Of a stretch of DNA of 64,000 nucleotides, positions 1-64,000 are shown one piece after another. This stretch comes from Pseudomonadales bacterium (GTDB taxonomy: Bacteria; Pseudomonadota; Gammaproteobacteria; Pseudomonadales; DC-out160): positions 1 through 64,000 of the forward strand of contig JAHRWA010000032.1 of NCBI GenBank assembly GCA_019090455.1, read 5' to 3'. The number at the start of each line of letters is the position of its first letter. Positions within the stretch are counted from its first letter, which is position 1. A program made the position numbers and the translations under genes. The notes below the pieces were generated by a model. The model worked only from the letters and a program-made list of their open reading frames with translations. It was not told the origin of the DNA and did not search any database.

Positions 1-1236
1 ATAACTCGCCGATCTATTTTTGAACGCAAAAACTACTTCTACCCTGATCTTCCCAAAGGCTATCAAATTAGCCAAGCCGAATTCCCTATCGTCGGCAAAG
101 GCGAAGTAGAAATTCACTTGGAAGACGGCTCAACAAAAAGGGTGGGGCTAACACGCGCCCATTTAGAAGAAGATGCGGGCAAGTCATTACATGACGCCTT
201 TCATGGCATGTCTGGCATAGACCTTAATCGCGCTGGCACACCGTTACTGGAAATTGTATCGGAACCCGATATGCGCTCCGCCAAAGAAGCCGTTGCCTAC
301 CTCAAATATATCCACACCATCATTCGATACTTGAACATTTCCGACGGCAATATGGCTGAAGGCTCTATGCGTTGTGACGCCAATGTTTCTATCCGCCCGC
401 GAGGCCAAACAGAATATGGCACCCGAACTGAATTGAAAAACATCAACTCCTTTCGATTTGTGGAAAAAGCGATAAACGTAGAAGTAGAACGCCAAATAGA
501 CCTGATCGAATCTGGCGGAAAAGTCATTCAGCAAACACGCCTTTACGATTCTGATAAAAATGAAACTCGCCCTATGCGAAGTAAAGAAGAGGCAAACGAT
601 TATCGCTATTTCCCTGACCCTGATTTGCTGCCTATCGAATTAAAGGAAGATTACATCCAGACAATCCGAAAAGAACTTCCCGAATTGCCTCGCCCCAAAG
701 CACAACGCCTTTTGAGTCAGTACGGATTAAACGAATACGACTCTCAGGCATTGGCGGCTAATCGAGACCTGGCCGATTTTTTTGAGAAAACCGTAGAAGC
801 CTCAAAAGGCGATGCCAAATTAGCCACCAATTGGGTAACGGTAGATTTGGCCAGTTACCTCAACAAGCATGACCTTGATATCAGCCGCTCACCGGTGACA
901 CCCGCCCAGCTAGGAAAGTTGTTGCAGCGAATTAGCGACAAAACCATTTCCGGTAAAATTGCGAAAACTGTTTTTGAAGCCTTATGTAATAACGAGGGAG
1001 AAGTGGATGAAATCATTAAAAAACAAGGTGGCGGGCAGATAACGGATAGCAATGCAATCGAGAAGCTAGTAGATGAGATCATTGCCAACAATCCAGCTCA
1101 AGTAGAGCAATTTCGCGCAAGCGATGACACAAAAAAGAAAAAGCTAATCGGCTTTTTCGTAGGGCAAATAATGAAAGCGTCTCAGGGGAAAGCCAATCCT
1201 CAACAGGTCAATGAAATGCTTAACAAAAAACTATAA
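1..1236 (+). CDS. gatB: Asp/Glu-tRNA(Asn/Gln) amidotransferase subunit B, 5' truncated by window edge
   Basis: GatB is the tRNA-binding kinase subunit of GatCAB, which converts misacylated Glu-tRNA(Gln) or Asp-tRNA(Asn) to the correct amide form in the cytoplasm. The reading frame is open from base 1, and its first residues include the family segment [18 protein letters not shown]. This is followed by the GatB/E core (for example [12 protein letters not shown] and [21 protein letters not shown]) and a helical C-terminal YqeY-like tail ending in NEMLNKKL. The 411 residues present compare with about 480 in the family, so roughly 70 N-terminal residues lie outside the window. A TTG at 118 is not the real start. 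gatC and gatA would be expected upstream. Confidence 0.97.
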
Positions 1237-1466
1237 TAAAAGACTACACCGTAACAAAAAAAGAATAAGTTCTTATCAATCAATTGAAGACTCGAGCAAA
1301 CCTCCTTACTACGCAATACCGATAACGAATATTTCAAGGACAACACCGAGTCTTTCAAGGACTAGTTACGTGGCGACCGATGAATACCTGTACAGGCCAT
1401 CCCCTTTGCTTTACTTTAGAAGCAGTTTCAGCTCTTCAAATCTGTCCATATTTTCAAGGTTAATGC

Positions 1467-4400
1467 ATGTCGCCCTACGCTAATCACTTATATAGGAATA
1501 TTCTAAGTCGGTTTTGCGCGCGCTTATATCATTTAACTATATCACTCATAATTTCGCTCTTTCTCATCTCTTCAAACACAGGTATCGCCAAGCCTCAGCA
1601 GGCTATCTCACTACAGTTAAAATGGTTTCATCAATTTCAATTCGCTGGGTATTATATTGCTCAACAAAAAGGTTTCTACGCCCAAGCTGGTTTGGACGTC
1701 ACGCTGCTTGAAGGGGGTCCAGGTAAGAATATTTATGAAGCAATCCTAGAGAATCAAATTAACTACAGCATTGCTAGCGGAGGGGATGCACTACGGTTAT
1801 ACCTTGAGGGCCTACCTATTCAATCACTTGGCGTTATATATCAGCACTCGCCTTATGCACTTTTAACCTTGAAAAAAAATCAGCTTTTATCTCCCGCTGA
1901 CCTAATCCAATTCCCCATTATGCTCTCTAGTGAGCAGGGGGAAGTTGAAATATTATCGATGTTCGCTAACGAAGGAATCGATATCAGCGAACTAAATATT
2001 ATCCCCCACAGCTGGAGCTACGACGATTTATTACGGGGAAAAGTCAGTGCTATGAGCGCCTATTCGACAACAGCTCCTTATACATTGATGCAGTCTGATT
2101 CCCAAACCAGGCTTCTTAAGCCCATGGAATACGGTATCGATTTTTATGGCGATATCATCCTTGCTAGCTTAGAAGAAAACAGCCAGCACCCTAAACGCTC
2201 CGAGGCGTTTCTGCAGGCAAGCCTCGCAGGTTGGCAGTACGCACTCACCCACGTTGAGGAAACCATCCAACTCATCCTTCAGTTGCCTGGCGTAAAAGAG
2301 AGAGGCATAACAGCGGATCATTTGCGTTATGAAGCATCCCAGGTTCAACCCTTGATCCAACAAAATTTGATGGAACTAGGGCACGTCAACATAGGACGTT
2401 GGCAACGTATGGCTAAGGCTTATTACGCGCTTGGCATCATCAAACACGAGAACAGCAACGAACAACTTCGACCTATTGAGAACTTTCTCTTCACACCTAA
2501 TCAGCAGAACCAACGCTGGTTAGACACGCTAATTGTATTAGCAATTAGCGTCGGACTCATTTCTGTTTTAGTGTTGTTATGGAACCGTCAGCTACGTCTA
2601 GTCGTTAAAAAAAGAACACTGGAATTAGAAAACGAGGTGCTCAATCATCGCAACACAAGCAATTCACTACAAGAAAGTGAAGCGACACTCAATACAGTCA
2701 TCAAAAATATCCCCTTTGATTTAATGGTTTACGATACAGAGGGTCGATGCGTTTTACAAAACCAAACCTCGATAGATACCTGGGGTAATTTATTTGATCG
2801 AGATCATGGCGATATGAAAGTTTCCAAAGGTATTGTCCAGCATTGGCATGACAATTTTCAACGCTCTATCGCTGGCAAAACGATTCATGAAGAAGTGGGA
2901 TATGATATTAAAGGCAAGTCCTACACTTTTGCCAACACCAACGCGCCTATTTTTGATGAACAACAATTACGGGGTGCCATCAGCATCCACATCGACATCA
3001 CGGAACAGAAACAATCCCAAGAGTTTTTGGAACGGGAGATTGAATTCTCTGAACTCACGATGGATAGCTTGCCGGGTATTTTTTTCCTATTTAGCCAAGA
3101 GGGAGAGTTTCTACGCTGGAATAAGAACCTAGAAGAAAGAACCGGCTATCGAATGAATGAAATTGCGAAAGCTCACCCTCTCGATTTTTTCAGTCATGAT
3201 GACAGCTCTATGATGGAACGAACCATCAATCGCGTTTTTGAAATGGGTCAAGCTCAAATTGAAATGGACGTACTTAACAAAGAGGGCGGAAAAAACCCCT
3301 ATTTTTTAACCGGCGTGAAAATCAACATATACGGCAAATCATGCTTGGTAGGCAGCGGAATCGATATATCAGAGCGCCGCAATGCCGAGCGTGCAATGCG
3401 TAACAGTGAAAAGCGTTTTCGGGGGGCATTTGAAAATGCGCCTATCGGCATGGCTTTGGTCGGTTTAAACGGTCGTCTTATTCAAGTTAACGACAGATTA
3501 AGCGAACTTTTTGGCTATTCTAATAATGAGGTGCTTTCACTAAATCTTTTTAATATTTGCCATCAAGATGATCGCCAGGTGCTGAAAGAAGGCTGGAAAC
3601 ACGCCCTCAATGATGAGTCTTCTTTTTCACAATCAGAAAAGCGATTCCTCCAGCAAAACGGCAACACTGTCTGGACATCCATTTCAATTGTATTAATTCA
3701 AGACGACAATCGCTCCCCATTCTATTTTGTAGTCCAAATCGAAGATATTAGCATCCGTAAAGAAACAGAAGATAAACTGCATCAAATGGCTTTTCACGAC
3801 GCACTAACAGGCCTACCGAATCGATCCTTGTTCAACGAATTTTTGACCCGAGCGATTGCTCGATCTACGCGTAGAAGCTCAAATAGCTTTGCGGTTTTAT
3901 TTATCGATCTAGACCGGTTCAAATTGGTTAACGACAGCCTTGGCCATCTTGTGGGTGACAAACTATTGCAAGCAACTGCCCTGCGATTAAAAGAGTGTCT
4001 ACGCCCCGGTGACACCGTCGCTCGATTTGGCGGTGACGAATTTGTCATTCTCTTGGAAGATCTTGAAGGTGAGGAAGATGCCACTCAACTAGCCGGTAGA
4101 ATTCAAGAATCCCTGTCTGATACCTTTGATATCGAAGAACATAAGTTAACGAGTCAAGCCAGTATAGGTATTGTCATGCAGTCACCCAGCCAGACAAAAC
4201 CGCAAGATTACTTAAGAGATGCAGACACCGCGATGTATCGGGCAAAAGAACTCGGCAAGGCACAATGTGCGGTCTTCAATCAACAAATGCATGAACACGC
4301 CAATGCCAGACTTAAACTTGAAAATGATTTAAGGCTCGCTGTCAAAGAAATACAACTTGCCGTTTTCTACCAACCACTCATTCGACTTAAGGACGGCTCT

Positions 4401-5093
4401 ATATGCGGCTTCGAAGCGCTGGTAAGATGGCAACATCCTACTCAAGGTATCATACCCCCTAGTCAATTTTTACCTATTGCCCATGAAACCGGCTTGATTG
4501 AGGAAATTGATGACTGGGTGATGAAGGAAGCGGCACGTCAACTGAATATATGGCAGAGTTTATTTTTTCAAACCACCCCCGTTAAAGTCAGCGTTAATAC
4601 CTCTTCAAAACAGATTTCTTCAAACAACTTAACTAAAAAAGTCATCGACATTATTACTGAGTTTGGTCTTGAAGAAAGTACTTTCAATATTGAATTAACC
4701 GAAAAAGCACTCTTGTCAGGCGATGAAAATACGCTGAATACTTTGGAAAAGTTAAAACGTCTGAAGGTGCATACTCACTTAGATGACTTTGGCACTGGCT
4801 ATTCTTCTTTATCTTACCTACACCGCTTCCCCATACACACCATTAAGATTGACCGATCCTTTGTTTCTCGAATGGAGAACGGACGTCGTGACAAAGATAT
4901 AGTGGAAAGCATTATCTTACTTGCACAGAAACAAAATATTGAAGTGATAGCCGAAGGAATTGAAACCAAAGAGCAATTTAAACTAGTCAAAGAACTACAT
5001 TGTACAGCCGCGCAGGGATACTATTTCTCACGTCCTTTATCCGCAAATGAAGCGACCTTATTATTAGAGAAAAATAAAGTGTGGTCGATCTAG
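1467..5093 (+). CDS. NMT1/THI5-like periplasmic sensor with PAS repeats, GGDEF and EAL domains
   Basis: This 1208-residue membrane protein is predicted to make and/or break cyclic di-GMP. A hydrophobic signal (about residues 18-38) precedes a periplasmic NMT1/THI5-like binding domain (LKWFHQFQFAGYYIAQQKGF). One membrane segment lies near residues 351-372. Three PAS domains follow, at about 404-515, 520-640 and 650-765. The GGDEF domain has an intact RFGGDEF motif near residue 854, and the EAL domain keeps FEALVRW near 983, DDFGTGYSSL and AEGIE. Both catalytic signatures look complete, so either activity is possible. The ligand is not known; NMT1/THI5 relatives bind pyrimidine- or thiamine-precursor-like molecules. 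The gene is monocistronic and convergent with moeB. Confidence 0.9.
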   Translation: MSPYANHLYRNILSRFCARLYHLTISLIISLFLISSNTGIAKPQQAISLQLKWFHQFQFAGYYIAQQKGFYAQAGLDVTLLEGGPGKNIYEAILENQINYSIASGGDALRLYLEGLPIQSLGVIYQHSPYALLTLKKNQLLSPADLIQFPIMLSSEQGEVEILSMFANEGIDISELNIIPHSWSYDDLLRGKVSAMSAYSTTAPYTLMQSDSQTRLLKPMEYGIDFYGDIILASLEENSQHPKRSEAFLQASLAGWQYALTHVEETIQLILQLPGVKERGITADHLRYEASQVQPLIQQNLMELGHVNIGRWQRMAKAYYALGIIKHENSNEQLRPIENFLFTPNQQNQRWLDTLIVLAISVGLISVLVLLWNRQLRLVVKKRTLELENEVLNHRNTSNSLQESEATLNTVIKNIPFDLMVYDTEGRCVLQNQTSIDTWGNLFDRDHGDMKVSKGIVQHWHDNFQRSIAGKTIHEEVGYDIKGKSYTFANTNAPIFDEQQLRGAISIHIDITEQKQSQEFLEREIEFSELTMDSLPGIFFLFSQEGEFLRWNKNLEERTGYRMNEIAKAHPLDFFSHDDSSMMERTINRVFEMGQAQIEMDVLNKEGGKNPYFLTGVKINIYGKSCLVGSGIDISERRNAERAMRNSEKRFRGAFENAPIGMALVGLNGRLIQVNDRLSELFGYSNNEVLSLNLFNICHQDDRQVLKEGWKHALNDESSFSQSEKRFLQQNGNTVWTSISIVLIQDDNRSPFYFVVQIEDISIRKETEDKLHQMAFHDALTGLPNRSLFNEFLTRAIARSTRRSSNSFAVLFIDLDRFKLVNDSLGHLVGDKLLQATALRLKECLRPGDTVARFGGDEFVILLEDLEGEEDATQLAGRIQESLSDTFDIEEHKLTSQASIGIVMQSPSQTKPQDYLRDADTAMYRAKELGKAQCAVFNQQMHEHANARLKLENDLRLAVKEIQLAVFYQPLIRLKDGSICGFEALVRWQHPTQGIIPPSQFLPIAHETGLIEEIDDWVMKEAARQLNIWQSLFFQTTPVKVSVNTSSKQISSNNLTKKVIDIITEFGLEESTFNIELTEKALLSGDENTLNTLEKLKRLKVHTHLDDFGTGYSSLSYLHRFPIHTIKIDRSFVSRMENGRRDKDIVESIILLAQKQNIEVIAEGIETKEQFKLVKELHCTAAQGYYFSRPLSANEATLLLEKNKVWSI

Positions 5094-5177
5094 CTTTCTA
5101 TTGCCTAAACTCTTTAGTTTTAAAACTACCGCGTCTCTATTTCTTCATTATTCAACTTTCACTATCAACAAACACCA

Positions 5178-5921
5178 CTACCCACAAACAGGACAAGCAG
5201 GATCTTTGGGTAATCGTAGGTTACGCCATTGCATCACCATTGCGTCGAGCAAAAGCAACTTTCCGATCAGCGGCTCCCCCAATTTAGCAATGACTTTTAT
5301 TGCTTCCATGGCTTGTACCGAACCCACTATACCCACTAAAGGTGCCATCACACCATTACTGGAACAATTCAGATTGGTCTCTTCGCTCTCCTCTTTATAC
5401 AAGCAGCGATAACAAGGCTGATCCGCTGTTCGGCTATCAAAAACTGCAACCTGCCCTTCCATACCAATGGCTGCTCCCGAGACAAGCGGGATTTTATTGT
5501 TAACACAACATCGATTTACTTCAAACCGTGTCGCAAAATTATCACTGCAATCTAAGACCAAATCACATCGCGCAATAAGCTGATTCAACTGCGCCTCATC
5601 TAAACGTCGATTAATCGTTTCAACCTGAACCAGTGGATTAAGCTGATTCAATGCTTCTCTTGCAGATTCCACTTTCGGTTTCCCAATATCTTCCGTGCCA
5701 TGTGCGATCTGCCGCTGCAGGTTACTCAGCTCTACGACATCATCATCAATCAAAGTCAAATGCCCTACACCCGCCGCAGCCAAATAGAGAGCCACTGGAC
5801 TTCCTAAGCCACCAACACCGACCACCAACACGCGAGACGCGATTAACTTTTCTTGCCCCGCAATGTCAAAACGCGGCAGCATAATCTGACGGCTATAACG
5901 AAGTAACTGCTGATCATCCAT
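5178..5921 (-). CDS. moeB: Molybdopterin-synthase adenylyltransferase (MoeB/ThiF/HesA family)
   Basis: E1-like enzyme that adenylates the C-terminal glycine of MoaD for molybdopterin synthesis; close relatives act on ThiS. The Rossmann nucleotide-binding motif VVGVGGLGSP lies near the N terminus. Two zinc-binding pairs, CYRC and CPVC, the latter at the very C terminus, are present, as is the DCSDNF segment. About 247 residues, typical for MoeB. The ATG at 5921 is preferred over an in-frame TTG one codon upstream. It is the last gene of hemA-prfA-prmC-moeB, 26 bp after prmC. MoeB is favoured over ThiF from this conserved gene order and from the absence of thiamine genes nearby. Confidence 0.88.
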   Translation of the reverse strand: MDDQQLLRYSRQIMLPRFDIAGQEKLIASRVLVVGVGGLGSPVALYLAAAGVGHLTLIDDDVVELSNLQRQIAHGTEDIGKPKVESAREALNQLNPLVQVETINRRLDEAQLNQLIARCDLVLDCSDNFATRFEVNRCCVNNKIPLVSGAAIGMEGQVAVFDSRTADQPCYRCLYKEESEETNLNCSSNGVMAPLVGIVGSVQAMEAIKVIAKLGEPLIGKLLLLDAMVMQWRNLRLPKDPACPVCG

Positions 5922-5947
5922 CAATACTTAGCCACTTAAAATAAACC

Positions 5948-6805
5948 CTACAGTAGTAGTCCATAGGTAACGCGATCAAGTTGCGCCATATCTTGAATTG
6001 TTTCAACGCGAGAGAACCCGCTTTTACACAAGAGATCTCGCACCAATGCCGCTTGCTCAAATCCATGCTCAAACGCAATCATCCCACCGGGCTTCAAATG
6101 ATGTGGAGCCTGACGAATGATGGCATCAATATCCGCAATACCCTGGTCTTCCGCCACCAGTGCGGATCTAGGCTCGTAACGTACATCACCCTGTTTTAGG
6201 TGAGGGTCACTCTTATTGATATACGGGGGATTACTGACGATAAAATCATAGTCCGCAGTAGACAAAGGCTCACACCAGGAACCCTGTTTGAATTGGACAT
6301 TATTAATATTGAGGCTTTCGGCATTTTGCTTCGCGACACTCAAAGCCGCCCAGGAATTATCGGTTGCCACTATCGTAGACTCCGCCAACTCATGAGCTAA
6401 GGCCAGAGCAATAGCGCCGCTGCCTGTTCCCAAATCAGAAATTCGATATTTTTTTTCCGCTGTCGCTTTCCCCAATACCAGCTCCACCAAAAGCTCTGTT
6501 TCAGGCCGAGGAATCAACGTATCGCGAGTGACACTGAGAGGCAGCCCCCAAAACTCCCTTTTCCCGAGTAGGTAGGCGATAGGCACCCCATTTTTGCGGT
6601 CTTCTATCAACGATTCAAAAGCGAGTAATTCATGTTGCGATATCGCCTTTTCAGGCCATGTCCACAAATAAATCCGCTCTTGTTTGAGCACAAAAGACAA
6701 CAATAATTCGCAGTCTAACGGCACTGAAGGTGAGCTATCAACCAGCTCGGATCTAGCCCAGATCAATGTTTCCTTAATCACAAGGTCAGCAATATCGGTA
6801 CTCAT
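5948..6805 (-). CDS. prmC: Peptide chain release factor N5-glutamine methyltransferase
   Basis: PrmC (HemK) methylates the glutamine of the GGQ motif in RF1 and RF2, raising termination efficiency. It has the SAM-binding motif DLGTGSGAIALALA and the diagnostic NPPY motif (FIVSNPPYINKSD). The start at 6805 (MSTDIADL) gives 285 residues and is preferred because a strong ribosome-binding site, GGAGGG, lies eight bases upstream. An ATG at 6820 overlaps that site. It lies directly downstream of its substrate gene prfA, a conserved arrangement. Confidence 0.95.
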   Translation of the reverse strand: MSTDIADLVIKETLIWARSELVDSSPSVPLDCELLLSFVLKQERIYLWTWPEKAISQHELLAFESLIEDRKNGVPIAYLLGKREFWGLPLSVTRDTLIPRPETELLVELVLGKATAEKKYRISDLGTGSGAIALALAHELAESTIVATDNSWAALSVAKQNAESLNINNVQFKQGSWCEPLSTADYDFIVSNPPYINKSDPHLKQGDVRYEPRSALVAEDQGIADIDAIIRQAPHHLKPGGMIAFEHGFEQAALVRDLLCKSGFSRVETIQDMAQLDRVTYGLLL

Positions 6806-6837
6806 ATTTACGCCCTCCATTTGGCTTGATCACCCTT

Positions 6838-7926
6838 TCATTCTTCCTTTGAAAGAGCCGCTAACAGATCTGCCTGATGCTCATGAACCAAAGGATCAAT
6901 CACTTCACTGAGCGATCCTTCCATGACTTCGGCCAGACGATATAGCGTCAAATTAATGCGATGGTCAGTCACTCTACCTTGAGGGTAGTTATAAGTCCTA
7001 ATTCTTTCAGACCTATCACCACTACCAACCAAAGTTCTCCTTTTATCACTCTGCTCCTGCGACTGTTTCTGCTGAGCGTGATCAAGTAGTCTAGCTTGTA
7101 ATAGCGACATTGCTCGCGCTTTATTTTTATGTTGCGAACGTTCATCCTGGCATTCAACAACAACCCCAGAAGGCAAGTGCGTTATTCTTATGGCTGAATC
7201 AGTGGTATTAACATGCTGGCCACCTGCCCCAGAAGAACGATATGTATCGACTCTCAGATCACTTTTATCAATTTTAAATTCATTGATTTCATCTACTTCT
7301 GGCATTATCGCCACGGTACAAGCCGAGGTATGTACTCGTCCTTGTGATTCAGTTTCAGGCACACGTTGCACACGATGTGCGCCAGATTCAAACTTCAATT
7401 TTGAATAAACATCGTTCCCTATGATGCGGCATATCAATTCTTTGTAGCCACCGTGATCCCCTGTATTTTCACTGACCACTTCCACTTTCCAGCGTTTCCC
7501 TTCCGCATAACGACTATACATTCGGAACAGATCGCCCGAAAAAATAGCGGCCTCATCTCCGCCGGTACCTGCTCTGATTTCCAAAAAGATATTGCTGCCA
7601 TCATTAGGGTCCGTAGGCAACATCAACATTTGCAATTCAACTGCAATATTCTCTTTTTCAGCTTGGCTGCTTTTAAACTCTTCTTGGCCCATCTCCCGCA
7701 TATCGGGGTCTTCGTCCTTGAGCCACAATTTCGCTTCTGCTAAGTTTTCTAAAACAGAACCGTATTTCTTATAGGTACTAACAATAGGATCCAGCTCAGC
7801 GTATTCTTTAGAATATTGGCGGAATTTATCTTGATCACTAATAATACCCGCATCACTCAGTAACGATCCAAGTTCCTCTTGGCGTTCACTTAATCTATCC
7901 AATTTCAACAGGATCGAATCTTTCAT
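6838..7926 (-). CDS. prfA: Peptide chain release factor 1
   Basis: RF1 recognises UAA and UAG and triggers hydrolysis of peptidyl-tRNA. The 362-residue protein has the catalytic GAGGQHVN loop and, in [10 protein letters not shown], the PxT-type tripeptide (PET) that distinguishes RF1 from RF2. No frameshift site is present, as expected for RF1. It is the second gene of the hemA operon, with 22 bp separating it from hemA and about 32 bp from prmC. Confidence 0.97.
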
Positions 7927-7948
7927 AATTTACAATAATCCACTGTTC

Positions 7949-9205
7949 TTATTCCTTATCCAGCCCAAACAATTCTCGCGCCCAATCCAACAGATCAATA
8001 CGACCTTCTGAACCTGCCTTACGCAGCCCAACGCTAGGTTTGTGCAAAATTTTATTCGTCAACGCGCGCCCCATTCGAGCTAGCGCTTCCTCCGGATCCA
8101 TACCACTCCGAATCAATTGAATCGCTTTCGCATGCTCTTCTTCTCGTATACTTTCTACCGAATTCCGATAGTGCTTTAAGGTTGTCACGGCATCAAGCTC
8201 TCGCAATTGTCGCATGTACTGAGCAACACGTAATTCTATAATACCCTCTGCCTGACTAGCCGATTGTTGGCGAGACTCTTGATTATCCTTAATGGTTGAA
8301 TTGAGATCATCCACTGTATACAAGTAAACATCATCCAAATCCCCTACTTCTGGCTCTATATCACGGGGCACTGCAATATCGATCATAAACATCGGCTTAT
8401 GTTTGCGGCGCTTAAGAGCCCGCTCAACAGCACCTTTGCCCAAAATGGGTAAAGGACTCGCGGTAGAGGTAACCACAATATCAACCGAATCCAGTGCCGC
8501 AGGAATATCTTCCAAGGTAATCGCGGCACCACCAAACTCATGAGCCAAACCAGCAGCCCGCTCTAAGGTACGATTTGCCACTATCATTTTTTGTACTTGA
8601 TTCTCTTTGAGATGTCTGGCGACCAGCTCTACCGTTTCACCCGCCCCCACTAGCATTACCGATGTCTCTTTCAAAGAACTAAAAATATGCTTTGCCAAGG
8701 AAACAGCAGCGAAAGCGATTGAAACCGGATTGGAGCCTATATTGGTATCGGTGCGAACCTGCTTGGCCACAGAAAACGTTTGCTGGAACACCCTGCCCAA
8801 TTCAGGGCCGATGGTGTTTGCCTCATTCGCCACAGTATAGGCAGACTTTAACTGTCCTAATATTTGCGGCTCGCCTAACACCATTGAATCTAAACCAGAA
8901 GCAACCCGAAACAGATGCTTTACCGCATCCTCATCCCAATATTCGTATGAACACTCTTGCAGAATTGTTCTCGATAACTTGTGATAATCGCTGACCCAAT
9001 CTATCAAATGGCCGCTATCATGTCCTTCAATGCTACAGTAAAGCTCTGTTCTATTACAGGTTGATAAAATAGCCACTTCAGACAAGTTTGCATTCTTTCG
9101 GGCTTGATTATGAGCAGCCTGGACCGCATCAGGAGAAAACGATAGTTTCTCTCTCAGCTCAACCGCTGCGGTTCTGTGGTTAATGCCAAATGTCAACAAT
9201 CCCAT
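7949..9205 (-). CDS. hemA: Glutamyl-tRNA reductase
   Basis: First committed step of C5-pathway tetrapyrrole synthesis: NADPH-dependent reduction of Glu-tRNA(Glu) to glutamate-1-semialdehyde. The catalytic Cys50 is visible in STCNRTEL, the N-terminal GINHRTA is conserved, the NADPH-binding segment reads MLVGAGETVELVARHL, and the C-terminal dimerisation helix follows. 418 residues is normal. It is the first gene of hemA-prfA-prmC-moeB and divergent from the TPR-lolB-ispE group, as in Pseudomonas. Confidence 0.97.
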   Translation of the reverse strand: MGLLTFGINHRTAAVELREKLSFSPDAVQAAHNQARKNANLSEVAILSTCNRTELYCSIEGHDSGHLIDWVSDYHKLSRTILQECSYEYWDEDAVKHLFRVASGLDSMVLGEPQILGQLKSAYTVANEANTIGPELGRVFQQTFSVAKQVRTDTNIGSNPVSIAFAAVSLAKHIFSSLKETSVMLVGAGETVELVARHLKENQVQKMIVANRTLERAAGLAHEFGGAAITLEDIPAALDSVDIVVTSTASPLPILGKGAVERALKRRKHKPMFMIDIAVPRDIEPEVGDLDDVYLYTVDDLNSTIKDNQESRQQSASQAEGIIELRVAQYMRQLRELDAVTTLKHYRNSVESIREEEHAKAIQLIRSGMDPEEALARMGRALTNKILHKPSVGLRKAGSEGRIDLLDWARELFGLDKE

Positions 9206-9379
9206 AAATCATCTCTAAATACTGGCCAAGCTACAGCCAAATATACCCACCTTCAATCACTCATCATATCGATGCCAAACGCATATTAGCATTGCTCTAC
9301 CCAAGCACGAATATCAGCCTTACTGAACGACTTCTATACTAGAGTCAGAAACACCCGCACTAAATCGCGCATTCTGCGC

Positions 9380-9433
9380 TATCAGTTCATCAAAAACAAT
9401 CAATTCACTAAAGACAATCAATTCATCTAATAA
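9380..9433. repeat. Diverged 18-bp tandem repeat, three copies
   Basis: Three consecutive 18-base units start at 9380, 9398 and 9416. The second and third share AATCAATTCA at the start, and the first has TATCAGTTCA in the same register. They are imperfect and AT-rich. No function is known; this is one of many such junction repeats in the window. Confidence 0.6.
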
Positions 9434-9652
9434 GCACTTGCTTAACGTAAGTTGGCAGTACAAAGAGTAATGATTCTCTGCGCTTACACTCAAGTGTTAC
9501 TGTCTACTAGCCGCTCATTCTTCTATAGTAGTAAGGATAGCGATAATAGATGCAATGATCACATCGCATTTGTTAGCAGGCTTCACTTTTTCAAAGTCTG
9601 CAGATATGTCATTATCAGCGCAAAATCAACGTGTTAATCAATTTAAGCTCTA

Positions 9653-9669
9653 AAAGTGATCATCACTTT
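9653..9669. promoter_or_regulatory. 17-bp perfect palindrome, candidate operator
   Basis: AAAGTGATCATCACTTT is a perfect inverted repeat (7-bp arms, central TCA) about 87 bp upstream of the TPR gene start. The size and symmetry suit a dimeric repressor site, but I recognise no specific regulator and the palindrome could be coincidental. Confidence 0.3.
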
Positions 9670-9755
9670 GTAAAGATGTATTTTTCGGGCTCAAACCAAT
9701 ACATGTAGACAGACTCAATATCATTACTAACCGGCTTATAGCACATAGGGATCAA

Positions 9756-11756
9756 GTGAATAATCGAATCAATCACGCTAACTTTCCCAGTAGAAAGATG
9801 AAAACAATCTCTCCTAAATTAAGCGATAGGCTCACAGTCCTCGCAATTGGCTTTTTAAGCCTGCTATTTACCTCCAGTTGTAGCACCTTTACAGAACGCG
9901 ATCACGATCAAAGTAGTGCCAGCAAATTGCGTCCCAGTAAGACAAGCCCTCAAAATACGAATTCTACTAATACTGACTCCATCACACATAATCCGAGTAA
10001 CAGTGACGGTGGCAATGGCCGCACTGTAGACAGCTCTAACAGGGCAACAATCAACCGACCCGACAACACTAAACACAAATCTCTAACACCGATTCGGCCA
10101 AACAATGTCTCTGACAGCCTGGCAGCCGCAGCGGAAAACAAGACCTCCAAACAAGATCCGTTGCCCCCCGCCTCAACTATGGAAGCTGAAACACTTTACG
10201 ATCTCATCGTTGCGGAAATGGCCGGGAAAGCAAACCGTTTAAATGTCACTTTGGGTAATTACCTCAAACAGGCGAACTACACAAAAAACCCAAAAATAAT
10301 TGCGAGGGCAACGCGAATCGCCAAATACATGGGTGCCCATCAAGCAACGTTCAATGCAGCAAACCTATGGCTAGAAGTCGATCCCAATAATATCGAAGCC
10401 CATCAGGCCGTCACCGTACAGCTAATTCGCAACAATAAATACGATGCGGCACTCCAACATATGAGTAGCCTCCTACGACTATCCAGCGAACCTAATTTTG
10501 ATTTCCTGATTCATCACACTCGTAAGATCGACAAGGAAGCAAGACAGAACATCATCGCAGGGCTAAAAAAACTAACACAAAATCACCCTGAAAATTCTCG
10601 TTTATGGTTTACCAAGGCTATTTTAGAGGACTTCCAAGGTTCCAAAGAAGCCGCAATATTGTCAGTAGAACGCTCACTTGAAATAGAACCGAACTATGTT
10701 ACCGCTGTTATTTTTAAAGCGAAAACACTGCGTAACCTTCACCGAGAAGAGGACGCCTTCAAAACATTAAAACAGGCTGTTAAAAAGCACCCCGACCACA
10801 AAAGACTACGCATAGTCTATGCTCGACTACTCATCAGTCTCAACAAACTAAGCAAAGCCCAGGCACAATTTGAATACCTGATAAAAAGAAATCCGGACGA
10901 TAGTGATCTTTTACTTTCTCTCGCTTTACTCTCTTGGGAAAACGAACTTGAAAAACAAGCGATAGAATATCTCCATCAGCTGTTAGAAACAGGAAAGAAA
11001 ACCGGTGATGCACACACTTACCTAGGTCAAATTTACGCCTCTGAGAAAAAACATAAGAATGCCATTAAGCACTTTAATCAAGTTCAAAATGGGCCCAATT
11101 ACACCACAGCACAAATTCAATTAGCCCTGGTTTACAGTGAAATAAACCAAGTAGAAAATGGCATCGATACACTGCACCAAGCCATTAAAAAACATGTAAG
11201 CAGTAAAACCCAGTTCCTCATAGCCGAAAGCGAAATATTAATAAATGCTGAGCGCCTTGATGAAGCTTACATCGTATTAAACAGAGCATTACAAGAAGAA
11301 CCCAGTGACTCCGACTTACTCTACAGCCGGGCAATGCTGGCAGAAAAGCTCAACAATCTTGATCAACTCGAATCTGATCTGCGACTAATCATTAAGGAAA
11401 ACCCCTCTAGCGCACTGGCACTCAACGCTCTGGGTTACACACTAGCTGACCGGTCAGATCGTCTCGAAGAAGCACTAGAGCTCATTACACAGGCCGCCAA
11501 AATTGAACCCAATGATCCAGCGATTATCGATAGCCTAGGCTGGGTTCATTATAAACTCGGCAATAATGCCGCTGCGCTGCAGCATCTACGCAATGCTTAC
11601 AAGCTTTATAAAGACCATGAAATTGCCGCTCACCTGGGTGAAGTACTATGGAATGAAGGACTAAAAGAAGAAGCCACTGCCCTTTGGAAATCTTCCAAAA
11701 AAGAGTTCCCAGATAGCGCTATCTTGAAGAAGGTGATGGACCGATTTCTGAAATGA
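9756..11756 (+). CDS. Tetratricopeptide-repeat protein, probably envelope-associated
   Basis: A 666-residue protein with a hydrophobic N-terminal segment ending in FTSSCS (possible lipoprotein signal with a poor lipobox), a Ser/Thr/Asn-rich linker to about residue 130, and a long TPR solenoid. TPR-like units include NSRLWFTKAILEDF, DAHTYLGQIYASEKKHKNA and AIIDSLGWVHYKLGNNAAAL. The GTG at 9756 has AGGG upstream. An ATG at 9798 (MKTISPK) would put the hydrophobic stretch nearer the terminus and is a real alternative. It overlaps lolB by 4 bp (ATGA), so the two are translationally coupled. The neighbour of hemA/lolB in Pseudomonas is the same kind of protein. Exact role unknown; a link to outer-membrane lipoprotein handling is an inference from position. 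Confidence 0.8.
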   Translation: MNNRINHANFPSRKMKTISPKLSDRLTVLAIGFLSLLFTSSCSTFTERDHDQSSASKLRPSKTSPQNTNSTNTDSITHNPSNSDGGNGRTVDSSNRATINRPDNTKHKSLTPIRPNNVSDSLAAAAENKTSKQDPLPPASTMEAETLYDLIVAEMAGKANRLNVTLGNYLKQANYTKNPKIIARATRIAKYMGAHQATFNAANLWLEVDPNNIEAHQAVTVQLIRNNKYDAALQHMSSLLRLSSEPNFDFLIHHTRKIDKEARQNIIAGLKKLTQNHPENSRLWFTKAILEDFQGSKEAAILSVERSLEIEPNYVTAVIFKAKTLRNLHREEDAFKTLKQAVKKHPDHKRLRIVYARLLISLNKLSKAQAQFEYLIKRNPDDSDLLLSLALLSWENELEKQAIEYLHQLLETGKKTGDAHTYLGQIYASEKKHKNAIKHFNQVQNGPNYTTAQIQLALVYSEINQVENGIDTLHQAIKKHVSSKTQFLIAESEILINAERLDEAYIVLNRALQEEPSDSDLLYSRAMLAEKLNNLDQLESDLRLIIKENPSSALALNALGYTLADRSDRLEEALELITQAAKIEPNDPAIIDSLGWVHYKLGNNAAALQHLRNAYKLYKDHEIAAHLGEVLWNEGLKEEATALWKSSKKEFPDSAILKKVMDRFLK

Positions 11757-12388
11757 ACTTGGAATCACCCTCGAATCTGAGCTTGCGCCACTCAATATTG
11801 AAATTTGCCGGGATGATTATTTTACTGTTACTCCCCGGCTGTACTCTGCTGCATCCCGCATTCGATAAATCACTTGAACCCACTTCTGCTGACACAATGA
11901 GTCACTGGAAGTTAAAAGGAAAAATCGGTATTCGCACCAAAGAGGATGGCGGCAGTGCACATTTACGCTGGATACAACAAGGCAGTCGATATGAATTATC
12001 CCTATCAGGCCCGCTAGGACAGGGAGCGGCATCCATTCATGGAAATCAAAGTGGAGTCACCTTAAAAAGTCGACGAACGGGTACTCTCTACGCTGACACG
12101 CCAGAACAGCTGATCTCCGAGGCTTTCGGATGGCATGTACCGATTTCTAACTTACTTTACTGGATCAAAGGGTCACCGACACCGGATCACAAACTGACTC
12201 AAACTCACTCCCGGTATGATGAAGAAGGCCGTCTCGAATCTTTCTCACAACATGGCTGGACGATTCAGTACAGCCGATTCCGTCAGGTCAATGGACTCTT
12301 CCTTCCCCACAAAACGGTAATAAAACAAGATGACATCAAAGTCACACTCATCGTTTCTAAATGGGAATTAGGTCGACAATCTTTATGA
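11753..12388 (+). CDS. lolB: Outer-membrane lipoprotein LolB
   Basis: LolB accepts lipoproteins from periplasmic LolA and inserts them in the outer membrane. The 211-residue product has a type II signal with lipobox LLPGC (Cys30), then the LolB fold beginning WKLKGKIGIRTKEDGGSAHL and the family-typical GWHVPISNLLYWIKG. Its start overlaps the upstream TPR gene by ATGA, and its stop region begins the repeat array that leads into ispE. Confidence 0.93.
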   Translation: MNLESPSNLSLRHSILKFAGMIILLLLPGCTLLHPAFDKSLEPTSADTMSHWKLKGKIGIRTKEDGGSAHLRWIQQGSRYELSLSGPLGQGAASIHGNQSGVTLKSRRTGTLYADTPEQLISEAFGWHVPISNLLYWIKGSPTPDHKLTQTHSRYDEEGRLESFSQHGWTIQYSRFRQVNGLFLPHKTVIKQDDIKVTLIVSKWELGRQSL

Positions 12389-12470
12389 CGACAGACACAC
12401 TCCAATTATAAAATGCACACCTCAACTATGACATTCACACCCCAAATATGACAATCACACCTCAATCACT
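12385..12470. repeat. 20-bp tandem repeat array spanning lolB stop and ispE start
   Basis: Four imperfect units begin at 12385, 12408, 12428 and 12448, with periods of 23, 20 and 20. Each resembles ATGACAATCACACCTCAATC. The first ATG (12385) overlaps the lolB TGA as ATGA and opens an 8-codon frame (MTTDTLQL). The third opens a 7-codon frame (MTFTPQI) whose TGA overlaps the ispE ATG. The fourth is the ispE start itself (MTITPQSL). The ispE initiation region thus appears to have been duplicated in tandem. Confidence 0.8.
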
Positions 12471-13344
12471 AACCCTGCCCTCACCCGCAAAAATTAATTT
12501 ATTCCTTCATATTCTCGGTCGCCGTGATGATGGCTATCACAAACTACAAACGGTTTTTCAACTATTGGAATACAGCGATGAACTTCAATTCACCCCCAAT
12601 GATACTGGCAACATTAGTCTGACCCCAGAAACAGCTGACCTGCCGACGAAACAGAACTTAATCTGGAAAGCCGCCCAGCAATTACAAAATTACCATGCCT
12701 TACAACCTGGAAATGACAAAGTCGAAAAAAGCACAAAAAACCTCGGAGTGCACATTCACGTACAAAAGCGAATTCCAATGGGTGGCGGATTAGGGGGCGG
12801 CTCGTCAAATGCAGCGACAACACTAATCGGCTTAAATAGACTTTGGGATCTTGGCTTATCCAAAACGACATTGGCCGAGATTGGCGTAAAACTGGGTGCT
12901 GACGTTCCTATTTTCATCAATGGACACAGTGCCTGGGCAGAGGGAATAGGAGAGGAACTAACAAAGATAGAACTGCCAAGTCGCTGGTATTTAATCATCA
13001 CTCCAAACTGCCATGTATCAACAGAAAAAATATTTCAAAATAAGGAATTGACAAGAAACACAACTGCCATCAGAATGGCGGCCTTTCTTGAGGGGGGTGG
13101 TCAAAATGACTGCGAACCTTTAGTGAGAAAACTCTACCCTGAAGTGAACAACGCACTGATTTGGTTAGATCAGTATGGCAAAGCCAGGCTAACTGGCACA
13201 GGCGCTAGCGTATTCACTCACTTTGAAGATAAAGAGAGTGCCTTACAAGCATTAAAGGCTTTACCTAAAACACTTAATGGTTTTGTTACTAAGGGTATTA
13301 ACCAATCCCCTCTGCAATTAAACCTACGGGATCAGTTAGCCTAA
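12448..13344 (+). CDS. ispE: 4-diphosphocytidyl-2-C-methyl-D-erythritol kinase
   Basis: IspE phosphorylates CDP-ME in the non-mevalonate (MEP) isoprenoid pathway. It is a GHMP kinase: substrate motif PSPAKINLFLHILGRRDDGYH at the N terminus, ATP-binding PMGGGLGGGSSNAATTL in the middle, and a C-terminal motif TGTGASVFTHF. 298 residues is slightly longer than usual (about 285). The start ATG lies inside a 20-bp tandem repeat, which may affect initiation or coupling with lolB. tRNA-Gln and prs follow, as in Pseudomonas. Confidence 0.95.
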   Translation: MTITPQSLTLPSPAKINLFLHILGRRDDGYHKLQTVFQLLEYSDELQFTPNDTGNISLTPETADLPTKQNLIWKAAQQLQNYHALQPGNDKVEKSTKNLGVHIHVQKRIPMGGGLGGGSSNAATTLIGLNRLWDLGLSKTTLAEIGVKLGADVPIFINGHSAWAEGIGEELTKIELPSRWYLIITPNCHVSTEKIFQNKELTRNTTAIRMAAFLEGGGQNDCEPLVRKLYPEVNNALIWLDQYGKARLTGTGASVFTHFEDKESALQALKALPKTLNGFVTKGINQSPLQLNLRDQLA

Positions 13345-13453
13345 AAGAACAAGTGAATTAGGAGCCAAAGGTACAAGGTAGAGTAAAAGCTGTTGCTGAC
13401 AGCTAGCAAGCATCTGATCGCTATACTATCTTTATCTGGTATACTTCGTTTGC

Positions 13454-13485
13454 TCAATTTCTCGCAAAAAATAGCGAGAAATTGA
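13454..13485. other. 12-bp perfect hairpin between ispE and tRNA-Gln
   Basis: TCAATTTCTCGC (13454-13465) and its perfect complement GCGAGAAATTGA (13474-13485) enclose the 8-base loop AAAAAATA. No T-run follows on either strand, so it is not a classical intrinsic terminator. It ends 17 bp before the tRNA and may overlap its promoter region or mark an RNA-processing site. Confidence 0.6.
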
Positions 13486-13502
13486 TAATACGAACAAGTT
13501 GT

Positions 13503-13577
13503 TGGGCCGTAGCCAAGCGGTAAGGCAGCGGGTTTTGATCCCGTCATGCGAAGGTTCGAATCCTTCCGGCCCAGCCA
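13503..13577 (+). tRNA. tRNA-Gln (anticodon TTG), CCA encoded
   Basis: A 75-nt cloverleaf with acceptor stem TGGGCCG pairing with CGGCCCA, D-loop AGCCAAGCGGTAAGGC, anticodon loop TTTTGAT giving TTG, and T-arm GAAGG-TTCGAAT-CCTTC. The CCA end is encoded. The ispE-tRNA-Gln-prs arrangement is conserved in Pseudomonas-like genomes. Confidence 0.97.
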
Positions 13578-13644
13578 TATCATCTAAGCACGAACACATA
13601 GCGCGTCTTTCAGTAAAAAGATCCAATCGCAAGGGGCTCCCACT

Positions 13645-14601
13645 GTGTCAAAACTAGTTGTCTTCACGGGTAATGCTAACCCCGAACTCGCTGCTCGCAT
13701 TGCACAACACCTCCATATTCCACTGGGCAATGCAAAAGTCAGTCAATTTAGTGATGGCGAAATCGCTGTAGAAATAAATGAAAATGTCAGAGGCAATGAT
13801 GTTTTCGTCATTCAGTCCACCTGCGCTCCTACCAACGACAATCTGATGGAACTCATCGTAATTGCAGATGCACTGCGCCGATCATCAGCGGGCCGAATCA
13901 CAGCTGTCATCCCCTACTTTGGATATGCACGCCAAGATAGACGAGTTCGTTCAGCTAGAGTCCCTATTACAGCTAAAGTCGTTGCCGACATGATCACAAC
14001 CGTAGGCGTAGACAGAGTATTAACTGTAGATCTCCACGCGGACCAAATCCAAGGATTCTTCGATATCCCCGTAGACAATGTTTACGGGTCTCCGGTACTC
14101 ATTGCCGATGTTTTCCAGCAAAATTTCGAAGACATCATGGTGGTATCGCCCGATGTAGGTGGCGTTGTCCGTGCACGTGCGGTGGCCAAACAACTAGATG
14201 ACTGCGACCTAGCCATTATTGATAAACGTCGATCTAAGGCAAATGAATCTGAAGTGATGCACATTATCGGTGAAGTAAAAGACCGGACTTGTGTCGTAGT
14301 AGACGACATGGTGGATACCGCCGGTACCTTGTGTAAAGCCGCTCAAGCACTCAAAGACAGCGGAGCCAAAAAAGTCATCGCTTACTGTACTCACGCAGTA
14401 TTATCAGGCCCCGCATTAGACAATATTGAGAAATCGAAGCTGGATGAGCTTGTTGTTACCGACAGCGTTCCTCTAACGGACAAAGCAAAGGCCTGCCAAA
14501 AAGTTCGTCAGTTATCGCTTTCATCTATGCTGGCAGAAACCGTAAGACGAATAAACAACGAAGAATCTATTAGCGCCATGTTCCAGCCCCAAGATCACTG
14601 A
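13645..14601 (+). CDS. prs: Ribose-phosphate pyrophosphokinase
   Basis: Makes PRPP from ribose 5-phosphate and ATP for nucleotide, histidine and NAD synthesis. The 318-residue protein aligns by eye along its whole length with E. coli Prs: [66 protein letters not shown] and the PRPP loop [12 protein letters not shown]. It starts at GTG 13645 with AAGGGG upstream. Confidence 0.98.
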
Positions 14602-14826
14602 GAACGTTTAATGTCATAACCACAAAGGGCAGCGCAGCACTTAACAAACAAGACATAGTATTGAGACATTTTTAAGAAACCAAATTAGTAACAACAAATT
14701 TAAAAAAATCTAATTTAAAACGTGGCGAAAGGGAGATCGGCGTTAACGTGACATCCTGACCCACACAACATAAACCCCCATTCAAATTGGTCGCAAATAA
14801 GATTGGGGAAATCGGAGTACTACATC

Positions 14827-15486
14827 ATGGCTGAAGCCTTTGTATTGAATGCAACAATCCGTAGTGACAAGGGGAAGGGTGCGAGCCGCCGCCTACGTCG
14901 ACTACAAAACCTAGTTCCTGGCGTGGTATACGGCGCAGGACAGGACCCACAATCCATCAGCATCGAGTTTAAAGAACTCGTCAAACAGTTAGAGAATGAG
15001 GCCACTTATTCTCACATCTTGACTCTCAAGCTCGAAGGCGCAGATCAGCAGGTAGTCCTGAAAGATCTACAGCGACACCCAGCGAAAAGTGATCCTATGC
15101 ACGCTGACTTTCTACGCATAGACGAGAATAAAGAACTGCACATCAACGTCCCTCTTCATTTCATCAACGAAGATATTTGTGTTGGTGTTAAAATGAGTGG
15201 CGGCGTTATCGGGCACCAAATGGCTGAAGTGGAAATTTCATGCTTACCGAAGGATCTACCCGAGTTTATTGAAGTTGATCTTGAAAATGTCGACACCGGT
15301 GACACCGTACACTTGTCAGACCTTAAGCTTAGCGAAGGAGTCACTATTGTCGCCCTTTCTCATGGTGATGATCACGATCTTCCTGTTGCATCAGTCAACA
15401 TTCCTCGTGGTTCTGACCTCGAAGATGAAGCCGATGCCACCGAAGAGAGCGCTGAAGAAGGCGGCACTCCCAGCGAAGAAGAGTAA
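14827..15486 (+). CDS. rplY: 50S ribosomal protein L25/CTC
   Basis: A 5S-rRNA-binding ribosomal protein of the long CTC type: an N-terminal L25 domain (about residues 1-95) and a C-terminal TL5 domain, with an acidic tail rich in Glu. The start is MAEAFVLN at 14827, with GGAG nine bases upstream; an earlier in-frame TTG at 14803 is not needed. 219 residues. The upstream 225 bp are AT-rich and probably hold its promoter. Confidence 0.95.
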   Translation: MAEAFVLNATIRSDKGKGASRRLRRLQNLVPGVVYGAGQDPQSISIEFKELVKQLENEATYSHILTLKLEGADQQVVLKDLQRHPAKSDPMHADFLRIDENKELHINVPLHFINEDICVGVKMSGGVIGHQMAEVEISCLPKDLPEFIEVDLENVDTGDTVHLSDLKLSEGVTIVALSHGDDHDLPVASVNIPRGSDLEDEADATEESAEEGGTPSEEE

Positions 15487-15498
15487 AGAAAGGACTGT

Positions 15499-16095
15499 TT
15501 GATTTTGAGAATCGAACTCATTGTTGGCCTGGGAAATCCCGGCCAACAATATGAAAACACCCGCCATAATGCAGGTCACTGGCTAGTTCAAGCCGCTGCC
15601 CATCGTTACAATGCCATCCTAAAACCAGAAAGCAAATTTCACGGCGCTGCAGCTCGAATCAATATCGGCAATCAGGATGTCAGATTACTCTTTCCCACAA
15701 CCTTCATGAATAGAAGCGGACAGGGTGTAGCTGCCCTCTCCCAATTTTTCAAGATTAAACCGGAAAACATTTTAGTAGCTCATGACGAGCTAGACCTCCC
15801 CCCTGGCATTATTCGATTGAAAACAGGAGGCGGGCACGGTGGACACAACGGCCTCAGAGACATTATCTCTAGCCTGGGCAATAACAAATCATTTCATCGG
15901 CTACGTATTGGTGTAGGACACCCAGGCAGCAGCGACAAGGTCACTGGCTATGTACTTGGCAACCCACCTCAGAAAGAAAGAAATCTAATCACTGATTGTT
16001 TGGATGAAGCGATACGACATTTGCCTGTAATAGTCAGCGGTAACCAACAAAAAGTAATGAATGAATTGCATCGCTTTGATGCCAACAATACTTGA
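15499..16095 (+). CDS. pth: Peptidyl-tRNA hydrolase
   Basis: Releases peptides from prematurely dissociated peptidyl-tRNA. The motifs are LIVGLGNPGQQYENTRHNAG (catalytic His in RHNAG), FMNRSG and HDELDLPPG, then GGGHGGHNGLRD. It probably starts at TTG 15499 (MILRIELIVG) with AAGGA upstream; no ATG lies before the conserved GLGNPG, and a second TTG at 15505 is possible. It is 12 bp after rplY, an operon arrangement common in gammaproteobacteria. Confidence 0.96.
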   Translation: MILRIELIVGLGNPGQQYENTRHNAGHWLVQAAAHRYNAILKPESKFHGAAARINIGNQDVRLLFPTTFMNRSGQGVAALSQFFKIKPENILVAHDELDLPPGIIRLKTGGGHGGHNGLRDIISSLGNNKSFHRLRIGVGHPGSSDKVTGYVLGNPPQKERNLITDCLDEAIRHLPVIVSGNQQKVMNELHRFDANNT

Positions 16096-16151
16096 TGTCC
16101 TCAATCTTTATCACTAACAATTTTAGCTCCAACAAGAAAAGGTAAACAATC

Positions 16152-17243
16152 ATGGGAATTAAATGCGGCATTGTGGGTTTACCAAATGTGGGTAAATCGA
16201 CTCTCTTTAATGCCTTAACCAAAGCTGGCATCGAAGCCCAGAACTTCCCCTTTTGCACGATTGAACCCAATACGGGTGTCGTACCCATACCGGATCGTCG
16301 ACAAGACACGTTATCTGAAATCGTAAAACCAGAACGAACGGTGCCCACCACCATGGACTTTGTCGACATTGCAGGATTAGTCGCTGGGGCATCCAAAGGA
16401 GAAGGCCTAGGTAATCAATTTCTCGCCAATATTCGAGAAACCGATGCGATCGCTCATGTCGTTCGCTGCTTTGTCGATGAAAACATCATCCACGTCACCG
16501 GCAAAATCAGCCCCCTTGATGATATAGAAACGATCAACACTGAACTCGCATTAGCCGACCTAGAAGCAATCGAAAAAGCCAACATAAAAGCCGGAAAGCA
16601 GGCTAAAGCGGGCAACAAAGAAGCCATCGCAATGCGGGAGCTGACCGACCGTCTGATACCTCACTTGAACGAAGGCAACCCTATTCGCTCATTCGATCTT
16701 ACCCATGACGAAAAAGCCATTTTAAAACCGTATTGCTTACTCACAGCCAAGCCCACCATGTATATCGCCAACGTAGAAGAAGACGGCTTCGAGAACAACA
16801 CACTCTTAGAATCTGTCAAAAAACTAGCTGAAGAAGATGGCTCACAAGTGGTTCCCATCTGCGCCAAAATAGAATCTGAAATCGCCGAACTCGATGACGA
16901 CGAACGCAACGAATTTTTAGCCGACATAGGTATGGAAGAACCCGGCCTCGATCGCGTCATCCGTGCCGGATACAAACTCCTTAACCTACAAACATACTTT
17001 ACCGCCGGCGTACAAGAAGTCAGGGCCTGGACCGTTAAAGTTGGTGCCACAGCTCCCCAGGCGGCCGGCGTCATCCATACCGACTTTGAAAAAGGGTTTA
17101 TTCGAGCAGAGATCACCGCATATGAAGATTTCGTCAGCTTGGGAGGCGAGCAAGGTGCCAAAGAAGCTGGGAAATGGCGGTTAGAAGGGAAAGATTACGT
17201 AGTACAGGACGGTGACGTTATTCATTTTAGATTCAACGTTTAA
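16152..17243 (+). CDS. ychF: Redox/ribosome-associated GTPase YchF (OLA1 family)
   Basis: Obg-like P-loop NTPase that binds ribosomes and preferentially hydrolyses ATP. The N-terminal P-loop [15 protein letters not shown] and [20 protein letters not shown] (switch II) are clear. The family NxxE-type specificity motif (NVEE), a coiled-coil insert and a C-terminal TGS domain ending in [10 protein letters not shown] follow. 363 residues is standard. It lies downstream of pth as in E. coli and Pseudomonas. Confidence 0.97.
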
Positions 17244-17275
17244 GTGAAATCCATCAATCACTTAAACTGAACTTT

Positions 17276-17311
17276 ACCAATAACTCAATTTATATCAATA
17301 ACTTAAAATAT
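17276..17311. repeat. Diverged 18-bp tandem duplication after ychF
   Basis: ACCAATAACTCAATTTAT (17276-17293) is followed directly by ATCAATAACTTAAAATAT (17294-17311), 14 of 18 bases identical. AT-rich composition makes chance similarity possible. Confidence 0.45.
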
Positions 17312-17342
17312 AACAAGATGAATATACCCACAAATGGTGCTC

Positions 17343-17371
17343 TTGACAATCATACGGGACACTGAGAGAAT
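17343..17371 (+). promoter_or_regulatory. Sigma-70 promoter for tRNA-Met
   Basis: A perfect -35 (TTGACA, 17343-17348), a 17-bp spacer and the -10 GAGAAT (17366-17371) are followed at once by a GC-rich stretch (GCGCC). GC-rich discriminators are typical of stringently controlled stable-RNA promoters. Transcription would begin near 17378, about 55 bp before the tRNA. Confidence 0.6.
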
Positions 17372-17432
17372 GCGCCTCCTTCTTTCGAGGCGACTCTTGA
17401 TGGGGGATAGGTACGATTATTTTCAGCACCAC

Positions 17433-17509
17433 GGCAACGTAGCTCAGCTGGTTAGAGCACAACACTCATAATGTTGGGGTCGGTAGTTCGAATCTACCCG
17501 TTGCTACCA
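17433..17509 (+). tRNA. tRNA-Met, elongator (anticodon CAT), CCA encoded
   Basis: A 77-nt cloverleaf closely resembling E. coli elongator tRNA-Met: D-arm GTAGCTCAGCTGGTTAGAGC, anticodon loop CTCATAA, T-arm GGTAG-TTCGAAT-CTACC, encoded CCA. The first acceptor pair is G-U. The paired first position and the overall similarity mark it as elongator rather than initiator. Confidence 0.95.
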
Positions 17510-17794
17510 TCTTAGTAACACCATTAAATCTCATCAGCACAACTCTTCGATCATATTTAGAATCACTAGCGTAACCCATAAGCTACGCAGTTTGATGCAT
17601 GTAAATCAATGAAAACAGTAACGTGACAACACCGCTAAACAACATCATCCGCACAACAAAACACTGTCGACAATACCGCCCATCTCGAAATCGCATCATC
17701 CCACCAAACCTCTTTAACAGCCCAACTCTATTTTAGTCTATACCCTAAAATTTAGGCCACTCGCTTAGTGGGAATTGTTACATTGCCTGCGCGA

Positions 17795-18139
17795 CTATGA
17801 AGACCCCCCTTTGGAAGGCCCACCCACTGGGAAGTGTGGAAAGGGAGTAACGGTACTGCCGGCTGAATCACAGATTTTTGAAACCCCCTCTTTTTCAACC
17901 TCGTCTATTCGAATAATCGAATGCATGGGCAGGTAACTGCGCTTTACGCCCGAAAATTCAGCTTTCAGTTTTTCCTCAGACGGGTCCACTACAACCTGAG
18001 TACGCTCACCAAAAACAAACTCCTCGACCTCAATAAAACCGTATAATTCACTCTGAAATATCTCCCGAGCATAGACCTCATAAACTTGACCCTGATTAAC
18101 GAAGATAACTCGGAATATCTGCTGTTTACCTTTACTCAT
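17795..18139 (-). CDS. DUF1820 family protein
   Basis: A 114-residue soluble protein matching the DUF1820 family of gammaproteobacteria: IFRVIFVNQGQVYEVYARE at the N terminus, then LYGFIEVEEFVFGE and RSYLPMHSIIRIDEVEKEG. The C-terminal tail is Pro/Gly/Ser-rich. The start at ATG 18139 (MSKGKQQ) is preferred over a TTG two codons upstream. The function of the family is unknown to me. Confidence 0.85.
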   Translation of the reverse strand: MSKGKQQIFRVIFVNQGQVYEVYAREIFQSELYGFIEVEEFVFGERTQVVVDPSEEKLKAEFSGVKRSYLPMHSIIRIDEVEKEGVSKICDSAGSTVTPFPHFPVGGPSKGGSS

Positions 18140-18162
18140 TTTCAACTCGTTTTATAGCGTGA

Positions 18163-18190
18163 ATTATAATTTGACTCGCACCCATATCAA
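18163..18190 (-). promoter_or_regulatory. Sigma-70 promoter of the DUF1820 gene
   Basis: Read on the minus strand: TTGATA (18190-18185), a 16-bp spacer, and a perfect TATAAT (18168-18163). Transcription would start about 17 bp before the ATG at 18139, with room for a ribosome-binding site. Confidence 0.65.
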
Positions 18191-18812
18191 AATGGCAACA
18201 AAATATAGCATACCTTCGAGGCTTTATTGCGTGATATCGGAACTCAATAGCAATCATTCATTCCAAAAACCCTTCTCATTCGATCATTAAAATAGCAATA
18301 ACAAAAGAAATGTTTGACTAACGACGAATAACACCCAATAAATAGTGTACAATTCCCGCCCTCCTATAAGCGTCAGCGTGAAATTAATGCTGCAAACTCT
18401 AGGATCCAATGCCCTGGCTAGCTTATTGCGACTAGCTACTTCATTTATTTCTACCACTTCCGATTACGCGTCAGCCGTCATAAACCAACATCAATGACTT
18501 TGACTGTGAGAACTAAGGCGAGCAAAACATTTGGATTTTCTGTCGTTTCTCTGCTATTTGTCTGAGTGGTATTTAATTTCTATAGGAAAACAGGGAGCTT
18601 CAATTTTAGCTAAAAACAAGCCCAATAATAGGAATAGCAGAAGGTCATATTTCCTACTGGCTTAGCAATACACACGACAAATGGCAGGCATGTGACCCCA
18701 AAGTCTCTGGCGCCAATTAGGCGCCCTTTAGCTTGCAAAGTCAGCTTTACCAACAAGCACAAACTACAAAATTGTGTAGTCGACGTTTAACAAATAATTG
18801 AGAGAGACATTT
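18191..18812. other. Long non-coding or leader region before the cold-shock-domain gene
   Basis: About 620 bp without a full-size gene. A TACAAT -10-like box at 18348-18353 followed by GC-rich TCCCGCCCTCC suggests a promoter, giving a leader of roughly 450 nt. A small open frame lies at 18387-18497. A hairpin GGCGCC-AATTA-GGCGCC sits at 18709-18725, followed by CTTT. Cold-shock genes often have long structured 5' UTRs, so this may be one, or it may hold a separate small RNA. Confidence 0.5.
18387..18497 (+). CDS. Possible small protein, 36 residues
   Basis: An ATG-to-TGA frame encodes a 36-residue peptide beginning MLQTLGSNALASLLRLATSF. An in-frame GTG at 18378 would add three residues. The frame has coding-like codon choice and an amphipathic or hydrophobic first half, but no clear ribosome-binding site and no family I recognise. 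It could instead be part of a leader RNA. Low confidence. Confidence 0.22.
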   Translation: MLQTLGSNALASLLRLATSFISTTSDYASAVINQHQ

Positions 18813-19265
18813 ATGTTAGTTAAGAAAATAATACGATCCATCATCATTGGTATTTTTATCGCTATACCCACAACCTACTTATCACTAGGAACCAGTTTTT
18901 CCGGCATCAACGCTGCATTCATCCAGAGCTTTATTATTATATTGATCGGGATCACCATAGCAGGGGTTTTAAGTCAGCTGGGCACCAACACAACATCCAG
19001 CACAAACACAAACACCAAAAGCAATGATGATTCTGGTCCTAGTGAAGTGGAAGGAGACAGAGAATTGGGTACCGTAAAGTGGTTCAACAGTAGCAAAGGG
19101 TTTGGCTTTATCACTCGTGACCAAGGCGATGATATTTTTGTTCACTATCGATCAATCCGAGGCGAAGGCCACCGATCTTTACGAGAAGGTCAGAAAGTCG
19201 ACTTTGTAGTGACTGAAGGAGAAAAAGGACTGCAAGCCGAAGACGTTATTTCCGCAGCTAAGTAA
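18813..19265 (+). CDS. Membrane-anchored cold-shock-domain protein
   Basis: A 150-residue protein with two hydrophobic segments (about residues 7-24 and 30-52), a Ser/Thr/Asn-rich linker, and a C-terminal cold-shock domain. The domain carries RNP1-type KGFGFI and RNP2-type DIFVHY. Cold-shock domains bind single-stranded RNA or DNA; here binding would occur at the inner membrane. The ATG at 18813 is chosen because GAGAGAG sits just before it; an upstream TTG overlaps that site. A strong terminator follows. Confidence 0.9.
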
Positions 19266-19280
19266 TTGTCAAAGCCCCAT

Positions 19281-19314
19281 AAATAATGAGCCCTATCCGG
19301 GCTCATTATTTTTT
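19281..19314 (+). terminator. Rho-independent terminator after the cold-shock-domain gene
   Basis: A perfect 13-bp stem, AAATAATGAGCCC (19281-19293) with GGGCTCATTATTT (19299-19311), and a 5-base loop TATCC. The 3' arm runs into a T-tract. Confidence 0.92.
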
Positions 19315-19498
19315 CCAGCCTCCTAAAAAACCTTCCTCCCGTATCATGCAAGTTGATAGATCTGCTTAAACACTGCAAGATGTGCCCCTTGCCGCCCTCT
19401 TACCTAGCGGCATTTTAATATACGCGAAGAACCTTCACTGAAAGCACACACCCGCGATACATTAATGTGGTGCCAAATATCTATTTAGGGAAATACCA

Positions 19499-20173
19499 AT
19501 GGATTCTAAAAAGCTAACACCAATCGCAAGCGCATTGGCGCTGGGCCTCACGACGTTGACGGCACCCGCTATCGCTAACGCAGATCTAAGTGCTTCCGTT
19601 GCTGCCAGCAACTTTTATTTTTGGCGCGGGCAAAATATCAGCAATGGTGCCGCCGCCGTCTCTGGCAGCCTAGACTACGGCCACGAAAGCGGCATGTATG
19701 CTGGCATTTGGACCTCATCCGAAATGAACACCGACACCACGTCACGATCTGAATACGATCTCTATATTGGTTTTAACGGCGAATCTGGCGATTTTTCCTA
19801 TGACATTAGCCTCTGGTCATACCAATACCCTGAAGATGTTGGCTCCGACGACGTTGGCAACCTATCAGAATCTATAATATCGGTAACTTATTCCAACTTT
19901 AATTTTTCGTATTACCAGGTTTTAGCCCACCCAACACCAGGCTTTAAAGAGAGCCAGAACCAATATCTCACCTTTGGCTACCAAATGGATAAAATCGGCG
20001 TCACCCTAGGAACCTTCCTCGATGACAGTGAAGCGGATAAGACCCACCTTACTTTCAAATACACAGCAAACGAAGAAATAAGCTTCCTCTTTAGTAAACT
20101 CGTTGACGCACCATCTTCTACTGATGACGATTTGTTAGTAAACGTAGAGTGGTCTAAAACTTTCGACCTTTAA
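19499..20173 (+). CDS. TorF family putative porin
   Basis: A 224-residue outer-membrane beta-barrel candidate. It has a signal peptide ending near ALAAPAIANA-like residues (APAIANADLSA), then the family-typical ASNFYFWRGQNISNG and repeated aromatic amphipathic strands, ending in an aromatic-rich WSKTFDL. AGGG lies upstream of the ATG. TorF-type porins often sit by nitrogen-assimilation genes; here the urease operon follows on the same strand, so passage of urea or another small nitrogen compound is a reasonable inference, not proven. Confidence 0.8.
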   Translation: MDSKKLTPIASALALGLTTLTAPAIANADLSASVAASNFYFWRGQNISNGAAAVSGSLDYGHESGMYAGIWTSSEMNTDTTSRSEYDLYIGFNGESGDFSYDISLWSYQYPEDVGSDDVGNLSESIISVTYSNFNFSYYQVLAHPTPGFKESQNQYLTFGYQMDKIGVTLGTFLDDSEADKTHLTFKYTANEEISFLFSKLVDAPSSTDDDLLVNVEWSKTFDL

Positions 20174-20182
20174 GTATTTCTC

Positions 20183-20220
20183 AGGGCTTTAACAATTTTG
20201 AAGGTTTTAACAATACACAG
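20183..20220. repeat. 19-bp tandem duplication after the porin gene
   Basis: AGGGCTTTAACAATTTTGA (20183-20201) is followed by AGGTTTTAACAATACACAG (20202-20220), with the core TTTAACAAT shared. It begins nine bases after the porin stop codon. Confidence 0.55.
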
Positions 20221-20267
20221 AAGATTGGAAAATGGGTGATATTTTGCAGCTCACCATTTCCAATCTT
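20221..20267. terminator. Imperfect long hairpin between porin and ureD
   Basis: AAGATTGGAAAATGGGTGA (20221-20239) pairs with TCACCATTTCCAATCTT (20251-20267) apart from two bulged bases. There is no T-run on the plus strand, so it may be a weak terminator or an RNA-stabilising structure. The loop side also contains a -24/-12-like sequence. Confidence 0.5.
20233..20248 (+). promoter_or_regulatory. Weak sigma-54-like element upstream of ureD
   Basis: TGGGTGATATTTTGCA has GG and GC spaced by exactly 10 bases and a good -12 half (TTTTGCA) but a poor -24 half (TGG only). It lies about 120 bp before ureD and inside a hairpin, so it could be fortuitous. Confidence 0.25.
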
Positions 20268-20368
20268 GTTGTACCCAAATTTGAACCCAACAAATATAGA
20301 AGTAGCTTTCCTACAAACAGTGACCCTATCGGAAAATCACGGACTCTATTTTTTGACCAAGGCCAAAC

Positions 20369-21292
20369 ATGCATTTAGCGGATACTTTCCACAATCCACA
20401 GCCTCACCACTCTGACTCCGGCTGGAGGGCTAGCTTAAATGTACACATCAGCCACGATCAGATATATCAAGCCAAGACACAGCAAGATCTCGGACGTTCG
20501 TTTCTCAAACACTGGTCGCACCACGGCCCTCTAAAATTACAACGCGCCTTTTATCCTGAAGGGCCGTCTATTTGTCACCTCACGTTACTCCACCCTCCCG
20601 GCGGCCTAGTTGTGGGAGACCAGCTTTCATTAGATTTTAAGATTTCAGAAAAAGCGCATGGCCTAATAACAACGCCATCAGCCGGCAAGTTTTATCGCAG
20701 CGATGCGAGCCAGAGAAAACAAACTCAAACTATCAGCGCAACACTCGCCAACAATGCAACCTTAGAATGGCTGCCCCAAGAAAACATCATATTCGATGGG
20801 GCCAATGCCCAACTGGATAATCATTTTTTACTAGAGCCGAGCGCCTCGCTAATAGGTTGGGATATTAATTGCCTAGGCAGGCCCGCTGCCAACGAACGAT
20901 TTGAGAATGGGTTATTCAGACAAAAACTACAGCTCTGGCAAAAACAACCGCCTAACCTTGCACATTCACCGCAGCTAAAGCCGCTTTACATTGAAAACAG
21001 TCATTATATCGGAGGCAGTAAACCACTAACCAGCAAATGCGGCCTTCAAGGCTATCCCGTCTTTGGCACTTTTTTTTCCACTCATGAAACTCAAAAGCTT
21101 GCGGAAATTCGAAATGCGTTAGCGGACAGCCACTGCATCAGTAGCGCCAGCCAACTACCTAATGTCTTGGTTTGCCGATATCTAGGGCACTCAACAGAAC
21201 AAGCCAAAACACTATTTACTCGAGTTTGGGATATCATTCGACAAGAACAATTTAATCGGCCTGCTTGTCGACCTCGAATTTGGAATACCTAA
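20369..21292 (+). CDS. ureD: Urease accessory protein UreD
   Basis: UreD is part of the UreDFG chaperone complex that delivers nickel to apo-urease. The 307-residue protein shows family landmarks: LQRAFYPEGPSICHLTLLHP, PPGGLVVGD, TTPSAGKFYRS, LEWLPQENIIFDGA, WDINCLGRPA and, near the end, VCRYLGHSTEQA. It is the first gene of ureDABCEFG and starts at ATG 20369. Confidence 0.95.
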   Translation: MHLADTFHNPQPHHSDSGWRASLNVHISHDQIYQAKTQQDLGRSFLKHWSHHGPLKLQRAFYPEGPSICHLTLLHPPGGLVVGDQLSLDFKISEKAHGLITTPSAGKFYRSDASQRKQTQTISATLANNATLEWLPQENIIFDGANAQLDNHFLLEPSASLIGWDINCLGRPAANERFENGLFRQKLQLWQKQPPNLAHSPQLKPLYIENSHYIGGSKPLTSKCGLQGYPVFGTFFSTHETQKLAEIRNALADSHCISSASQLPNVLVCRYLGHSTEQAKTLFTRVWDIIRQEQFNRPACRPRIWNT

Positions 21293-21333
21293 TGAGATAA
21301 CGACAGGCCGTATCAGCTCTAAACCAACGATAT

Positions 21334-21369
21334 TTTTTTGCACAGCTAAACATTTTTTGCACAGATAAA
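21334..21369. repeat. 19-bp-period tandem duplication between ureD and ureA
   Basis: TTTTTTGCACAGCTAAA (21334-21350) recurs as TTTTTTGCACAGATAAA (21353-21369), 16 of 17 bases identical. The copies end 15 bp before the ureA start and may shift its ribosome-binding context. Confidence 0.8.
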
Positions 21370-21384
21370 AAGGGTACCGACAAA

Positions 21385-21687
21385 ATGGAATTAACTCCCC
21401 GAGAAAAAGACAAGCTACTTCTATTCACTGCTTCACTTTTAGCAGAACGACGCAAGAACAGGGGGATTAAACTCAACTACCCTGAAGCCGTCGCGTACAT
21501 CTCTGGAGAAATTATGGAAGGTGCAAGAGAAGGGAAAACCGTTGCCGAAATGATGAGCCATGGCCGCACACTATTAACTCGCGAAGATGTAATGGATGGA
21601 ATCGCTGAAATGCTGCCTGAGGTGCAGGTCGAAGCCACCTTCCCCGACGGCACAAAATTGGTGACAGTACACAACCCAATACCCTGA
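21385..21687 (+). CDS. ureA: Urease gamma subunit
   Basis: The 100-residue small structural subunit of urease. It starts [16 protein letters not shown], followed by [20 protein letters not shown], and ends [12 protein letters not shown], matching UreA throughout. Separate ureA, ureB and ureC genes are the usual bacterial arrangement. Confidence 0.98.
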
Positions 21688-21707
21688 GATAGCGAGAACC
21701 TACACTA

Positions 21708-21801
21708 TAGATTCAACAAAATCTGTAAATTTAAAAAACACCTTAGATTCTACAACTATCTTGATTTTACAAACAGCTGGGCTCTACAAACACCTAGATT
21801 C
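21708..21801. repeat. Degenerate repeats between ureA and ureB
   Basis: TAGATTC occurs at 21708, 21744 and 21795. The 36-base stretches following the first two are similar if short gaps are allowed (TAGATTCAACAA and TAGATTCTACAA at their starts). This unusual 168-bp spacer inside the structural genes appears to have grown by duplication. Confidence 0.45.
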
Positions 21802-21855
21802 AGCATAATTATCAACAGACTTTAATTGTGACATTTTATAAAACAAGGACACATC

Positions 21856-22161
21856 ATGATTCCCGGCGAAATGGATACGGTCCCAGGCGAACTTGAACTC
21901 AACCTTGGGCGCAAAACAAAACAACTAGTGGTGGCCAATAGCGGTGATCGCCCTATTCAGGTTGGCTCTCACTACCACTTTTACGAAACGAACAAAGCAC
22001 TTAAATTCGACCGTGAAGATACCAAAGGCTATCGAATCGATATTCCTGCTGGCACCGCAATTCGATTTGAACCCGGCCAAGAAAGAGAAATCACAATCGT
22101 TGAATTTGCAGGGGAAAGAAAAGTCTACGGATTTCGTGGCGACATAATGGGATCTCTATAA
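21856..22161 (+). CDS. ureB: Urease beta subunit
   Basis: A 101-residue structural subunit with the family sequences [35 protein letters not shown] and [18 protein letters not shown] lies upstream of the ATG. It ends 15 bp before ureC. Confidence 0.98.
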
Positions 22162-22176
22162 GCAAGGATAAAAAGC

Positions 22177-23880
22177 ATGAGTAAAATTGATAGACGCGCC
22201 TACGCAGAAATGTACGGTCCCACCACCGGCGACCGAATCAGGCTAGCAGACACAGAACTTTGGATCGAAGTCGAAAAAGATTACACCACCTACGGAGACG
22301 AGGTAAAATTCGGCGGGGGCAAAGTCATTCGAGACGGCATGGGACAGAGCCAACGCTGTGAGAAAGAAGTGGTCGACACAGTCATTACAAACGCCTTAAT
22401 ACTCGACCATTGGGGCATCGTCAAAGCCGATATCGGCATAAAAAACGGCATGATCGTCGGTATCGGAAAAGCAGGCAACCCCGACGTCCAGCCCGATGTA
22501 GATATTGTTATTGGTCCCGGTACCGAAGCCATTGCAGGCGAAGGCCAAATTGTAACGGCAGGCGGAATCGACTCGCACATTCATTTTATTTGTCCGCAAC
22601 AAATTGATGAAGCATTAATGTCCGGCGTCACCACCATGCTAGGCGGTGGCACGGGACCTGCCACAGGAACCAATGCAACCACTTGCACCCCCGGCAGTTG
22701 GCACATCAGTAGAATGCTCGAGTCAGCCGACTCATTCCCAATGAACTTAGGCTTCCTTGGCAAGGGCAATGCCAGTCTACCCGAACCTTTAGACGAACAG
22801 GTACAAGCCGGTGCCATGGGCCTCAAACTGCATGAAGATTGGGGCACCACACCTGCCGCTATCGACAACTGCCTTAGCGTTGCCGAAAGATACGATATCC
22901 AGGTAGCCATACACACGGATACATTAAACGAATCCGGTTTTGTCGAAGACACTATCGCCGCCTTTAAAGACCGAGTCATTCATACTTACCACACAGAAGG
23001 CGCTGGCGGCGGCCACGCACCGGACATCATCAAAGCCTGTGGCCTGGCAAATGTGCTGCCCTCCTCCACCAACCCAACACGCCCGTACACCATCAACACC
23101 GTAGACGAACATCTCGACATGCTAATGGTATGTCATCACCTCGACCCCAACATACCTGAAGATGTTGCCTTTGCTGATTCACGCATTCGAAAAGAAACCA
23201 TTGCTGCCGAAGATATTCTGCATGACTTAGGCGCATTCAGCATGATTGCATCCGACTCCCAAGCCATGGGGCGAGTGGGTGAAGTCATTATTCGCACCTG
23301 GCAAACAGCCCATAAAATGAAGGTGCAACGCGGTAGCCTGCCAGAAGACAATGAACGCAATGACAACTTTAGAGCAAAACGCTACATCGCCAAATACACC
23401 ATCAATCCTGCGATTTGCCACGGCATCTCTCATATCGTAGGCTCATTGGAGGTGGGTAAACTCGCCGACATAGTATTATGGAAACCGGCTTTTTTTGGCA
23501 CTAAACCCTCAATGATATTAAAAGGCGGTGCCATTGCAGCGGCGCCCATGGGCGACCCCAATGCCTCCATACCCACACCTCAGCCCGTTCACTATCGCCC
23601 GATGTTTGGCAGCTTTGGTAAAGTCATTCACTCCACCAGCTTAACCTTTGTCTCTCAGGCAAGCCTGGATAGCGGTCGAGTGGAAGCACTCGGACTACAG
23701 TGCCGATTAGAGGCCGTCAAGAATTGCCGAGACATCCGCAAAAAGGATTTAATACATAATAGCTATCAACCAAAAATGGAAATAGACTCTCAAACTTACG
23801 AAGTGAGAGCCGACGGTCAATTACTGGTATGTGAACCTGCAACAGTACTGCCCATGGCTCAACGTTACTTTTTATTTTGA
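22177..23880 (+). CDS. ureC: Urease alpha (catalytic) subunit
   Basis: Hydrolyses urea to ammonia and carbamate using a dinuclear nickel centre. The 567-residue protein has all visible active-site residues: His134 and His136 in HIHF, the carbamylated Lys217 in GLKLHEDWG, and the flap residues Cys319/His320 in VCHHLD. It also has the start [20 protein letters not shown] and the end MAQRYFLF. Its last codons and stop are duplicated downstream as a 15-bp tandem repeat. Confidence 0.99.
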
Positions 23881-23911
23881 CCGTTTTTATTTTGACTGTT
23901 TTATTGAAGCG
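23869..23911. repeat. 15-bp tandem repeat containing the ureC stop codon
   Basis: TTTTTATTTTGACCG (23869-23883) is followed by TTTTTATTTTGACTG (23884-23898) and a partial third copy, TTTTATTGAAGCG (23899-23911). The first copy encodes the C-terminal Phe-Leu-Phe and the TGA stop of ureC, so the coding end is the probable source of the extra copies. Confidence 0.85.
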
Positions 23912-23929
23912 AAGACACGGGCACTCAGC

Positions 23930-24406
23930 ATGAAGAAAGTAATTGCAATTATTGATACTAATAGAGGTGATGCCAAGAAAGCCGTCCCGGATTTCGTTGA
24001 CGAAATCATCATTCCTTTCGAGACACGACAAAAAAGCCGCTTTAAGGTTATCACCCAAAAGAAAGAAGAAATCGGATTTTTCTTAGAGCGAGGCCAAATC
24101 CTGAGAGGCGATGACAGAGTCACTGCAGAAGACGGTTCCGTCTACAAAATAACGGCAGCGAATGAAACAGTTTGTACCGCTTCTTGTGAAGATGCCCAAC
24201 TGCTAACAAGGGCGGCCTACCATCTTGGTAACCGGCATATACCTTTACAGATTGGTTCCAACTGGATACGTTTTCAAGTGGATCACGTACTTAAAGAAAT
24301 GATCGAACATTTGGGGCTGAAAGTGGAAATCAACGACGCTCCGTTTGAACCGGAACCGGGTGCCTATTTCACTGGACTCAACGAACGCCACAGCCATGAG
24401 CATTAA
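23930..24406 (+). CDS. ureE: Urease accessory protein UreE (nickel metallochaperone)
   Basis: UreE binds Ni(II) and hands it to UreG. The 158-residue protein has an N-terminal peptide-binding domain, a C-terminal metal-binding domain (YHLGNRHIPLQI, with the conserved His), and a very short histidine tail HSHEH rather than the long His-rich tail of some species. The start is at ATG 23930 (MKKVIAII); an open frame reaching back to 23831 overlaps ureC and is not the start. Confidence 0.93.
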   Translation: MKKVIAIIDTNRGDAKKAVPDFVDEIIIPFETRQKSRFKVITQKKEEIGFFLERGQILRGDDRVTAEDGSVYKITAANETVCTASCEDAQLLTRAAYHLGNRHIPLQIGSNWIRFQVDHVLKEMIEHLGLKVEINDAPFEPEPGAYFTGLNERHSHEH

Positions 24407-24426
24407 GTCAGCCATGAGCATAAAAC
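24391..24426. repeat. 18-bp tandem repeat containing the ureE stop codon
   Basis: CAGCCATGAGCATTAAGT (24391-24408) is followed by CAGCCATGAGCATAAAAC (24409-24426). The first copy encodes the ureE C-terminal SHEH and its TAA. The second copy is in the same frame and would encode SHEH again if the stop were absent. Confidence 0.85.
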
Positions 24427-24478
24427 TTGTCTCAAAATAAAAATAGCAGCCCGGTACATTCTTTAGAGAAATACGACA

Positions 24479-25174
24479 ATGCAATCCACCTCCTTACTTC
24501 GACTACTTCATTTAGTCAGCCCAGCACTCCCAATCGGCGCATTCGCCTACTCTAAGGGTCTAGAATCCGCCGTTGAATTAGAGTGGATCACTGATGTATC
24601 CAGTTGCGAAGATTGGCTTGTCACCCAAATGGAAGAAGGCATGGGCCGACTCGACCTTCCTATTTTTATTCGTTTATACAATTTATGGCAACAACGAAAA
24701 GAACAGGAAACCGATGATCTCGATAATCAGCTCCTCAGCAAAACACACTACTGGGCACAATATCTATTAGCCTGCCGTGAAAGCCGAGAGTTGCATTTAG
24801 AAGAACAACAACTGGGAAAGACCATGGTGCGCCTACTCGAGTCCCTAGACTTCAAGGGCGACTTTGCCCAGTTCCACTATTCCTACACCTGTCAGTTTAG
24901 TTTCGCCTGTGTGCAATGGGGCATCCCCTTAGAAGATGCAGTCAATGGTTTTATCTGGAGTTGGCTAGAAAACCAAGTCACGGCTGCCAGCAAAATCATT
25001 CCATTGGGACAAACTGACGCACAAAAAATGTTAGTTAAAATAGTCGACCTCATTCCTGCAGCCACTGAAACTGCTTTTGGCATCGAGGATATTGATATCG
25101 GTTCGAATCTAGCGGCATTGGCTATCGCAAGCCAAATACATGAAGATCAGTACTCCAGACTTTTTCGATCATAG
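24479..25174 (+). CDS. ureF: Urease accessory protein UreF
   Basis: A helical 231-residue protein of the UreDFG activation complex. It starts MQSTSLLRLLHLVSPALPIG, followed by FAYSKGLESAVE, a hallmark of the family. Later helices include YSYTCQFSFACVQWGIPLED and the C-terminal DIDIGSNLAALAIASQIHE. It is located between ureE and ureG as usual. Confidence 0.94.
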   Translation: MQSTSLLRLLHLVSPALPIGAFAYSKGLESAVELEWITDVSSCEDWLVTQMEEGMGRLDLPIFIRLYNLWQQRKEQETDDLDNQLLSKTHYWAQYLLACRESRELHLEEQQLGKTMVRLLESLDFKGDFAQFHYSYTCQFSFACVQWGIPLEDAVNGFIWSWLENQVTAASKIIPLGQTDAQKMLVKIVDLIPAATETAFGIEDIDIGSNLAALAIASQIHEDQYSRLFRS

Positions 25175-25178
25175 TCCA

Positions 25179-25242
25179 TAACCAAAATTGACCTTAACCA
25201 TCAAAGTCTTTAACCAGAATTGTCCTTCACCATCGAAAATTG
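25179..25242. repeat. 32-bp tandem duplication between ureF and ureG
   Basis: Two 32-base units, 25179-25210 and 25211-25242, share TAACCA, AATTG, CCTT and ACCATC in the same spacing (roughly three quarters identical). They fill most of the ureF-ureG gap. Confidence 0.75.
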
Positions 25243-25257
25243 GGAAATCAGAACATT

Positions 25258-25866
25258 ATGAATGAAAAACATGTGCTACGAGTCGGCGTCGGTGGTCCCG
25301 TGGGTTCCGGTAAAACCGCCTTATTAAAATCGCTTTGCATTGCCATGAGAAACGATTTTGAAATCGCGGTCGTCACCAATGATATATACACAAGAGAAGA
25401 TGCCGAATTCTTGATTCATCACCAAGCACTCGAACCGGACCGAATTATTGGCGTAGAAACCGGTGGCTGTCCTCACACTGCCATCCGTGAAGATGCCTCA
25501 ATGAATCTGAATGCAGTGAGTGAACTCACCACCAAATTCCCTCAACTCGATTTAGTATTAGTAGAAAGTGGAGGCGATAATTTAAGTGCCACTTTTAGCC
25601 CAGAACTTTCTGACCTAACACTCTATGTCATTGATGTTGCCGCAGGAGATAAAATTCCACGTAAGGGAGGCCCAGGAATCACAAAATCAGATTTACTGAT
25701 TATAAACAAGACGGATCTCGCCCCACATGTGGGCGCATCACTGGACATTATGGCGAGAGATGCAAAAAAAATGCGCAAAGATAGACCATTTATATTTACG
25801 AATTTAAAGAAAAATGAAGGCGTCAGCGACATTATTGAATTCATAGTGGATCACGGCATGCTTTAA
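25258..25866 (+). CDS. ureG: Urease accessory GTPase UreG
   Basis: A SIMIBI-class GTPase that couples GTP hydrolysis to nickel insertion into urease. The P-loop [15 protein letters not shown], the nickel-binding region [17 protein letters not shown] (Cys and His of the CPH motif), [17 protein letters not shown] and the guanine motif NKTD are all present. The start at 25258 (MNEKHVL) gives 202 residues. It is the last gene of the urease operon. Confidence 0.97.
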
Positions 25867-26174
25867 CTCTAAAACGCCCTAATAATCAAAGCCATTTACG
25901 ACTTGCACCACTCAAAATCGCACCAAATATTACCACCAAAAAAATGACAGCACCACAACAGGGCCAACACAAGACAAAACCGCACCAATAAAACCCTAAA
26001 ACAATTTTGACCTGTGCTGTTTCAAAAACAACAATGTGAATAAGCACTTTACTTTCAGCTAGATAGATCTGTTTTTTTAAAAGTGCACCAATGAATACAT
26101 CGTCTGGCATTAATTGTGCTACCCGTACCGCACCAAGGAACAAAAATATAACAATATAACTTAAGGACCAACCT
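25867..26174. other. 308-bp region before urtA with GCACCA repeats
   Basis: No gene is seen. GCACCA occurs six times in the same orientation (25905, 25920, 25950, 25982, 26085, 26130), which is unusual for 300 bp. The core resembles an NtrC half-site, but no inverted partner is present. A -24/-12 element is listed separately. Confidence 0.5.
26105..26120 (+). promoter_or_regulatory. Sigma-54 (-24/-12) promoter candidate for urtABCDE
   Basis: TGGCATTAATTGTGCT matches TGGCACG-N4-TTGCW at 9 of 12 defined positions and has the required GG-N10-GC spacing (GG 26106-26107, GC 26118-26119). Transcription would start near 26131, 44 bp before urtA. RpoN control with NtrC is usual for urea transport, so the assignment is plausible. 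Confidence 0.5.
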
Positions 26175-27476
26175 ATGAAATCAGAAAATTCAAGCTGGCT
26201 GAAACGCCTGGGGCTAGGCATAGGCGCTCTAGCACTTTCATTTACTACCGCCACCAGCGCAACTGCAGGCGACACCATCAAAGTGGGTGTTCTGCATTCT
26301 CTATCTGGCACGATGGCGATTAGCGAAACCACTTTAAAAGATACTGTTATGATGATGATTGATGTTCAAAACAGTAAGGGCGGATTGCTGGGCAAAAAAC
26401 TAGAAGCTGTGGTTGTCGACCCTGCTTCTAACTGGCCTCTATTTGCTGAGAAAGCAAAAGAGTTACTGGATAAAGAAAAAGTAGACGTGATTTTTGGCTG
26501 CTGGACTTCTGTTTCAAGAAAATCAGTGTTACCCGTTATTGAAGAACTTAATGGGCTACTGTTTTACCCCGTCCAATACGAAGGCGAAGAATCATCTAAA
26601 AATGTTTTCTACACTGGCGCAGCTCCGAATCAGCAAGCCATTCCAGCCGTAGACTACCTAGCAGCACAAGGCGTTGAGCGCTGGATACTCGCGGGAACTG
26701 ATTACGTTTATCCACGTACGACTAATAAAATATTAGAATCGTACCTGAAATCACAAGGCGTGAAGCCTGAAGACATCATGATTAACTACACTCCTTTTGG
26801 ACATTCCGATTGGCAGACTATCGTTTCCAACATCAAAGCCTTTGGCTCTAAAGGTAAGAAAACAGCCGTGGTTTCTACAATCAACGGCGACGCGAACGTC
26901 CCTTTCTACAAAGAGCTCGGAAACCAAGGCATTTCAGCTGAAGATATTCCCGTTATCGCATTCTCTGTTGGTGAAGAAGAATTATCCGGTATAGACACAG
27001 CCCCTCTAGTGGGACACCTTGCTGCATGGAACTACTTTATGAGTGCTGAATCCAAAGATAACGATGCGTTTATCGATAACTGGCAGAAATACATAAAGAG
27101 CGATGAACGCGTAACTAACGATCCTATGGAAGCGACCTATATTGGATTCAATATGTGGGCGAAGGCCGTAGAAAAAGCTAACTCCGTTGATGTTGATACA
27201 GTACGTGAAGCGATGTACGGAGTCACTGTACCCAACTTAACTGGCGGCATCGCGGTGATGAACACAAACCACCACCTTTCAAAGCCCGTTCTTATTGGTG
27301 AGATTCAAGACGACGGACAGTTTGAAATCGTATGGCAAACTAAAGGCGAAGTGACTGGCGACGCATGGACAAACTACTTACCTGAAAGCAAGTGGGTTGT
27401 TTCTGACTGGACTGCTCCTATTAGCTGCGGTAACTACAACATCAAAACTGGTAAGTGTTCTGGGCAGGTTTACTAG
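26175..27476 (+). CDS. urtA: Urea ABC transporter substrate-binding protein
   Basis: A 433-residue periplasmic binding protein of the Leu/Ile/Val type specialised for urea. It has a signal peptide ending near TATSATAG, then the mature segment DTIKVGVLHSLSGTMAISE. Family features include FGCWTSVSRKSVLPV and the Tyr-rich GLLFYPVQYEGEESS. AAGGA lies upstream of the ATG. A stable hairpin follows, as often seen after abundant binding-protein genes. Confidence 0.97.
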   Translation: MKSENSSWLKRLGLGIGALALSFTTATSATAGDTIKVGVLHSLSGTMAISETTLKDTVMMMIDVQNSKGGLLGKKLEAVVVDPASNWPLFAEKAKELLDKEKVDVIFGCWTSVSRKSVLPVIEELNGLLFYPVQYEGEESSKNVFYTGAAPNQQAIPAVDYLAAQGVERWILAGTDYVYPRTTNKILESYLKSQGVKPEDIMINYTPFGHSDWQTIVSNIKAFGSKGKKTAVVSTINGDANVPFYKELGNQGISAEDIPVIAFSVGEEELSGIDTAPLVGHLAAWNYFMSAESKDNDAFIDNWQKYIKSDERVTNDPMEATYIGFNMWAKAVEKANSVDVDTVREAMYGVTVPNLTGGIAVMNTNHHLSKPVLIGEIQDDGQFEIVWQTKGEVTGDAWTNYLPESKWVVSDWTAPISCGNYNIKTGKCSGQVY

Positions 27477-27499
27477 CCTATAACAACAAACCCTGTTGC

Positions 27500-27534
27500 A
27501 GCCTATTCATCTCACTCCATTAGATGAATAGGCT
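27500..27534 (+). other. 13-bp perfect hairpin downstream of urtA
   Basis: AGCCTATTCATCT (27500-27512) pairs perfectly with AGATGAATAGGCT (27522-27534) across a 9-base loop. The following sequence is TATAAAAAT, not a T-run, so it probably stabilises the urtA mRNA or attenuates read-through into urtBCDE rather than ending transcription fully. Confidence 0.7.
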
Positions 27535-27739
27535 TATAAAAATCTCAACTTATCTATTGCCATAAAATAATCCATACCGCTTTATTTTTCGCAGCCATCT
27601 TCCTTATTCACACTCTCATCGAATGACGACCCAAGATTGACATTACCTGCTACCCAATGGTGCACTTTTCCATTAGAATCGCTCCCCCAATCGAAATCTC
27701 ACACCCCTCAACTTATTAAATGACACCGCGAGTTAATCA

Positions 27740-29458
27740 GTGACAATAATACAAAAACAGTCAACTCAACGGCCATCGTTACCCCACCCCATTAAAACAA
27801 TAAAGTTAACGTTTTTACTCGGCATTTACGGGTTTCTATTGGCAATATCAACATTCGCATTTGCAGTGCCAGAGAGCACCGAACCCCCACCCTCTCTTAC
27901 CAATGACAGCATATTTGAAACTGCACTAAACAAACTTAATCAAAAAAACTTTGCTCAGAAAAACCAAGCGATAACAGAGTTTTCAAATTTAAAAGATAAT
28001 AGAGTTCTCAATACACTTATCGCTCTGAAAGAGGGCGAACTTTTCTACGTTAAAAAAACCAAACAAATCGGTTTTAGTGAAAAAAAAGAGGCCCTTTACG
28101 TTCTCACCGATCCAGTTACCTCGAAGATAATAGGTGAATTCAAAAAACGCAAAATAAAAAAAATCAGCCTCAACAATAGTTTGCGCACTCTGATTCGACA
28201 AACCATTGCCGGCTTGCAACTATCATCACAAGACAAGCAAACGCGACTCGATGCCGCAACGAGCATTATCAAAAAACCATCCAAAGATTTATTGCCTACA
28301 TTAGAAAAAGCCATAGCATTGGAAACAGATGAAACAGTCCTCTTACGATTAACCAAAGCCAGAGCCGTTATCAATATTAGCGATCCCAGCGCGGACGTTC
28401 GCTTAGCCTCCGTCCACCGACTTGAAGGATCACTACTACCCGAAATTCGATCCTTACTAAATGCCATGTTAATCGTAGAGGACGATGGCAGTTTCCGAGA
28501 ACCATCAGAAGAGGTAAGGGCCGCTGCCACCATTGCATTAGAATCGATAAACGACCAAGTTCAAGTTTATAAGTTTGCCGAGAACCTATTCTTCGGCATT
28601 AGCCTAGGCTCCGTTTTACTCCTATCAGCAGTGGGCTTAGCCATCACCTTCGGTGTTATGGGCGTTATTAATATGGCCCACGGCGAGATGATGATGATAG
28701 GGGCCTACACCACTTACGTAATCCAGCTACTCATGCCCAACCATATTGAATACTCCTTAATGGTGGCCATACCCGCTGCCTTTTTAGTGGCTGGCTTAAT
28801 GGGAATTATCATCGAACGCGGCATCATCCGTCATTTATACGGTAGACCGCTAGAAACATTGCTCGCGACATTTGGCTTAAGCCTCGTGTTACAACAATTA
28901 GTGCGCAGCATATTCTCCCCCTTGAATCGATCTGTCTACACGCCAGATTGGATGAGTGGCTCCTGGGAAATCAACGGCGCGTTGAGCCTCACCTACAATC
29001 GACTCTACATTATCTTCTTTGCATTAGCGGTGTTGATCGCTCTCATTTTGTTACTCAAGAAATCTCGTTTTGGATTACAAATGCGTGCGGTTACACAAAA
29101 TCGATCCATGGCGCGGGCCATTGGTATTCGTACTAGCTGGGTAGACGCTATGACCTTTGGCCTGGGCTCAGGCATTGCTGGGATTGCCGGTGTTGCCCTT
29201 AGCCAATTGACCAACGTGGGCCCCAATCTCGGCCAAGCTTATATTATCGATTCCTTTATGGTGGTGGTGTTTGGTGGCGTCGGCAATTTATTTGGCACAT
29301 TCTTCGCTGCTATGAGTTTAGGTATCGCCAATAAATTTATTGAGCCCTATGCAGGCGCGGTATTAGCAAAAATATTGATACTCGTTTTTATCATCATTTT
29401 TATTCAACGACGACCTCGCGGCTTATTTGCCCTGAAAGGTCGAGCAGCAGAGGATTAG
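27740..29458 (+). CDS. urtB: Urea ABC transporter permease UrtB
   Basis: A 572-residue inner-membrane permease of the LivH type. It has an N-terminal signal-like segment, a periplasmic alpha-helical extension (about residues 45-275) typical of UrtB, and a LivH-like permease from about 280. MGVINMAHGEMMMIGAYTTY is the clearest family signature. The start is probably GTG 27740; the ribosome-binding site is weak. urtC begins 4 bp after its stop. Confidence 0.95.
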   Translation: MTIIQKQSTQRPSLPHPIKTIKLTFLLGIYGFLLAISTFAFAVPESTEPPPSLTNDSIFETALNKLNQKNFAQKNQAITEFSNLKDNRVLNTLIALKEGELFYVKKTKQIGFSEKKEALYVLTDPVTSKIIGEFKKRKIKKISLNNSLRTLIRQTIAGLQLSSQDKQTRLDAATSIIKKPSKDLLPTLEKAIALETDETVLLRLTKARAVINISDPSADVRLASVHRLEGSLLPEIRSLLNAMLIVEDDGSFREPSEEVRAAATIALESINDQVQVYKFAENLFFGISLGSVLLLSAVGLAITFGVMGVINMAHGEMMMIGAYTTYVIQLLMPNHIEYSLMVAIPAAFLVAGLMGIIIERGIIRHLYGRPLETLLATFGLSLVLQQLVRSIFSPLNRSVYTPDWMSGSWEINGALSLTYNRLYIIFFALAVLIALILLLKKSRFGLQMRAVTQNRSMARAIGIRTSWVDAMTFGLGSGIAGIAGVALSQLTNVGPNLGQAYIIDSFMVVVFGGVGNLFGTFFAAMSLGIANKFIEPYAGAVLAKILILVFIIIFIQRRPRGLFALKGRAAED

Positions 29459-29462
29459 GTTG

Positions 29463-30677
29463 ATGACGACAAACGACCGCCCCGTAACAGGCCCTATCGC
29501 ACACATACTGAGTCTTGCATTTGACAAAAATGATGTGGGTGGCCGCCGGTTCTTACTCATTTTGGCAGTCGTGACGGTTGCCGTCCCCCTGTTAAATATG
29601 CTGCCAGAAACCTCCCCCTTCTACGTCTCCACCTACACACTGACGCTGATGGGAAAATACCTATGCTACGCAATCCTAGCCCTCTCGGTAGATTTGATTT
29701 GGGGATATTGCGGCATCATGAGCCTTGGGCATGGTGCCTTTTTTACGTTGGGCGGTTATGCCATGGGGATGTATCTCATGCGACAAATCGGAGAGCGTGG
29801 CGTATACGGCGACCCTATTTTACCTGACTTTATGGTCTTTTTAGATTGGAGCGAACTTCCCTGGTATTGGCTCGGTTTCGATTCCTTTAGTTTTGCCATG
29901 TTGATGGTGTTAGTTGTTCCCGGACTACTCGCTTTCATATTCGGTTGGCTAGCCTTTCGATCCCGCGTTACTGGGGTCTACCTTTCCATTATCACTCAAG
30001 CAATGACTTATGCGTTGATGCTTGCTTTTTTTCGCAATGATATGGGTTTTGGCGGTAACAACGGATTAACGGACTTTAAGGATATTCTCGGGTTTAGTCT
30101 CCAAGCTGACAGCACTAGGGCCATCCTCTTCGTTATCACTGCACTCGCACTTGCGCTAGCTTATTTGCTCAGTCGATTTATCGTCAATTCTAAACTAGGT
30201 CGGGTTATCGTTTCGGTGAGAGACGCTGAAAGCCGAACCCGTTTTATTGGTTACAAGGTGGAACACTACAAATTATTTGTCTTTGTCTTATCCGCTGTTA
30301 TTGCAGGCATTGCAGGGGCACTGTACGTACCGCAAGTGGGCATCATCAATCCCGGCGAATTTTCCCCTATCAACTCGATTGAGATTATTATCTGGGTAGC
30401 AATCGGTGGCAGAGGCACTTTGTATGGCGCAATACTCGGAGCCATTCTAGTCAATTATGCAAAAACATATTTCACCGGAGCACTCCCCGAAGTTTGGCTC
30501 TTCATGCTCGGAGGGCTGTTTGTGGTAACTACCTTATACCTACCCAAAGGCGTCATTGGAATTGCCAACCAAGTTAAAGACCGTTATCGAGAACAAGCAT
30601 CAAAAAAACAAGACCAACAAATGGACTCAATTAAAACTGAAAACGCAGACACTCTTTCAGTAGAAGATCCCAACTAA
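29463..30677 (+). CDS. urtC: Urea ABC transporter permease UrtC
   Basis: The second permease (LivM type), about 404 residues. It has multiple membrane segments, the motif YCGIMSLGHGAFFTLGGYAM, the coupling segment VSVRDAESRTRFIGY and a hydrophilic C-terminal tail. The ATG at 29463 is preferred over a TTG immediately before it. Confidence 0.96.
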   Translation: MTTNDRPVTGPIAHILSLAFDKNDVGGRRFLLILAVVTVAVPLLNMLPETSPFYVSTYTLTLMGKYLCYAILALSVDLIWGYCGIMSLGHGAFFTLGGYAMGMYLMRQIGERGVYGDPILPDFMVFLDWSELPWYWLGFDSFSFAMLMVLVVPGLLAFIFGWLAFRSRVTGVYLSIITQAMTYALMLAFFRNDMGFGGNNGLTDFKDILGFSLQADSTRAILFVITALALALAYLLSRFIVNSKLGRVIVSVRDAESRTRFIGYKVEHYKLFVFVLSAVIAGIAGALYVPQVGIINPGEFSPINSIEIIIWVAIGGRGTLYGAILGAILVNYAKTYFTGALPEVWLFMLGGLFVVTTLYLPKGVIGIANQVKDRYREQASKKQDQQMDSIKTENADTLSVEDPN

Positions 30678-30690
30678 GGAACAGAGGCAG

Positions 30691-31449
30691 ATGCATACCC
30701 CAAACAGACAAGACACCATTCTGTACCTTAACGGCGTTAGCGTCAGCTTTGATGGATTCAAGGCACTCAACAACCTGTCACTCTACATTGAGCCCGGAGA
30801 GCTAAGAGCCATTATTGGACCCAATGGTGCGGGCAAATCTACCATGATGGATGTCATCACGGGAAAGACTCGGCCTGATGAAGGCGAAGTTTTTTTTGCA
30901 GACCATACGGATCTAACCAAATACGACGAAGCGGAAATCGCCAATCTCGGTATCGGTCGCAAATTTCAAAAACCCAGCTGCATAGAAAGCCTAACGGTAT
31001 ATGAAAACCTGGAACTCTCATTAAGCGGTACACGAACCGTATTCCATGCCCTACTCCATCGGTTATCACCAAAACAACAAGAGCGAATCGATGAGTTACT
31101 TGAGATTATTGGCCTCACGATAGAACGACAAACAACAGCAGGGTTACTGTCTCACGGGCAAAAACAATGGCTCGAAATCGGCATGCTGCTAGCGCAGGAT
31201 CCACAGGTACTTCTGATAGATGAACCCGTAGCAGGAATGACCCCGCAAGAGGTAGAACGCACATCAACCTTGCTCACTAGTCTTGCAGGAAAACATTCCG
31301 TTATTGTTGTAGAACATGATATGGCCTTCGTTCGCTCCATCGCCCAGTCCAAAGTCACGGTACTCCACCAAGGCTCGGTATTGGCAGAAGGCAGCATGGA
31401 TAAAATTCAAAGCGATCCCAAAGTGATTGAAGTGTATTTAGGAGAATAA
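30691..31449 (+). CDS. urtD: Urea ABC transporter ATP-binding protein UrtD
   Basis: A 252-residue LivG-type ATPase. Walker A GPNGAGKST, signature LSHGQKQWLEIGM (LSHGQ instead of LSGGQ, as usual for UrtD), Walker B VLLIDEPVAGMT and the switch His in VEHDMAFV. It follows urtC by 13 bp with AAGGAA upstream. Confidence 0.96.
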   Translation: MHTPNRQDTILYLNGVSVSFDGFKALNNLSLYIEPGELRAIIGPNGAGKSTMMDVITGKTRPDEGEVFFADHTDLTKYDEAEIANLGIGRKFQKPSCIESLTVYENLELSLSGTRTVFHALLHRLSPKQQERIDELLEIIGLTIERQTTAGLLSHGQKQWLEIGMLLAQDPQVLLIDEPVAGMTPQEVERTSTLLTSLAGKHSVIVVEHDMAFVRSIAQSKVTVLHQGSVLAEGSMDKIQSDPKVIEVYLGE

Positions 31450-31457
31450 GAGAAACA

Positions 31458-32153
31458 ATGCTTAAGGTTAGCGGACTGAATCAATATTACGACGAAAGTC
31501 ATATTCTATGGGATTTAAGTATGGATGCCGCTGTCGGCTCCTGCACCTGCATTATGGGTCGTAATGGCGTCGGAAAAACAACGTTACTCAAGTCTATTAT
31601 GGGGCTACTACCCATCCGATCAGGCAAAGTTTTATTCGATGGAAAAGACCTCACCAAAGAAGCCGCTGAAAACCGAGCGCGACTTGGCATCGGATACGTA
31701 CCTCAAGGTCGAGAAATATTTGGCCAGCTGACCGTTGAAGAAAACTTAAAAATTGCATTAGGCGCTAACCGTAACAAGACCAATAAAATACCCGAAAAAA
31801 TTTACGAACTCTTCCCCGTATTAAAAGAAATGCTACAGAGAAAAGGAGGCGATTTATCAGGGGGACAACAACAACAGCTGGCTATTGGAAGAGCCCTGGT
31901 ACTAGAGCCTCGATTACTCATACTCGATGAACCCTGCGAAGGAATTCAACCCAACATCGTCAGCCAAATTGGTGATGTCATCAAACTCCTCAATAAAGAA
32001 GAGAATATCTCAGTGATCATGGTTGAACAAAAACTCGCATTTGCGAGAAGAATCGCCGATCAATTCTGCATAATTGAAAAAGGGCGTAACGTGGCGAACG
32101 GCACCATAGACGAGTTAAGCGATGATTTGGTCAATCAGTACCTAACGGTGTAA
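31458..32153 (+). CDS. urtE: Urea ABC transporter ATP-binding protein UrtE
   Basis: A 231-residue LivF-type ATPase. Walker A GRNGVGKTTLLKSI, signature LSGGQQQQLAIGRAL, Walker B LLILDEPCEGIQP. It starts 8 bp after urtD and ends the urtABCDE operon. Confidence 0.96.
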   Translation: MLKVSGLNQYYDESHILWDLSMDAAVGSCTCIMGRNGVGKTTLLKSIMGLLPIRSGKVLFDGKDLTKEAAENRARLGIGYVPQGREIFGQLTVEENLKIALGANRNKTNKIPEKIYELFPVLKEMLQRKGGDLSGGQQQQLAIGRALVLEPRLLILDEPCEGIQPNIVSQIGDVIKLLNKEENISVIMVEQKLAFARRIADQFCIIEKGRNVANGTIDELSDDLVNQYLTV

Positions 32154-32192
32154 TCCGGATTCAAAACGGGTTTCGCTCCTGCAGAATTTATG

Positions 32193-32257
32193 TTTGAAAA
32201 CCGATAGAATTTGAAATCAATGCGGTTTGAAAACATTGAAGCTTGAAAACAATTGAA
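32193..32257. repeat. Degenerate 16-17 bp tandem repeat, about four copies
   Basis: TTTGAAAAC at 32193, TTTGAAATC at 32210, TTTGAAAAC at 32226 and CTTGAAAAC at 32242 are spaced 17, 16 and 16 bases. The array fills the spacer between urtE and the 2Fe-2S gene. Confidence 0.65.
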
Positions 32258-32317
32258 TTTTAGAATCCATAAGATAAAATTAAAACGCAAAATTCAATTC
32301 GCCTCGGACCCGCTGAC

Positions 32318-32782
32318 ATGATTACTTTTCACTTAAATGGCGTTCAACAATCCCTGGATATCGACCCCGAAACACCACTACTTTGGGCCATTCGAGATCA
32401 CTTAAAATTAACCGGAACTAAATACGGATGTGGCATTGGTAGCTGTGGTGCTTGCACCGTGCACCTCGACGGACAAGCCATTCGATCTTGCACTTTCCCC
32501 GTGAGCACTCTAGAACCAAGCGATCAAATTACCACTATCGAAGGACTCAGCCAAGATAACGATCACCCTGTCCAACAAGCTTGGATTAGTCACAACGTAC
32601 CCCAATGCGGCTATTGCCAACCAGGGCAAATAATGTCGGCCTCCGCTCTGCTGGCCAAAAACCCGCAGCCCAATGATGAAGATATCAATCAAGCAATGTC
32701 AGGCAATATCTGTCGCTGCGGTACTTACCCGCGCATTCGCCAGGCAATAAAGGATGCAGCGGCAACATTGAAAAATGATTAG
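32318..32782 (+). CDS. 2Fe-2S small subunit of a molybdenum hydroxylase (isoquinoline 1-oxidoreductase type)
   Basis: A 154-residue electron-transfer subunit of the xanthine-oxidase family. An N-terminal plant-type 2Fe-2S domain ([21 protein letters not shown]) and a C-terminal all-helical 2Fe-2S domain ([11 protein letters not shown] and [10 protein letters not shown]) carry all eight cysteines. Such subunits normally sit directly before a molybdopterin-binding large subunit; here only 28 bp separate it from the opposing greB. XdhC- and MocA-like genes follow greB, so the maturation genes remain but the catalytic subunit is absent locally. Confidence 0.88.
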
Positions 32783-32810
32783 AAATGCACACCGCTATAT
32801 TCAGAATACA

Positions 32811-33320
32811 TTATGGCTCTATCATTTTATAAAACACATCAGTAATACAAAACTCCGCCTTACCGCCAGGAAGGTCAACCGTAAATTCATCATCAATTGT
32901 TTTTTTCAGCATCGCTCGCGCCAAAGGAGAATCAACGCTAATCAAACCCTTTGTTAAATCTATCTCGTCTGGACCCACAATTCGATATCGAGACTCCTCC
33001 CCTTCTTCATTCTCCACGGTCACCCAAGCGCCAAAAAAAACCCGTTTTTTATCATCAGGCAAACGATCCACAACTGATACTTGCTCCAACCGTTTCCTTA
33101 AAAACCGCACTCGCCTATCTATTTCACCCAACTCTTTTTTCCGATAAATATACTCAGCATTCTCAGAGCGATCACCCTCAGCAGCCGCTGCTGATAAGTG
33201 TCTGGTCACATCTGGACGCCGGACTCGCCATAAAAAATCCAGCTCATCATCCAGCTGTTTCCAGCCTTCTGGCGTAATATATTTTGCACCCGGCTTTTGC
33301 GGTGGACGCCATCGCCCCAT
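32811..33320 (-). CDS. greB: Transcription elongation factor GreB
   Basis: GreB rescues backtracked RNA polymerase by stimulating transcript cleavage in the secondary channel. The 169-residue protein has an N-terminal coiled coil with the basic patch and acidic tip typical of GreB ([20 protein letters not shown]) and a C-terminal FKBP-like domain ([25 protein letters not shown]). GGAG precedes the ATG. It faces the 2Fe-2S gene tail-to-tail. Confidence 0.95.
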
Positions 33321-33639
33321 CTGCGTTTACTCCTCAAGATCACGAATCCAGCTTGGTCTAAATTTGTATTTATCTAGACATCACATATTCTAGTTTACTT
33401 ATATAAATCAATACTAGGTATGTCACTCTTCAATTCAAAGTCGCGATAAATCAGATAACACGCTTTGCAAAAAATCATCACGTTATTTACCACTGCACTC
33501 TGCAATGCGTCATAACAAAGTGTGATTTACCAAATAACCACCGCAGAAGAAGCCCCCCATCTACCGCCTTAGACTATGGTACTATCCCAGGCAACAATGA
33601 GATCTGACTAACAAGAACCAACAAAAACAGAAACCCAAG
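33321..33639. other. 319-bp divergent intergenic region, greB/xdhC
   Basis: No gene is seen. It must contain the leftward greB promoter and the rightward xdhC promoter. I could not fix either with confidence; no strong hairpin or repeat stands out. Confidence 0.5.
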
Positions 33640-34644
33640 ATGAAACACTCCGACCACACTGTATTCAACCAACTGAATCAATGGCTTAGCAATAAGCAAC
33701 AAGCATGGCTGGTGACGGTTCTTGAAATATGGGGATCGGCTCCACGCCCCGTCGGCTCCCTTATGGCCTGTAATACGAAGGGGGAAACTGTCGGCTCAAT
33801 TTCAGGTGGTTGCATAGAAGAAGAGTTAATTGAAAAATTGCAGGATAGTCAGTTTATCGATAACAACAGCACACACCCTTTTGAATTAACATACGGCGAT
33901 ACGCCAGAAGAGCAAGATCGACTTCAATTACCCTGTGGCGGTCAACTAAAATTACTCATTGAACCCTTCCTACCCATACAAGAACATCAAGATCATTGCC
34001 TTACTATTCTAAGCGCCTTAAGCGATAGAGCTAGCATCGAAAGACAAGCCAACACCCAAAACAACCAAAAAGTAGCGATGCCTACATCAATACAACCCAC
34101 CCTCAATTTCCAAAACAAATCACTGAAACACACTATTGGGCCGCACAGTCGATTACTGTTAATCGGCGCAGGGCCAGTTAGCCTGCAAGTCGCCCAGCTA
34201 GCACTCACTCTAGATTACGAAGTTGAGGTCTGTGATCCACGGCCTCGCTATGCGCAGCAGTGGACGAATGAGGACGTACCTTTAACCACTGAAATGCCAG
34301 ATGATGTCGTCAGAGATCGGTATGCAGACAAATATTGCGCCGTAGTCGCTTTGGCTCACGACCCCAGAGTAGACGATATGGGAATCATGGAGGCACTACA
34401 ATCAAACGCCTTCTACGTCGGGGCATTGGGCTCATCTCGCACCTCAGAGAAAAGAAAATCACGCTTATTACAACTAGACCTCAGTGAATCTCAAATAGAA
34501 TGCCTACACGCGCCCATCGGACTCTCCATTGGCAGCCGAACACCGGCAGAAATCGCAATATCACTGATGGCTGAACTCACTTTAGTCAAAAACCAATTAC
34601 GCACTCACAAGCTAGCCTCTTTGATATCAGAGCAAACCTTATGA
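33640..34644 (+). CDS. XdhC/CoxI family molybdoenzyme maturation protein
   Basis: A 334-residue XdhC-type protein. The N-terminal XdhC_CoxI domain has VTVLEIWGSAPRPVGSLM and ISGGCIEEELIEKL. A variable linker follows at about 125-165, then a C-terminal Rossmann domain (LLLIGAGPVSLQVAQLA). XdhC proteins bind molybdenum cofactor and help its sulfuration and insertion into xanthine-dehydrogenase-type enzymes. Its stop overlaps the next gene by ATGA. Confidence 0.88.
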   Translation: MKHSDHTVFNQLNQWLSNKQQAWLVTVLEIWGSAPRPVGSLMACNTKGETVGSISGGCIEEELIEKLQDSQFIDNNSTHPFELTYGDTPEEQDRLQLPCGGQLKLLIEPFLPIQEHQDHCLTILSALSDRASIERQANTQNNQKVAMPTSIQPTLNFQNKSLKHTIGPHSRLLLIGAGPVSLQVAQLALTLDYEVEVCDPRPRYAQQWTNEDVPLTTEMPDDVVRDRYADKYCAVVALAHDPRVDDMGIMEALQSNAFYVGALGSSRTSEKRKSRLLQLDLSESQIECLHAPIGLSIGSRTPAEIAISLMAELTLVKNQLRTHKLASLISEQTL

Positions 34645-35252
34645 TAGGTGCCTTGATACTCGCAGCAGGACAAAGCAAGCGCTTTGGCAAACCGAAGTTA
34701 TCCGAACCACTCAAGAACGGATCAACACTGATAGAAAAAGTGCTACTCAAAACAGCAGGGATATTCGACGACACACTTGTCATCACTCGACCAAGCATGA
34801 AGCCCCTCATCGTTACTTTAGAACAACATAACGTCCGCTATTCTTTTATTGACGATGACATGGGATTAGGAGATTCCATTGCCTCGGGCTTACAACAAGT
34901 TTCACAAGAATTGGATACAAAATGGGATGCCTGCGTCATTTGTCTTGCCGATATGCCATTTATAGAGAGCAATACCTACCAGAGCATATATAATGAACTC
35001 AAGCACAGTGAAACTAACACAACCCTAGTGGCGCCTTATTTGAACAGCGCCAATAATGATAAATTAAAAAGAGGGCATCCAGTCGGATTTGGTCGCGATT
35101 ATTTTCACGCACTCAGCCAATTAAGTGGTGATACTGGCGCACAGGGCTTACTCAAAAAACACCCTGAACACCTAACGCTACTACCCGTTGATGACCCAGG
35201 CATACTGATGGACATTGACACACAATCGGATATTGAACGCTTCAATCCTTAA
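34641..35252 (+). CDS. mocA: MobA/MocA-like nucleotidyltransferase
   Basis: A 203-residue NTP transferase resembling molybdenum cofactor cytidylyltransferase MocA, which makes the dinucleotide cofactor (MCD) used by hydroxylases. The N-terminal LILAAGQSKRFGKPK signature, the ADMPF motif and a GHPVGF motif are visible. It is translationally coupled to the xdhC-like gene. MobA (GMP transfer) is less likely because of the GQSKRFGKPK loop and the XdhC partner. Confidence 0.8.
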   Translation: MIGALILAAGQSKRFGKPKLSEPLKNGSTLIEKVLLKTAGIFDDTLVITRPSMKPLIVTLEQHNVRYSFIDDDMGLGDSIASGLQQVSQELDTKWDACVICLADMPFIESNTYQSIYNELKHSETNTTLVAPYLNSANNDKLKRGHPVGFGRDYFHALSQLSGDTGAQGLLKKHPEHLTLLPVDDPGILMDIDTQSDIERFNP

Positions 35253-35298
35253 TTTTTCTGAGCCTCAAAGGCACTACATAAAGGTCAAAACACATTAG

Positions 35299-36753
35299 AT
35301 GATAAATAAAATTTTGCTGTGGATACGTCAACTTTGGTCGCTACTACTCAATCAAGACGAGGTGGTTAATACCCCAACTCAACCAAACACCCAAAATAAA
35401 ACGCCACGAAACACAGAAAAAAACCAACCATCTAAGAACACCAACCCCCAATCAAACACCTCATCGACAAAGGGGGACTCCAATTCCGGAAAATCGCAAA
35501 AAGCTCAGACTAAGAACAAAACTAAGATTGCTGAGAAAAAATGGACTGCGGAAGATTTTCCAGTACCCCCTAAAGAAGACGAGACCCGTTTTCATGATCT
35601 CGCACTCACCGAGGAATTACTCCATGGCATAGCAGACTTGGGATTTCAATATTGCAGCCCAATTCAAGCTGCCTCCTTGCCGCAAACACTGAAAGGCTTT
35701 GATGTTATTGGTCAAGCTCAAACAGGAACCGGCAAAACTGCAGCATTCTTGATCACCATCATTACCAGTTTAATTGCTAAAGGCCAGCCAGAAGATCGTT
35801 ATAATGGCGAGCCAAGAGCGCTTATCATCGCCCCTACACGCGAGCTTGCATTGCAGATTGAAAAAGATGCACACGACCTCTGCAAGTACACCGGCCTTAC
35901 TGCCATGGCAGTAGTCGGTGGCATGGATTATCAAAAACAACAATCCCGACTTCATGACGAAATAATTGATATTCTCGTCGCCACTCCTGGCCGCCTGATC
36001 GATTTCATCAATAAAAGAGACTGCTCGCTGTGTGAAGTTGAAACGCTGGTGATCGACGAAGCCGACAGAATGCTCGACATGGGTTTTATTCCTGATGTGA
36101 AGCGCATTGTAGGTGCAACACCCGACAAGCAATATCGACAAACTTTGCTATTTAGTGCCACTTTTACTGACGACGTATTAAGCCTGGCCAGAGGCTGGAC
36201 GCTCGAACCTCAGCGTATTTCCATCGAGCCAGATCAAGTCGCAACCGATACCATCGATCAAATCGTTTACATTGTTGCAGCCGATGAAAAATACACGCTT
36301 TTATATAACACCATCACTCAAAAGGACCTGAAACGAGTCATCATATTTACCAACCGCCGAGACGAAACACGTCGACTTTGCGAGCGTCTCAAGCGAGACA
36401 ATATTAAATGTGCAATGCTATCTGGCGAGGTCGCCCAACAAAAACGACTAACAACATTGGAAAACTTTAAAACCGGTAAAGTACGCGTACTAGTGGCCAC
36501 TGATGTCGCAGGGCGAGGTATTCATGTTGATGGTATTAGCCACGTCATTAATTACGCATTACCGGAAGACCCGGAAGATTACGTCCACCGCATAGGCCGC
36601 ACGGGTAGAGCGGGCACAACAGGAGTCGCCATTAGTTTTGCCTGCGAAGATGATTCATTTCTATTACCGGCGATTGAAACCTTACTCGGCGATAAATTAA
36701 AGTGCGAACAGCCTCCTGTTGAACTTTTACAGCGAATTCAGAAAACACGATAA
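35299..36753 (+). CDS. rhlB: DEAD-box ATP-dependent RNA helicase, RhlB-like
   Basis: A 484-residue helicase. The first 85 residues are a low-complexity Asn/Thr/Lys/Ser-rich region. The core then has the Q-motif region, AQTGTGKT (motif I), PTRELALQ (Ia), [13 protein letters not shown] (II), SATF (III) and [10 protein letters not shown] (VI). Overall closeness to Pseudomonas RhlB suggests a role in RNA decay or remodelling, but other DEAD-box assignments are possible. Its stop codon lies inside a 13-bp tandem repeat. Confidence 0.85.
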
Positions 36754-36765
36754 GAAAACACAATA
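36740..36765. repeat. 13-bp tandem repeat containing the rhlB stop codon
   Basis: AGAAAACACGATA (36740-36752) is followed by AGAAAACACAATA (36753-36765), 12 of 13 bases identical. The first copy contains the last codons of rhlB and most of its TAA stop. Confidence 0.7.
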
Positions 36766-36995
36766 ATAGTCGAGCTTGATCCACTTACTGCCTGAACACT
36801 ATCTTTATGCGGTTATGTCGTTCTTGCCTTGACGCGCTCCCGAGTCATACCTCATCACTTCCCCCCCTACATAATTCATCATTGAGATCTTTAATTGAGG
36901 CGCTTTGATTTTCGCTATTTCTTGCAGCAAAACGAAGTGAGCAGTAGGATGGTGCTCGCCGACATTCGACAAATGTAATTTAAAGGAATAAACCG

Positions 36996-37343
36996 ATGAC
37001 AGTACATTCAGTATGCAATGAATCCGACTTGGCCGTTGGCAAACAGATGGCCATAAAATTGGAAGATAAGACCATTTTGCTGTTTCATTTGGAAAGCGGG
37101 TTCTTCGCCATTCAAAATCGATGCACTCACTTATTTAAATCCATGACAAAGGGAAAGGTCATAGATGGTTGTCGTATACAATGCCCTTTGCATCGAGCCG
37201 AGTTCGACATTAAGTCGGGCGAAGTGGTGAAGTGGGCCAATTTCCCGCCAGGCGTTCAACTAATGAATGCTTTGAGGCCCGAAAAAGCGCTGACCACTTA
37301 CCCTGTCACGATCGAAAATGGGCAGGTGTCCGTCGAACTTTAA
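36996..37343 (+). CDS. Rieske-type 2Fe-2S ferredoxin
   Basis: A 115-residue soluble Rieske protein with ligands CTH (residues near 43-45) and CPLH (near 63-66) in the spacing typical of dioxygenase ferredoxins or NirD-like proteins. No oxygenase or reductase gene is nearby, so the electron-transfer partner is unknown. AAGGA precedes the ATG. Confidence 0.85.
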   Translation: MTVHSVCNESDLAVGKQMAIKLEDKTILLFHLESGFFAIQNRCTHLFKSMTKGKVIDGCRIQCPLHRAEFDIKSGEVVKWANFPPGVQLMNALRPEKALTTYPVTIENGQVSVEL

Positions 37344-37350
37344 TCCCAAG

Positions 37351-37380
37351 CCATAGCAATTTAGTCCATAGCAATTTAAT
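37351..37380. repeat. 15-bp tandem duplication after the Rieske gene
   Basis: CCATAGCAATTTAGT (37351-37365) and CCATAGCAATTTAAT (37366-37380) are 14 of 15 identical. The flanks (TTAATCCCAAG before, TTAATCCTAAG after) suggest a longer, partly decayed unit starting at the stop codon. Confidence 0.8.
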
Positions 37381-37418
37381 CCTAAGAAGAGCGCAGCACG
37401 CGCTCTAGAAAAAACCTA

Positions 37419-40088
37419 ATGAATTCAAATTCCACTTCGCCCAGTAATCGGTTTCAAAAATCACAACGCCCATTTTTTATTGTGATCGGTATCGCCTTAT
37501 TTTTGTTTGCGATACCCGGCATTATCATTCCGGGCATCGCTAAAATACTCATTCCACTAAAGCTCACTGAAATGGGAGCTGACAATGTTGAAATAGATGA
37601 CATCAGCATCAACCCTTTTTCTGGCGAAATAACCGTTAGGGGTTTCGTCATTCAGGGTAGTCCTATCGAAAAGGGTACGGTAAAGACAGACCCTGTAACG
37701 CTAGACCTTGCAACCCAAGACAAGAGCACTCAACAAGACCTGGTTTCACTCGACCACCTTCACATTAATATAGCTCTCACTAAACTACTGAAAAAACAAA
37801 TACACATTGAAGAATTCACACTGAGCGGTCTCTCTTTACTCGTAGAAGAAACGCAGCCACTTCAATACAAAGTAGGTGTTCCTCTACCACAAACCGAACC
37901 AGCAGAACCAGAAACCGATGCCGATGCCGATGCCGAAAGTATATTATTCGACTGGGGATTCGGTTTAGCCAATACTAAACTGGAAAACATTCAAGTTAAC
38001 TTCCACTCCCAAGAATTCAATAGCACCGTAACCATCGATTCTGCACATTTAAATCTATTCACTACCTGGAATCCGGACACCAATACGAAGTTGCAACTGA
38101 TTACGCACTTAAGTCACACCCCTCAAGCAAACAAAAATACAACTCCACCCCTTGAACATGTGGAAGGTACACTGTCTTTGGATCTAGATACTCGCATCGA
38201 GCTGCTCCGCGCCCTAGAGGGAAAGCACTCATTGGGATCCGATACATCAGGGCTTATAACATTCAACAACATCCGAGTTATAAGCGATCAATTTGATTTA
38301 AATAATTTAGAAGTGCAATGGCAAGGAAAGACCTCAACGCAAACCTCTCTTGATACAGGTGAAACCACCCTAAACCAAGACGCCGAACTCGCACTTAACA
38401 ATCTAGCGATCGCGTTACGCCATCAACCCATGCGGGCTACCAACAAATCTATCGTATGGAAGGGCTCCACTCAGCTTAACTCCAACGATATCGAGTCATC
38501 CTTAAAGGTATCAGGCGATCTCGCAATACATGAATTCAGTAGCTACCTCTTAACCCCTGCCATTGAACTTGCCCACATGAAGGAACTGACTCTGTCTTCA
38601 ATCGATGTCACTGGACTCAATCAACAAACATTAAGCGCTTTTGAAATAAAGCAGTTTTCAGTATTACCCGACAGCGAACAAAACTCATCATTACTTAGCC
38701 TTGAACATTTACATATTGATAATATTCAATTCGACCATCTACAGAATTTGCTCATCAATCAAATTAAATTAAAAGGTTTAACCTCCACCGTCAAAATGGA
38801 TAAAGAAGGGAAAGTATTGCGACTAGACGACACCTTAAATGCATTAACCTCTCAAAATGAATTAGAAAACAAGGGTTCAGCTAATAAAGCTATCGCTAAT
38901 GAATCTACCCCAAATAAATCTAACCCTACTCAAAAGAATCAGCCCAAAGACGACATTCAAATAAGTATCAACAACGTAACCATTGATGAAAACAGTTTTA
39001 TCGCCCTAAGTGATGATTCTATCGCGCCCACTTTCAACACCACTTTTGACTTGCAAAACTTTCAATTAGGGCCCATCGATTCGGCCAACGAAAGCACTAC
39101 AACTCAGTTCAATATCGCGGGCACTGTAGGCGAATTTTCCCAGCTAGTAACACAGGGGGAAATTCAAATCTTCCCCACTAAAAAAAATGGGCATATCAAA
39201 ACAACCTTATCCAGTATGGCGTTACCACCATTATCACCCTACGCCGCTCAGGCTATTGGATACAAGTTGGAAAGCGGACAATTCAACTCTGACATGGCAG
39301 TTTCAATCACCGACAATATTCTGAAGGGCAACAATAAAGTAGTCATAGCCAACTTGGATATCATGCCTCAGGACGAAGAGTTAATTAAAAAACTGACAAC
39401 AAAAATCAGTATGCCATTGGATTTAGCCCTCTCCATATTAAAAAATAAAAAAGGTGACATCGAAATCAATATCCCCATAGAGGGTGACCTTGATAATCCT
39501 GCAATAGATGTTGGAAATGTCATCACATCCGCTCTAGCAAAAGCCGTCAGAAAAGGCAGTCTTTCCTATTTAAAATTCGCCCTACAACCTTATGGGGCCG
39601 CGATAATGATACTTGAAAAAACAGCAAAACATCTTAACGAGGTGAGATTAAACCCCATTGAGTTTCAGCCGAATAGCATTACATTGAATCAAGATCATCA
39701 ACAATACATGGATAAAATCGCAACCATATTAGATAAAAGCCCAGGACTACGGATTCGACTTTGCTCTATATCGACCCATGAAGACAAAATTGCGTATGCC
39801 GATAAACTCAATGAAAGTCAGCCGAATAAAGAATCCAAAAAAGACAAGGATAGCAAAACCAAAGCGCCGAAAGACTCAGCAATCAAAGACACTTTATTCA
39901 AAGACAATGTACTTAATGACAAAGCATCCCAAGAGTATCTCACAGAACTAGGGCGGCTCAGAGCCACCGCCATCAAGAACTACCTCATCGATGAGCATGC
40001 GGTTAACACCAACAAACTCTTCATCTGCCATCCCACCATTGCCAAGGACGACAGCCAAGGCAAACCGAGAACAGAACTCAAAATATAG
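37419..40088 (+). CDS. DUF748 domain protein with OmpA-like C terminus
   Basis: An 889-residue envelope protein anchored by one N-terminal membrane segment (about residues 20-45, FFIVIGIALFLFAIPGIIIPG). The periplasmic body resembles the AsmA-like DUF748 family (VEIDDISINPFSGEITVRGF; IDDISI-type starts). The last 150 residues resemble an OmpA-like domain, but with a Lys/Asp/Ser-rich insertion. AsmA-like proteins are implicated in lipid movement between membranes; a role here is an inference. No operon partner is obvious. Confidence 0.78.
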   Translation: MNSNSTSPSNRFQKSQRPFFIVIGIALFLFAIPGIIIPGIAKILIPLKLTEMGADNVEIDDISINPFSGEITVRGFVIQGSPIEKGTVKTDPVTLDLATQDKSTQQDLVSLDHLHINIALTKLLKKQIHIEEFTLSGLSLLVEETQPLQYKVGVPLPQTEPAEPETDADADAESILFDWGFGLANTKLENIQVNFHSQEFNSTVTIDSAHLNLFTTWNPDTNTKLQLITHLSHTPQANKNTTPPLEHVEGTLSLDLDTRIELLRALEGKHSLGSDTSGLITFNNIRVISDQFDLNNLEVQWQGKTSTQTSLDTGETTLNQDAELALNNLAIALRHQPMRATNKSIVWKGSTQLNSNDIESSLKVSGDLAIHEFSSYLLTPAIELAHMKELTLSSIDVTGLNQQTLSAFEIKQFSVLPDSEQNSSLLSLEHLHIDNIQFDHLQNLLINQIKLKGLTSTVKMDKEGKVLRLDDTLNALTSQNELENKGSANKAIANESTPNKSNPTQKNQPKDDIQISINNVTIDENSFIALSDDSIAPTFNTTFDLQNFQLGPIDSANESTTTQFNIAGTVGEFSQLVTQGEIQIFPTKKNGHIKTTLSSMALPPLSPYAAQAIGYKLESGQFNSDMAVSITDNILKGNNKVVIANLDIMPQDEELIKKLTTKISMPLDLALSILKNKKGDIEINIPIEGDLDNPAIDVGNVITSALAKAVRKGSLSYLKFALQPYGAAIMILEKTAKHLNEVRLNPIEFQPNSITLNQDHQQYMDKIATILDKSPGLRIRLCSISTHEDKIAYADKLNESQPNKESKKDKDSKTKAPKDSAIKDTLFKDNVLNDKASQEYLTELGRLRATAIKNYLIDEHAVNTNKLFICHPTIAKDDSQGKPRTELKI

Positions 40089-40141
40089 AATAGACAAGCT
40101 ATCATTCCTACAAGCTCAAGCCTCAAGAAAGCCCCAAAAAA

Positions 40142-41005
40142 CTAACCCATAGAAATTGCTTTTTCTTCTACTGGGTTTTTCAACACATAACGTTTGCCGT
40201 TAAACTCGACTTGGGAAGAGGCAATTTTTGGATCGTGACAAAAAACGATTCTACCTTCCTGTTCAGCAACCGACTTCAGCAATTGTGTTTTTTCATTTAT
40301 GACTTTTTCAGGATAGCGATCGTAACCCATGGTAATTGGCAAATGAACCCAAGGTGCACCGGGTATCAGGTCCGTCATATAAAAGTAGGGAACATCGTCA
40401 GTCTTTATCTCAGTTACTAACAATCCGGGTGTGTGCCCATCACTAAGATGAAATCGGTAATCATTCCCCAAAGCCGAGCAAACGGGCCCATCAATAAAAA
40501 CCAATCTTTCATAAATCGCTTCGAAGTGATTAATAATCTCTGGAACAAAAGACGCCCTGTCTCTCGCGTGTGATTTTAATGCTCTTTGCCAATGATCTTT
40601 ACCTACCACGAATCGCGCATTTGGAAACAACAGTGTTGAAGCAGAGTCTTCTTCCCATGCGCTAAGCGCTCCCCCTGCATGATCAAAATGCAAATGTGAT
40701 AACACGACAAAATCAATATCTTCATGGCTCACACCCAGCTTCCCTAGATTTTCCAATAAAACATGCGCCGGTTCCTGCACCCCAAACCGCTCTCTTAACT
40801 TTGGCTCAAAAAAGGCGCCTACTCCTGTTTCGAATAAAATGAGCTTTTGATCATCCTCAACCAATAGACAGCGACTGGATAAAGGGATTTGATTATTTTC
40901 ATCGGCCTCTATCCATTGATTCCACATTACCTTTGGAGCATTGCCAAACATGGCACCGCCATCCAATCTTTGGGAATTTCCCAGTACCGTGGTTAACTTC
41001 TTCAT
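40142..41005 (-). CDS. Metallo-beta-lactamase-fold hydrolase
   Basis: A 287-residue cytosolic hydrolase with the dinuclear zinc motif HLHFDHAGG, a later SDGHTPG and a C-terminal HDPKIAS. The overall form resembles quorum-quenching lactonase and alkylsulfatase-like subfamilies, but the substrate cannot be told from sequence. AAGGAG precedes the start. Confidence 0.85.
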   Translation of the reverse strand: MKKLTTVLGNSQRLDGGAMFGNAPKVMWNQWIEADENNQIPLSSRCLLVEDDQKLILFETGVGAFFEPKLRERFGVQEPAHVLLENLGKLGVSHEDIDFVVLSHLHFDHAGGALSAWEEDSASTLLFPNARFVVGKDHWQRALKSHARDRASFVPEIINHFEAIYERLVFIDGPVCSALGNDYRFHLSDGHTPGLLVTEIKTDDVPYFYMTDLIPGAPWVHLPITMGYDRYPEKVINEKTQLLKSVAEQEGRIVFCHDPKIASSQVEFNGKRYVLKNPVEEKAISMG

Positions 41006-41327
41006 TTTAAATTCCTACTCCTTAGATAAATCGGGTCATCTTATTCAGCACAAATACAGAATACCTGATGAGTCCATGAACCTAATCACCGACAAGACCG
41101 GCAAACAGTCACAAACGTTTGGTAGCGCATTTTATTTAAATACAATTTGAAAAACCAGAGCTAATTCTAAGGAAAAAAAGAGAGGAAGAAGCTGGCAGGC
41201 ACCTGCAGCAAGATAATGGCATTAACGAAAGGAAAGGAACAGAACTTGATTACTTTGACCTACCGTTTTCGCATTCCGGCTTTGATACACGGCTTTGGAT
41301 CAGCATGTCAACTCAATGAGGTCGTGT
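41006..41327. other. 322-bp intergenic region, MBL hydrolase to PilZ
   Basis: The left part should hold the promoter of the metallo-hydrolase gene. A 56-codon frame at 41216-41386 runs into the PilZ gene antisense and is not supported. No repeat or strong hairpin seen. Confidence 0.45.
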
Positions 41328-41684
41328 CTAATGTGTACAGTACTTTACCCAATGCCTTATCATTAAATTCTTTGGCCCCGTCATAGATTTTAGTCGAAAG
41401 CCTATTCTAAAGCAGTTTTCATTATCAGTTGCTTCGCACCAAACAGGATCCGCTTCTATTTGTACCTTACCTGTTCCCCCGTGATCAGACGGGAATAACA
41501 CATTAAATCTTTGAACACCACCCAGAGTATTATCAACGGGTTCTTCCTCCACTGCTTGATCAGACAAAATCATCATTCCAGTTTCACTTAGATTAACAAG
41601 TTGACCGATAAAGTAGTGCTCCCCCTGACCGACACATGGCATGGGCTGGGACATCCAACGGCGCGAAGCAATACGTTGATCCAT
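41328..41684 (-). CDS. PilZ domain protein with degenerate second motif
   Basis: A 118-residue stand-alone PilZ domain, a c-di-GMP receptor. The first motif RxxxR is present as R4-R8 (RIASR). The second, normally DxSxxG, reads NLSETG (residues 31-36) with Asn for Asp, which may weaken ligand binding. AGAGGAT lies upstream of the ATG. It lies on the same strand and downstream of the EAL protein gene. Confidence 0.85.
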   Translation of the reverse strand: MDQRIASRRWMSQPMPCVGQGEHYFIGQLVNLSETGMMILSDQAVEEEPVDNTLGGVQRFNVLFPSDHGGTGKVQIEADPVWCEATDNENCFRIGFRLKSMTGPKNLMIRHWVKYCTH

Positions 41685-42006
41685 AGCGAAATCCTCTAAG
41701 ACACAAACTAGGTTTTTTCATTTTTAAGGAATGACCATGTAAGACAACCAACCCCCTATCTCCATATTGGGTTGGTTGCGATCATTGTCGACGATATAAT
41801 CTAATCACTCACACTCTCCAAAGTGCAAGACTGAGTGTGTTGCGCGGCACCAACATTAGCGTCATTAGCTATTATGTTTCGCCAAACACAGGGGATGCGG
41901 AGCATCCCTATCTGGAGAATCTTCATCATCTAATAACTAGGCCGTTTTTACCAATGATATGTTTTTCTAAGGAATCAACTTCGTTATGACATATGGATAT
42001 ACCGCA
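41685..42006. other. 322-bp intergenic region with two hairpins
   Basis: CAACCAACCC (41745-41754) pairs with GGGTTGGTTG (41769-41778), and GGGATGC (41892-41898) pairs with GCATCCC (41902-41908). Neither is followed by a T-run on either strand. They lie between the end of the EAL gene and the PilZ start on the minus strand and may act as partial terminators. Confidence 0.5.
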
Positions 42007-44709
42007 TCAAGCAGGCGTTCCAGACTGATTAATATCGATCACCGTACCAATGGTATAACCGCAATTTTGCAACCACTCTTCAAATGCATCCATGGCGACA
42101 GGCTTTGATATAAAATAGCCTTGGACAACATCGCAATTCATAACGCCAAGTGCGGATAAAACTTCATTATTTTCCACGCCTTCTGCGACTACTTTCAACC
42201 CCAAACTATGACTCATCATCAGCGTTGTATTAACGATAACTTCATCGTCACTCCCTAGTACCATTTCAGTAACGAAAGTGCGATCAATTTTAATCTCATC
42301 CACAGGTAAACGTTTTAAATAAGCTAATGACGAATATCCCGTTCCAAAATCATCGATTGATAATCCAATCCCAGATTCACTAATACGGCACAACGTTTCT
42401 AAAGCGCCGGCAGGATCCGACATGATCGCCGTTTCCGTCACTTCTAACACCAAACAACTGGGCGCCAAATCATAGTGTTTCAACAACTCCAAGGTTTTCC
42501 TAACCAAATCTTGTTCCTGCAAATTTTTTGCCGATATATTCACTGATACTTTTAGCGAATGACCTTTCTTCTGTAACAGAGAGGTTTGTCTAATGGCGGT
42601 TTCTAACACCCACCTTGTCAGGGGTTTAATAACGCCGGTCTGTTCAGCAATCAGAACAAACTCGTCTGGAGGAATAAACCCGTGAATGGGATGAAACCAC
42701 CTCAGCAGGGCCTCCATACTAACAATAGCGTTCGATCTTAAATTCAGTTGCGGTTGATAAAACAATTGCAGCTCATCTCTTGAAATCGCTTTACGCAACT
42801 CACTCACCAGCACTAATCGACGTTCACTATAAGGGTCAATATCTGGGGAATAGACAGAAACAGAATCATCCCCTCTATGGCTCACTTCAACGGCGACATG
42901 GGCATGCTGCAACAAAACTGGCATATCCCGACCATGCTCAGGATACAAGCTAACTCCAACCTTCGCAGACAACTCTAGCGTCATACCATTAAGTTCAAAA
43001 GGATAGCTTAATGCTTTCAACATTTTCGTTGCGGCTAACCTAATCTGAAAGGTTATTGATTCTTGACTGATTTCACTATCAAGACCCAACATGACGCAAA
43101 AACTAACGCCATCTAAAACAGCAAACCCACCTTTTAGATTATCATCAGAATCTATCACGATAAGTTTATCCAGATTATTCACCATTACCGATAATCGTCG
43201 CCCCACTCTCTTTAATATTTCATCGCCATTTTGGTGACCTAATGTATTATTAATTTCATGAAACCGAGTCAACTGCAGCAATAGCATCGCAAATTTTTTG
43301 TCGGGCTCACTCACAATTAGATTTTCCATTCGCTGATTTAGCATGGCTCTATTTGGACAATTAATGAGGGAATCATGCAGTACACGATGCGCTAATTTCA
43401 GTTCTGCCTTTTCCTTCTCCGCCAGCTGTTCCACTACCAATTTCTGCGCTTCAAAGCGCTTCTTTTTCTCTTGATTAATGCGTTCCGCTAACGCCAGCGA
43501 CAACAATAACGCTTCCAACATAGCGCCTATCATCATTGCCTGTTCAGTGATGAAATTTCGAGGAATCACACTGAACTTATTCAACACAAACAGTAATATC
43601 CCAATAAAAAACCACATAAAGGCAATCGAAAAATATCGTGCCGCATCATGCCCCTTATGCCAGAGACTAAAGCCAGCATAAAGGCCCAGCACTGCAACGC
43701 AGGCCCCTACAGAATAAATACCCTGTGTTATCACGGCAGCGGGCAACACCAAACACATCACCACGCTAATCACGTCACAGACGACAACCCCATAAAATAA
43801 TTGAGACACTCTTCGTAAGTGAGTACGCAGATTAAGAAAATCAATCATAAATAGAATCGCAAAAGCCATTGCACATGCAGCCAGTACGTTATTCGATACA
43901 CTCCCCCATGCGACGGCATTCGGCCAGAGATATTGAAACCCTAAACCGTGAGCTGACAATTGATACAACGACAAAAATGTCACATACAATACATACAACA
44001 AATAGCTACGATCTCTAACAGAAATAAAAACAAATAAGTTGTATAGCAACATGACTGCCATTGACCCGTAATAGAAGCCTTGGACAAGTAAAGATGTTTG
44101 ATCCTTCTCAAGGAACTTTCGCTCGGACACAAAAGTGAGTGGAATTTGAAGAGCACCATCATTCTTTAACTGGAGGTAGATTCGTGCTTCTTGGCCCGCA
44201 CCGAACTGTAATGGGAATAAATAATTATGATGCTGTATCGGTCTCTCGGAAAAAGCGAATTGAGACCCCACGCTAACCTGCTCCATTTCCTGACCTTCAG
44301 TAAAGAAATAAAGATTGGCACTATTCACTTCAGGTAAGGCTAATTCAAGAAACCACTCTCTTTTTTGGTCGCTAGCATTCATGACGTCAAAGTAGATCCA
44401 ATACGAGTGACGAGAAAAACCAAAAGACGGAACATCGGTATGACTCCTCTGCCACCGATCGAAAGGTATTTGAGTTACATCACCTATCGATTGAGACCCT
44501 ACTGTATCAACAAAATAGTGGAGGTTTTTTCCTAACGTATAGACAAGAGATTCATCAGCCAGCTGTACAAGTGCCTCGTCTGCTCCTTCCGACATCACAG
44601 CATTGTATTGATCAATTGTCTTTGCGTCGTAATTCAGCCCCACTCCCAGCATGAAGAGAATGGCTATAAAAACGACGTTGACCCAAATTACTATGTCTTT
44701 ATTACTCAA
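42007..44709 (-). CDS. 7TMR-DISM sensor with degenerate GGDEF and intact EAL domain
   Basis: A 900-residue membrane protein. Its parts are an N-terminal signal segment, a 7TMR-DISM extracellular domain (to about residue 200), seven membrane helices (about 205-405), a coiled coil, a GGDEF-type domain and an EAL domain. The GGDEF site reads DGVSF (residues 533-537), so cyclase activity is unlikely. The EAL site is intact: MEALLRW (EAL at 666-668), VTETA, DDFGTGYSSL, IKIDRTFV, AEGVE. It is predicted to be a c-di-GMP phosphodiesterase responding to an external signal. Confidence 0.9.
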   Translation of the reverse strand: MSNKDIVIWVNVVFIAILFMLGVGLNYDAKTIDQYNAVMSEGADEALVQLADESLVYTLGKNLHYFVDTVGSQSIGDVTQIPFDRWQRSHTDVPSFGFSRHSYWIYFDVMNASDQKREWFLELALPEVNSANLYFFTEGQEMEQVSVGSQFAFSERPIQHHNYLFPLQFGAGQEARIYLQLKNDGALQIPLTFVSERKFLEKDQTSLLVQGFYYGSMAVMLLYNLFVFISVRDRSYLLYVLYVTFLSLYQLSAHGLGFQYLWPNAVAWGSVSNNVLAACAMAFAILFMIDFLNLRTHLRRVSQLFYGVVVCDVISVVMCLVLPAAVITQGIYSVGACVAVLGLYAGFSLWHKGHDAARYFSIAFMWFFIGILLFVLNKFSVIPRNFITEQAMMIGAMLEALLLSLALAERINQEKKKRFEAQKLVVEQLAEKEKAELKLAHRVLHDSLINCPNRAMLNQRMENLIVSEPDKKFAMLLLQLTRFHEINNTLGHQNGDEILKRVGRRLSVMVNNLDKLIVIDSDDNLKGGFAVLDGVSFCVMLGLDSEISQESITFQIRLAATKMLKALSYPFELNGMTLELSAKVGVSLYPEHGRDMPVLLQHAHVAVEVSHRGDDSVSVYSPDIDPYSERRLVLVSELRKAISRDELQLFYQPQLNLRSNAIVSMEALLRWFHPIHGFIPPDEFVLIAEQTGVIKPLTRWVLETAIRQTSLLQKKGHSLKVSVNISAKNLQEQDLVRKTLELLKHYDLAPSCLVLEVTETAIMSDPAGALETLCRISESGIGLSIDDFGTGYSSLAYLKRLPVDEIKIDRTFVTEMVLGSDDEVIVNTTLMMSHSLGLKVVAEGVENNEVLSALGVMNCDVVQGYFISKPVAMDAFEEWLQNCGYTIGTVIDINQSGTPA

Positions 44710-45109
44710 TTTAGACAGAATACAACTTCCTTACGATCATTGGAGCCAGTGACCCGTCACCTTTTAGCAATAAAAAGGGACGCTTATTTAACCCTATTTC
44801 ATCTAAAGTGTAGCTCAACGAACAACCACATAGAGACCATTACGCGTCATTCGATACACGAAAAGCGAACATGCCTATGGACTTTTTACCCTCGCCACTG
44901 GAGATAGCTAAATTGGCACGGCCAATCGGCTAATTCGGGAACATTTCAAAACTAATGGCAGCAAGCCTTATCATTATCTTGTTTTTTTCGTTCTATCGAT
45001 AATGCAGTAGCATAAGCGAGTTTCATAGACTAAATTAATTCAAGAGCCTGCAGCAGGGATAGCTAGCTCACATCACAGCAAATAAAGAGAAACACGGAGG
45101 TAGCGCACC
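44710..45109. other. 400-bp divergent intergenic region between EAL and PilZ genes
   Basis: No gene is seen. It must contain the promoters of the two divergent c-di-GMP genes. No confident promoter or repeat was identified by eye. Confidence 0.45.
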
Positions 45110-45466
45110 ATGACCCTAAAGGAACAACGGAAATATGACCGTCGCCATTCCATCTATTATCTAAGAGTCTACGACAAAGGCACGGGGAAATTACTCGGTA
45201 ACCTTATCGACATCTCTGAGCAAGGCATCATGCTCATTAGCGACTATACGATTGAATTAAAAAAAAGGTTTACCTGCTCGATGCATCTTCCTGAAGAAAT
45301 TGAAGGTAGCAATACGGTAGACTTTGAAGCCGAAGTCCGATGGTGTAGAAATGACACGAACCCTAACTTTTATGACATCGGATTCGAACTCATATCCGCC
45401 CCAGAAAAATTCTCAGCAATATTGCAGCACTTAATTGAAGCTTATATGTTTAAGGATATCGACTAA
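45110..45466 (+). CDS. PilZ domain protein with intact c-di-GMP motifs
   Basis: A 118-residue single-domain PilZ protein. Both ligand motifs are complete: RxxxR at R7-R11 (RKYDR) and DxSxxG at 34-39 (DISEQG). It resembles stand-alone c-di-GMP adaptor proteins. It is divergent from the EAL gene, consistent with a local signalling unit. ACGGAGG precedes the start. Confidence 0.88.
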   Translation: MTLKEQRKYDRRHSIYYLRVYDKGTGKLLGNLIDISEQGIMLISDYTIELKKRFTCSMHLPEEIEGSNTVDFEAEVRWCRNDTNPNFYDIGFELISAPEKFSAILQHLIEAYMFKDID

Positions 45467-45495
45467 ATCAATATCAATTAGATCGATACTGACTA
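45453..45495. repeat. Degenerate 15-bp repeats across convergent stop codons
   Basis: GATATCGACTAAATC, AATATCAATTAGATC and GATACTGACTAG-like units follow each other. They contain the PilZ stop and the complement of the msbA-like stop. Weak similarity; low confidence. Confidence 0.35.
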
Positions 45496-47295
45496 GGCCT
45501 GTTCAAGACCCGGGTGATTGAATTGCAGTTCCGCTAATCTAGCATACAGATCACTCGAGTTTATCAGTTCAGCATGGGCGCCCAGGGCCTTTAACTTGCC
45601 ATCACTTATCACTGCTATACGATGGGCATTTTTGACAGTTGCTAAACGATGCGCAATCACAATGGTAGTGCAATTTCCCATAAGAGATTCTAACGCTTTT
45701 TGCACCACGTGTTCACTTTCCGCATCCAATGCACTAGTTGCTTCATCCAGCAACAAAACTTTCGGCTTTTTTAATATCGCACGAGCAATAGCGATACGCT
45801 GCTTTTGACCGCCCGACAATCCACTACCTCCATCCCCTAAAATAGTATCGTAGCCATCCGGAAACTCGCTGATAAAATCGTGAGCGTAAGCTGCCTTCGC
45901 AGCCTCCATTACCGCGTCGATAGAATAGCTCATCGCACCGTAATTAATGTTATTCGCGATCGTGTCATGAAACAGCATTGGCTGTTGCGGGACTAAAGCA
46001 AAACAATCCCGCAAATCCAGTGGATCCAAGTGACGAACCGGAATCCCTGCCAATTCAACAACGCCCTCATCCACATCAAAAAAGCGTAGCGCCAAGTCAA
46101 ATAGGGTGGACTTACCCGCACCAGATGGACCTACCAAAGCCAAAGTTTCACCCAACCTCACCTTTAATGACAAATTGTTTATCACATTCACATCAGGTCG
46201 AGTCGGATAAGAAAACAAAACATCTTTAAACTCTAACGCCGTTTCAACAACATCAAAATTTGGCTGACTCGTTGCAACTTCCTCTACCGGTTCTGAAATG
46301 AGATTCTCAGAATTGAGCAACTCCACAATACGCTCCATCGCCCCAGCGGCGCGCTGCAATTCACCGATCACCTCACTAATATGACCTACGGAAGATCCCA
46401 TAATAATGGCATAAAAAACAAATGCCGCTAATTCTCCGCCAGTGATATTTCCAGCCATGACATCATGCCCACCCACCCAAAACATCACTGCTACCGCCCC
46501 CATCACCAAAACAATAACGACTGTAATCAACCAAGCACGTAGCGCAATGCGTATTTTCGCTACATTAAAAGCACTTTCGGCATGCTCTCCGAAGCAATCT
46601 TTATCCTGCGCCTGATGATTAAAGGCTTGTACCGTTTTAATTCCCGACAAGGTTTGTGAAACATAAGCACCCACATTAGCGACTTTATCCTGGCTTTTTC
46701 GGGACAATCGACGGACGCGTCGGCCAAAGAAAATAATCGGCAGGACAACTAGCGGCACTGACACCATCACTATCGCTGACAACTTAGGATTGGTTATAAC
46801 CAACCAAATTCCAGCTCCAATAAACATTAAGGTGCTACGCAAAGCAATGGAAACAGAGGAGCCAACCACTGACTGCAGTAATGTGGTATCCGTTGTTAAT
46901 CTCGATTGTATTTCACTCGCTAGATTAACCTCGAAAAAACCAGGATGTAAATCCACTACGTGATTGAAAACCCTCTTACGAATATCCGTGACAACCCTCT
47001 CGCCCAACCACGACACCGCATAAAAACGAATAAAGGTTCCAGCGGCCAACAATATGATTAATACACAAAAGACCGCTACCGCTTGATTTAACATTTCAGG
47101 AGTTTGGCTACTAAATCCATTATCGATAAGCAGTTTTATGCCTTGTCCAAGGGAAAGAGTGATGCCTGCAGTAAAAATCAAAGACGCTAAGGCACCCGCT
47201 ATTGCCAAACGATAAGGTTTTAAAAATACCAAAGTGTATTTGAGGCCTGAAAATCGTTTCATGGAAAAACGAGAATCACTACTTGAACTTGTCAT
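45493..47295 (-). CDS. MsbA-like ABC exporter, fused permease/ATPase
   Basis: A 600-residue half-transporter. A six-helix transmembrane domain (to about residue 320) is followed by an ATPase: Walker A GPSGAGKSTLFDLALRFFD, Q-loop VPQQPMLFHD, signature LSGGQKQRIAIARAI, Walker B VLLLDEATSALD and H-loop IAHRLATV. It belongs to the MsbA-related group of lipid or drug exporters; substrate unknown. True MsbA would be expected beside lpxK, which is absent. Confidence 0.87.
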   Translation of the reverse strand: MTSSSSDSRFSMKRFSGLKYTLVFLKPYRLAIAGALASLIFTAGITLSLGQGIKLLIDNGFSSQTPEMLNQAVAVFCVLIILLAAGTFIRFYAVSWLGERVVTDIRKRVFNHVVDLHPGFFEVNLASEIQSRLTTDTTLLQSVVGSSVSIALRSTLMFIGAGIWLVITNPKLSAIVMVSVPLVVLPIIFFGRRVRRLSRKSQDKVANVGAYVSQTLSGIKTVQAFNHQAQDKDCFGEHAESAFNVAKIRIALRAWLITVVIVLVMGAVAVMFWVGGHDVMAGNITGGELAAFVFYAIIMGSSVGHISEVIGELQRAAGAMERIVELLNSENLISEPVEEVATSQPNFDVVETALEFKDVLFSYPTRPDVNVINNLSLKVRLGETLALVGPSGAGKSTLFDLALRFFDVDEGVVELAGIPVRHLDPLDLRDCFALVPQQPMLFHDTIANNINYGAMSYSIDAVMEAAKAAYAHDFISEFPDGYDTILGDGGSGLSGGQKQRIAIARAILKKPKVLLLDEATSALDAESEHVVQKALESLMGNCTTIVIAHRLATVKNAHRIAVISDGKLKALGAHAELINSSDLYARLAELQFNHPGLEQA

Positions 47296-47308
47296 TAAAT
47301 CAACTCAC

Positions 47309-47347
47309 CTACAATTAAACCTACCAACAATTAAACTCAATTTAAAC
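47309..47347. repeat. Degenerate tandem repeat upstream of the exporter gene
   Basis: CTACAATTAAAC (47309), CAACAATTAAAC (47325) and TCAATTTAAAC (47337) follow in close succession. AT-rich; the first two are spaced 16 bp. Confidence 0.4.
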
Positions 47348-47407
47348 TCTTCTACGACGGAACCCAACAATCTGAGATTAAGACTCCGCCGCCTTGGCTA
47401 ATCAAAT

Positions 47408-48517
<1,110 letters not shown>

Positions 48518-48801
48518 CTATCATTCTCCTTTAGCGATTATTTCTGTGTCGACACATATTTCAATTTTCAGTCGAGTAAAACTACTGACAGTGGCGGCGA
48601 AAGTAAACCACCTAGCGCATTCACAGCCGATCTATCCGACACTTCCCTTTTTAGCAAACTGCTCTTAAGAGACTTCCTTTTTAACAGAAATAGTCGTTTG
48701 GTCTACGCTTATATACAGGCGCTTACTAATATCGGTCAAAGCCCTACCCCATCATTGAAAATCTGATCTAGCAAACAAGAACAATCAAGTGAACAAATGA
48801 A

Positions 48802-49668
48802 ATGAGTGATCTCAAAATACTGGTTATCGATGACGCCACTTTTATTCGAGACATGATAAAGAAGTGTATGCGAGAAACCTTTCCCCACTTACAACTATCA
48901 GATGCCAGCGATGGCAAAAAGGGATTAGCACAACTTAAAAAATTGGATTTTGACTTGATTTTATGCGACTGGGAAATGCCTGAAATGAATGGCGACGAAT
49001 TACTAAAGTGGGCAAGGGACAGCGAAAAGCACAAGAAAACCCCTTTTATTATGGTCACCAGCCGAGGCGAAAAAGAAAACTTAATTGCAGCGATTCAAGC
49101 GGGTGCTAGTGACTATTTAGTTAAACCCTTCAATACCGATATCCTCCGACAAAAAGTACTCAAGGCACTAAAAAAAGGCGGTAAATTAAAAGCCGCGCAC
49201 TTTTCATCAAAACAAGCCCCAGCCGCGACCGGCGGATTCGCCGCCGAATCAGTAGGCGTATTGACAGGGGGGATACCCCAAGCAACAGCAACAGTCTTCA
49301 ATGACGCTCCAACGATTCAACCGACTAAAAAGAGTATATCTGCTAAAGACAATAAGTCATTGGGACAAGCACAAATTCGATTTAGTCATAGCGCTCATAA
49401 CTGCGTGATTAAACGTATCGCTGAGGATGAACTAATGGGGATAATACGTCGCCCTGACTCCACCGTACCGGGAATACTGGAACAAGCTGTGGTTGATATC
49501 GCATTGCCTGATAACGAGGATAGCGTCGCCCGAATCAATGGCTACGTTCATCAGCTAATCTGTGCGGAAGAAACGATTGATAGCCGGTTCATCAATATCA
49601 CTATCCGGTTTGTGGACGATGACCCTAAAAAAATCGCTTTCTTAAACGAGTTTATGTCGCAACATTAA
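48802..49668 (+). CDS. CheY-like response regulator with C-terminal PilZ-like domain
   Basis: A 288-residue protein. The N-terminal receiver domain (1-125) has VIDDATFIRD, the phosphoacceptor Asp in LILCDWEMPEMNG and the Lys in DYLVKPFN. A linker of about 60 residues follows, then a C-terminal region (about 190-288) with a PilZ-like ending (RFINITIRFVDDDPKKIAFL) but no RxxxR motif. No histidine kinase lies next to it. Output could be protein binding rather than c-di-GMP sensing. Confidence 0.75.
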   Translation: MSDLKILVIDDATFIRDMIKKCMRETFPHLQLSDASDGKKGLAQLKKLDFDLILCDWEMPEMNGDELLKWARDSEKHKKTPFIMVTSRGEKENLIAAIQAGASDYLVKPFNTDILRQKVLKALKKGGKLKAAHFSSKQAPAATGGFAAESVGVLTGGIPQATATVFNDAPTIQPTKKSISAKDNKSLGQAQIRFSHSAHNCVIKRIAEDELMGIIRRPDSTVPGILEQAVVDIALPDNEDSVARINGYVHQLICAEETIDSRFINITIRFVDDDPKKIAFLNEFMSQH

Positions 49669-50022
49669 AGTCCGCTGACAGAACTATCATCAAATTCATT
49701 TTGTTTCGCCCGCTTATCCATGGTGGATTCAAACTGTCAAATCAATGACTCTTCAATATTAAGTATAGGTTTGGGAAACCCCATATTCACTGACAATAAA
49801 CACTCTTTTACTCACCTTTCATCCTTAGTCCGTTTAAAAATGACGCTCTATTGACTCCGCATAAGCTTTTTTGAGACAGAATCGCCAAAACTCCTTTCTG
49901 GCGATCACTTTCTATACACTTCTCGAATTATCCGTCTATGTTTATTTTAAGGACGTATTTTTGTCATGGAAATAAAAGACGCTTCGTCGAATTCGACTTT
50001 TAGTTAGCAAGCGGAAAACAGC
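49669..50022. other. 354-bp intergenic region with one hairpin
   Basis: ATCGCCA (49881-49887) pairs with TGGCGAT (49899-49905) over an 11-base loop and is followed by CACTTTCT; it could be a weak terminator for the response regulator. Nothing else is evident. Confidence 0.45.
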
Positions 50023-52332
50023 ATGAAAAATATGGCCTCTATGACCCCTTCTTTTTTCAATTTCATAACTCGCAATTCAAACACTCGCATTTTAAAAACC
50101 GTCATATTTAGCTTCGGCTTATCACTGTTAACTGCTTGCGGAGCCGAAAGCGACCTCCTGTCTTCTGATGATTCATCGGGTGAACAATCTACAGGTGGAC
50201 AAGCGTTTCAAGATGACTCGCGCGCCATCTCCGGTTTGGCAATGAAAGGGATCATTCGAAATGGATTAGTCTCTGTTTACGCGATTTCGAATGGCAGCGT
50301 AGGTGAACTATTAGGATCTAGCAGCACCGATGACGAAGGTGATTATCGAGTTTATATCGATGAGGACTACGAAGGGCCTATCCAGATTATTATCACTGCA
50401 AAAACTAACTCGGACAGTGAAATGGTTTGTGATGCTGCAGACGGCTGCGGCAGCTACGACGCCTCATCGACCCTTGACCTCAATGACAATGGGTCCATTG
50501 ATTTTGGTGAGGCATTTGTTCTAAATCACGATTTTGAACTCAGCGCGGTAGTCGCATCGAACAACGCAGCCACTGTCACCGTCAATGTCACCACAGTAAC
50601 CCACATGGCAGCACGATATGCGGCAACCCTGCCCAATGGTTTGCATAGCGATGGCATCGCAGCGGCTAATTCTCAAATAGCTCAGCTATTCAATTTGTCT
50701 GGTGACTTGCCGTCCTTAACACTCATAGATTTGACTAGTGCTAACGATCGAAGTGACGCTGAAGCCGATGATTTAACGTATTCACTCATTGCGGCGGCGG
50801 TCGCTGCAATGAGTGATCACGATACCTTGGTAACACAGATAGATCAGCTCGCCCAAACTTTTGCAGACCACAACGGTCAACTCATTTTAAACGGTGAACA
50901 CTCGGAAATAACCTTGGAAGCATTACTCCAAGAAGCGACCCATTTAGCGGACCTGTTAGAGCTGAATGCTCCCAGCACGGACTTATCCCAGTTACTGCAT
51001 CAATCGCAAATCGCTACAGCCAATAGCGTATCCAACGCATCCCCCAGTCCGACCATAGGCGCCGATAATTTAGCAAAAGCAAAGGCCCTCGTAGACGACT
51101 TAAATAGATGGCAAGGCATCATTGCGTTTGAAGAAGAGCCCACCTCCGTATTTAGTGAATACGCAACCTCACTCCAAGATTCTGTACTGCCAGAAATGAA
51201 CACTATGAGCGTGGCAATCGCTGCATCGACCATCTGGGGAGTCATCCCGGTCATACCCGAATTAGCAATCTCCAGTTTTTGCAGCACGATGGGTAGTGCG
51301 TTCACACAATCAATGTGTAATAACTTAGTCAGCACCGACTCCATTGAACTCATGTGTATTGGCGGTTCCGGCATTATGATATTTGGTATCGACGCCTGTG
51401 ATCTGCTGGCAGAAGTTAAGCTCGTCAATACTGAGCAACTCAAAGTGACTTACGATTTTTTTGCGGGAGAAATTACAGTTGTTGGCACAATTGAGGACCA
51501 CCTAGTCGACATGACCATGTCCACCAACGCCATCTCGGACAGTTTGGTATCCAGTGGAATTATTACATTCAACATCAATGGCAGCATTGAAAATGACAGC
51601 GCGCTGCTTACGCTGGACGCCAGCACGCTACAAGTCAATTTCGCAGAAGAAATCAATTTAATGGAATTCCAGTTACCTGACAGCGCTGAAGCACTGTTCA
51701 GCGGAACCTTGGCTCAAAAGTCCACAGCAGAAAATCAAAATCCCGTCAGCTACACGGGATCGCTAGCGGCCAATATTGATCTTACGGATTTTGTAGACGT
51801 CATCGAAGAAAGCGAAACTCAAAGTGCGACCGTATTACTACAGCAAGCGGCATTATCGCTGGGCAACGAAAACTCTGCGGATTTTGAATTCAACCTCAGC
51901 GGAACACTTTCCGCGGATAACGGCGACACCATGGACAGTTCATTAGTCATTCATGGTGGTGAAGACAGTTATTATTCTTTAAGTTTTGATGTCATGACTG
52001 ATGATCTCACCACAGAAGCCAACATGTTAGTGACCGGCGCGCTAACCACGGACCCCGAAAGCGAGACTCCCATTCCGCTGTTATCTGAGATGAAGATGAC
52101 ACTCGATTATGATGGCAAACGCATAGAAATTGAAAGGCATCCAACTCAATCCCATCTCATTGAAATCGTCAATCAAGATAGCGTATCGATAACATTAGAT
52201 ATGGACGAGCAAGAGGAAAACGAGATTGGGGAAATCAGTCTTTATGATCAGCCTTACGCCACCTCAACGCGAGAAGGGTCAGTCATTACTTTCCAATTTA
52301 GCGATAACAGTGTTGCTGAGATGTCCTGGTAG
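50023..52332 (+). CDS. Large lipoprotein of unknown function
   Basis: A 769-residue protein with a type II signal and lipobox LLTAC (Cys39). An acidic Ser-rich linker follows. Residues about 70-160 resemble a carboxypeptidase-regulatory-like Ig fold (VSVYAISNGSVGELLGSSST, DEGDYRVYIDEDYEGPIQII). A helical middle part and a C-terminal half rich in short beta strands with repeated Ser/Leu/Asp patterns come after. It is probably surface or outer-membrane bound. I do not recognise a family for the whole protein. Start choice among M1, M4 and M7 is uncertain. Confidence 0.7.
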   Translation: MKNMASMTPSFFNFITRNSNTRILKTVIFSFGLSLLTACGAESDLLSSDDSSGEQSTGGQAFQDDSRAISGLAMKGIIRNGLVSVYAISNGSVGELLGSSSTDDEGDYRVYIDEDYEGPIQIIITAKTNSDSEMVCDAADGCGSYDASSTLDLNDNGSIDFGEAFVLNHDFELSAVVASNNAATVTVNVTTVTHMAARYAATLPNGLHSDGIAAANSQIAQLFNLSGDLPSLTLIDLTSANDRSDAEADDLTYSLIAAAVAAMSDHDTLVTQIDQLAQTFADHNGQLILNGEHSEITLEALLQEATHLADLLELNAPSTDLSQLLHQSQIATANSVSNASPSPTIGADNLAKAKALVDDLNRWQGIIAFEEEPTSVFSEYATSLQDSVLPEMNTMSVAIAASTIWGVIPVIPELAISSFCSTMGSAFTQSMCNNLVSTDSIELMCIGGSGIMIFGIDACDLLAEVKLVNTEQLKVTYDFFAGEITVVGTIEDHLVDMTMSTNAISDSLVSSGIITFNINGSIENDSALLTLDASTLQVNFAEEINLMEFQLPDSAEALFSGTLAQKSTAENQNPVSYTGSLAANIDLTDFVDVIEESETQSATVLLQQAALSLGNENSADFEFNLSGTLSADNGDTMDSSLVIHGGEDSYYSLSFDVMTDDLTTEANMLVTGALTTDPESETPIPLLSEMKMTLDYDGKRIEIERHPTQSHLIEIVNQDSVSITLDMDEQEENEIGEISLYDQPYATSTREGSVITFQFSDNSVAEMSW

Positions 52333-52360
52333 TAACATTAACTTATCCAAAGTTGAGCAC

Positions 52361-53098
52361 TTAATTAAACATTAAGTGCTCGCCTAACCCTAGCTGCCCC
52401 TCTTTCGTAACAAAGAGATCGATGTACCCCATTGCTACGTCACTGAGCTCTATAGGCAACTGAGCCTGGCTTGCCTTATTTTGTCCGTGCAACTTGAATG
52501 AAACAGACAATATACTAACGCGATTGGGCTTAATCGACATCACCGCTCGCATTTTCGGCTCAATGCTTTGAAGCGTGGTTTCCCCGCCTTCATACCTTAA
52601 GGTAATCCACTCAACAGCCTGACCATTATAGTTGTTAACAATGATAGGGATAGCACTGCCGTGATACAAACCCAATACAGCCACTCCAACCACTGCGGCT
52701 CCTGTGGCGCTCAGTTTAACAAACTTTTTTTGCAATGCTGTCATGGGAAAAAAAAACAACTTCGCATAACTAATCAAACCATCGGTAAACCATGACCATA
52801 CCAACACCGTTATCCAAAACAGTAGTAGTACTAACTTGCCAGCCAAAACATAGGGATTAGCAATATCCACCGAGTAGATATAAAACGGGTTAGCAAACCC
52901 GCCCATTATTTGAATTGATCCCACCAGCAGCGACGTGGCCGACAAAGTCACCGCAACCGTTACAGCAGCAATAAACGCGCGACGTTTTAACAGTGCATTC
53001 CGGTTTAAATGGGAAAGTGCTCGCCAATAAACAAAAGCCACATTGATTAACCCAAACGGGATGATCGAGAACCAGAGATGATCGAGAATTACTGACAT
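52361..53098 (-). CDS. Uncharacterised inner-membrane protein
   Basis: A 245-residue protein with about four hydrophobic segments in the first 150 residues (LWFSIIPFGLINVAFVYW, FIAAVTVAVTLSATSLLVG, LAGKLVLLLFWITVLVWSW, LSATGAAVVGVAVLGLY). A hydrophilic beta-rich domain of about 85 residues follows, likely periplasmic. No family recognised. AAGGTAG precedes the start. It faces the lipoprotein gene tail-to-tail (28 bp). Confidence 0.72.
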   Translation of the reverse strand: MSVILDHLWFSIIPFGLINVAFVYWRALSHLNRNALLKRRAFIAAVTVAVTLSATSLLVGSIQIMGGFANPFYIYSVDIANPYVLAGKLVLLLFWITVLVWSWFTDGLISYAKLFFFPMTALQKKFVKLSATGAAVVGVAVLGLYHGSAIPIIVNNYNGQAVEWITLRYEGGETTLQSIEPKMRAVMSIKPNRVSILSVSFKLHGQNKASQAQLPIELSDVAMGYIDLFVTKEGQLGLGEHLMFN

Positions 53099-53448
53099 TA
53101 GCTACCTTGGAAAAAAAACGACTTGTGGAGACAAACCCACTGTTTTTATACATAAAGAAGACTTTGCCAAGTTTAGGCCGATTTTAATACGCTGCAAAGT
53201 AAAAGCATCTCATCCTGACCAAAATGCCTAGAAATCAACAGGATAATCCCAATCATTATCATCTCAGCTGTCCTATAGAGTCCATAATCAGAAAAAAAGA
53301 CTGCAAAACGTTCTACATCTGTGCATACGCCACGGTCAAGGTTATAATCGCCGACTCGGGTTTAACGCAAAACCCTTCGTTATCTCTGATGCCTTTAATG
53401 ACAACACCCAATAGCTCCCATTTATTAGATAGCAGTCCAAGACTTTAA
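53099..53448. other. 350-bp divergent intergenic region before miaB
   Basis: A perfect TATAAT (53343-53348) followed by CGCCGACTC is a likely miaB promoter; the -35 (TGTGCA, 53320-53325, 17-bp spacer) is poor. A 74-codon open frame spanning 53224-53448 ends one base before the miaB start, has no recognisable protein and is rejected. Confidence 0.5.
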
Positions 53449-54786
53449 ATGACTAAAAAACTCTTTATCCAAACACACGGTTGTCAGATGAATGACTACG
53501 ATTCCTCACGAATGGCTGATTTATTAGAAGATAGTCATCAGATGGAGTTAACTGACGACCCCAACGAAGCGGATGTTCTCCTGCTGAATACCTGTTCCAT
53601 CAGAGAAAAGGCCCAAGAAAAGGTCTTTCATCAACTTGGGCGTTGGCGAAAACTGAAAGAGAAAAATCCTGATTTAGTGATTGGTGTTGGCGGGTGTGTC
53701 GCTAGTCAAGAAGGGGAAGCCATACTCAAGCGCGCACCACACGTTAATGTCATATTTGGCCCGCAAACCCTACACCGTGTGCCAACAATGATAAATGCCG
53801 CTGCAGTTCAAAAAATTCCAATGGTCGATGTCAGTTTTCCTGAGGTCGAGAAATTTGATAATTTACCAGAACCTAAAGTAGATGGAGCAAAGGCACACGT
53901 TTCTATCATGGAAGGTTGCAGCAAATATTGTACATTTTGTGTGGTCCCGTATACCCGCGGCGAAGAAATAAGCCGAACCTATGAGGATGTTTTATCCGAA
54001 ATTCAGCATCTTGCCAGCCTTGGTGTACGAGAAATTTCGTTACTAGGACAAAATGTCAATGCTTACCGGGGTAATGACGCCCAAGGTGAGGTGGTGGATT
54101 TTGCTGAGTTAATTTTGGCAGTCAGCAAAATCCCAGGCGTTGACCGTATTCGATACACAACTTCCCATCCTATGGAATTTACTCAACGACTGATTGATGT
54201 GTATTCACAAGTCCCCGAGCTGGTCTCTCATCTACACCTTCCCGTACAAAGTGGTTCGAATACCATTTTATCGGCAATGAAACGTAATCACGGCATTGAT
54301 GAGTACAAATCAATTATTCAACGTTTGCGTGCGGTGCGCCCTGACATGAGCATCTCTTCGGATTTTATTGTGGGTTTTCCTGGAGAAACCGAAGTCGAAT
54401 TTAGAGAAACAATGGATCTGATTCAAGAAATAGGCTTCGACACTTCCTTTTCTTTCATTTATAGCCCAAGACCAGGCACTCCCGCCGCTGAATTAGTCGA
54501 CGACACATCAGAGGCCATCAAGAAACAACGCCTAGCAATACTACAAGGTCGTATTAGCCAAAGAGCTGCGGAAATCAGTCAAAGCATGTCAGGCACAACT
54601 CAAACCATATTAGTGGATGGATATTCACGAAAAGACCCAGGTCAACTACAAGGCCGCACGGAAAATAATAGAGTCGTCAACTTCAGATGTGACAACGACG
54701 ATTTGATTGGACAATTCGTGCGAGTCAAAATTAATGCGGCGCGACCTAATTCGCTTTTAGGCGAAATAATGGAAGTCCTTGGCTAG
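53449..54786 (+). CDS. miaB: tRNA-2-methylthio-N6-isopentenyladenosine synthase
   Basis: A radical-SAM methylthiotransferase that modifies A37 of tRNAs reading UNN codons. The N-terminal UPF0004 domain has Cys12, Cys49 and Cys83-type ligands ([21 protein letters not shown]). The radical SAM motif is [18 protein letters not shown], and a C-terminal TRAM domain ends the 445-residue protein. The miaB-phoH-ybeY-corC-lnt order is conserved in gammaproteobacteria. Confidence 0.98.
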
Positions 54787-54980
54787 CTTTTAGTTATAAG
54801 GACTGAAGTAATATAAATCATAGGTTTAGCATCAGGTATAACAATTAAAATGAATGAAAAAGATATATTATCGGCCGGTTCTGGAACAAATCATTCTTAT
54901 TGTTATCTTCCCCTTAACTGCATTTGTCGTTATTCTAAGACCATGTTTAACTGCCGCCAGAGCGGCTATAGCGGATCGAT

Positions 54981-56114
54981 TTGAACGCAATTTTACAGAC
55001 ACACAACCTGACTCTAGAGCCATACGACACTCAGCGGCTAACGAACTTGTGCGGACAATGTGACGAACATTTACGTCAAATCGAGAAGCAACTTCACGTC
55101 CAAATCAACAATCGTGGCAACTTATTTCAACTTGTTGGGGAAACCCAATCCATCAATATCACTGCGCAATTGCTTGAGACACTTTACCAAGTGACCAACA
55201 ATCGGCAGCTAATGACACCAGAAGCCATACATCTACACATTAGAGAATTAGGAATGGATCAATCCGCCTCTTCACCTGCAACAGATCAAAACCAAGCTCC
55301 AGATTCTATCCCCAATAGCGACCTTATCACCTCCAATAGCGAACCTATAAACAAGGAAACTATTGATAACAGTCAAGCCGATAATACTGGCAAGTTCCCA
55401 CAACCCATTAAGACCCCTCGCGGTAATATTAAAGCCCGAGGCGAGAATCAACGAGAATACTTACTTAACATCCAGGCAAATGATATTAATTTCGGAATTG
55501 GACCCGCAGGTACAGGCAAAACCTACCTCGCAGTGGCCAGTGCAGTGGATTCTTTGGAACGAGATGAAACTCGACGAATTCTCCTCGTCAGACCCGCTGT
55601 GGAAGCAGGAGAAAAACTGGGCTTTTTACCCGGAGATCTATCGGAAAAGATCAACCCTTACTTACGCCCACTCTACGATGCACTCTATGAAATGCTTGGT
55701 TTTGAACGCGTAGGCAGACTGATAGAACGACATATCATCGAAGTAGCGCCACTCGCTTATATGAGAGGAAGAACTCTCAATAACTCCTTTATCATTTTAG
55801 ACGAAAGCCAAAACACGACTCGAGAGCAAATGAAGATGTTCCTCACTCGCATCGGTTTTGGCTCCAAAGCCGTCATCACGGGTGACTACACACAAATAGA
55901 CTTACCCAGAGGCACGCAGTCAGGCTTAAATCACGCGATGCAAGTACTTGATGGCGTTGACGGTATCGGTTTCACGCATTTCAATGCAAAAGATGTTGTA
56001 CGCCACGTATTAGTCCAACGGATAGTTGAAGCCTACGATAGAGATGACAAAAAACAAGAAAAGCTAGCAACAAAAAAGTCGGATTCAGCGAACAGAAGAG
56101 TCCATCAAGAGTGA
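54981..56114 (+). CDS. ybeZ: PhoH family ATPase (YbeZ)
   Basis: A 377-residue P-loop protein: Walker A GPAGTGKTYLAVA, LVRPAVEAGEKLGFLPGD, Walker B FIILDESQN and a C-terminal GDYTQIDLP. An N-terminal KH-like region (about 1-85) is linked by an unusually long Asn/Ser/Asp-rich spacer (about 90-140). It partners YbeY in RNA and ribosome quality control. The start is probably TTG 54981; a stop lies just upstream in frame and no ATG fits. Confidence 0.9.
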   Translation: MNAILQTHNLTLEPYDTQRLTNLCGQCDEHLRQIEKQLHVQINNRGNLFQLVGETQSINITAQLLETLYQVTNNRQLMTPEAIHLHIRELGMDQSASSPATDQNQAPDSIPNSDLITSNSEPINKETIDNSQADNTGKFPQPIKTPRGNIKARGENQREYLLNIQANDINFGIGPAGTGKTYLAVASAVDSLERDETRRILLVRPAVEAGEKLGFLPGDLSEKINPYLRPLYDALYEMLGFERVGRLIERHIIEVAPLAYMRGRTLNNSFIILDESQNTTREQMKMFLTRIGFGSKAVITGDYTQIDLPRGTQSGLNHAMQVLDGVDGIGFTHFNAKDVVRHVLVQRIVEAYDRDDKKQEKLATKKSDSANRRVHQE

Positions 56115-56154
56115 TTTCATTCAATAGTCTGTTAAAACCCGGTTTTTCTGCATC

Positions 56155-56694
56155 GTGAAACAACACCTCATCGACATTCAGGTGGCCACGAAATGCAACA
56201 CGATGCCAGCTCATAAAGACATTTACGATTGGCTAGACGCCGTACTGGTCAAACTTCAAGTTGAAGAAGGCACGGAACTATCCATTCGACTGGTTGATAG
56301 AGAAGAGAGCGCACAGTTAAACGAAACGTATCGACATAAAACCGGCCCCACTAATGTTCTTTCTTTTCCCTTTGAAGCCACTGACAACATCCCAATCCCA
56401 CTACTGGGTGATATTGTTATCTGCGCCGCTATCGTTGAAGAAGAAGCAAGAGAACAAAACAAATTGATCAATCACCATTGGGCCCATATGGTTATTCACG
56501 GCACTCTTCACCTATTAGGCTACGACCATATACAATCATCTGATGCCGTCATTATGGAGAATCTTGAAATTACCATAATGGCTCACTTAGGGCTCAGAAA
56601 TCCCTATGAAATCACAACTCAATCGAGCCAGATACCCGAAAGGAATCAGGCTCACCCGTTACAACCACCTAGTTGCAGCTCATTAAAACAGTAA
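56155..56694 (+). CDS. ybeY: Endoribonuclease YbeY
   Basis: A zinc-dependent RNase involved in 16S rRNA maturation and 70S quality control. The 179-residue protein has the signature HGTLHLLGYDH plus KTGPTNVLSFPF. The tail after about residue 155 is Gln/Ser/Pro-rich and longer than usual. It starts at GTG 56155, 40 bp after ybeZ. Confidence 0.95.
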   Translation: MKQHLIDIQVATKCNTMPAHKDIYDWLDAVLVKLQVEEGTELSIRLVDREESAQLNETYRHKTGPTNVLSFPFEATDNIPIPLLGDIVICAAIVEEEAREQNKLINHHWAHMVIHGTLHLLGYDHIQSSDAVIMENLEITIMAHLGLRNPYEITTQSSQIPERNQAHPLQPPSCSSLKQ

Positions 56695-56720
56695 TAAGAC
56701 AGGTATAAAAATACAAGCTC

Positions 56721-57581
56721 ATGAACGAAGAACGACATAAAAGCGGTTCACCCAACAAATCACTTTTCGATAAATTATCGACACTGCTTTCCGGTGAACC
56801 CAAAAACAGGGATGAGTTACTTGATGTACTTAAAAGCGCCCAAGAAAGAGAACTTATTGATAATGAAGCGCTAGGTACAATACAAGGCGCTATCGTTATA
56901 GCGGAAATGCAAGCGCGCGAGATAATGATCCCTCGCACCCAAATGGTCGTTGTCAACATTACCGACACCGCAAAAGAATTTCTACCGGCCATTATCAAAT
57001 CACAACACTCTCGCTTTCCCGTAGTCGGTGACAAACCGGATGAAATACTAGGGATTTTATTGGCCAAAGATTTACTCCCTCTTGCTGCAGAAAATAAACT
57101 AGACAAAGCGGATTTAAAAAACATCATACGCCCAGCCACCTTCGTGCCTGAAAGTAAGAGGCTCAATGTTCTACTTAATGATTTTCGCGCCAATCGCAAT
57201 CATATGGCACTGGTCATCAATGAATATGGTGGTGTTGCCGGACTTGTCACGATTGAAGATGTATTAGAGCAAATCGTTGGCGAAATAGAAGATGAACACG
57301 ACTCTGAGGACGACTATCTCATAAAGCGCTCTGCAACAAATCAATTTATTGTTAAAGCACTAACACCCATCGATGATTTTAATACTCACTTCAAAACAGA
57401 CTTTAGTGAAGATGAATTCGATACCATTGGCGGCATTGTTATGAATCATTTCGGTCATCTACCGGAACGCGATGAGTCGGTTCGAATAGGAAGTTACTTA
57501 TTCAAAGTGCTGAACGCCGACAACAGAACCATTCGTCTTCTCGAAGTTAGCCCCCAAAAACACGCACAATTGGAATTATAA
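56721..57581 (+). CDS. corC: CorC/YbeX family CBS-domain protein
   Basis: A 286-residue cytosolic protein with two CBS domains (REIMIPRTQMVVV, HSRFPVVG; NHMALVINEYGGVAGLVTIE) and a C-terminal CorC_HlyC transporter-associated domain ending LEVSPQKHAQLEL. It is linked to magnesium/cobalt efflux and to ribosome metabolism. It follows ybeY and precedes lnt as usual. Confidence 0.94.
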   Translation: MNEERHKSGSPNKSLFDKLSTLLSGEPKNRDELLDVLKSAQERELIDNEALGTIQGAIVIAEMQAREIMIPRTQMVVVNITDTAKEFLPAIIKSQHSRFPVVGDKPDEILGILLAKDLLPLAAENKLDKADLKNIIRPATFVPESKRLNVLLNDFRANRNHMALVINEYGGVAGLVTIEDVLEQIVGEIEDEHDSEDDYLIKRSATNQFIVKALTPIDDFNTHFKTDFSEDEFDTIGGIVMNHFGHLPERDESVRIGSYLFKVLNADNRTIRLLEVSPQKHAQLEL

Positions 57582-57688
57582 TAACGACTTCCATGACCTG
57601 ACTTACGCCATGTAGACCTTAAACGATAACAGGCCCTATGCTAAAATGGCGCTGACATTCACATGACGACATCTAGGATTGTGCAGGA

Positions 57689-59341
57689 ATGCAAGCAGCT
57701 ATAATAATAAAACGTTTTTTTGCAAACCCTCTTATCTTGACCCGTAATAGCCTTGCATCTCCCGGCATCGCAGGACATTGCTTAGCTTGGTTTTTCGGCG
57801 CTCTCTTTCCCCTTGCTTTTGCACCTTTTGATTATACTTCGTTGGCATGGATTTCAGTCATTGGCTACGGTTATAGCCTCGATAATTTATCACCAAAACA
57901 AGCTGCAATTCGCTCCTGGTTCTATGGCTTTGGATTATACCTAGTCGGTGTATCCTGGGTATACGTGAGCATGCACGATTATGGCTACACACCCACTTGG
58001 CTAGCCATTCCGTTAATGGTTGCGCTCACCGCCAGCTTAGCTTTGTTTTTCATGCTCCAAGGTTATCTCTACCTTCGATTTAAGTTAAACAGTATTGTAC
58101 TCATCGGCCTACCCGCAATATGGATTATCTTTGAATGGATTAAGACATGGTTGCTTTCGGGATTCCCCTGGTTATTTTTGGGAACTAGCCAAATTGACAA
58201 TGCAATGGGAGGCTATATACCTGTTATCGGTGTATTTGGCACAGGATTCATCACTATCTTATGCTGTGCGTTTTGGGTGTATTGCTTACAACAACCCAAA
58301 CCTGTATCAAACGAACTCAAGACTAAAGCGAAGGGCAAGCAGCCCCCCCCTTCCTTGCTCAACAAGCCCTTAGCCCTGGGGGCATTGGTGACTTCCATCA
58401 CTATTGTTAGCATCGGCTTCGCACTCACAAAACATTCTTGGATTACTGTTCAACTAAATGGCCCAATTAACGTAAGCGTCATTCAAGGCAATATTCCCCA
58501 AGAGAGAAAGTGGCTGCCCGAAGAATTGGATATTACCAAACAACTTTTTAAAGACATGACTCTATTAGAGTGGGCAGATACGAGTAGCCCCGAGGCGTGG
58601 CATGCAGACCTGGTAGTTTGGCCGGAAGCCGCAATCCCACAGCTTTTTCAAGAAGCTAAACCCTATGTTGACGGGATGAATCGCTTAGCTTTGCGCAACA
58701 ACAGCACTCTAATTACTGGCATGTTATTTTTAGAAATACAGCCTAAATCATTTCGCTATTTCAATGGCATATTCGCCATTGGTCAGGGAGAGGGTGTCTA
58801 TTACAAACAAAAATTGGTGCCGTTTGGCGAATACATCCCATTTGATAAACTCATCCGCGGCATCATTCCTTTGTTGGATCTACCCATGTCGAGCATTAGC
58901 CCAGGAGAGGAAGACCAATCACCATTGAAAGTTAAAGATTACTTATTTGCACCCTTCATTTGCTACGAAATAGTTTATCCAGAATTTGTTCGGCACTATG
59001 CAAAGCAAGCCGACGTTCTCTTAACGATAAGCAATGATGCATGGTTTGGTAGTTCTCACGGACCCCATCAACATTTTCAGATAGCACGAACAAGAGCACT
59101 GGAAAATGGAAAATACCTAATTCGAGGAACCAACACCGGCATTACCGCAATCGTAGATCCCTATGGAAAAGTGATTGCTCGAGTTCCACAAGAAGAGACT
59201 ACGACGCTAAGAGGCACTGTCTATCCCACAACAGGTCGAACGCCCTATAGTCAGTTAGGCACTACCATTCTTATCGACATTTGCTTTGTATTATTAGTCC
59301 TAGTTTGGGCCTTTGGAAGACACGCGAATAGGAATAGCTAG
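57689..59341 (+). CDS. lnt: Apolipoprotein N-acyltransferase
   Basis: Adds the third acyl chain to the N-terminal cysteine of lipoproteins in the inner membrane. The N-terminal half has about six membrane helices. The nitrilase-like periplasmic domain carries the triad Glu313 (VVWPEAAIP), Lys375 (KLVPFGEY) and Cys425 (ICYEIVYPE), and a last helix follows. 550 residues is slightly longer than E. coli Lnt (512), from a hydrophilic insertion near residues 205-230. Confidence 0.97.
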   Translation: MQAAIIIKRFFANPLILTRNSLASPGIAGHCLAWFFGALFPLAFAPFDYTSLAWISVIGYGYSLDNLSPKQAAIRSWFYGFGLYLVGVSWVYVSMHDYGYTPTWLAIPLMVALTASLALFFMLQGYLYLRFKLNSIVLIGLPAIWIIFEWIKTWLLSGFPWLFLGTSQIDNAMGGYIPVIGVFGTGFITILCCAFWVYCLQQPKPVSNELKTKAKGKQPPPSLLNKPLALGALVTSITIVSIGFALTKHSWITVQLNGPINVSVIQGNIPQERKWLPEELDITKQLFKDMTLLEWADTSSPEAWHADLVVWPEAAIPQLFQEAKPYVDGMNRLALRNNSTLITGMLFLEIQPKSFRYFNGIFAIGQGEGVYYKQKLVPFGEYIPFDKLIRGIIPLLDLPMSSISPGEEDQSPLKVKDYLFAPFICYEIVYPEFVRHYAKQADVLLTISNDAWFGSSHGPHQHFQIARTRALENGKYLIRGTNTGITAIVDPYGKVIARVPQEETTTLRGTVYPTTGRTPYSQLGTTILIDICFVLLVLVWAFGRHANRNS

Positions 59342-59364
59342 GAACCTACAGTCGTCACTTTTTT

Positions 59365-59398
59365 AAATTTTCTTAATTTAATAACTTTCTTATTTAAC
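59365..59398. repeat. Possible 18-bp tandem duplication between lnt and rhodanese gene
   Basis: AAATTTTCTTAATTTAAT (59365-59382) is followed by AACTTTCTTATTTAAC (59383-59398). The sequence is very AT-rich, so chance similarity cannot be excluded. Confidence 0.35.
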
Positions 59399-59403
59399 CG
59401 TTT

Positions 59404-59778
59404 TTATGCTTTCACCAAAATGTGTTTATGATTTTTGTTCCAAGCAATCATACCCCCAGACAGCTGTTTCACATTTTGGAATCCCTCTTCCTGTAAAGCT
59501 CTTACCGCAGGTATGCTTCGGTGTGCACTTAAACAAATAGTCACCACCGGTTTACTTTTATCGAAGGTTAAATTGGCAATCTCTGAGTTGAGCTGAGTAA
59601 TAGGAATATTGAGAGACCCGGGAATATGACCGCTTTTCCATTCTAGGCGAGTACGGACATCCAGTATTTGAATGTCATTCTCACTACTATCCAAACCGGC
59701 AATCAGATCCACAACTGAGATTTCCGATACCTTGCCTAGGGGTATCCATTTGGATATCGTCTTTATTATGCTAACCAT
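59404..59778 (-). CDS. Rhodanese-like sulfurtransferase
   Basis: A 124-residue single rhodanese domain with LDVRTRLEWKSGHIPGSLNI and active-site Cys82 in TICLSAHRS. It has a catalytic cysteine, so persulfide transfer is expected. No signal peptide is obvious despite a short hydrophobic N terminus. Convergent with lnt. Confidence 0.9.
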   Translation of the reverse strand: MVSIIKTISKWIPLGKVSEISVVDLIAGLDSSENDIQILDVRTRLEWKSGHIPGSLNIPITQLNSEIANLTFDKSKPVVTICLSAHRSIPAVRALQEEGFQNVKQLSGGMIAWNKNHKHILVKA

Positions 59779-59779
59779 A

Positions 59780-59808
59780 ATTTAATAACCTTCATTTAAT
59801 AATCTTTC
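59780..59808. repeat. 14-15 bp tandem duplication at the rhodanese start
   Basis: ATTTAATAACCTTC (59780-59793) is followed by ATTTAATAATCTTTC (59794-59808). It sits directly upstream of the rhodanese start codon (minus strand). Confidence 0.65.
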
Positions 59809-60106
59809 ATATATAAGTGAGCTGCCAGAAACACTAGTTAGCCATCATCGACAATATATTTCGTCATGTTTCGCTTCGATAGAAATAAAAGCGATAAACA
59901 AATAACAAATGAATACCGATGGCTAGCCTGACTATTCAATGAGACACGGATCTCGATAATTTTAATTGCAGCAAGCTATATTTGGACATAGTATTTGACG
60001 AGGAAGCGCATCACAAGTGCCGTACTTCGAGTCGACCAACATAAGCACCAGTGATATACCAAATAATTAAAGCATCAACTTGTACAATGCTAGATTACTA
60101 CAATTG

Positions 60107-60148
60107 CGGATCAATACAGTGCTAGCCCGGATCAATACGGTGCATGAT
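60107..60148. repeat. 21-bp tandem duplication upstream of the peroxiredoxin-like gene
   Basis: Two 21-base units, 60107-60127 and 60128-60148, share CGGATCAATAC and GTGC (CGGATCAATACAGTGC versus CGGATCAATACGGTGC). A weaker third copy may precede them near 60080. Confidence 0.8.
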
Positions 60149-60207
60149 AGTTACTATATCTACTTAATTTGAAGTCCACAGGATTTAAGACTAAAGGAGA
60201 AATAACA

Positions 60208-60789
60208 ATGACACTAAAACTCAATGATGATGCACCCGACTTCAATGCAATTTTGACCGGAAACGAGCCCTTCAACTTCCATAAGGCACTCAATAGAAGC
60301 CCCATATGTCTCATTTTTCTACGCTATATTGGTTGCCCCATCTGTCGACAACGCTTAACTGAGCTGGAAGGCGAATTAAATCAATATATCAAGCAAGACG
60401 TACGCTTGATAGTGGTACTCGAAAGCCCCATGGATCGTGTCGAAGATTATTTTTTTAAAAAAGCATTCAATCTCCAAGCAATACCCGATCCAGACAGGAA
60501 ATTATACGATTTATTCGATGTTGAAAAAGGCAAGATAGGAGCAATACTCCATCCTCAAGTTTTAAAATCCGCAGCAAAAGCGACAGTAAAAGGACACATG
60601 CACGGCGCACCGGGTGGAAGTGAGACGCAATTACCTGCTGCATTTGTTGCTACCAAAGACGCCAAGCTCGCTTATGTCAACTACGGCGAACATGCAGCAG
60701 ATACTCCACCCACCGAAACCATTCTCGCTAATTCTCCCCCACTCTACGCACCCAAAAAGAAACGGAAACAATCGCCTGTATCTGCGTAA
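60208..60789 (+). CDS. Peroxiredoxin-like (AhpC/TSA) protein
   Basis: A 193-residue thioredoxin-fold protein with a CPIC motif (Cys43, Cys46) in FLRYIGCPICRQRL, the place of the peroxidatic cysteine. It resembles AhpC/TSA-like proteins of the Prx-like2 type more than a classical 2-Cys peroxiredoxin. The start at 60208 is set by GGAGAAATAACA upstream; a longer in-frame version from 60169 is unlikely. The C-terminal tail is Lys/Pro-rich. Confidence 0.85.
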   Translation: MTLKLNDDAPDFNAILTGNEPFNFHKALNRSPICLIFLRYIGCPICRQRLTELEGELNQYIKQDVRLIVVLESPMDRVEDYFFKKAFNLQAIPDPDRKLYDLFDVEKGKIGAILHPQVLKSAAKATVKGHMHGAPGGSETQLPAAFVATKDAKLAYVNYGEHAADTPPTETILANSPPLYAPKKKRKQSPVSA

Positions 60790-61122
60790 CAAATTAAGCT
60801 CGTTCTACGCTATTTCAAGCCTGTTAAAAAATTCAGACATTGAGCGAGCAAGCACAACACATCAGAAACAAACATCTCTACGGTACTACCAATTTAAGAT
60901 TACACCATGGATACACTTTCCCTAGACGAAAAGGCATTTTGTCTGAAGGCTCTAAAGTACTTTGCTGAAATTAGATAAATTGTAGACAGCCGAGTGCACT
61001 GTTAAGAAACGATGCGCTTGATTGCGCGATTTGAATTTGCGCACAACCCTTCCCTTAACTATTGTCACTAATGCGCTAGCTCTGCCCACAGTGTTCGTAT
61101 TGTTGCTTGCTATGGGATTCAA

Positions 61123-61260
61123 ATGGATCAATCGTATTGTGCAAAATGCGGAGGTGTATTACCAAAATTTCGCTCTATGCAGGCGAGATACAGTCAAGCC
61201 CGTACCACTACGCTCATTATCACGGACTTATTGGGGTCTGCTCCTTATATTTCACCCTAG
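61123..61260 (+). pseudogene. Possible remnant of a small zinc-ribbon gene
   Basis: A 45-codon frame preceded by GGGA, with YCAKCGG near its start but no second CxxC pair, and a different frame continuing after the stop. Evidence is slight; it may be non-coding. Confidence 0.15.
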
Positions 61261-61538
61261 CCCTTTACACTGCCATATTAAGTTACAGATATTGTCATAT
61301 TACAACATCTGTAAAACGGAATAAAAAGCTAGTCTTTGTATAGGTTCACCGCTTTAAAAATCAATAAAAACAATAAATTACTAAACTAGACAATCCCAAA
61401 GTACGCTGCAAGTTATTAAAAAACAAAGACTAACTACTATTGACTACTCACTTTTAATCTAGTCAATCAGAATTCGAATGAAAAGAAATCGTTCTTATTT
61501 CTTCCTACCTTGTCTATGACTTACTACACACTATTTCA

Positions 61539-61566
61539 TTGACTGATTAACATCACTCCCTATAAT
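61539..61566 (+). promoter_or_regulatory. Sigma-70 promoter of the PF10118 gene
   Basis: TTGACT (61539-61544), a 16-bp spacer and a perfect TATAAT (61561-61566). Transcription would start near 61573, leaving a 5' UTR of about 79 bases. Confidence 0.75.
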
Positions 61567-61651
61567 GGATTCTCGAAGATAGTTTGAATTACCTATTGAT
61601 CATATTAACGATTCTTTATTTATAACGCCCTATTACATCAGGAGTATTGTT

Positions 61652-62596
61652 ATGGCATTAGTGAACAGAAAAATCGGTTATGACGAAGTGGAAACAAGAG
61701 ACATCAAGTTCAAAATGGATGCATCAAAAGTTAGCAAACATTGGTTTGCTAATGACCCATGGAATACTCATTTCATGAATGGCATTTTTGCCGCAGTACC
61801 AGACGGCGAACGTTGGGTTATGCAGTCCGTTAGAAAACAATTAGACAGCCTCACTGACCCCGCTATTCGCAAAGCCGGAATCGAATTTATTCATCAAGAA
61901 AGAATTCATGCTCGTGAACATGACATCATGAATAAAGCATGTATAGAACACGGCATCCCCTTAGACGTTATCGAGAATAACTTTAAGAAAGTTCGCGTAT
62001 TTTTACAGAAGCATCTTAGCGATTCCGCACAGGGCGCTGTTGGCGCAGCATTCGAACACTTCACTGCCACTATCGCATCCGTTCTTATAGAACACCCTGA
62101 AGTATTTGAAGACACTAACCCTGAACTTCTTGGTATGCTTTATTGGCATTTCGTTGAAGAAACTGAGCATAAGTCAGTTAGCTTCGATGTATTCACCGAC
62201 GCAACAGGAGCCGGCACTAAGTCGTACCTAATGCGGGTTTCAGCAATGGCTGCAGCTGGTGTTGTTGGGGGATTCGTATTTGTAGTACCTTTCGGCTATC
62301 TACTGTATAAAGACAAGCAGCTAACCAACTTTGCTTCTGCTAAACGTTTTTTCCGAACTCAATTTACCAACCCTGGTGTTCTAACTAAACTAGGTAAAAT
62401 GTATTTTCCATTCTTCCGTCGCGATTTCCACCCTTGGGATGATGATAACAGAGCTGTTATACACGCTTGGAAAAAGGAATATAACAAGTCCGGCGATACC
62501 ACTAAAGCTTTCCATGCTTTGTGTGATTGGTTAGCGGAAAACAAGGGTCTTGAATTGCCTAAACAGCAAGGATCTGTTCACGCTTTGGCGGTATAG
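61652..62596 (+). CDS. PF10118 family metal-dependent hydrolase
   Basis: A 314-residue protein matching the PF10118 metal-dependent hydrolase family. Ferritin-like helical motifs carry metal ligands: HQERIHAREH, AAFEHFTA and WHFVEETEHKS. One hydrophobic segment (about residues 205-225, SAMAAAGVVGGFVFVVPFGY) suggests membrane attachment. AGGAG precedes the start, and a strong promoter and terminator make it a single-gene unit. Enzymatic activity is not established to my knowledge. Confidence 0.85.
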   Translation: MALVNRKIGYDEVETRDIKFKMDASKVSKHWFANDPWNTHFMNGIFAAVPDGERWVMQSVRKQLDSLTDPAIRKAGIEFIHQERIHAREHDIMNKACIEHGIPLDVIENNFKKVRVFLQKHLSDSAQGAVGAAFEHFTATIASVLIEHPEVFEDTNPELLGMLYWHFVEETEHKSVSFDVFTDATGAGTKSYLMRVSAMAAAGVVGGFVFVVPFGYLLYKDKQLTNFASAKRFFRTQFTNPGVLTKLGKMYFPFFRRDFHPWDDDNRAVIHAWKKEYNKSGDTTKAFHALCDWLAENKGLELPKQQGSVHALAV

Positions 62597-62628
62597 TAAC
62601 AAGCCTTAAGCAAGAACAAGTAGCAATT

Positions 62629-62665
62629 AAAAAAGCCCCAGGCATAAAAACCTAGGGCTTTTTTT
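62629..62665. terminator. Bidirectional Rho-independent terminator
   Basis: AAAAAAGCCC (62629-62638) pairs with GGGCTTTTTT (62655-62664), extended inward by AGG/CCT around one mismatch, with an 8-base loop. T-runs are present on both strands, so it serves both convergent genes. Confidence 0.92.
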
Positions 62666-62704
62666 GTGGACAATGCTTTTCTCTAAATTACTAACACTAC
62701 CTCG

Positions 62705-64000
62705 CTACATATTAGGATAGTTCGGGCCGCCACCACCTTCTGGTACTACCCAGACTATATTCTGTGTGGGGTCTTTGATGTCACATGTTTTGCAATGAAT
62801 ACAATTTTGGGAATTGATCTGCAATTCCATCTTCTGCTTATCGACTTCAATTATTTCATAAACGCCAGCAGGACAATACCGTTGTGCAGGCTCGTCGAAA
62901 AGTTTGAGGTTATGAGTTATGGGGACATCGACATCCTTAAGCCTTAAATGACAAGGTTGATCTTCCCCGTGATGAGTATTTGAAAGGAATACCGATTCAA
63001 GCTTGCCAAAAGTAATCAAACCATCGGGCTTGGGATAGTCGATCTTTTTACTCTCAGCTGCAGGGCGTATAACTTCGTGATCAGAATATTTCTCGCGCAA
63101 GGTTAACGGTAATTTTCCGCCAAACAAATTCATATCAACAAATGCAATAGCACCGCCGACAATATCACCATACTTATGCATCGCTGGACCGAAATTTCGC
63201 TGAAATTGTAACTCATCATAAACCCAAGAGTTATTGAAAGCCGTTGTATATTCAGCGAGTTCCCTTCGCTTTTCATCTTTTCTCAGCGCCGCATCGATTG
63301 CCTCCGCCGCTAGCATCCCTGATTTCATCGCACTATGGCTGCCTTTTATTTTGGCATTTACCAAAGTTCCCGCATCACAACCTATCAATAACCCGCCGGG
63401 AAAAACCATCTTCGGCAATGATTGTAATCCTCCTTTCGCTATGGCTCTCGCGCCATAACTAATACGCTTCCCTCCCTCTAGGAAGCATCTTATTTTAGGA
63501 TGCAACTTCCATCTTTGCATTTCATCGAATGGGCTACAGAATGGATTGCTATAGGACAAATCAGTTATGTATCCTAAGGCCACTTGATTGTTTTCGAGGT
63601 GGTAACAAAAACCCCCGCCACTAGCACCCACTTCAGAAATAGGCCAACCCGCTGTGTGAATCACTAAACCTTCCCGGTGCTGTGCTGGATTTATTTCCCA
63701 AACCTCTTTAATGCCAAGCGCATAATGCTGTGGATCTTTATCTGCATCTAACTCAAACTTCTGAATTAGCTCCTTACCCAAATGCCCACGACATCCTTCA
63801 CAAAACACTGTGTAACTAGCTCGTAATTCCATTCCAGGCAGATAGGATTCTTTTTTTCCTCCTTTTTTATTTAACCCGGAATCTCCAGTTATAACACCAG
63901 CAACAACCCCCTCTTCATCATAAATAATTTCCGATGCAGCAAAACCAGGGTATATCTCTACCCCTAGAGCTTCGGCTTGCTCTGACAGCCAACGACATAC
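62705..64000 (-). CDS. Electron transfer flavoprotein-ubiquinone oxidoreductase, N terminus beyond window
   Basis: ETF-QO passes electrons from ETF (fatty-acid and amino-acid oxidation) to ubiquinone at the inner membrane. The frame is open to the window end. It includes GLNKKGGKKESYLPGMELRA and the FAD/quinone-domain segments (CEGCRGHLGKEL, GYITDLSYSNPF, GGLLIGCDAGTLVN). The C-terminal 4Fe-4S ligands CIHCKTCDIKDPTQNIVW end in PNYPNM. The 431 residues present compare with about 550, so some 120 are missing. Confidence 0.96.
   Translation of the reverse strand, partial: VCRWLSEQAEALGVEIYPGFAASEIIYDEEGVVAGVITGDSGLNKKGGKKESYLPGMELRASYTVFCEGCRGHLGKELIQKFELDADKDPQHYALGIKEVWEINPAQHREGLVIHTAGWPISEVGASGGGFCYHLENNQVALGYITDLSYSNPFCSPFDEMQRWKLHPKIRCFLEGGKRISYGARAIAKGGLQSLPKMVFPGGLLIGCDAGTLVNAKIKGSHSAMKSGMLAAEAIDAALRKDEKRRELAEYTTAFNNSWVYDELQFQRNFGPAMHKYGDIVGGAIAFVDMNLFGGKLPLTLREKYSDHEVIRPAAESKKIDYPKPDGLITFGKLESVFLSNTHHGEDQPCHLRLKDVDVPITHNLKLFDEPAQRYCPAGVYEIIEVDKQKMELQINSQNCIHCKTCDIKDPTQNIVWVVPEGGGGPNYPNM

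Follow-up and report, generated by a model that had tools for sequence, protein, structure and literature searches.

Tandem copies between lolB and ispE and a candidate mini-ORF relay in a Pseudomonadales genome with many short arrays

How did two neighbouring genes come to be separated by tandem copies that include the start of the second, and could ribosomes still pass from one gene to the other? This question is raised by the lolB-ispE junction of the window, by which we mean the whole analysed stretch of 64,000 nucleotides, a part of contig C28 of a genome of 5.55 Mb (G000). The gene order is TPR gene, lolB, ispE, tRNA-Gln, prs and the gene of ribosomal protein L25, and the lolB start itself overlaps the upstream TPR gene by 4 nt (-4). 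As read from the sequence, 59 nt separate the lolB stop from the ispE start, and they are filled by imperfect tandem copies of a short unit. The features of the junction are the following:

11753-12388, plus strand, lolB (TIGR00548, 118.7 bits against a cut-off of 59.6)
12385-12407, plus strand, repeat copy 1 (23 bp, apparently a 20-bp unit plus 3 nt)
12408-12427, plus strand, repeat copy 2 (20 bp, ATAAAATG..., with ATAA in place of ATGA)
12428-12447, plus strand, repeat copy 3 (20 bp, ATGA present)
12448-12467, plus strand, repeat copy 4 (20 bp, with the ispE start ATGA inside)
12385-12411, plus strand, mini-ORF 1 (MTTDTLQL, opened by the ATGA around the lolB stop, stop codon TAA)
12413-12451, plus strand, mini-ORF 2 (MHTSTMTFTPQI, 12 codons, stop in the ispE ATGA at 12448-12451)
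12448-13344, plus strand, ispE (TIGR00154, 286.8 bits against a cut-off of 138.7)

The array and its mini-ORFs

A four-copy array of 20-23 bp, with the lolB stop in its first and the ispE start in its last copy, had been proposed by a sequence-only reading of this DNA, and the array stood up well against shuffled sequence: its lag-20 self-similarity was reached by none of 20,000 dinucleotide shuffles, and its self-similarity over lags 12-30 by none of 3,000. Once a 3-nt deletion is made in copy 1, the four copies agree pairwise at 13-16 of 20 positions, and TRF reports a period of 20 over 12416-12465 with a score of 79, the second highest of the 25 TRF rows in the window. Copy 1 holds the lolB stop TGA (12386-12388) within its ATGA, and copy 4 opens with the ispE ATG (12448). 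ATGA is present in copies 1, 3 and 4, but it is lost from copy 2, and the best-conserved stretch in copies 2-4 is CACACC(T/C)CAA, not ATGA.

Such a conserved stretch would also fit direct repeats that serve as DNA sites, be it as operators of a regulator or as an internal promoter of ispE-prs. Promoter-like matches are found within the array on both strands (the best with 10/12, on the minus strand), seven of them occur in 2 kb against 2.6 expected, and an 18-base pattern of the unit matches 24 places outside the array in the own genome if up to three mismatches are allowed, against 10 for a reversed control pattern. However, the same pattern has no match outside the array at zero or one mismatch in the own genome and three at two mismatches, BLAST finds the unit at a single place there, and other arrays of G000 are built from unrelated units. 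Consensus promoter matches, moreover, are no evidence of function. We regard DNA sites as the least likely reading of the repeats, and a very improbable one.

Two short frames, MTTDTLQL and MTFTPQI, had been predicted in the spacer. Both exist as described, the stop of MTFTPQI overlapping the ispE ATG. However, MTFTPQI starts at an internal ATG (12428) of mini-ORF 2, and the ATG at 12413, which had been missed, extends this second frame and closes the chain, as it opens 1 nt past the stop of mini-ORF 1. The stops and starts of lolB, mini-ORF 1, mini-ORF 2 and ispE are thereby linked without a break, at spacings of -4, +1 and -4. Since both periods, 20 and 23, leave a remainder of 2 on division by three, a frame that opens in the ATGA of one unit stops in the ATGA of the next copy unless an earlier stop intervenes, and the relay comes free with the period. 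Among the 37 junctions with gaps of 12-150 nt, a strict chain built from ATG starts only was found in the window alone, the other 36 being distant relatives.

Each link of the chain falls within about -4 to +3 nt, the spacing of a chain coupled by termination-reinitiation. Coupling is reported to be best at -4 to +3 nt and 3- to 10-fold lower near +40 nt, with little or no coupling beyond 30 nt in a recent study, though some exceptions at larger distances are described (PMC12548453), and three gene pairs of E. coli are reported to lose 80-100% of coupling at 38 nt (PMC10666635). By these limits a bare gap of 59 nt should reduce coupling or abolish it, but spacings of -4, +1 and -4 lie in the working range. 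The junction therefore resembles ATGA termination-reinitiation coupling, as far as it is described in these two sources (PMC10666635, PMC12548453), in that its links are of the efficient kind, and it differs in that two mini-ORFs stand between the real genes and in being known from sequence alone.

The lolB-ispE junction in relatives

We collected 216 loci and scored 199 ispE junctions, 196 of them with a long ORF upstream; 163 junctions, window included, came from the order of the window. One scan of genome contigs gave 36 loci with 39-59% identity to the query. Copies of the window (L001, L068 and L070), a locus that was too short (L045), sequence duplicates such as L099 and four loci without the IspE motif were left out. 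Within the order, with the end of lolB taken from the longest upstream ORF and some gaps being approximate, lolB and ispE overlap in 96 of 163 junctions, 50 of these at -4 and 14 at -1, while gaps of 0-10 nt were found in 34, of 11-30 nt in 20 and of more than 30 nt in 13. The 59-nt gap of the window is unusual, because only these 13 of 163 exceed 30 nt. The two genes overlap or lie at most 10 nt apart in 130/163 junctions (window included), which suggests that coupling is normally used between them.

The sequence-only reading had assumed an ancestor coupled by ATGA and later split by duplication. While the 130 overlapping or nearly touching junctions speak for this idea, the nearest family does not show the -4 arrangement. 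In our IspE tree the nearest neighbour of the window is family f14 together with the BD1-7 clade (L035, Spongiibacteraceae), with a support of 99/87 in a tree whose bootstrap is not settled, and the gaps in f14 are -23 (G055), -17 (G014 and G115) and +18 (G141). No array was seen at the lolB-ispE junctions of f14. In a congener of the window's genome (G001), ispE was not matched, and the contig that carries lolB ends within this gene. The ancestral state is judged from families whose IspE is about 60% identical or less, as these are the closest relatives with a junction in the data. At this distance the comparison supports an ancestor in which lolB and ispE would have overlapped or nearly touched, and in which duplication would later have spread them apart.

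The window gave the strongest tandem signal of all 199 junctions (score 30), and the next (score 25) came from G106 (L095). In this genome of another family, a 7-bp (CAACCCG) tandem array lies right before the ispE start. Among the other 198 scored junctions, arrays that reach the ispE start were found only there and, with a unit of 20 bp, in G118.

The array of G118 (L096), 58 nt before ispE, is weaker than that of the window, and a 7-codon frame ends in its ispE ATGA. Its lag-20 score was reached by 0 of 20,000 shuffles, yet its score over lags 12-30 by 10 of 3,000, and 199 junctions were examined. The IspE tree places G118 with family f46 (91/80, which is below the star level of the tree, its bootstrap not being settled) and away from the window. 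Homology of the two arrays was rejected on this grouping, and the data suggest that the 20-bp array of G118 would be of independent origin or partly due to chance. The gaps in family f17, to which G118 is assigned, are -4 in two genomes, 35 nt in one and 58 nt in one. The 35-nt gap belongs to G058, a congener of G118, and holds no array; the two gaps of -4 are those of the two genomes examined from the other f17 genus. Of further candidates, L135 (p 0.001 at lag 20) was set aside, as its repeat lies within the upstream ORF, and the junctions L153 and L184 gave p <=0.01 at other lags.

Short tandem arrays across the genome

Of the 5.55 Mb of G000 we read 864 kb, the window and L229-L268 included. 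For each ORF of 90 codons or more, the first possible start in its frame was taken as the gene start, and a start array was counted where tandem self-similarity reached at least 14 in the 91 nt around a start. On these uncurated starts, with some top scores at TTG or GTG, 34/662 starts of G000 carry an array, against 2/611 in the stretches of three comparison genomes (Fisher p 4.6e-8): 1/323 in G055, 0/169 in G064, which is matched in G+C, and 1/119 in G077. One shuffle per start yielded 0 start arrays in every set. The lolB-ispE array is the fourth strongest among the 662 starts of G000. With arrays at so many gene starts, it need not be about ispE.

Similar results were obtained for intergenic DNA, where TRF found 63 arrays (period 10-40) in 137.1 kb of G000 (4.6 per 10 kb); the comparison genomes have 0.77, 0.44 and 2.66 arrays per 10 kb, G077 having the intermediate rate. 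The congener G001 has 8 intergenic arrays in 5.0 kb, from 34 kb of contigs which are not a random draw. Arrays of G000 have a median copy number of 2.6 and a median match of 86%. Their intergenic periods are mostly 12-20 with a peak at 16 and leave residues 0, 1 and 2 on division by three in 21, 25 and 17 cases; of the arrays in coding sequence, 38/42 have a period divisible by 3. The units are mutually unrelated (of 1,953 pairs, one reaches 80%, as many as among shuffled units). Unrelated units and frame-divisible coding periods together point to a mutational process that copies short pieces of DNA wherever they lie and that is filtered in genes by the reading frame. The lolB-ispE array is a member of this genome-wide excess, with head-to-tail copies beyond chance and a unit unique to its place, and thus has the marks of a slippage-type array. 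A second spacer in the window has a like appearance: the 65 nt between the ORFs 24479-25174 and 25240-25866 are almost all 32-bp tandem repeat (25168-25234), which TRF reads as 16-bp units as well.

These arrays recall short tandem repeats described in other prokaryotes. A survey of repeats with units of 10-30 nt (PMC6749651) deals with short head-to-tail units too, and the genic class that it reports likewise has lengths in multiples of three. In comparison with the repeats reported there, those of G000 are short, diverged, of unrelated units and intergenic-dense in one genus. Repeats of Borg elements (PMC9879509) are said to arise independently from local sequence, as seems to be the case here, and to have unit lengths divisible by three within ORFs, while in intergenic DNA only 14-38% of the unit lengths are so divisible. 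However, they are described as perfect and recent and belong to archaeal extrachromosomal elements, whereas the arrays of G000 are diverged and sit in a bacterial genome. An intergenic array density about 2 to 10 times that of the three comparison genomes, together with frame filtering in genes, makes the genus a natural test case for the limits on short duplications in bacteria.

What drives these duplications might be sought in exonuclease I, since a stabilising effect on tandem repeats is reported for ExoI, ExoX and RecJ (PMC3942315, citing Feschenko 2003). A whole-genome family search found exonuclease I (PF08411) in 79/95 order-level genomes, including G055, G064 and G077, and gave no PF08411 match in G000, in G001 or in 14 other sampled genomes; recJ and mutS are present in both G000 and G001. 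In nine other genomes without PF08411, 15 loci with 3.5 kb of intergenic DNA contain no array, where about 1.6 would be expected at the rate of G000. Genomes with PF08411 have 2 arrays in 23.4 kb of intergenic DNA (76 loci), and G077 possesses exonuclease I yet shows an intermediate array rate. One might speculate that a high rate of tandem duplication in the genus lengthens operon spacers, that only periods of 2 mod 3 would last at ATGA junctions, as mini-ORF chains which ribosomes can pass, with lolB-ispE as the strongest such array seen, and that the lack of exonuclease I may drive the duplications. We consider this broad scenario unlikely. In G012, a genome with exonuclease I, an intergenic 17-bp array of 5.6 copies (CTATGTTAAAAACAGTA) was observed (L019).

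Is the relay used?

The explanation that we prefer, and hold to be probable, is a local one: slippage-like short tandem duplication acted on a lolB-ispE pair that formerly overlapped or nearly touched, and made of it a mini-ORF chain that would let ribosomes pass. Duplication of this type would have marked the read parts of G000, lolB-ispE included, and would have hit this junction at a time when the two genes still overlapped or almost touched. Given a unit with ATGA and a period of 2 mod 3, it would have made a series of linked mini-ORFs out of the former overlap of stop and start. Along this chain ribosomes could pass by termination-reinitiation, and with such passage the insertion would be tolerated without full loss of coupling. 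The array, though real, may then be an ordinary product of the duplication habit of G000, and the relay an interesting consequence. If the relay works, the junction shows a coupled pair that was pushed 59 nt apart without loss of coupling, since every added ATGA unit, if of suitable length, restores the overlap, and it provides a natural insertion series for measuring reinitiation. Should the relay not be in use, the array is no more than a common spacer repeat.

A rival reading is that ispE is translated independently, from an A/C-rich, G-poor and open leader to which ribosomes would bind without the aid of a Shine-Dalgarno sequence, the spacer being neutral and the mini-ORFs role-less by-products. 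The ispE start, ATG 12448, is the earliest ATG, GTG or TTG in the open frame of the gene, and its context agrees with independent translation in several respects. Upstream of it no Shine-Dalgarno match of more than 3 bases was found. The 70 nt around it fold at 0.0 kcal/mol (sampled 70-nt windows have a median of -10.5, and 0.6% are as open), the 59-nt spacer contains only 4 G (1.6% of plus-strand stretches are equally poor), and the start is the least structured among the 163 order-level ispE starts compared. However, dinucleotide shuffles of the same bases are near-unstructured as well (mean -1.3, sd 1.2), so the openness follows from composition, and the close spacing in most relatives of the order argues for coupling as the normal state. 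The persistence of the chain is no proof of its use either: if the observed number of random substitutions is placed on a perfect array, 22.6% of simulations keep the strict chain, and 28.2% and 33.7% keep it under looser limits; a shuffled spacer holds it in 2.3%. Taking both sides together, independent initiation is a serious possibility, although we find it rather doubtful.

Returning to the relay of the preferred explanation, we counted similar chains at 156 same-strand gene pairs with gaps of 12-100 nt within the 864 kb read of G000. Strict relays were observed at 6 pairs against 2.5-2.8 expected, a weak excess, and looser ones at 8 against 4.5-4.7, which is weak as well; in the comparison genomes 1/149 pairs has a strict relay, against 1.45 expected. 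Thus the relay is plausible and locally complete, and selection on the chain is no more than a possibility. In line with the earlier suggestion, the mini-frames may preserve coupling or adjust the expression of ispE.

A stronger claim would be that the mini-ORFs are selected regulators of isoprenoid precursor supply, either as leader peptides or through tuned coupling. A precedent for regulation by a mini-ORF is mg2 of the axe-txe operon, a two-codon minigene reported to raise the expression of the downstream gene txe, with the distance to the next start as the crucial parameter (PMC8708949). In both systems a mini-ORF stop lies close to the next start. However, mg2 has only two codons and txe its own Shine-Dalgarno sequence, and the mini-ORFs at lolB-ispE are, unlike mg2 as described there (PMC8708949), copies of the start of ispE itself. 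In the open-licence library that was searched, we found no published description of tandemly copied, ATGA-linked starts. Support might also come from G000, where five genes with an ATGA start in the 864 kb are preceded by a copy of this start whose lag is 2 mod 3:

12448, plus strand, ispE (lag 20)
L245:2632 (start, with the spacer to 2682), minus strand, response regulator gene after a PilS-like kinase (lag 8, also 16)
L258:18944, minus strand, amino acid kinase family gene (PF00696; lag 14, a five-codon frame ends in its own ATGA)
Short-chain dehydrogenase gene with an ATGA start copy (lag 17, score 10)
RsmB/F-family gene after a formyltransferase gene, read as fmt-rsmB (lag 17, score 9)

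The count is weakened on several grounds, though. The dehydrogenase gene and rsmB score no more than 10 and 9, values within reach of shuffling, as 2 of 661 shuffles score at least 9. The fmt-rsmB junction of the congener G001, by reading of the sequence, has no duplication. A period of 0 mod 3 is invisible to this count, because a gene is called from the earliest start codon in its frame, and two such cases in G000 show up as copies downstream of the start. In addition, no conservation is seen at ispE, where the arrays of G118 and G106 are the only others to reach the start. Hence we think selected regulators highly unlikely, if slightly less so than DNA sites.

A rule by which ATGA starts would retain duplications of period 2 mod 3 alone was kept as no more than a lead, as the L245 gene also fits a lag of 16 (1 mod 3) and the scores of two genes are within reach of shuffling. 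At this L245 start, two 8-bp copies (ATGACAAT and ATGAAAAT) precede ATGACC, and they yield three-codon frames, each of which stops in the next ATGA.
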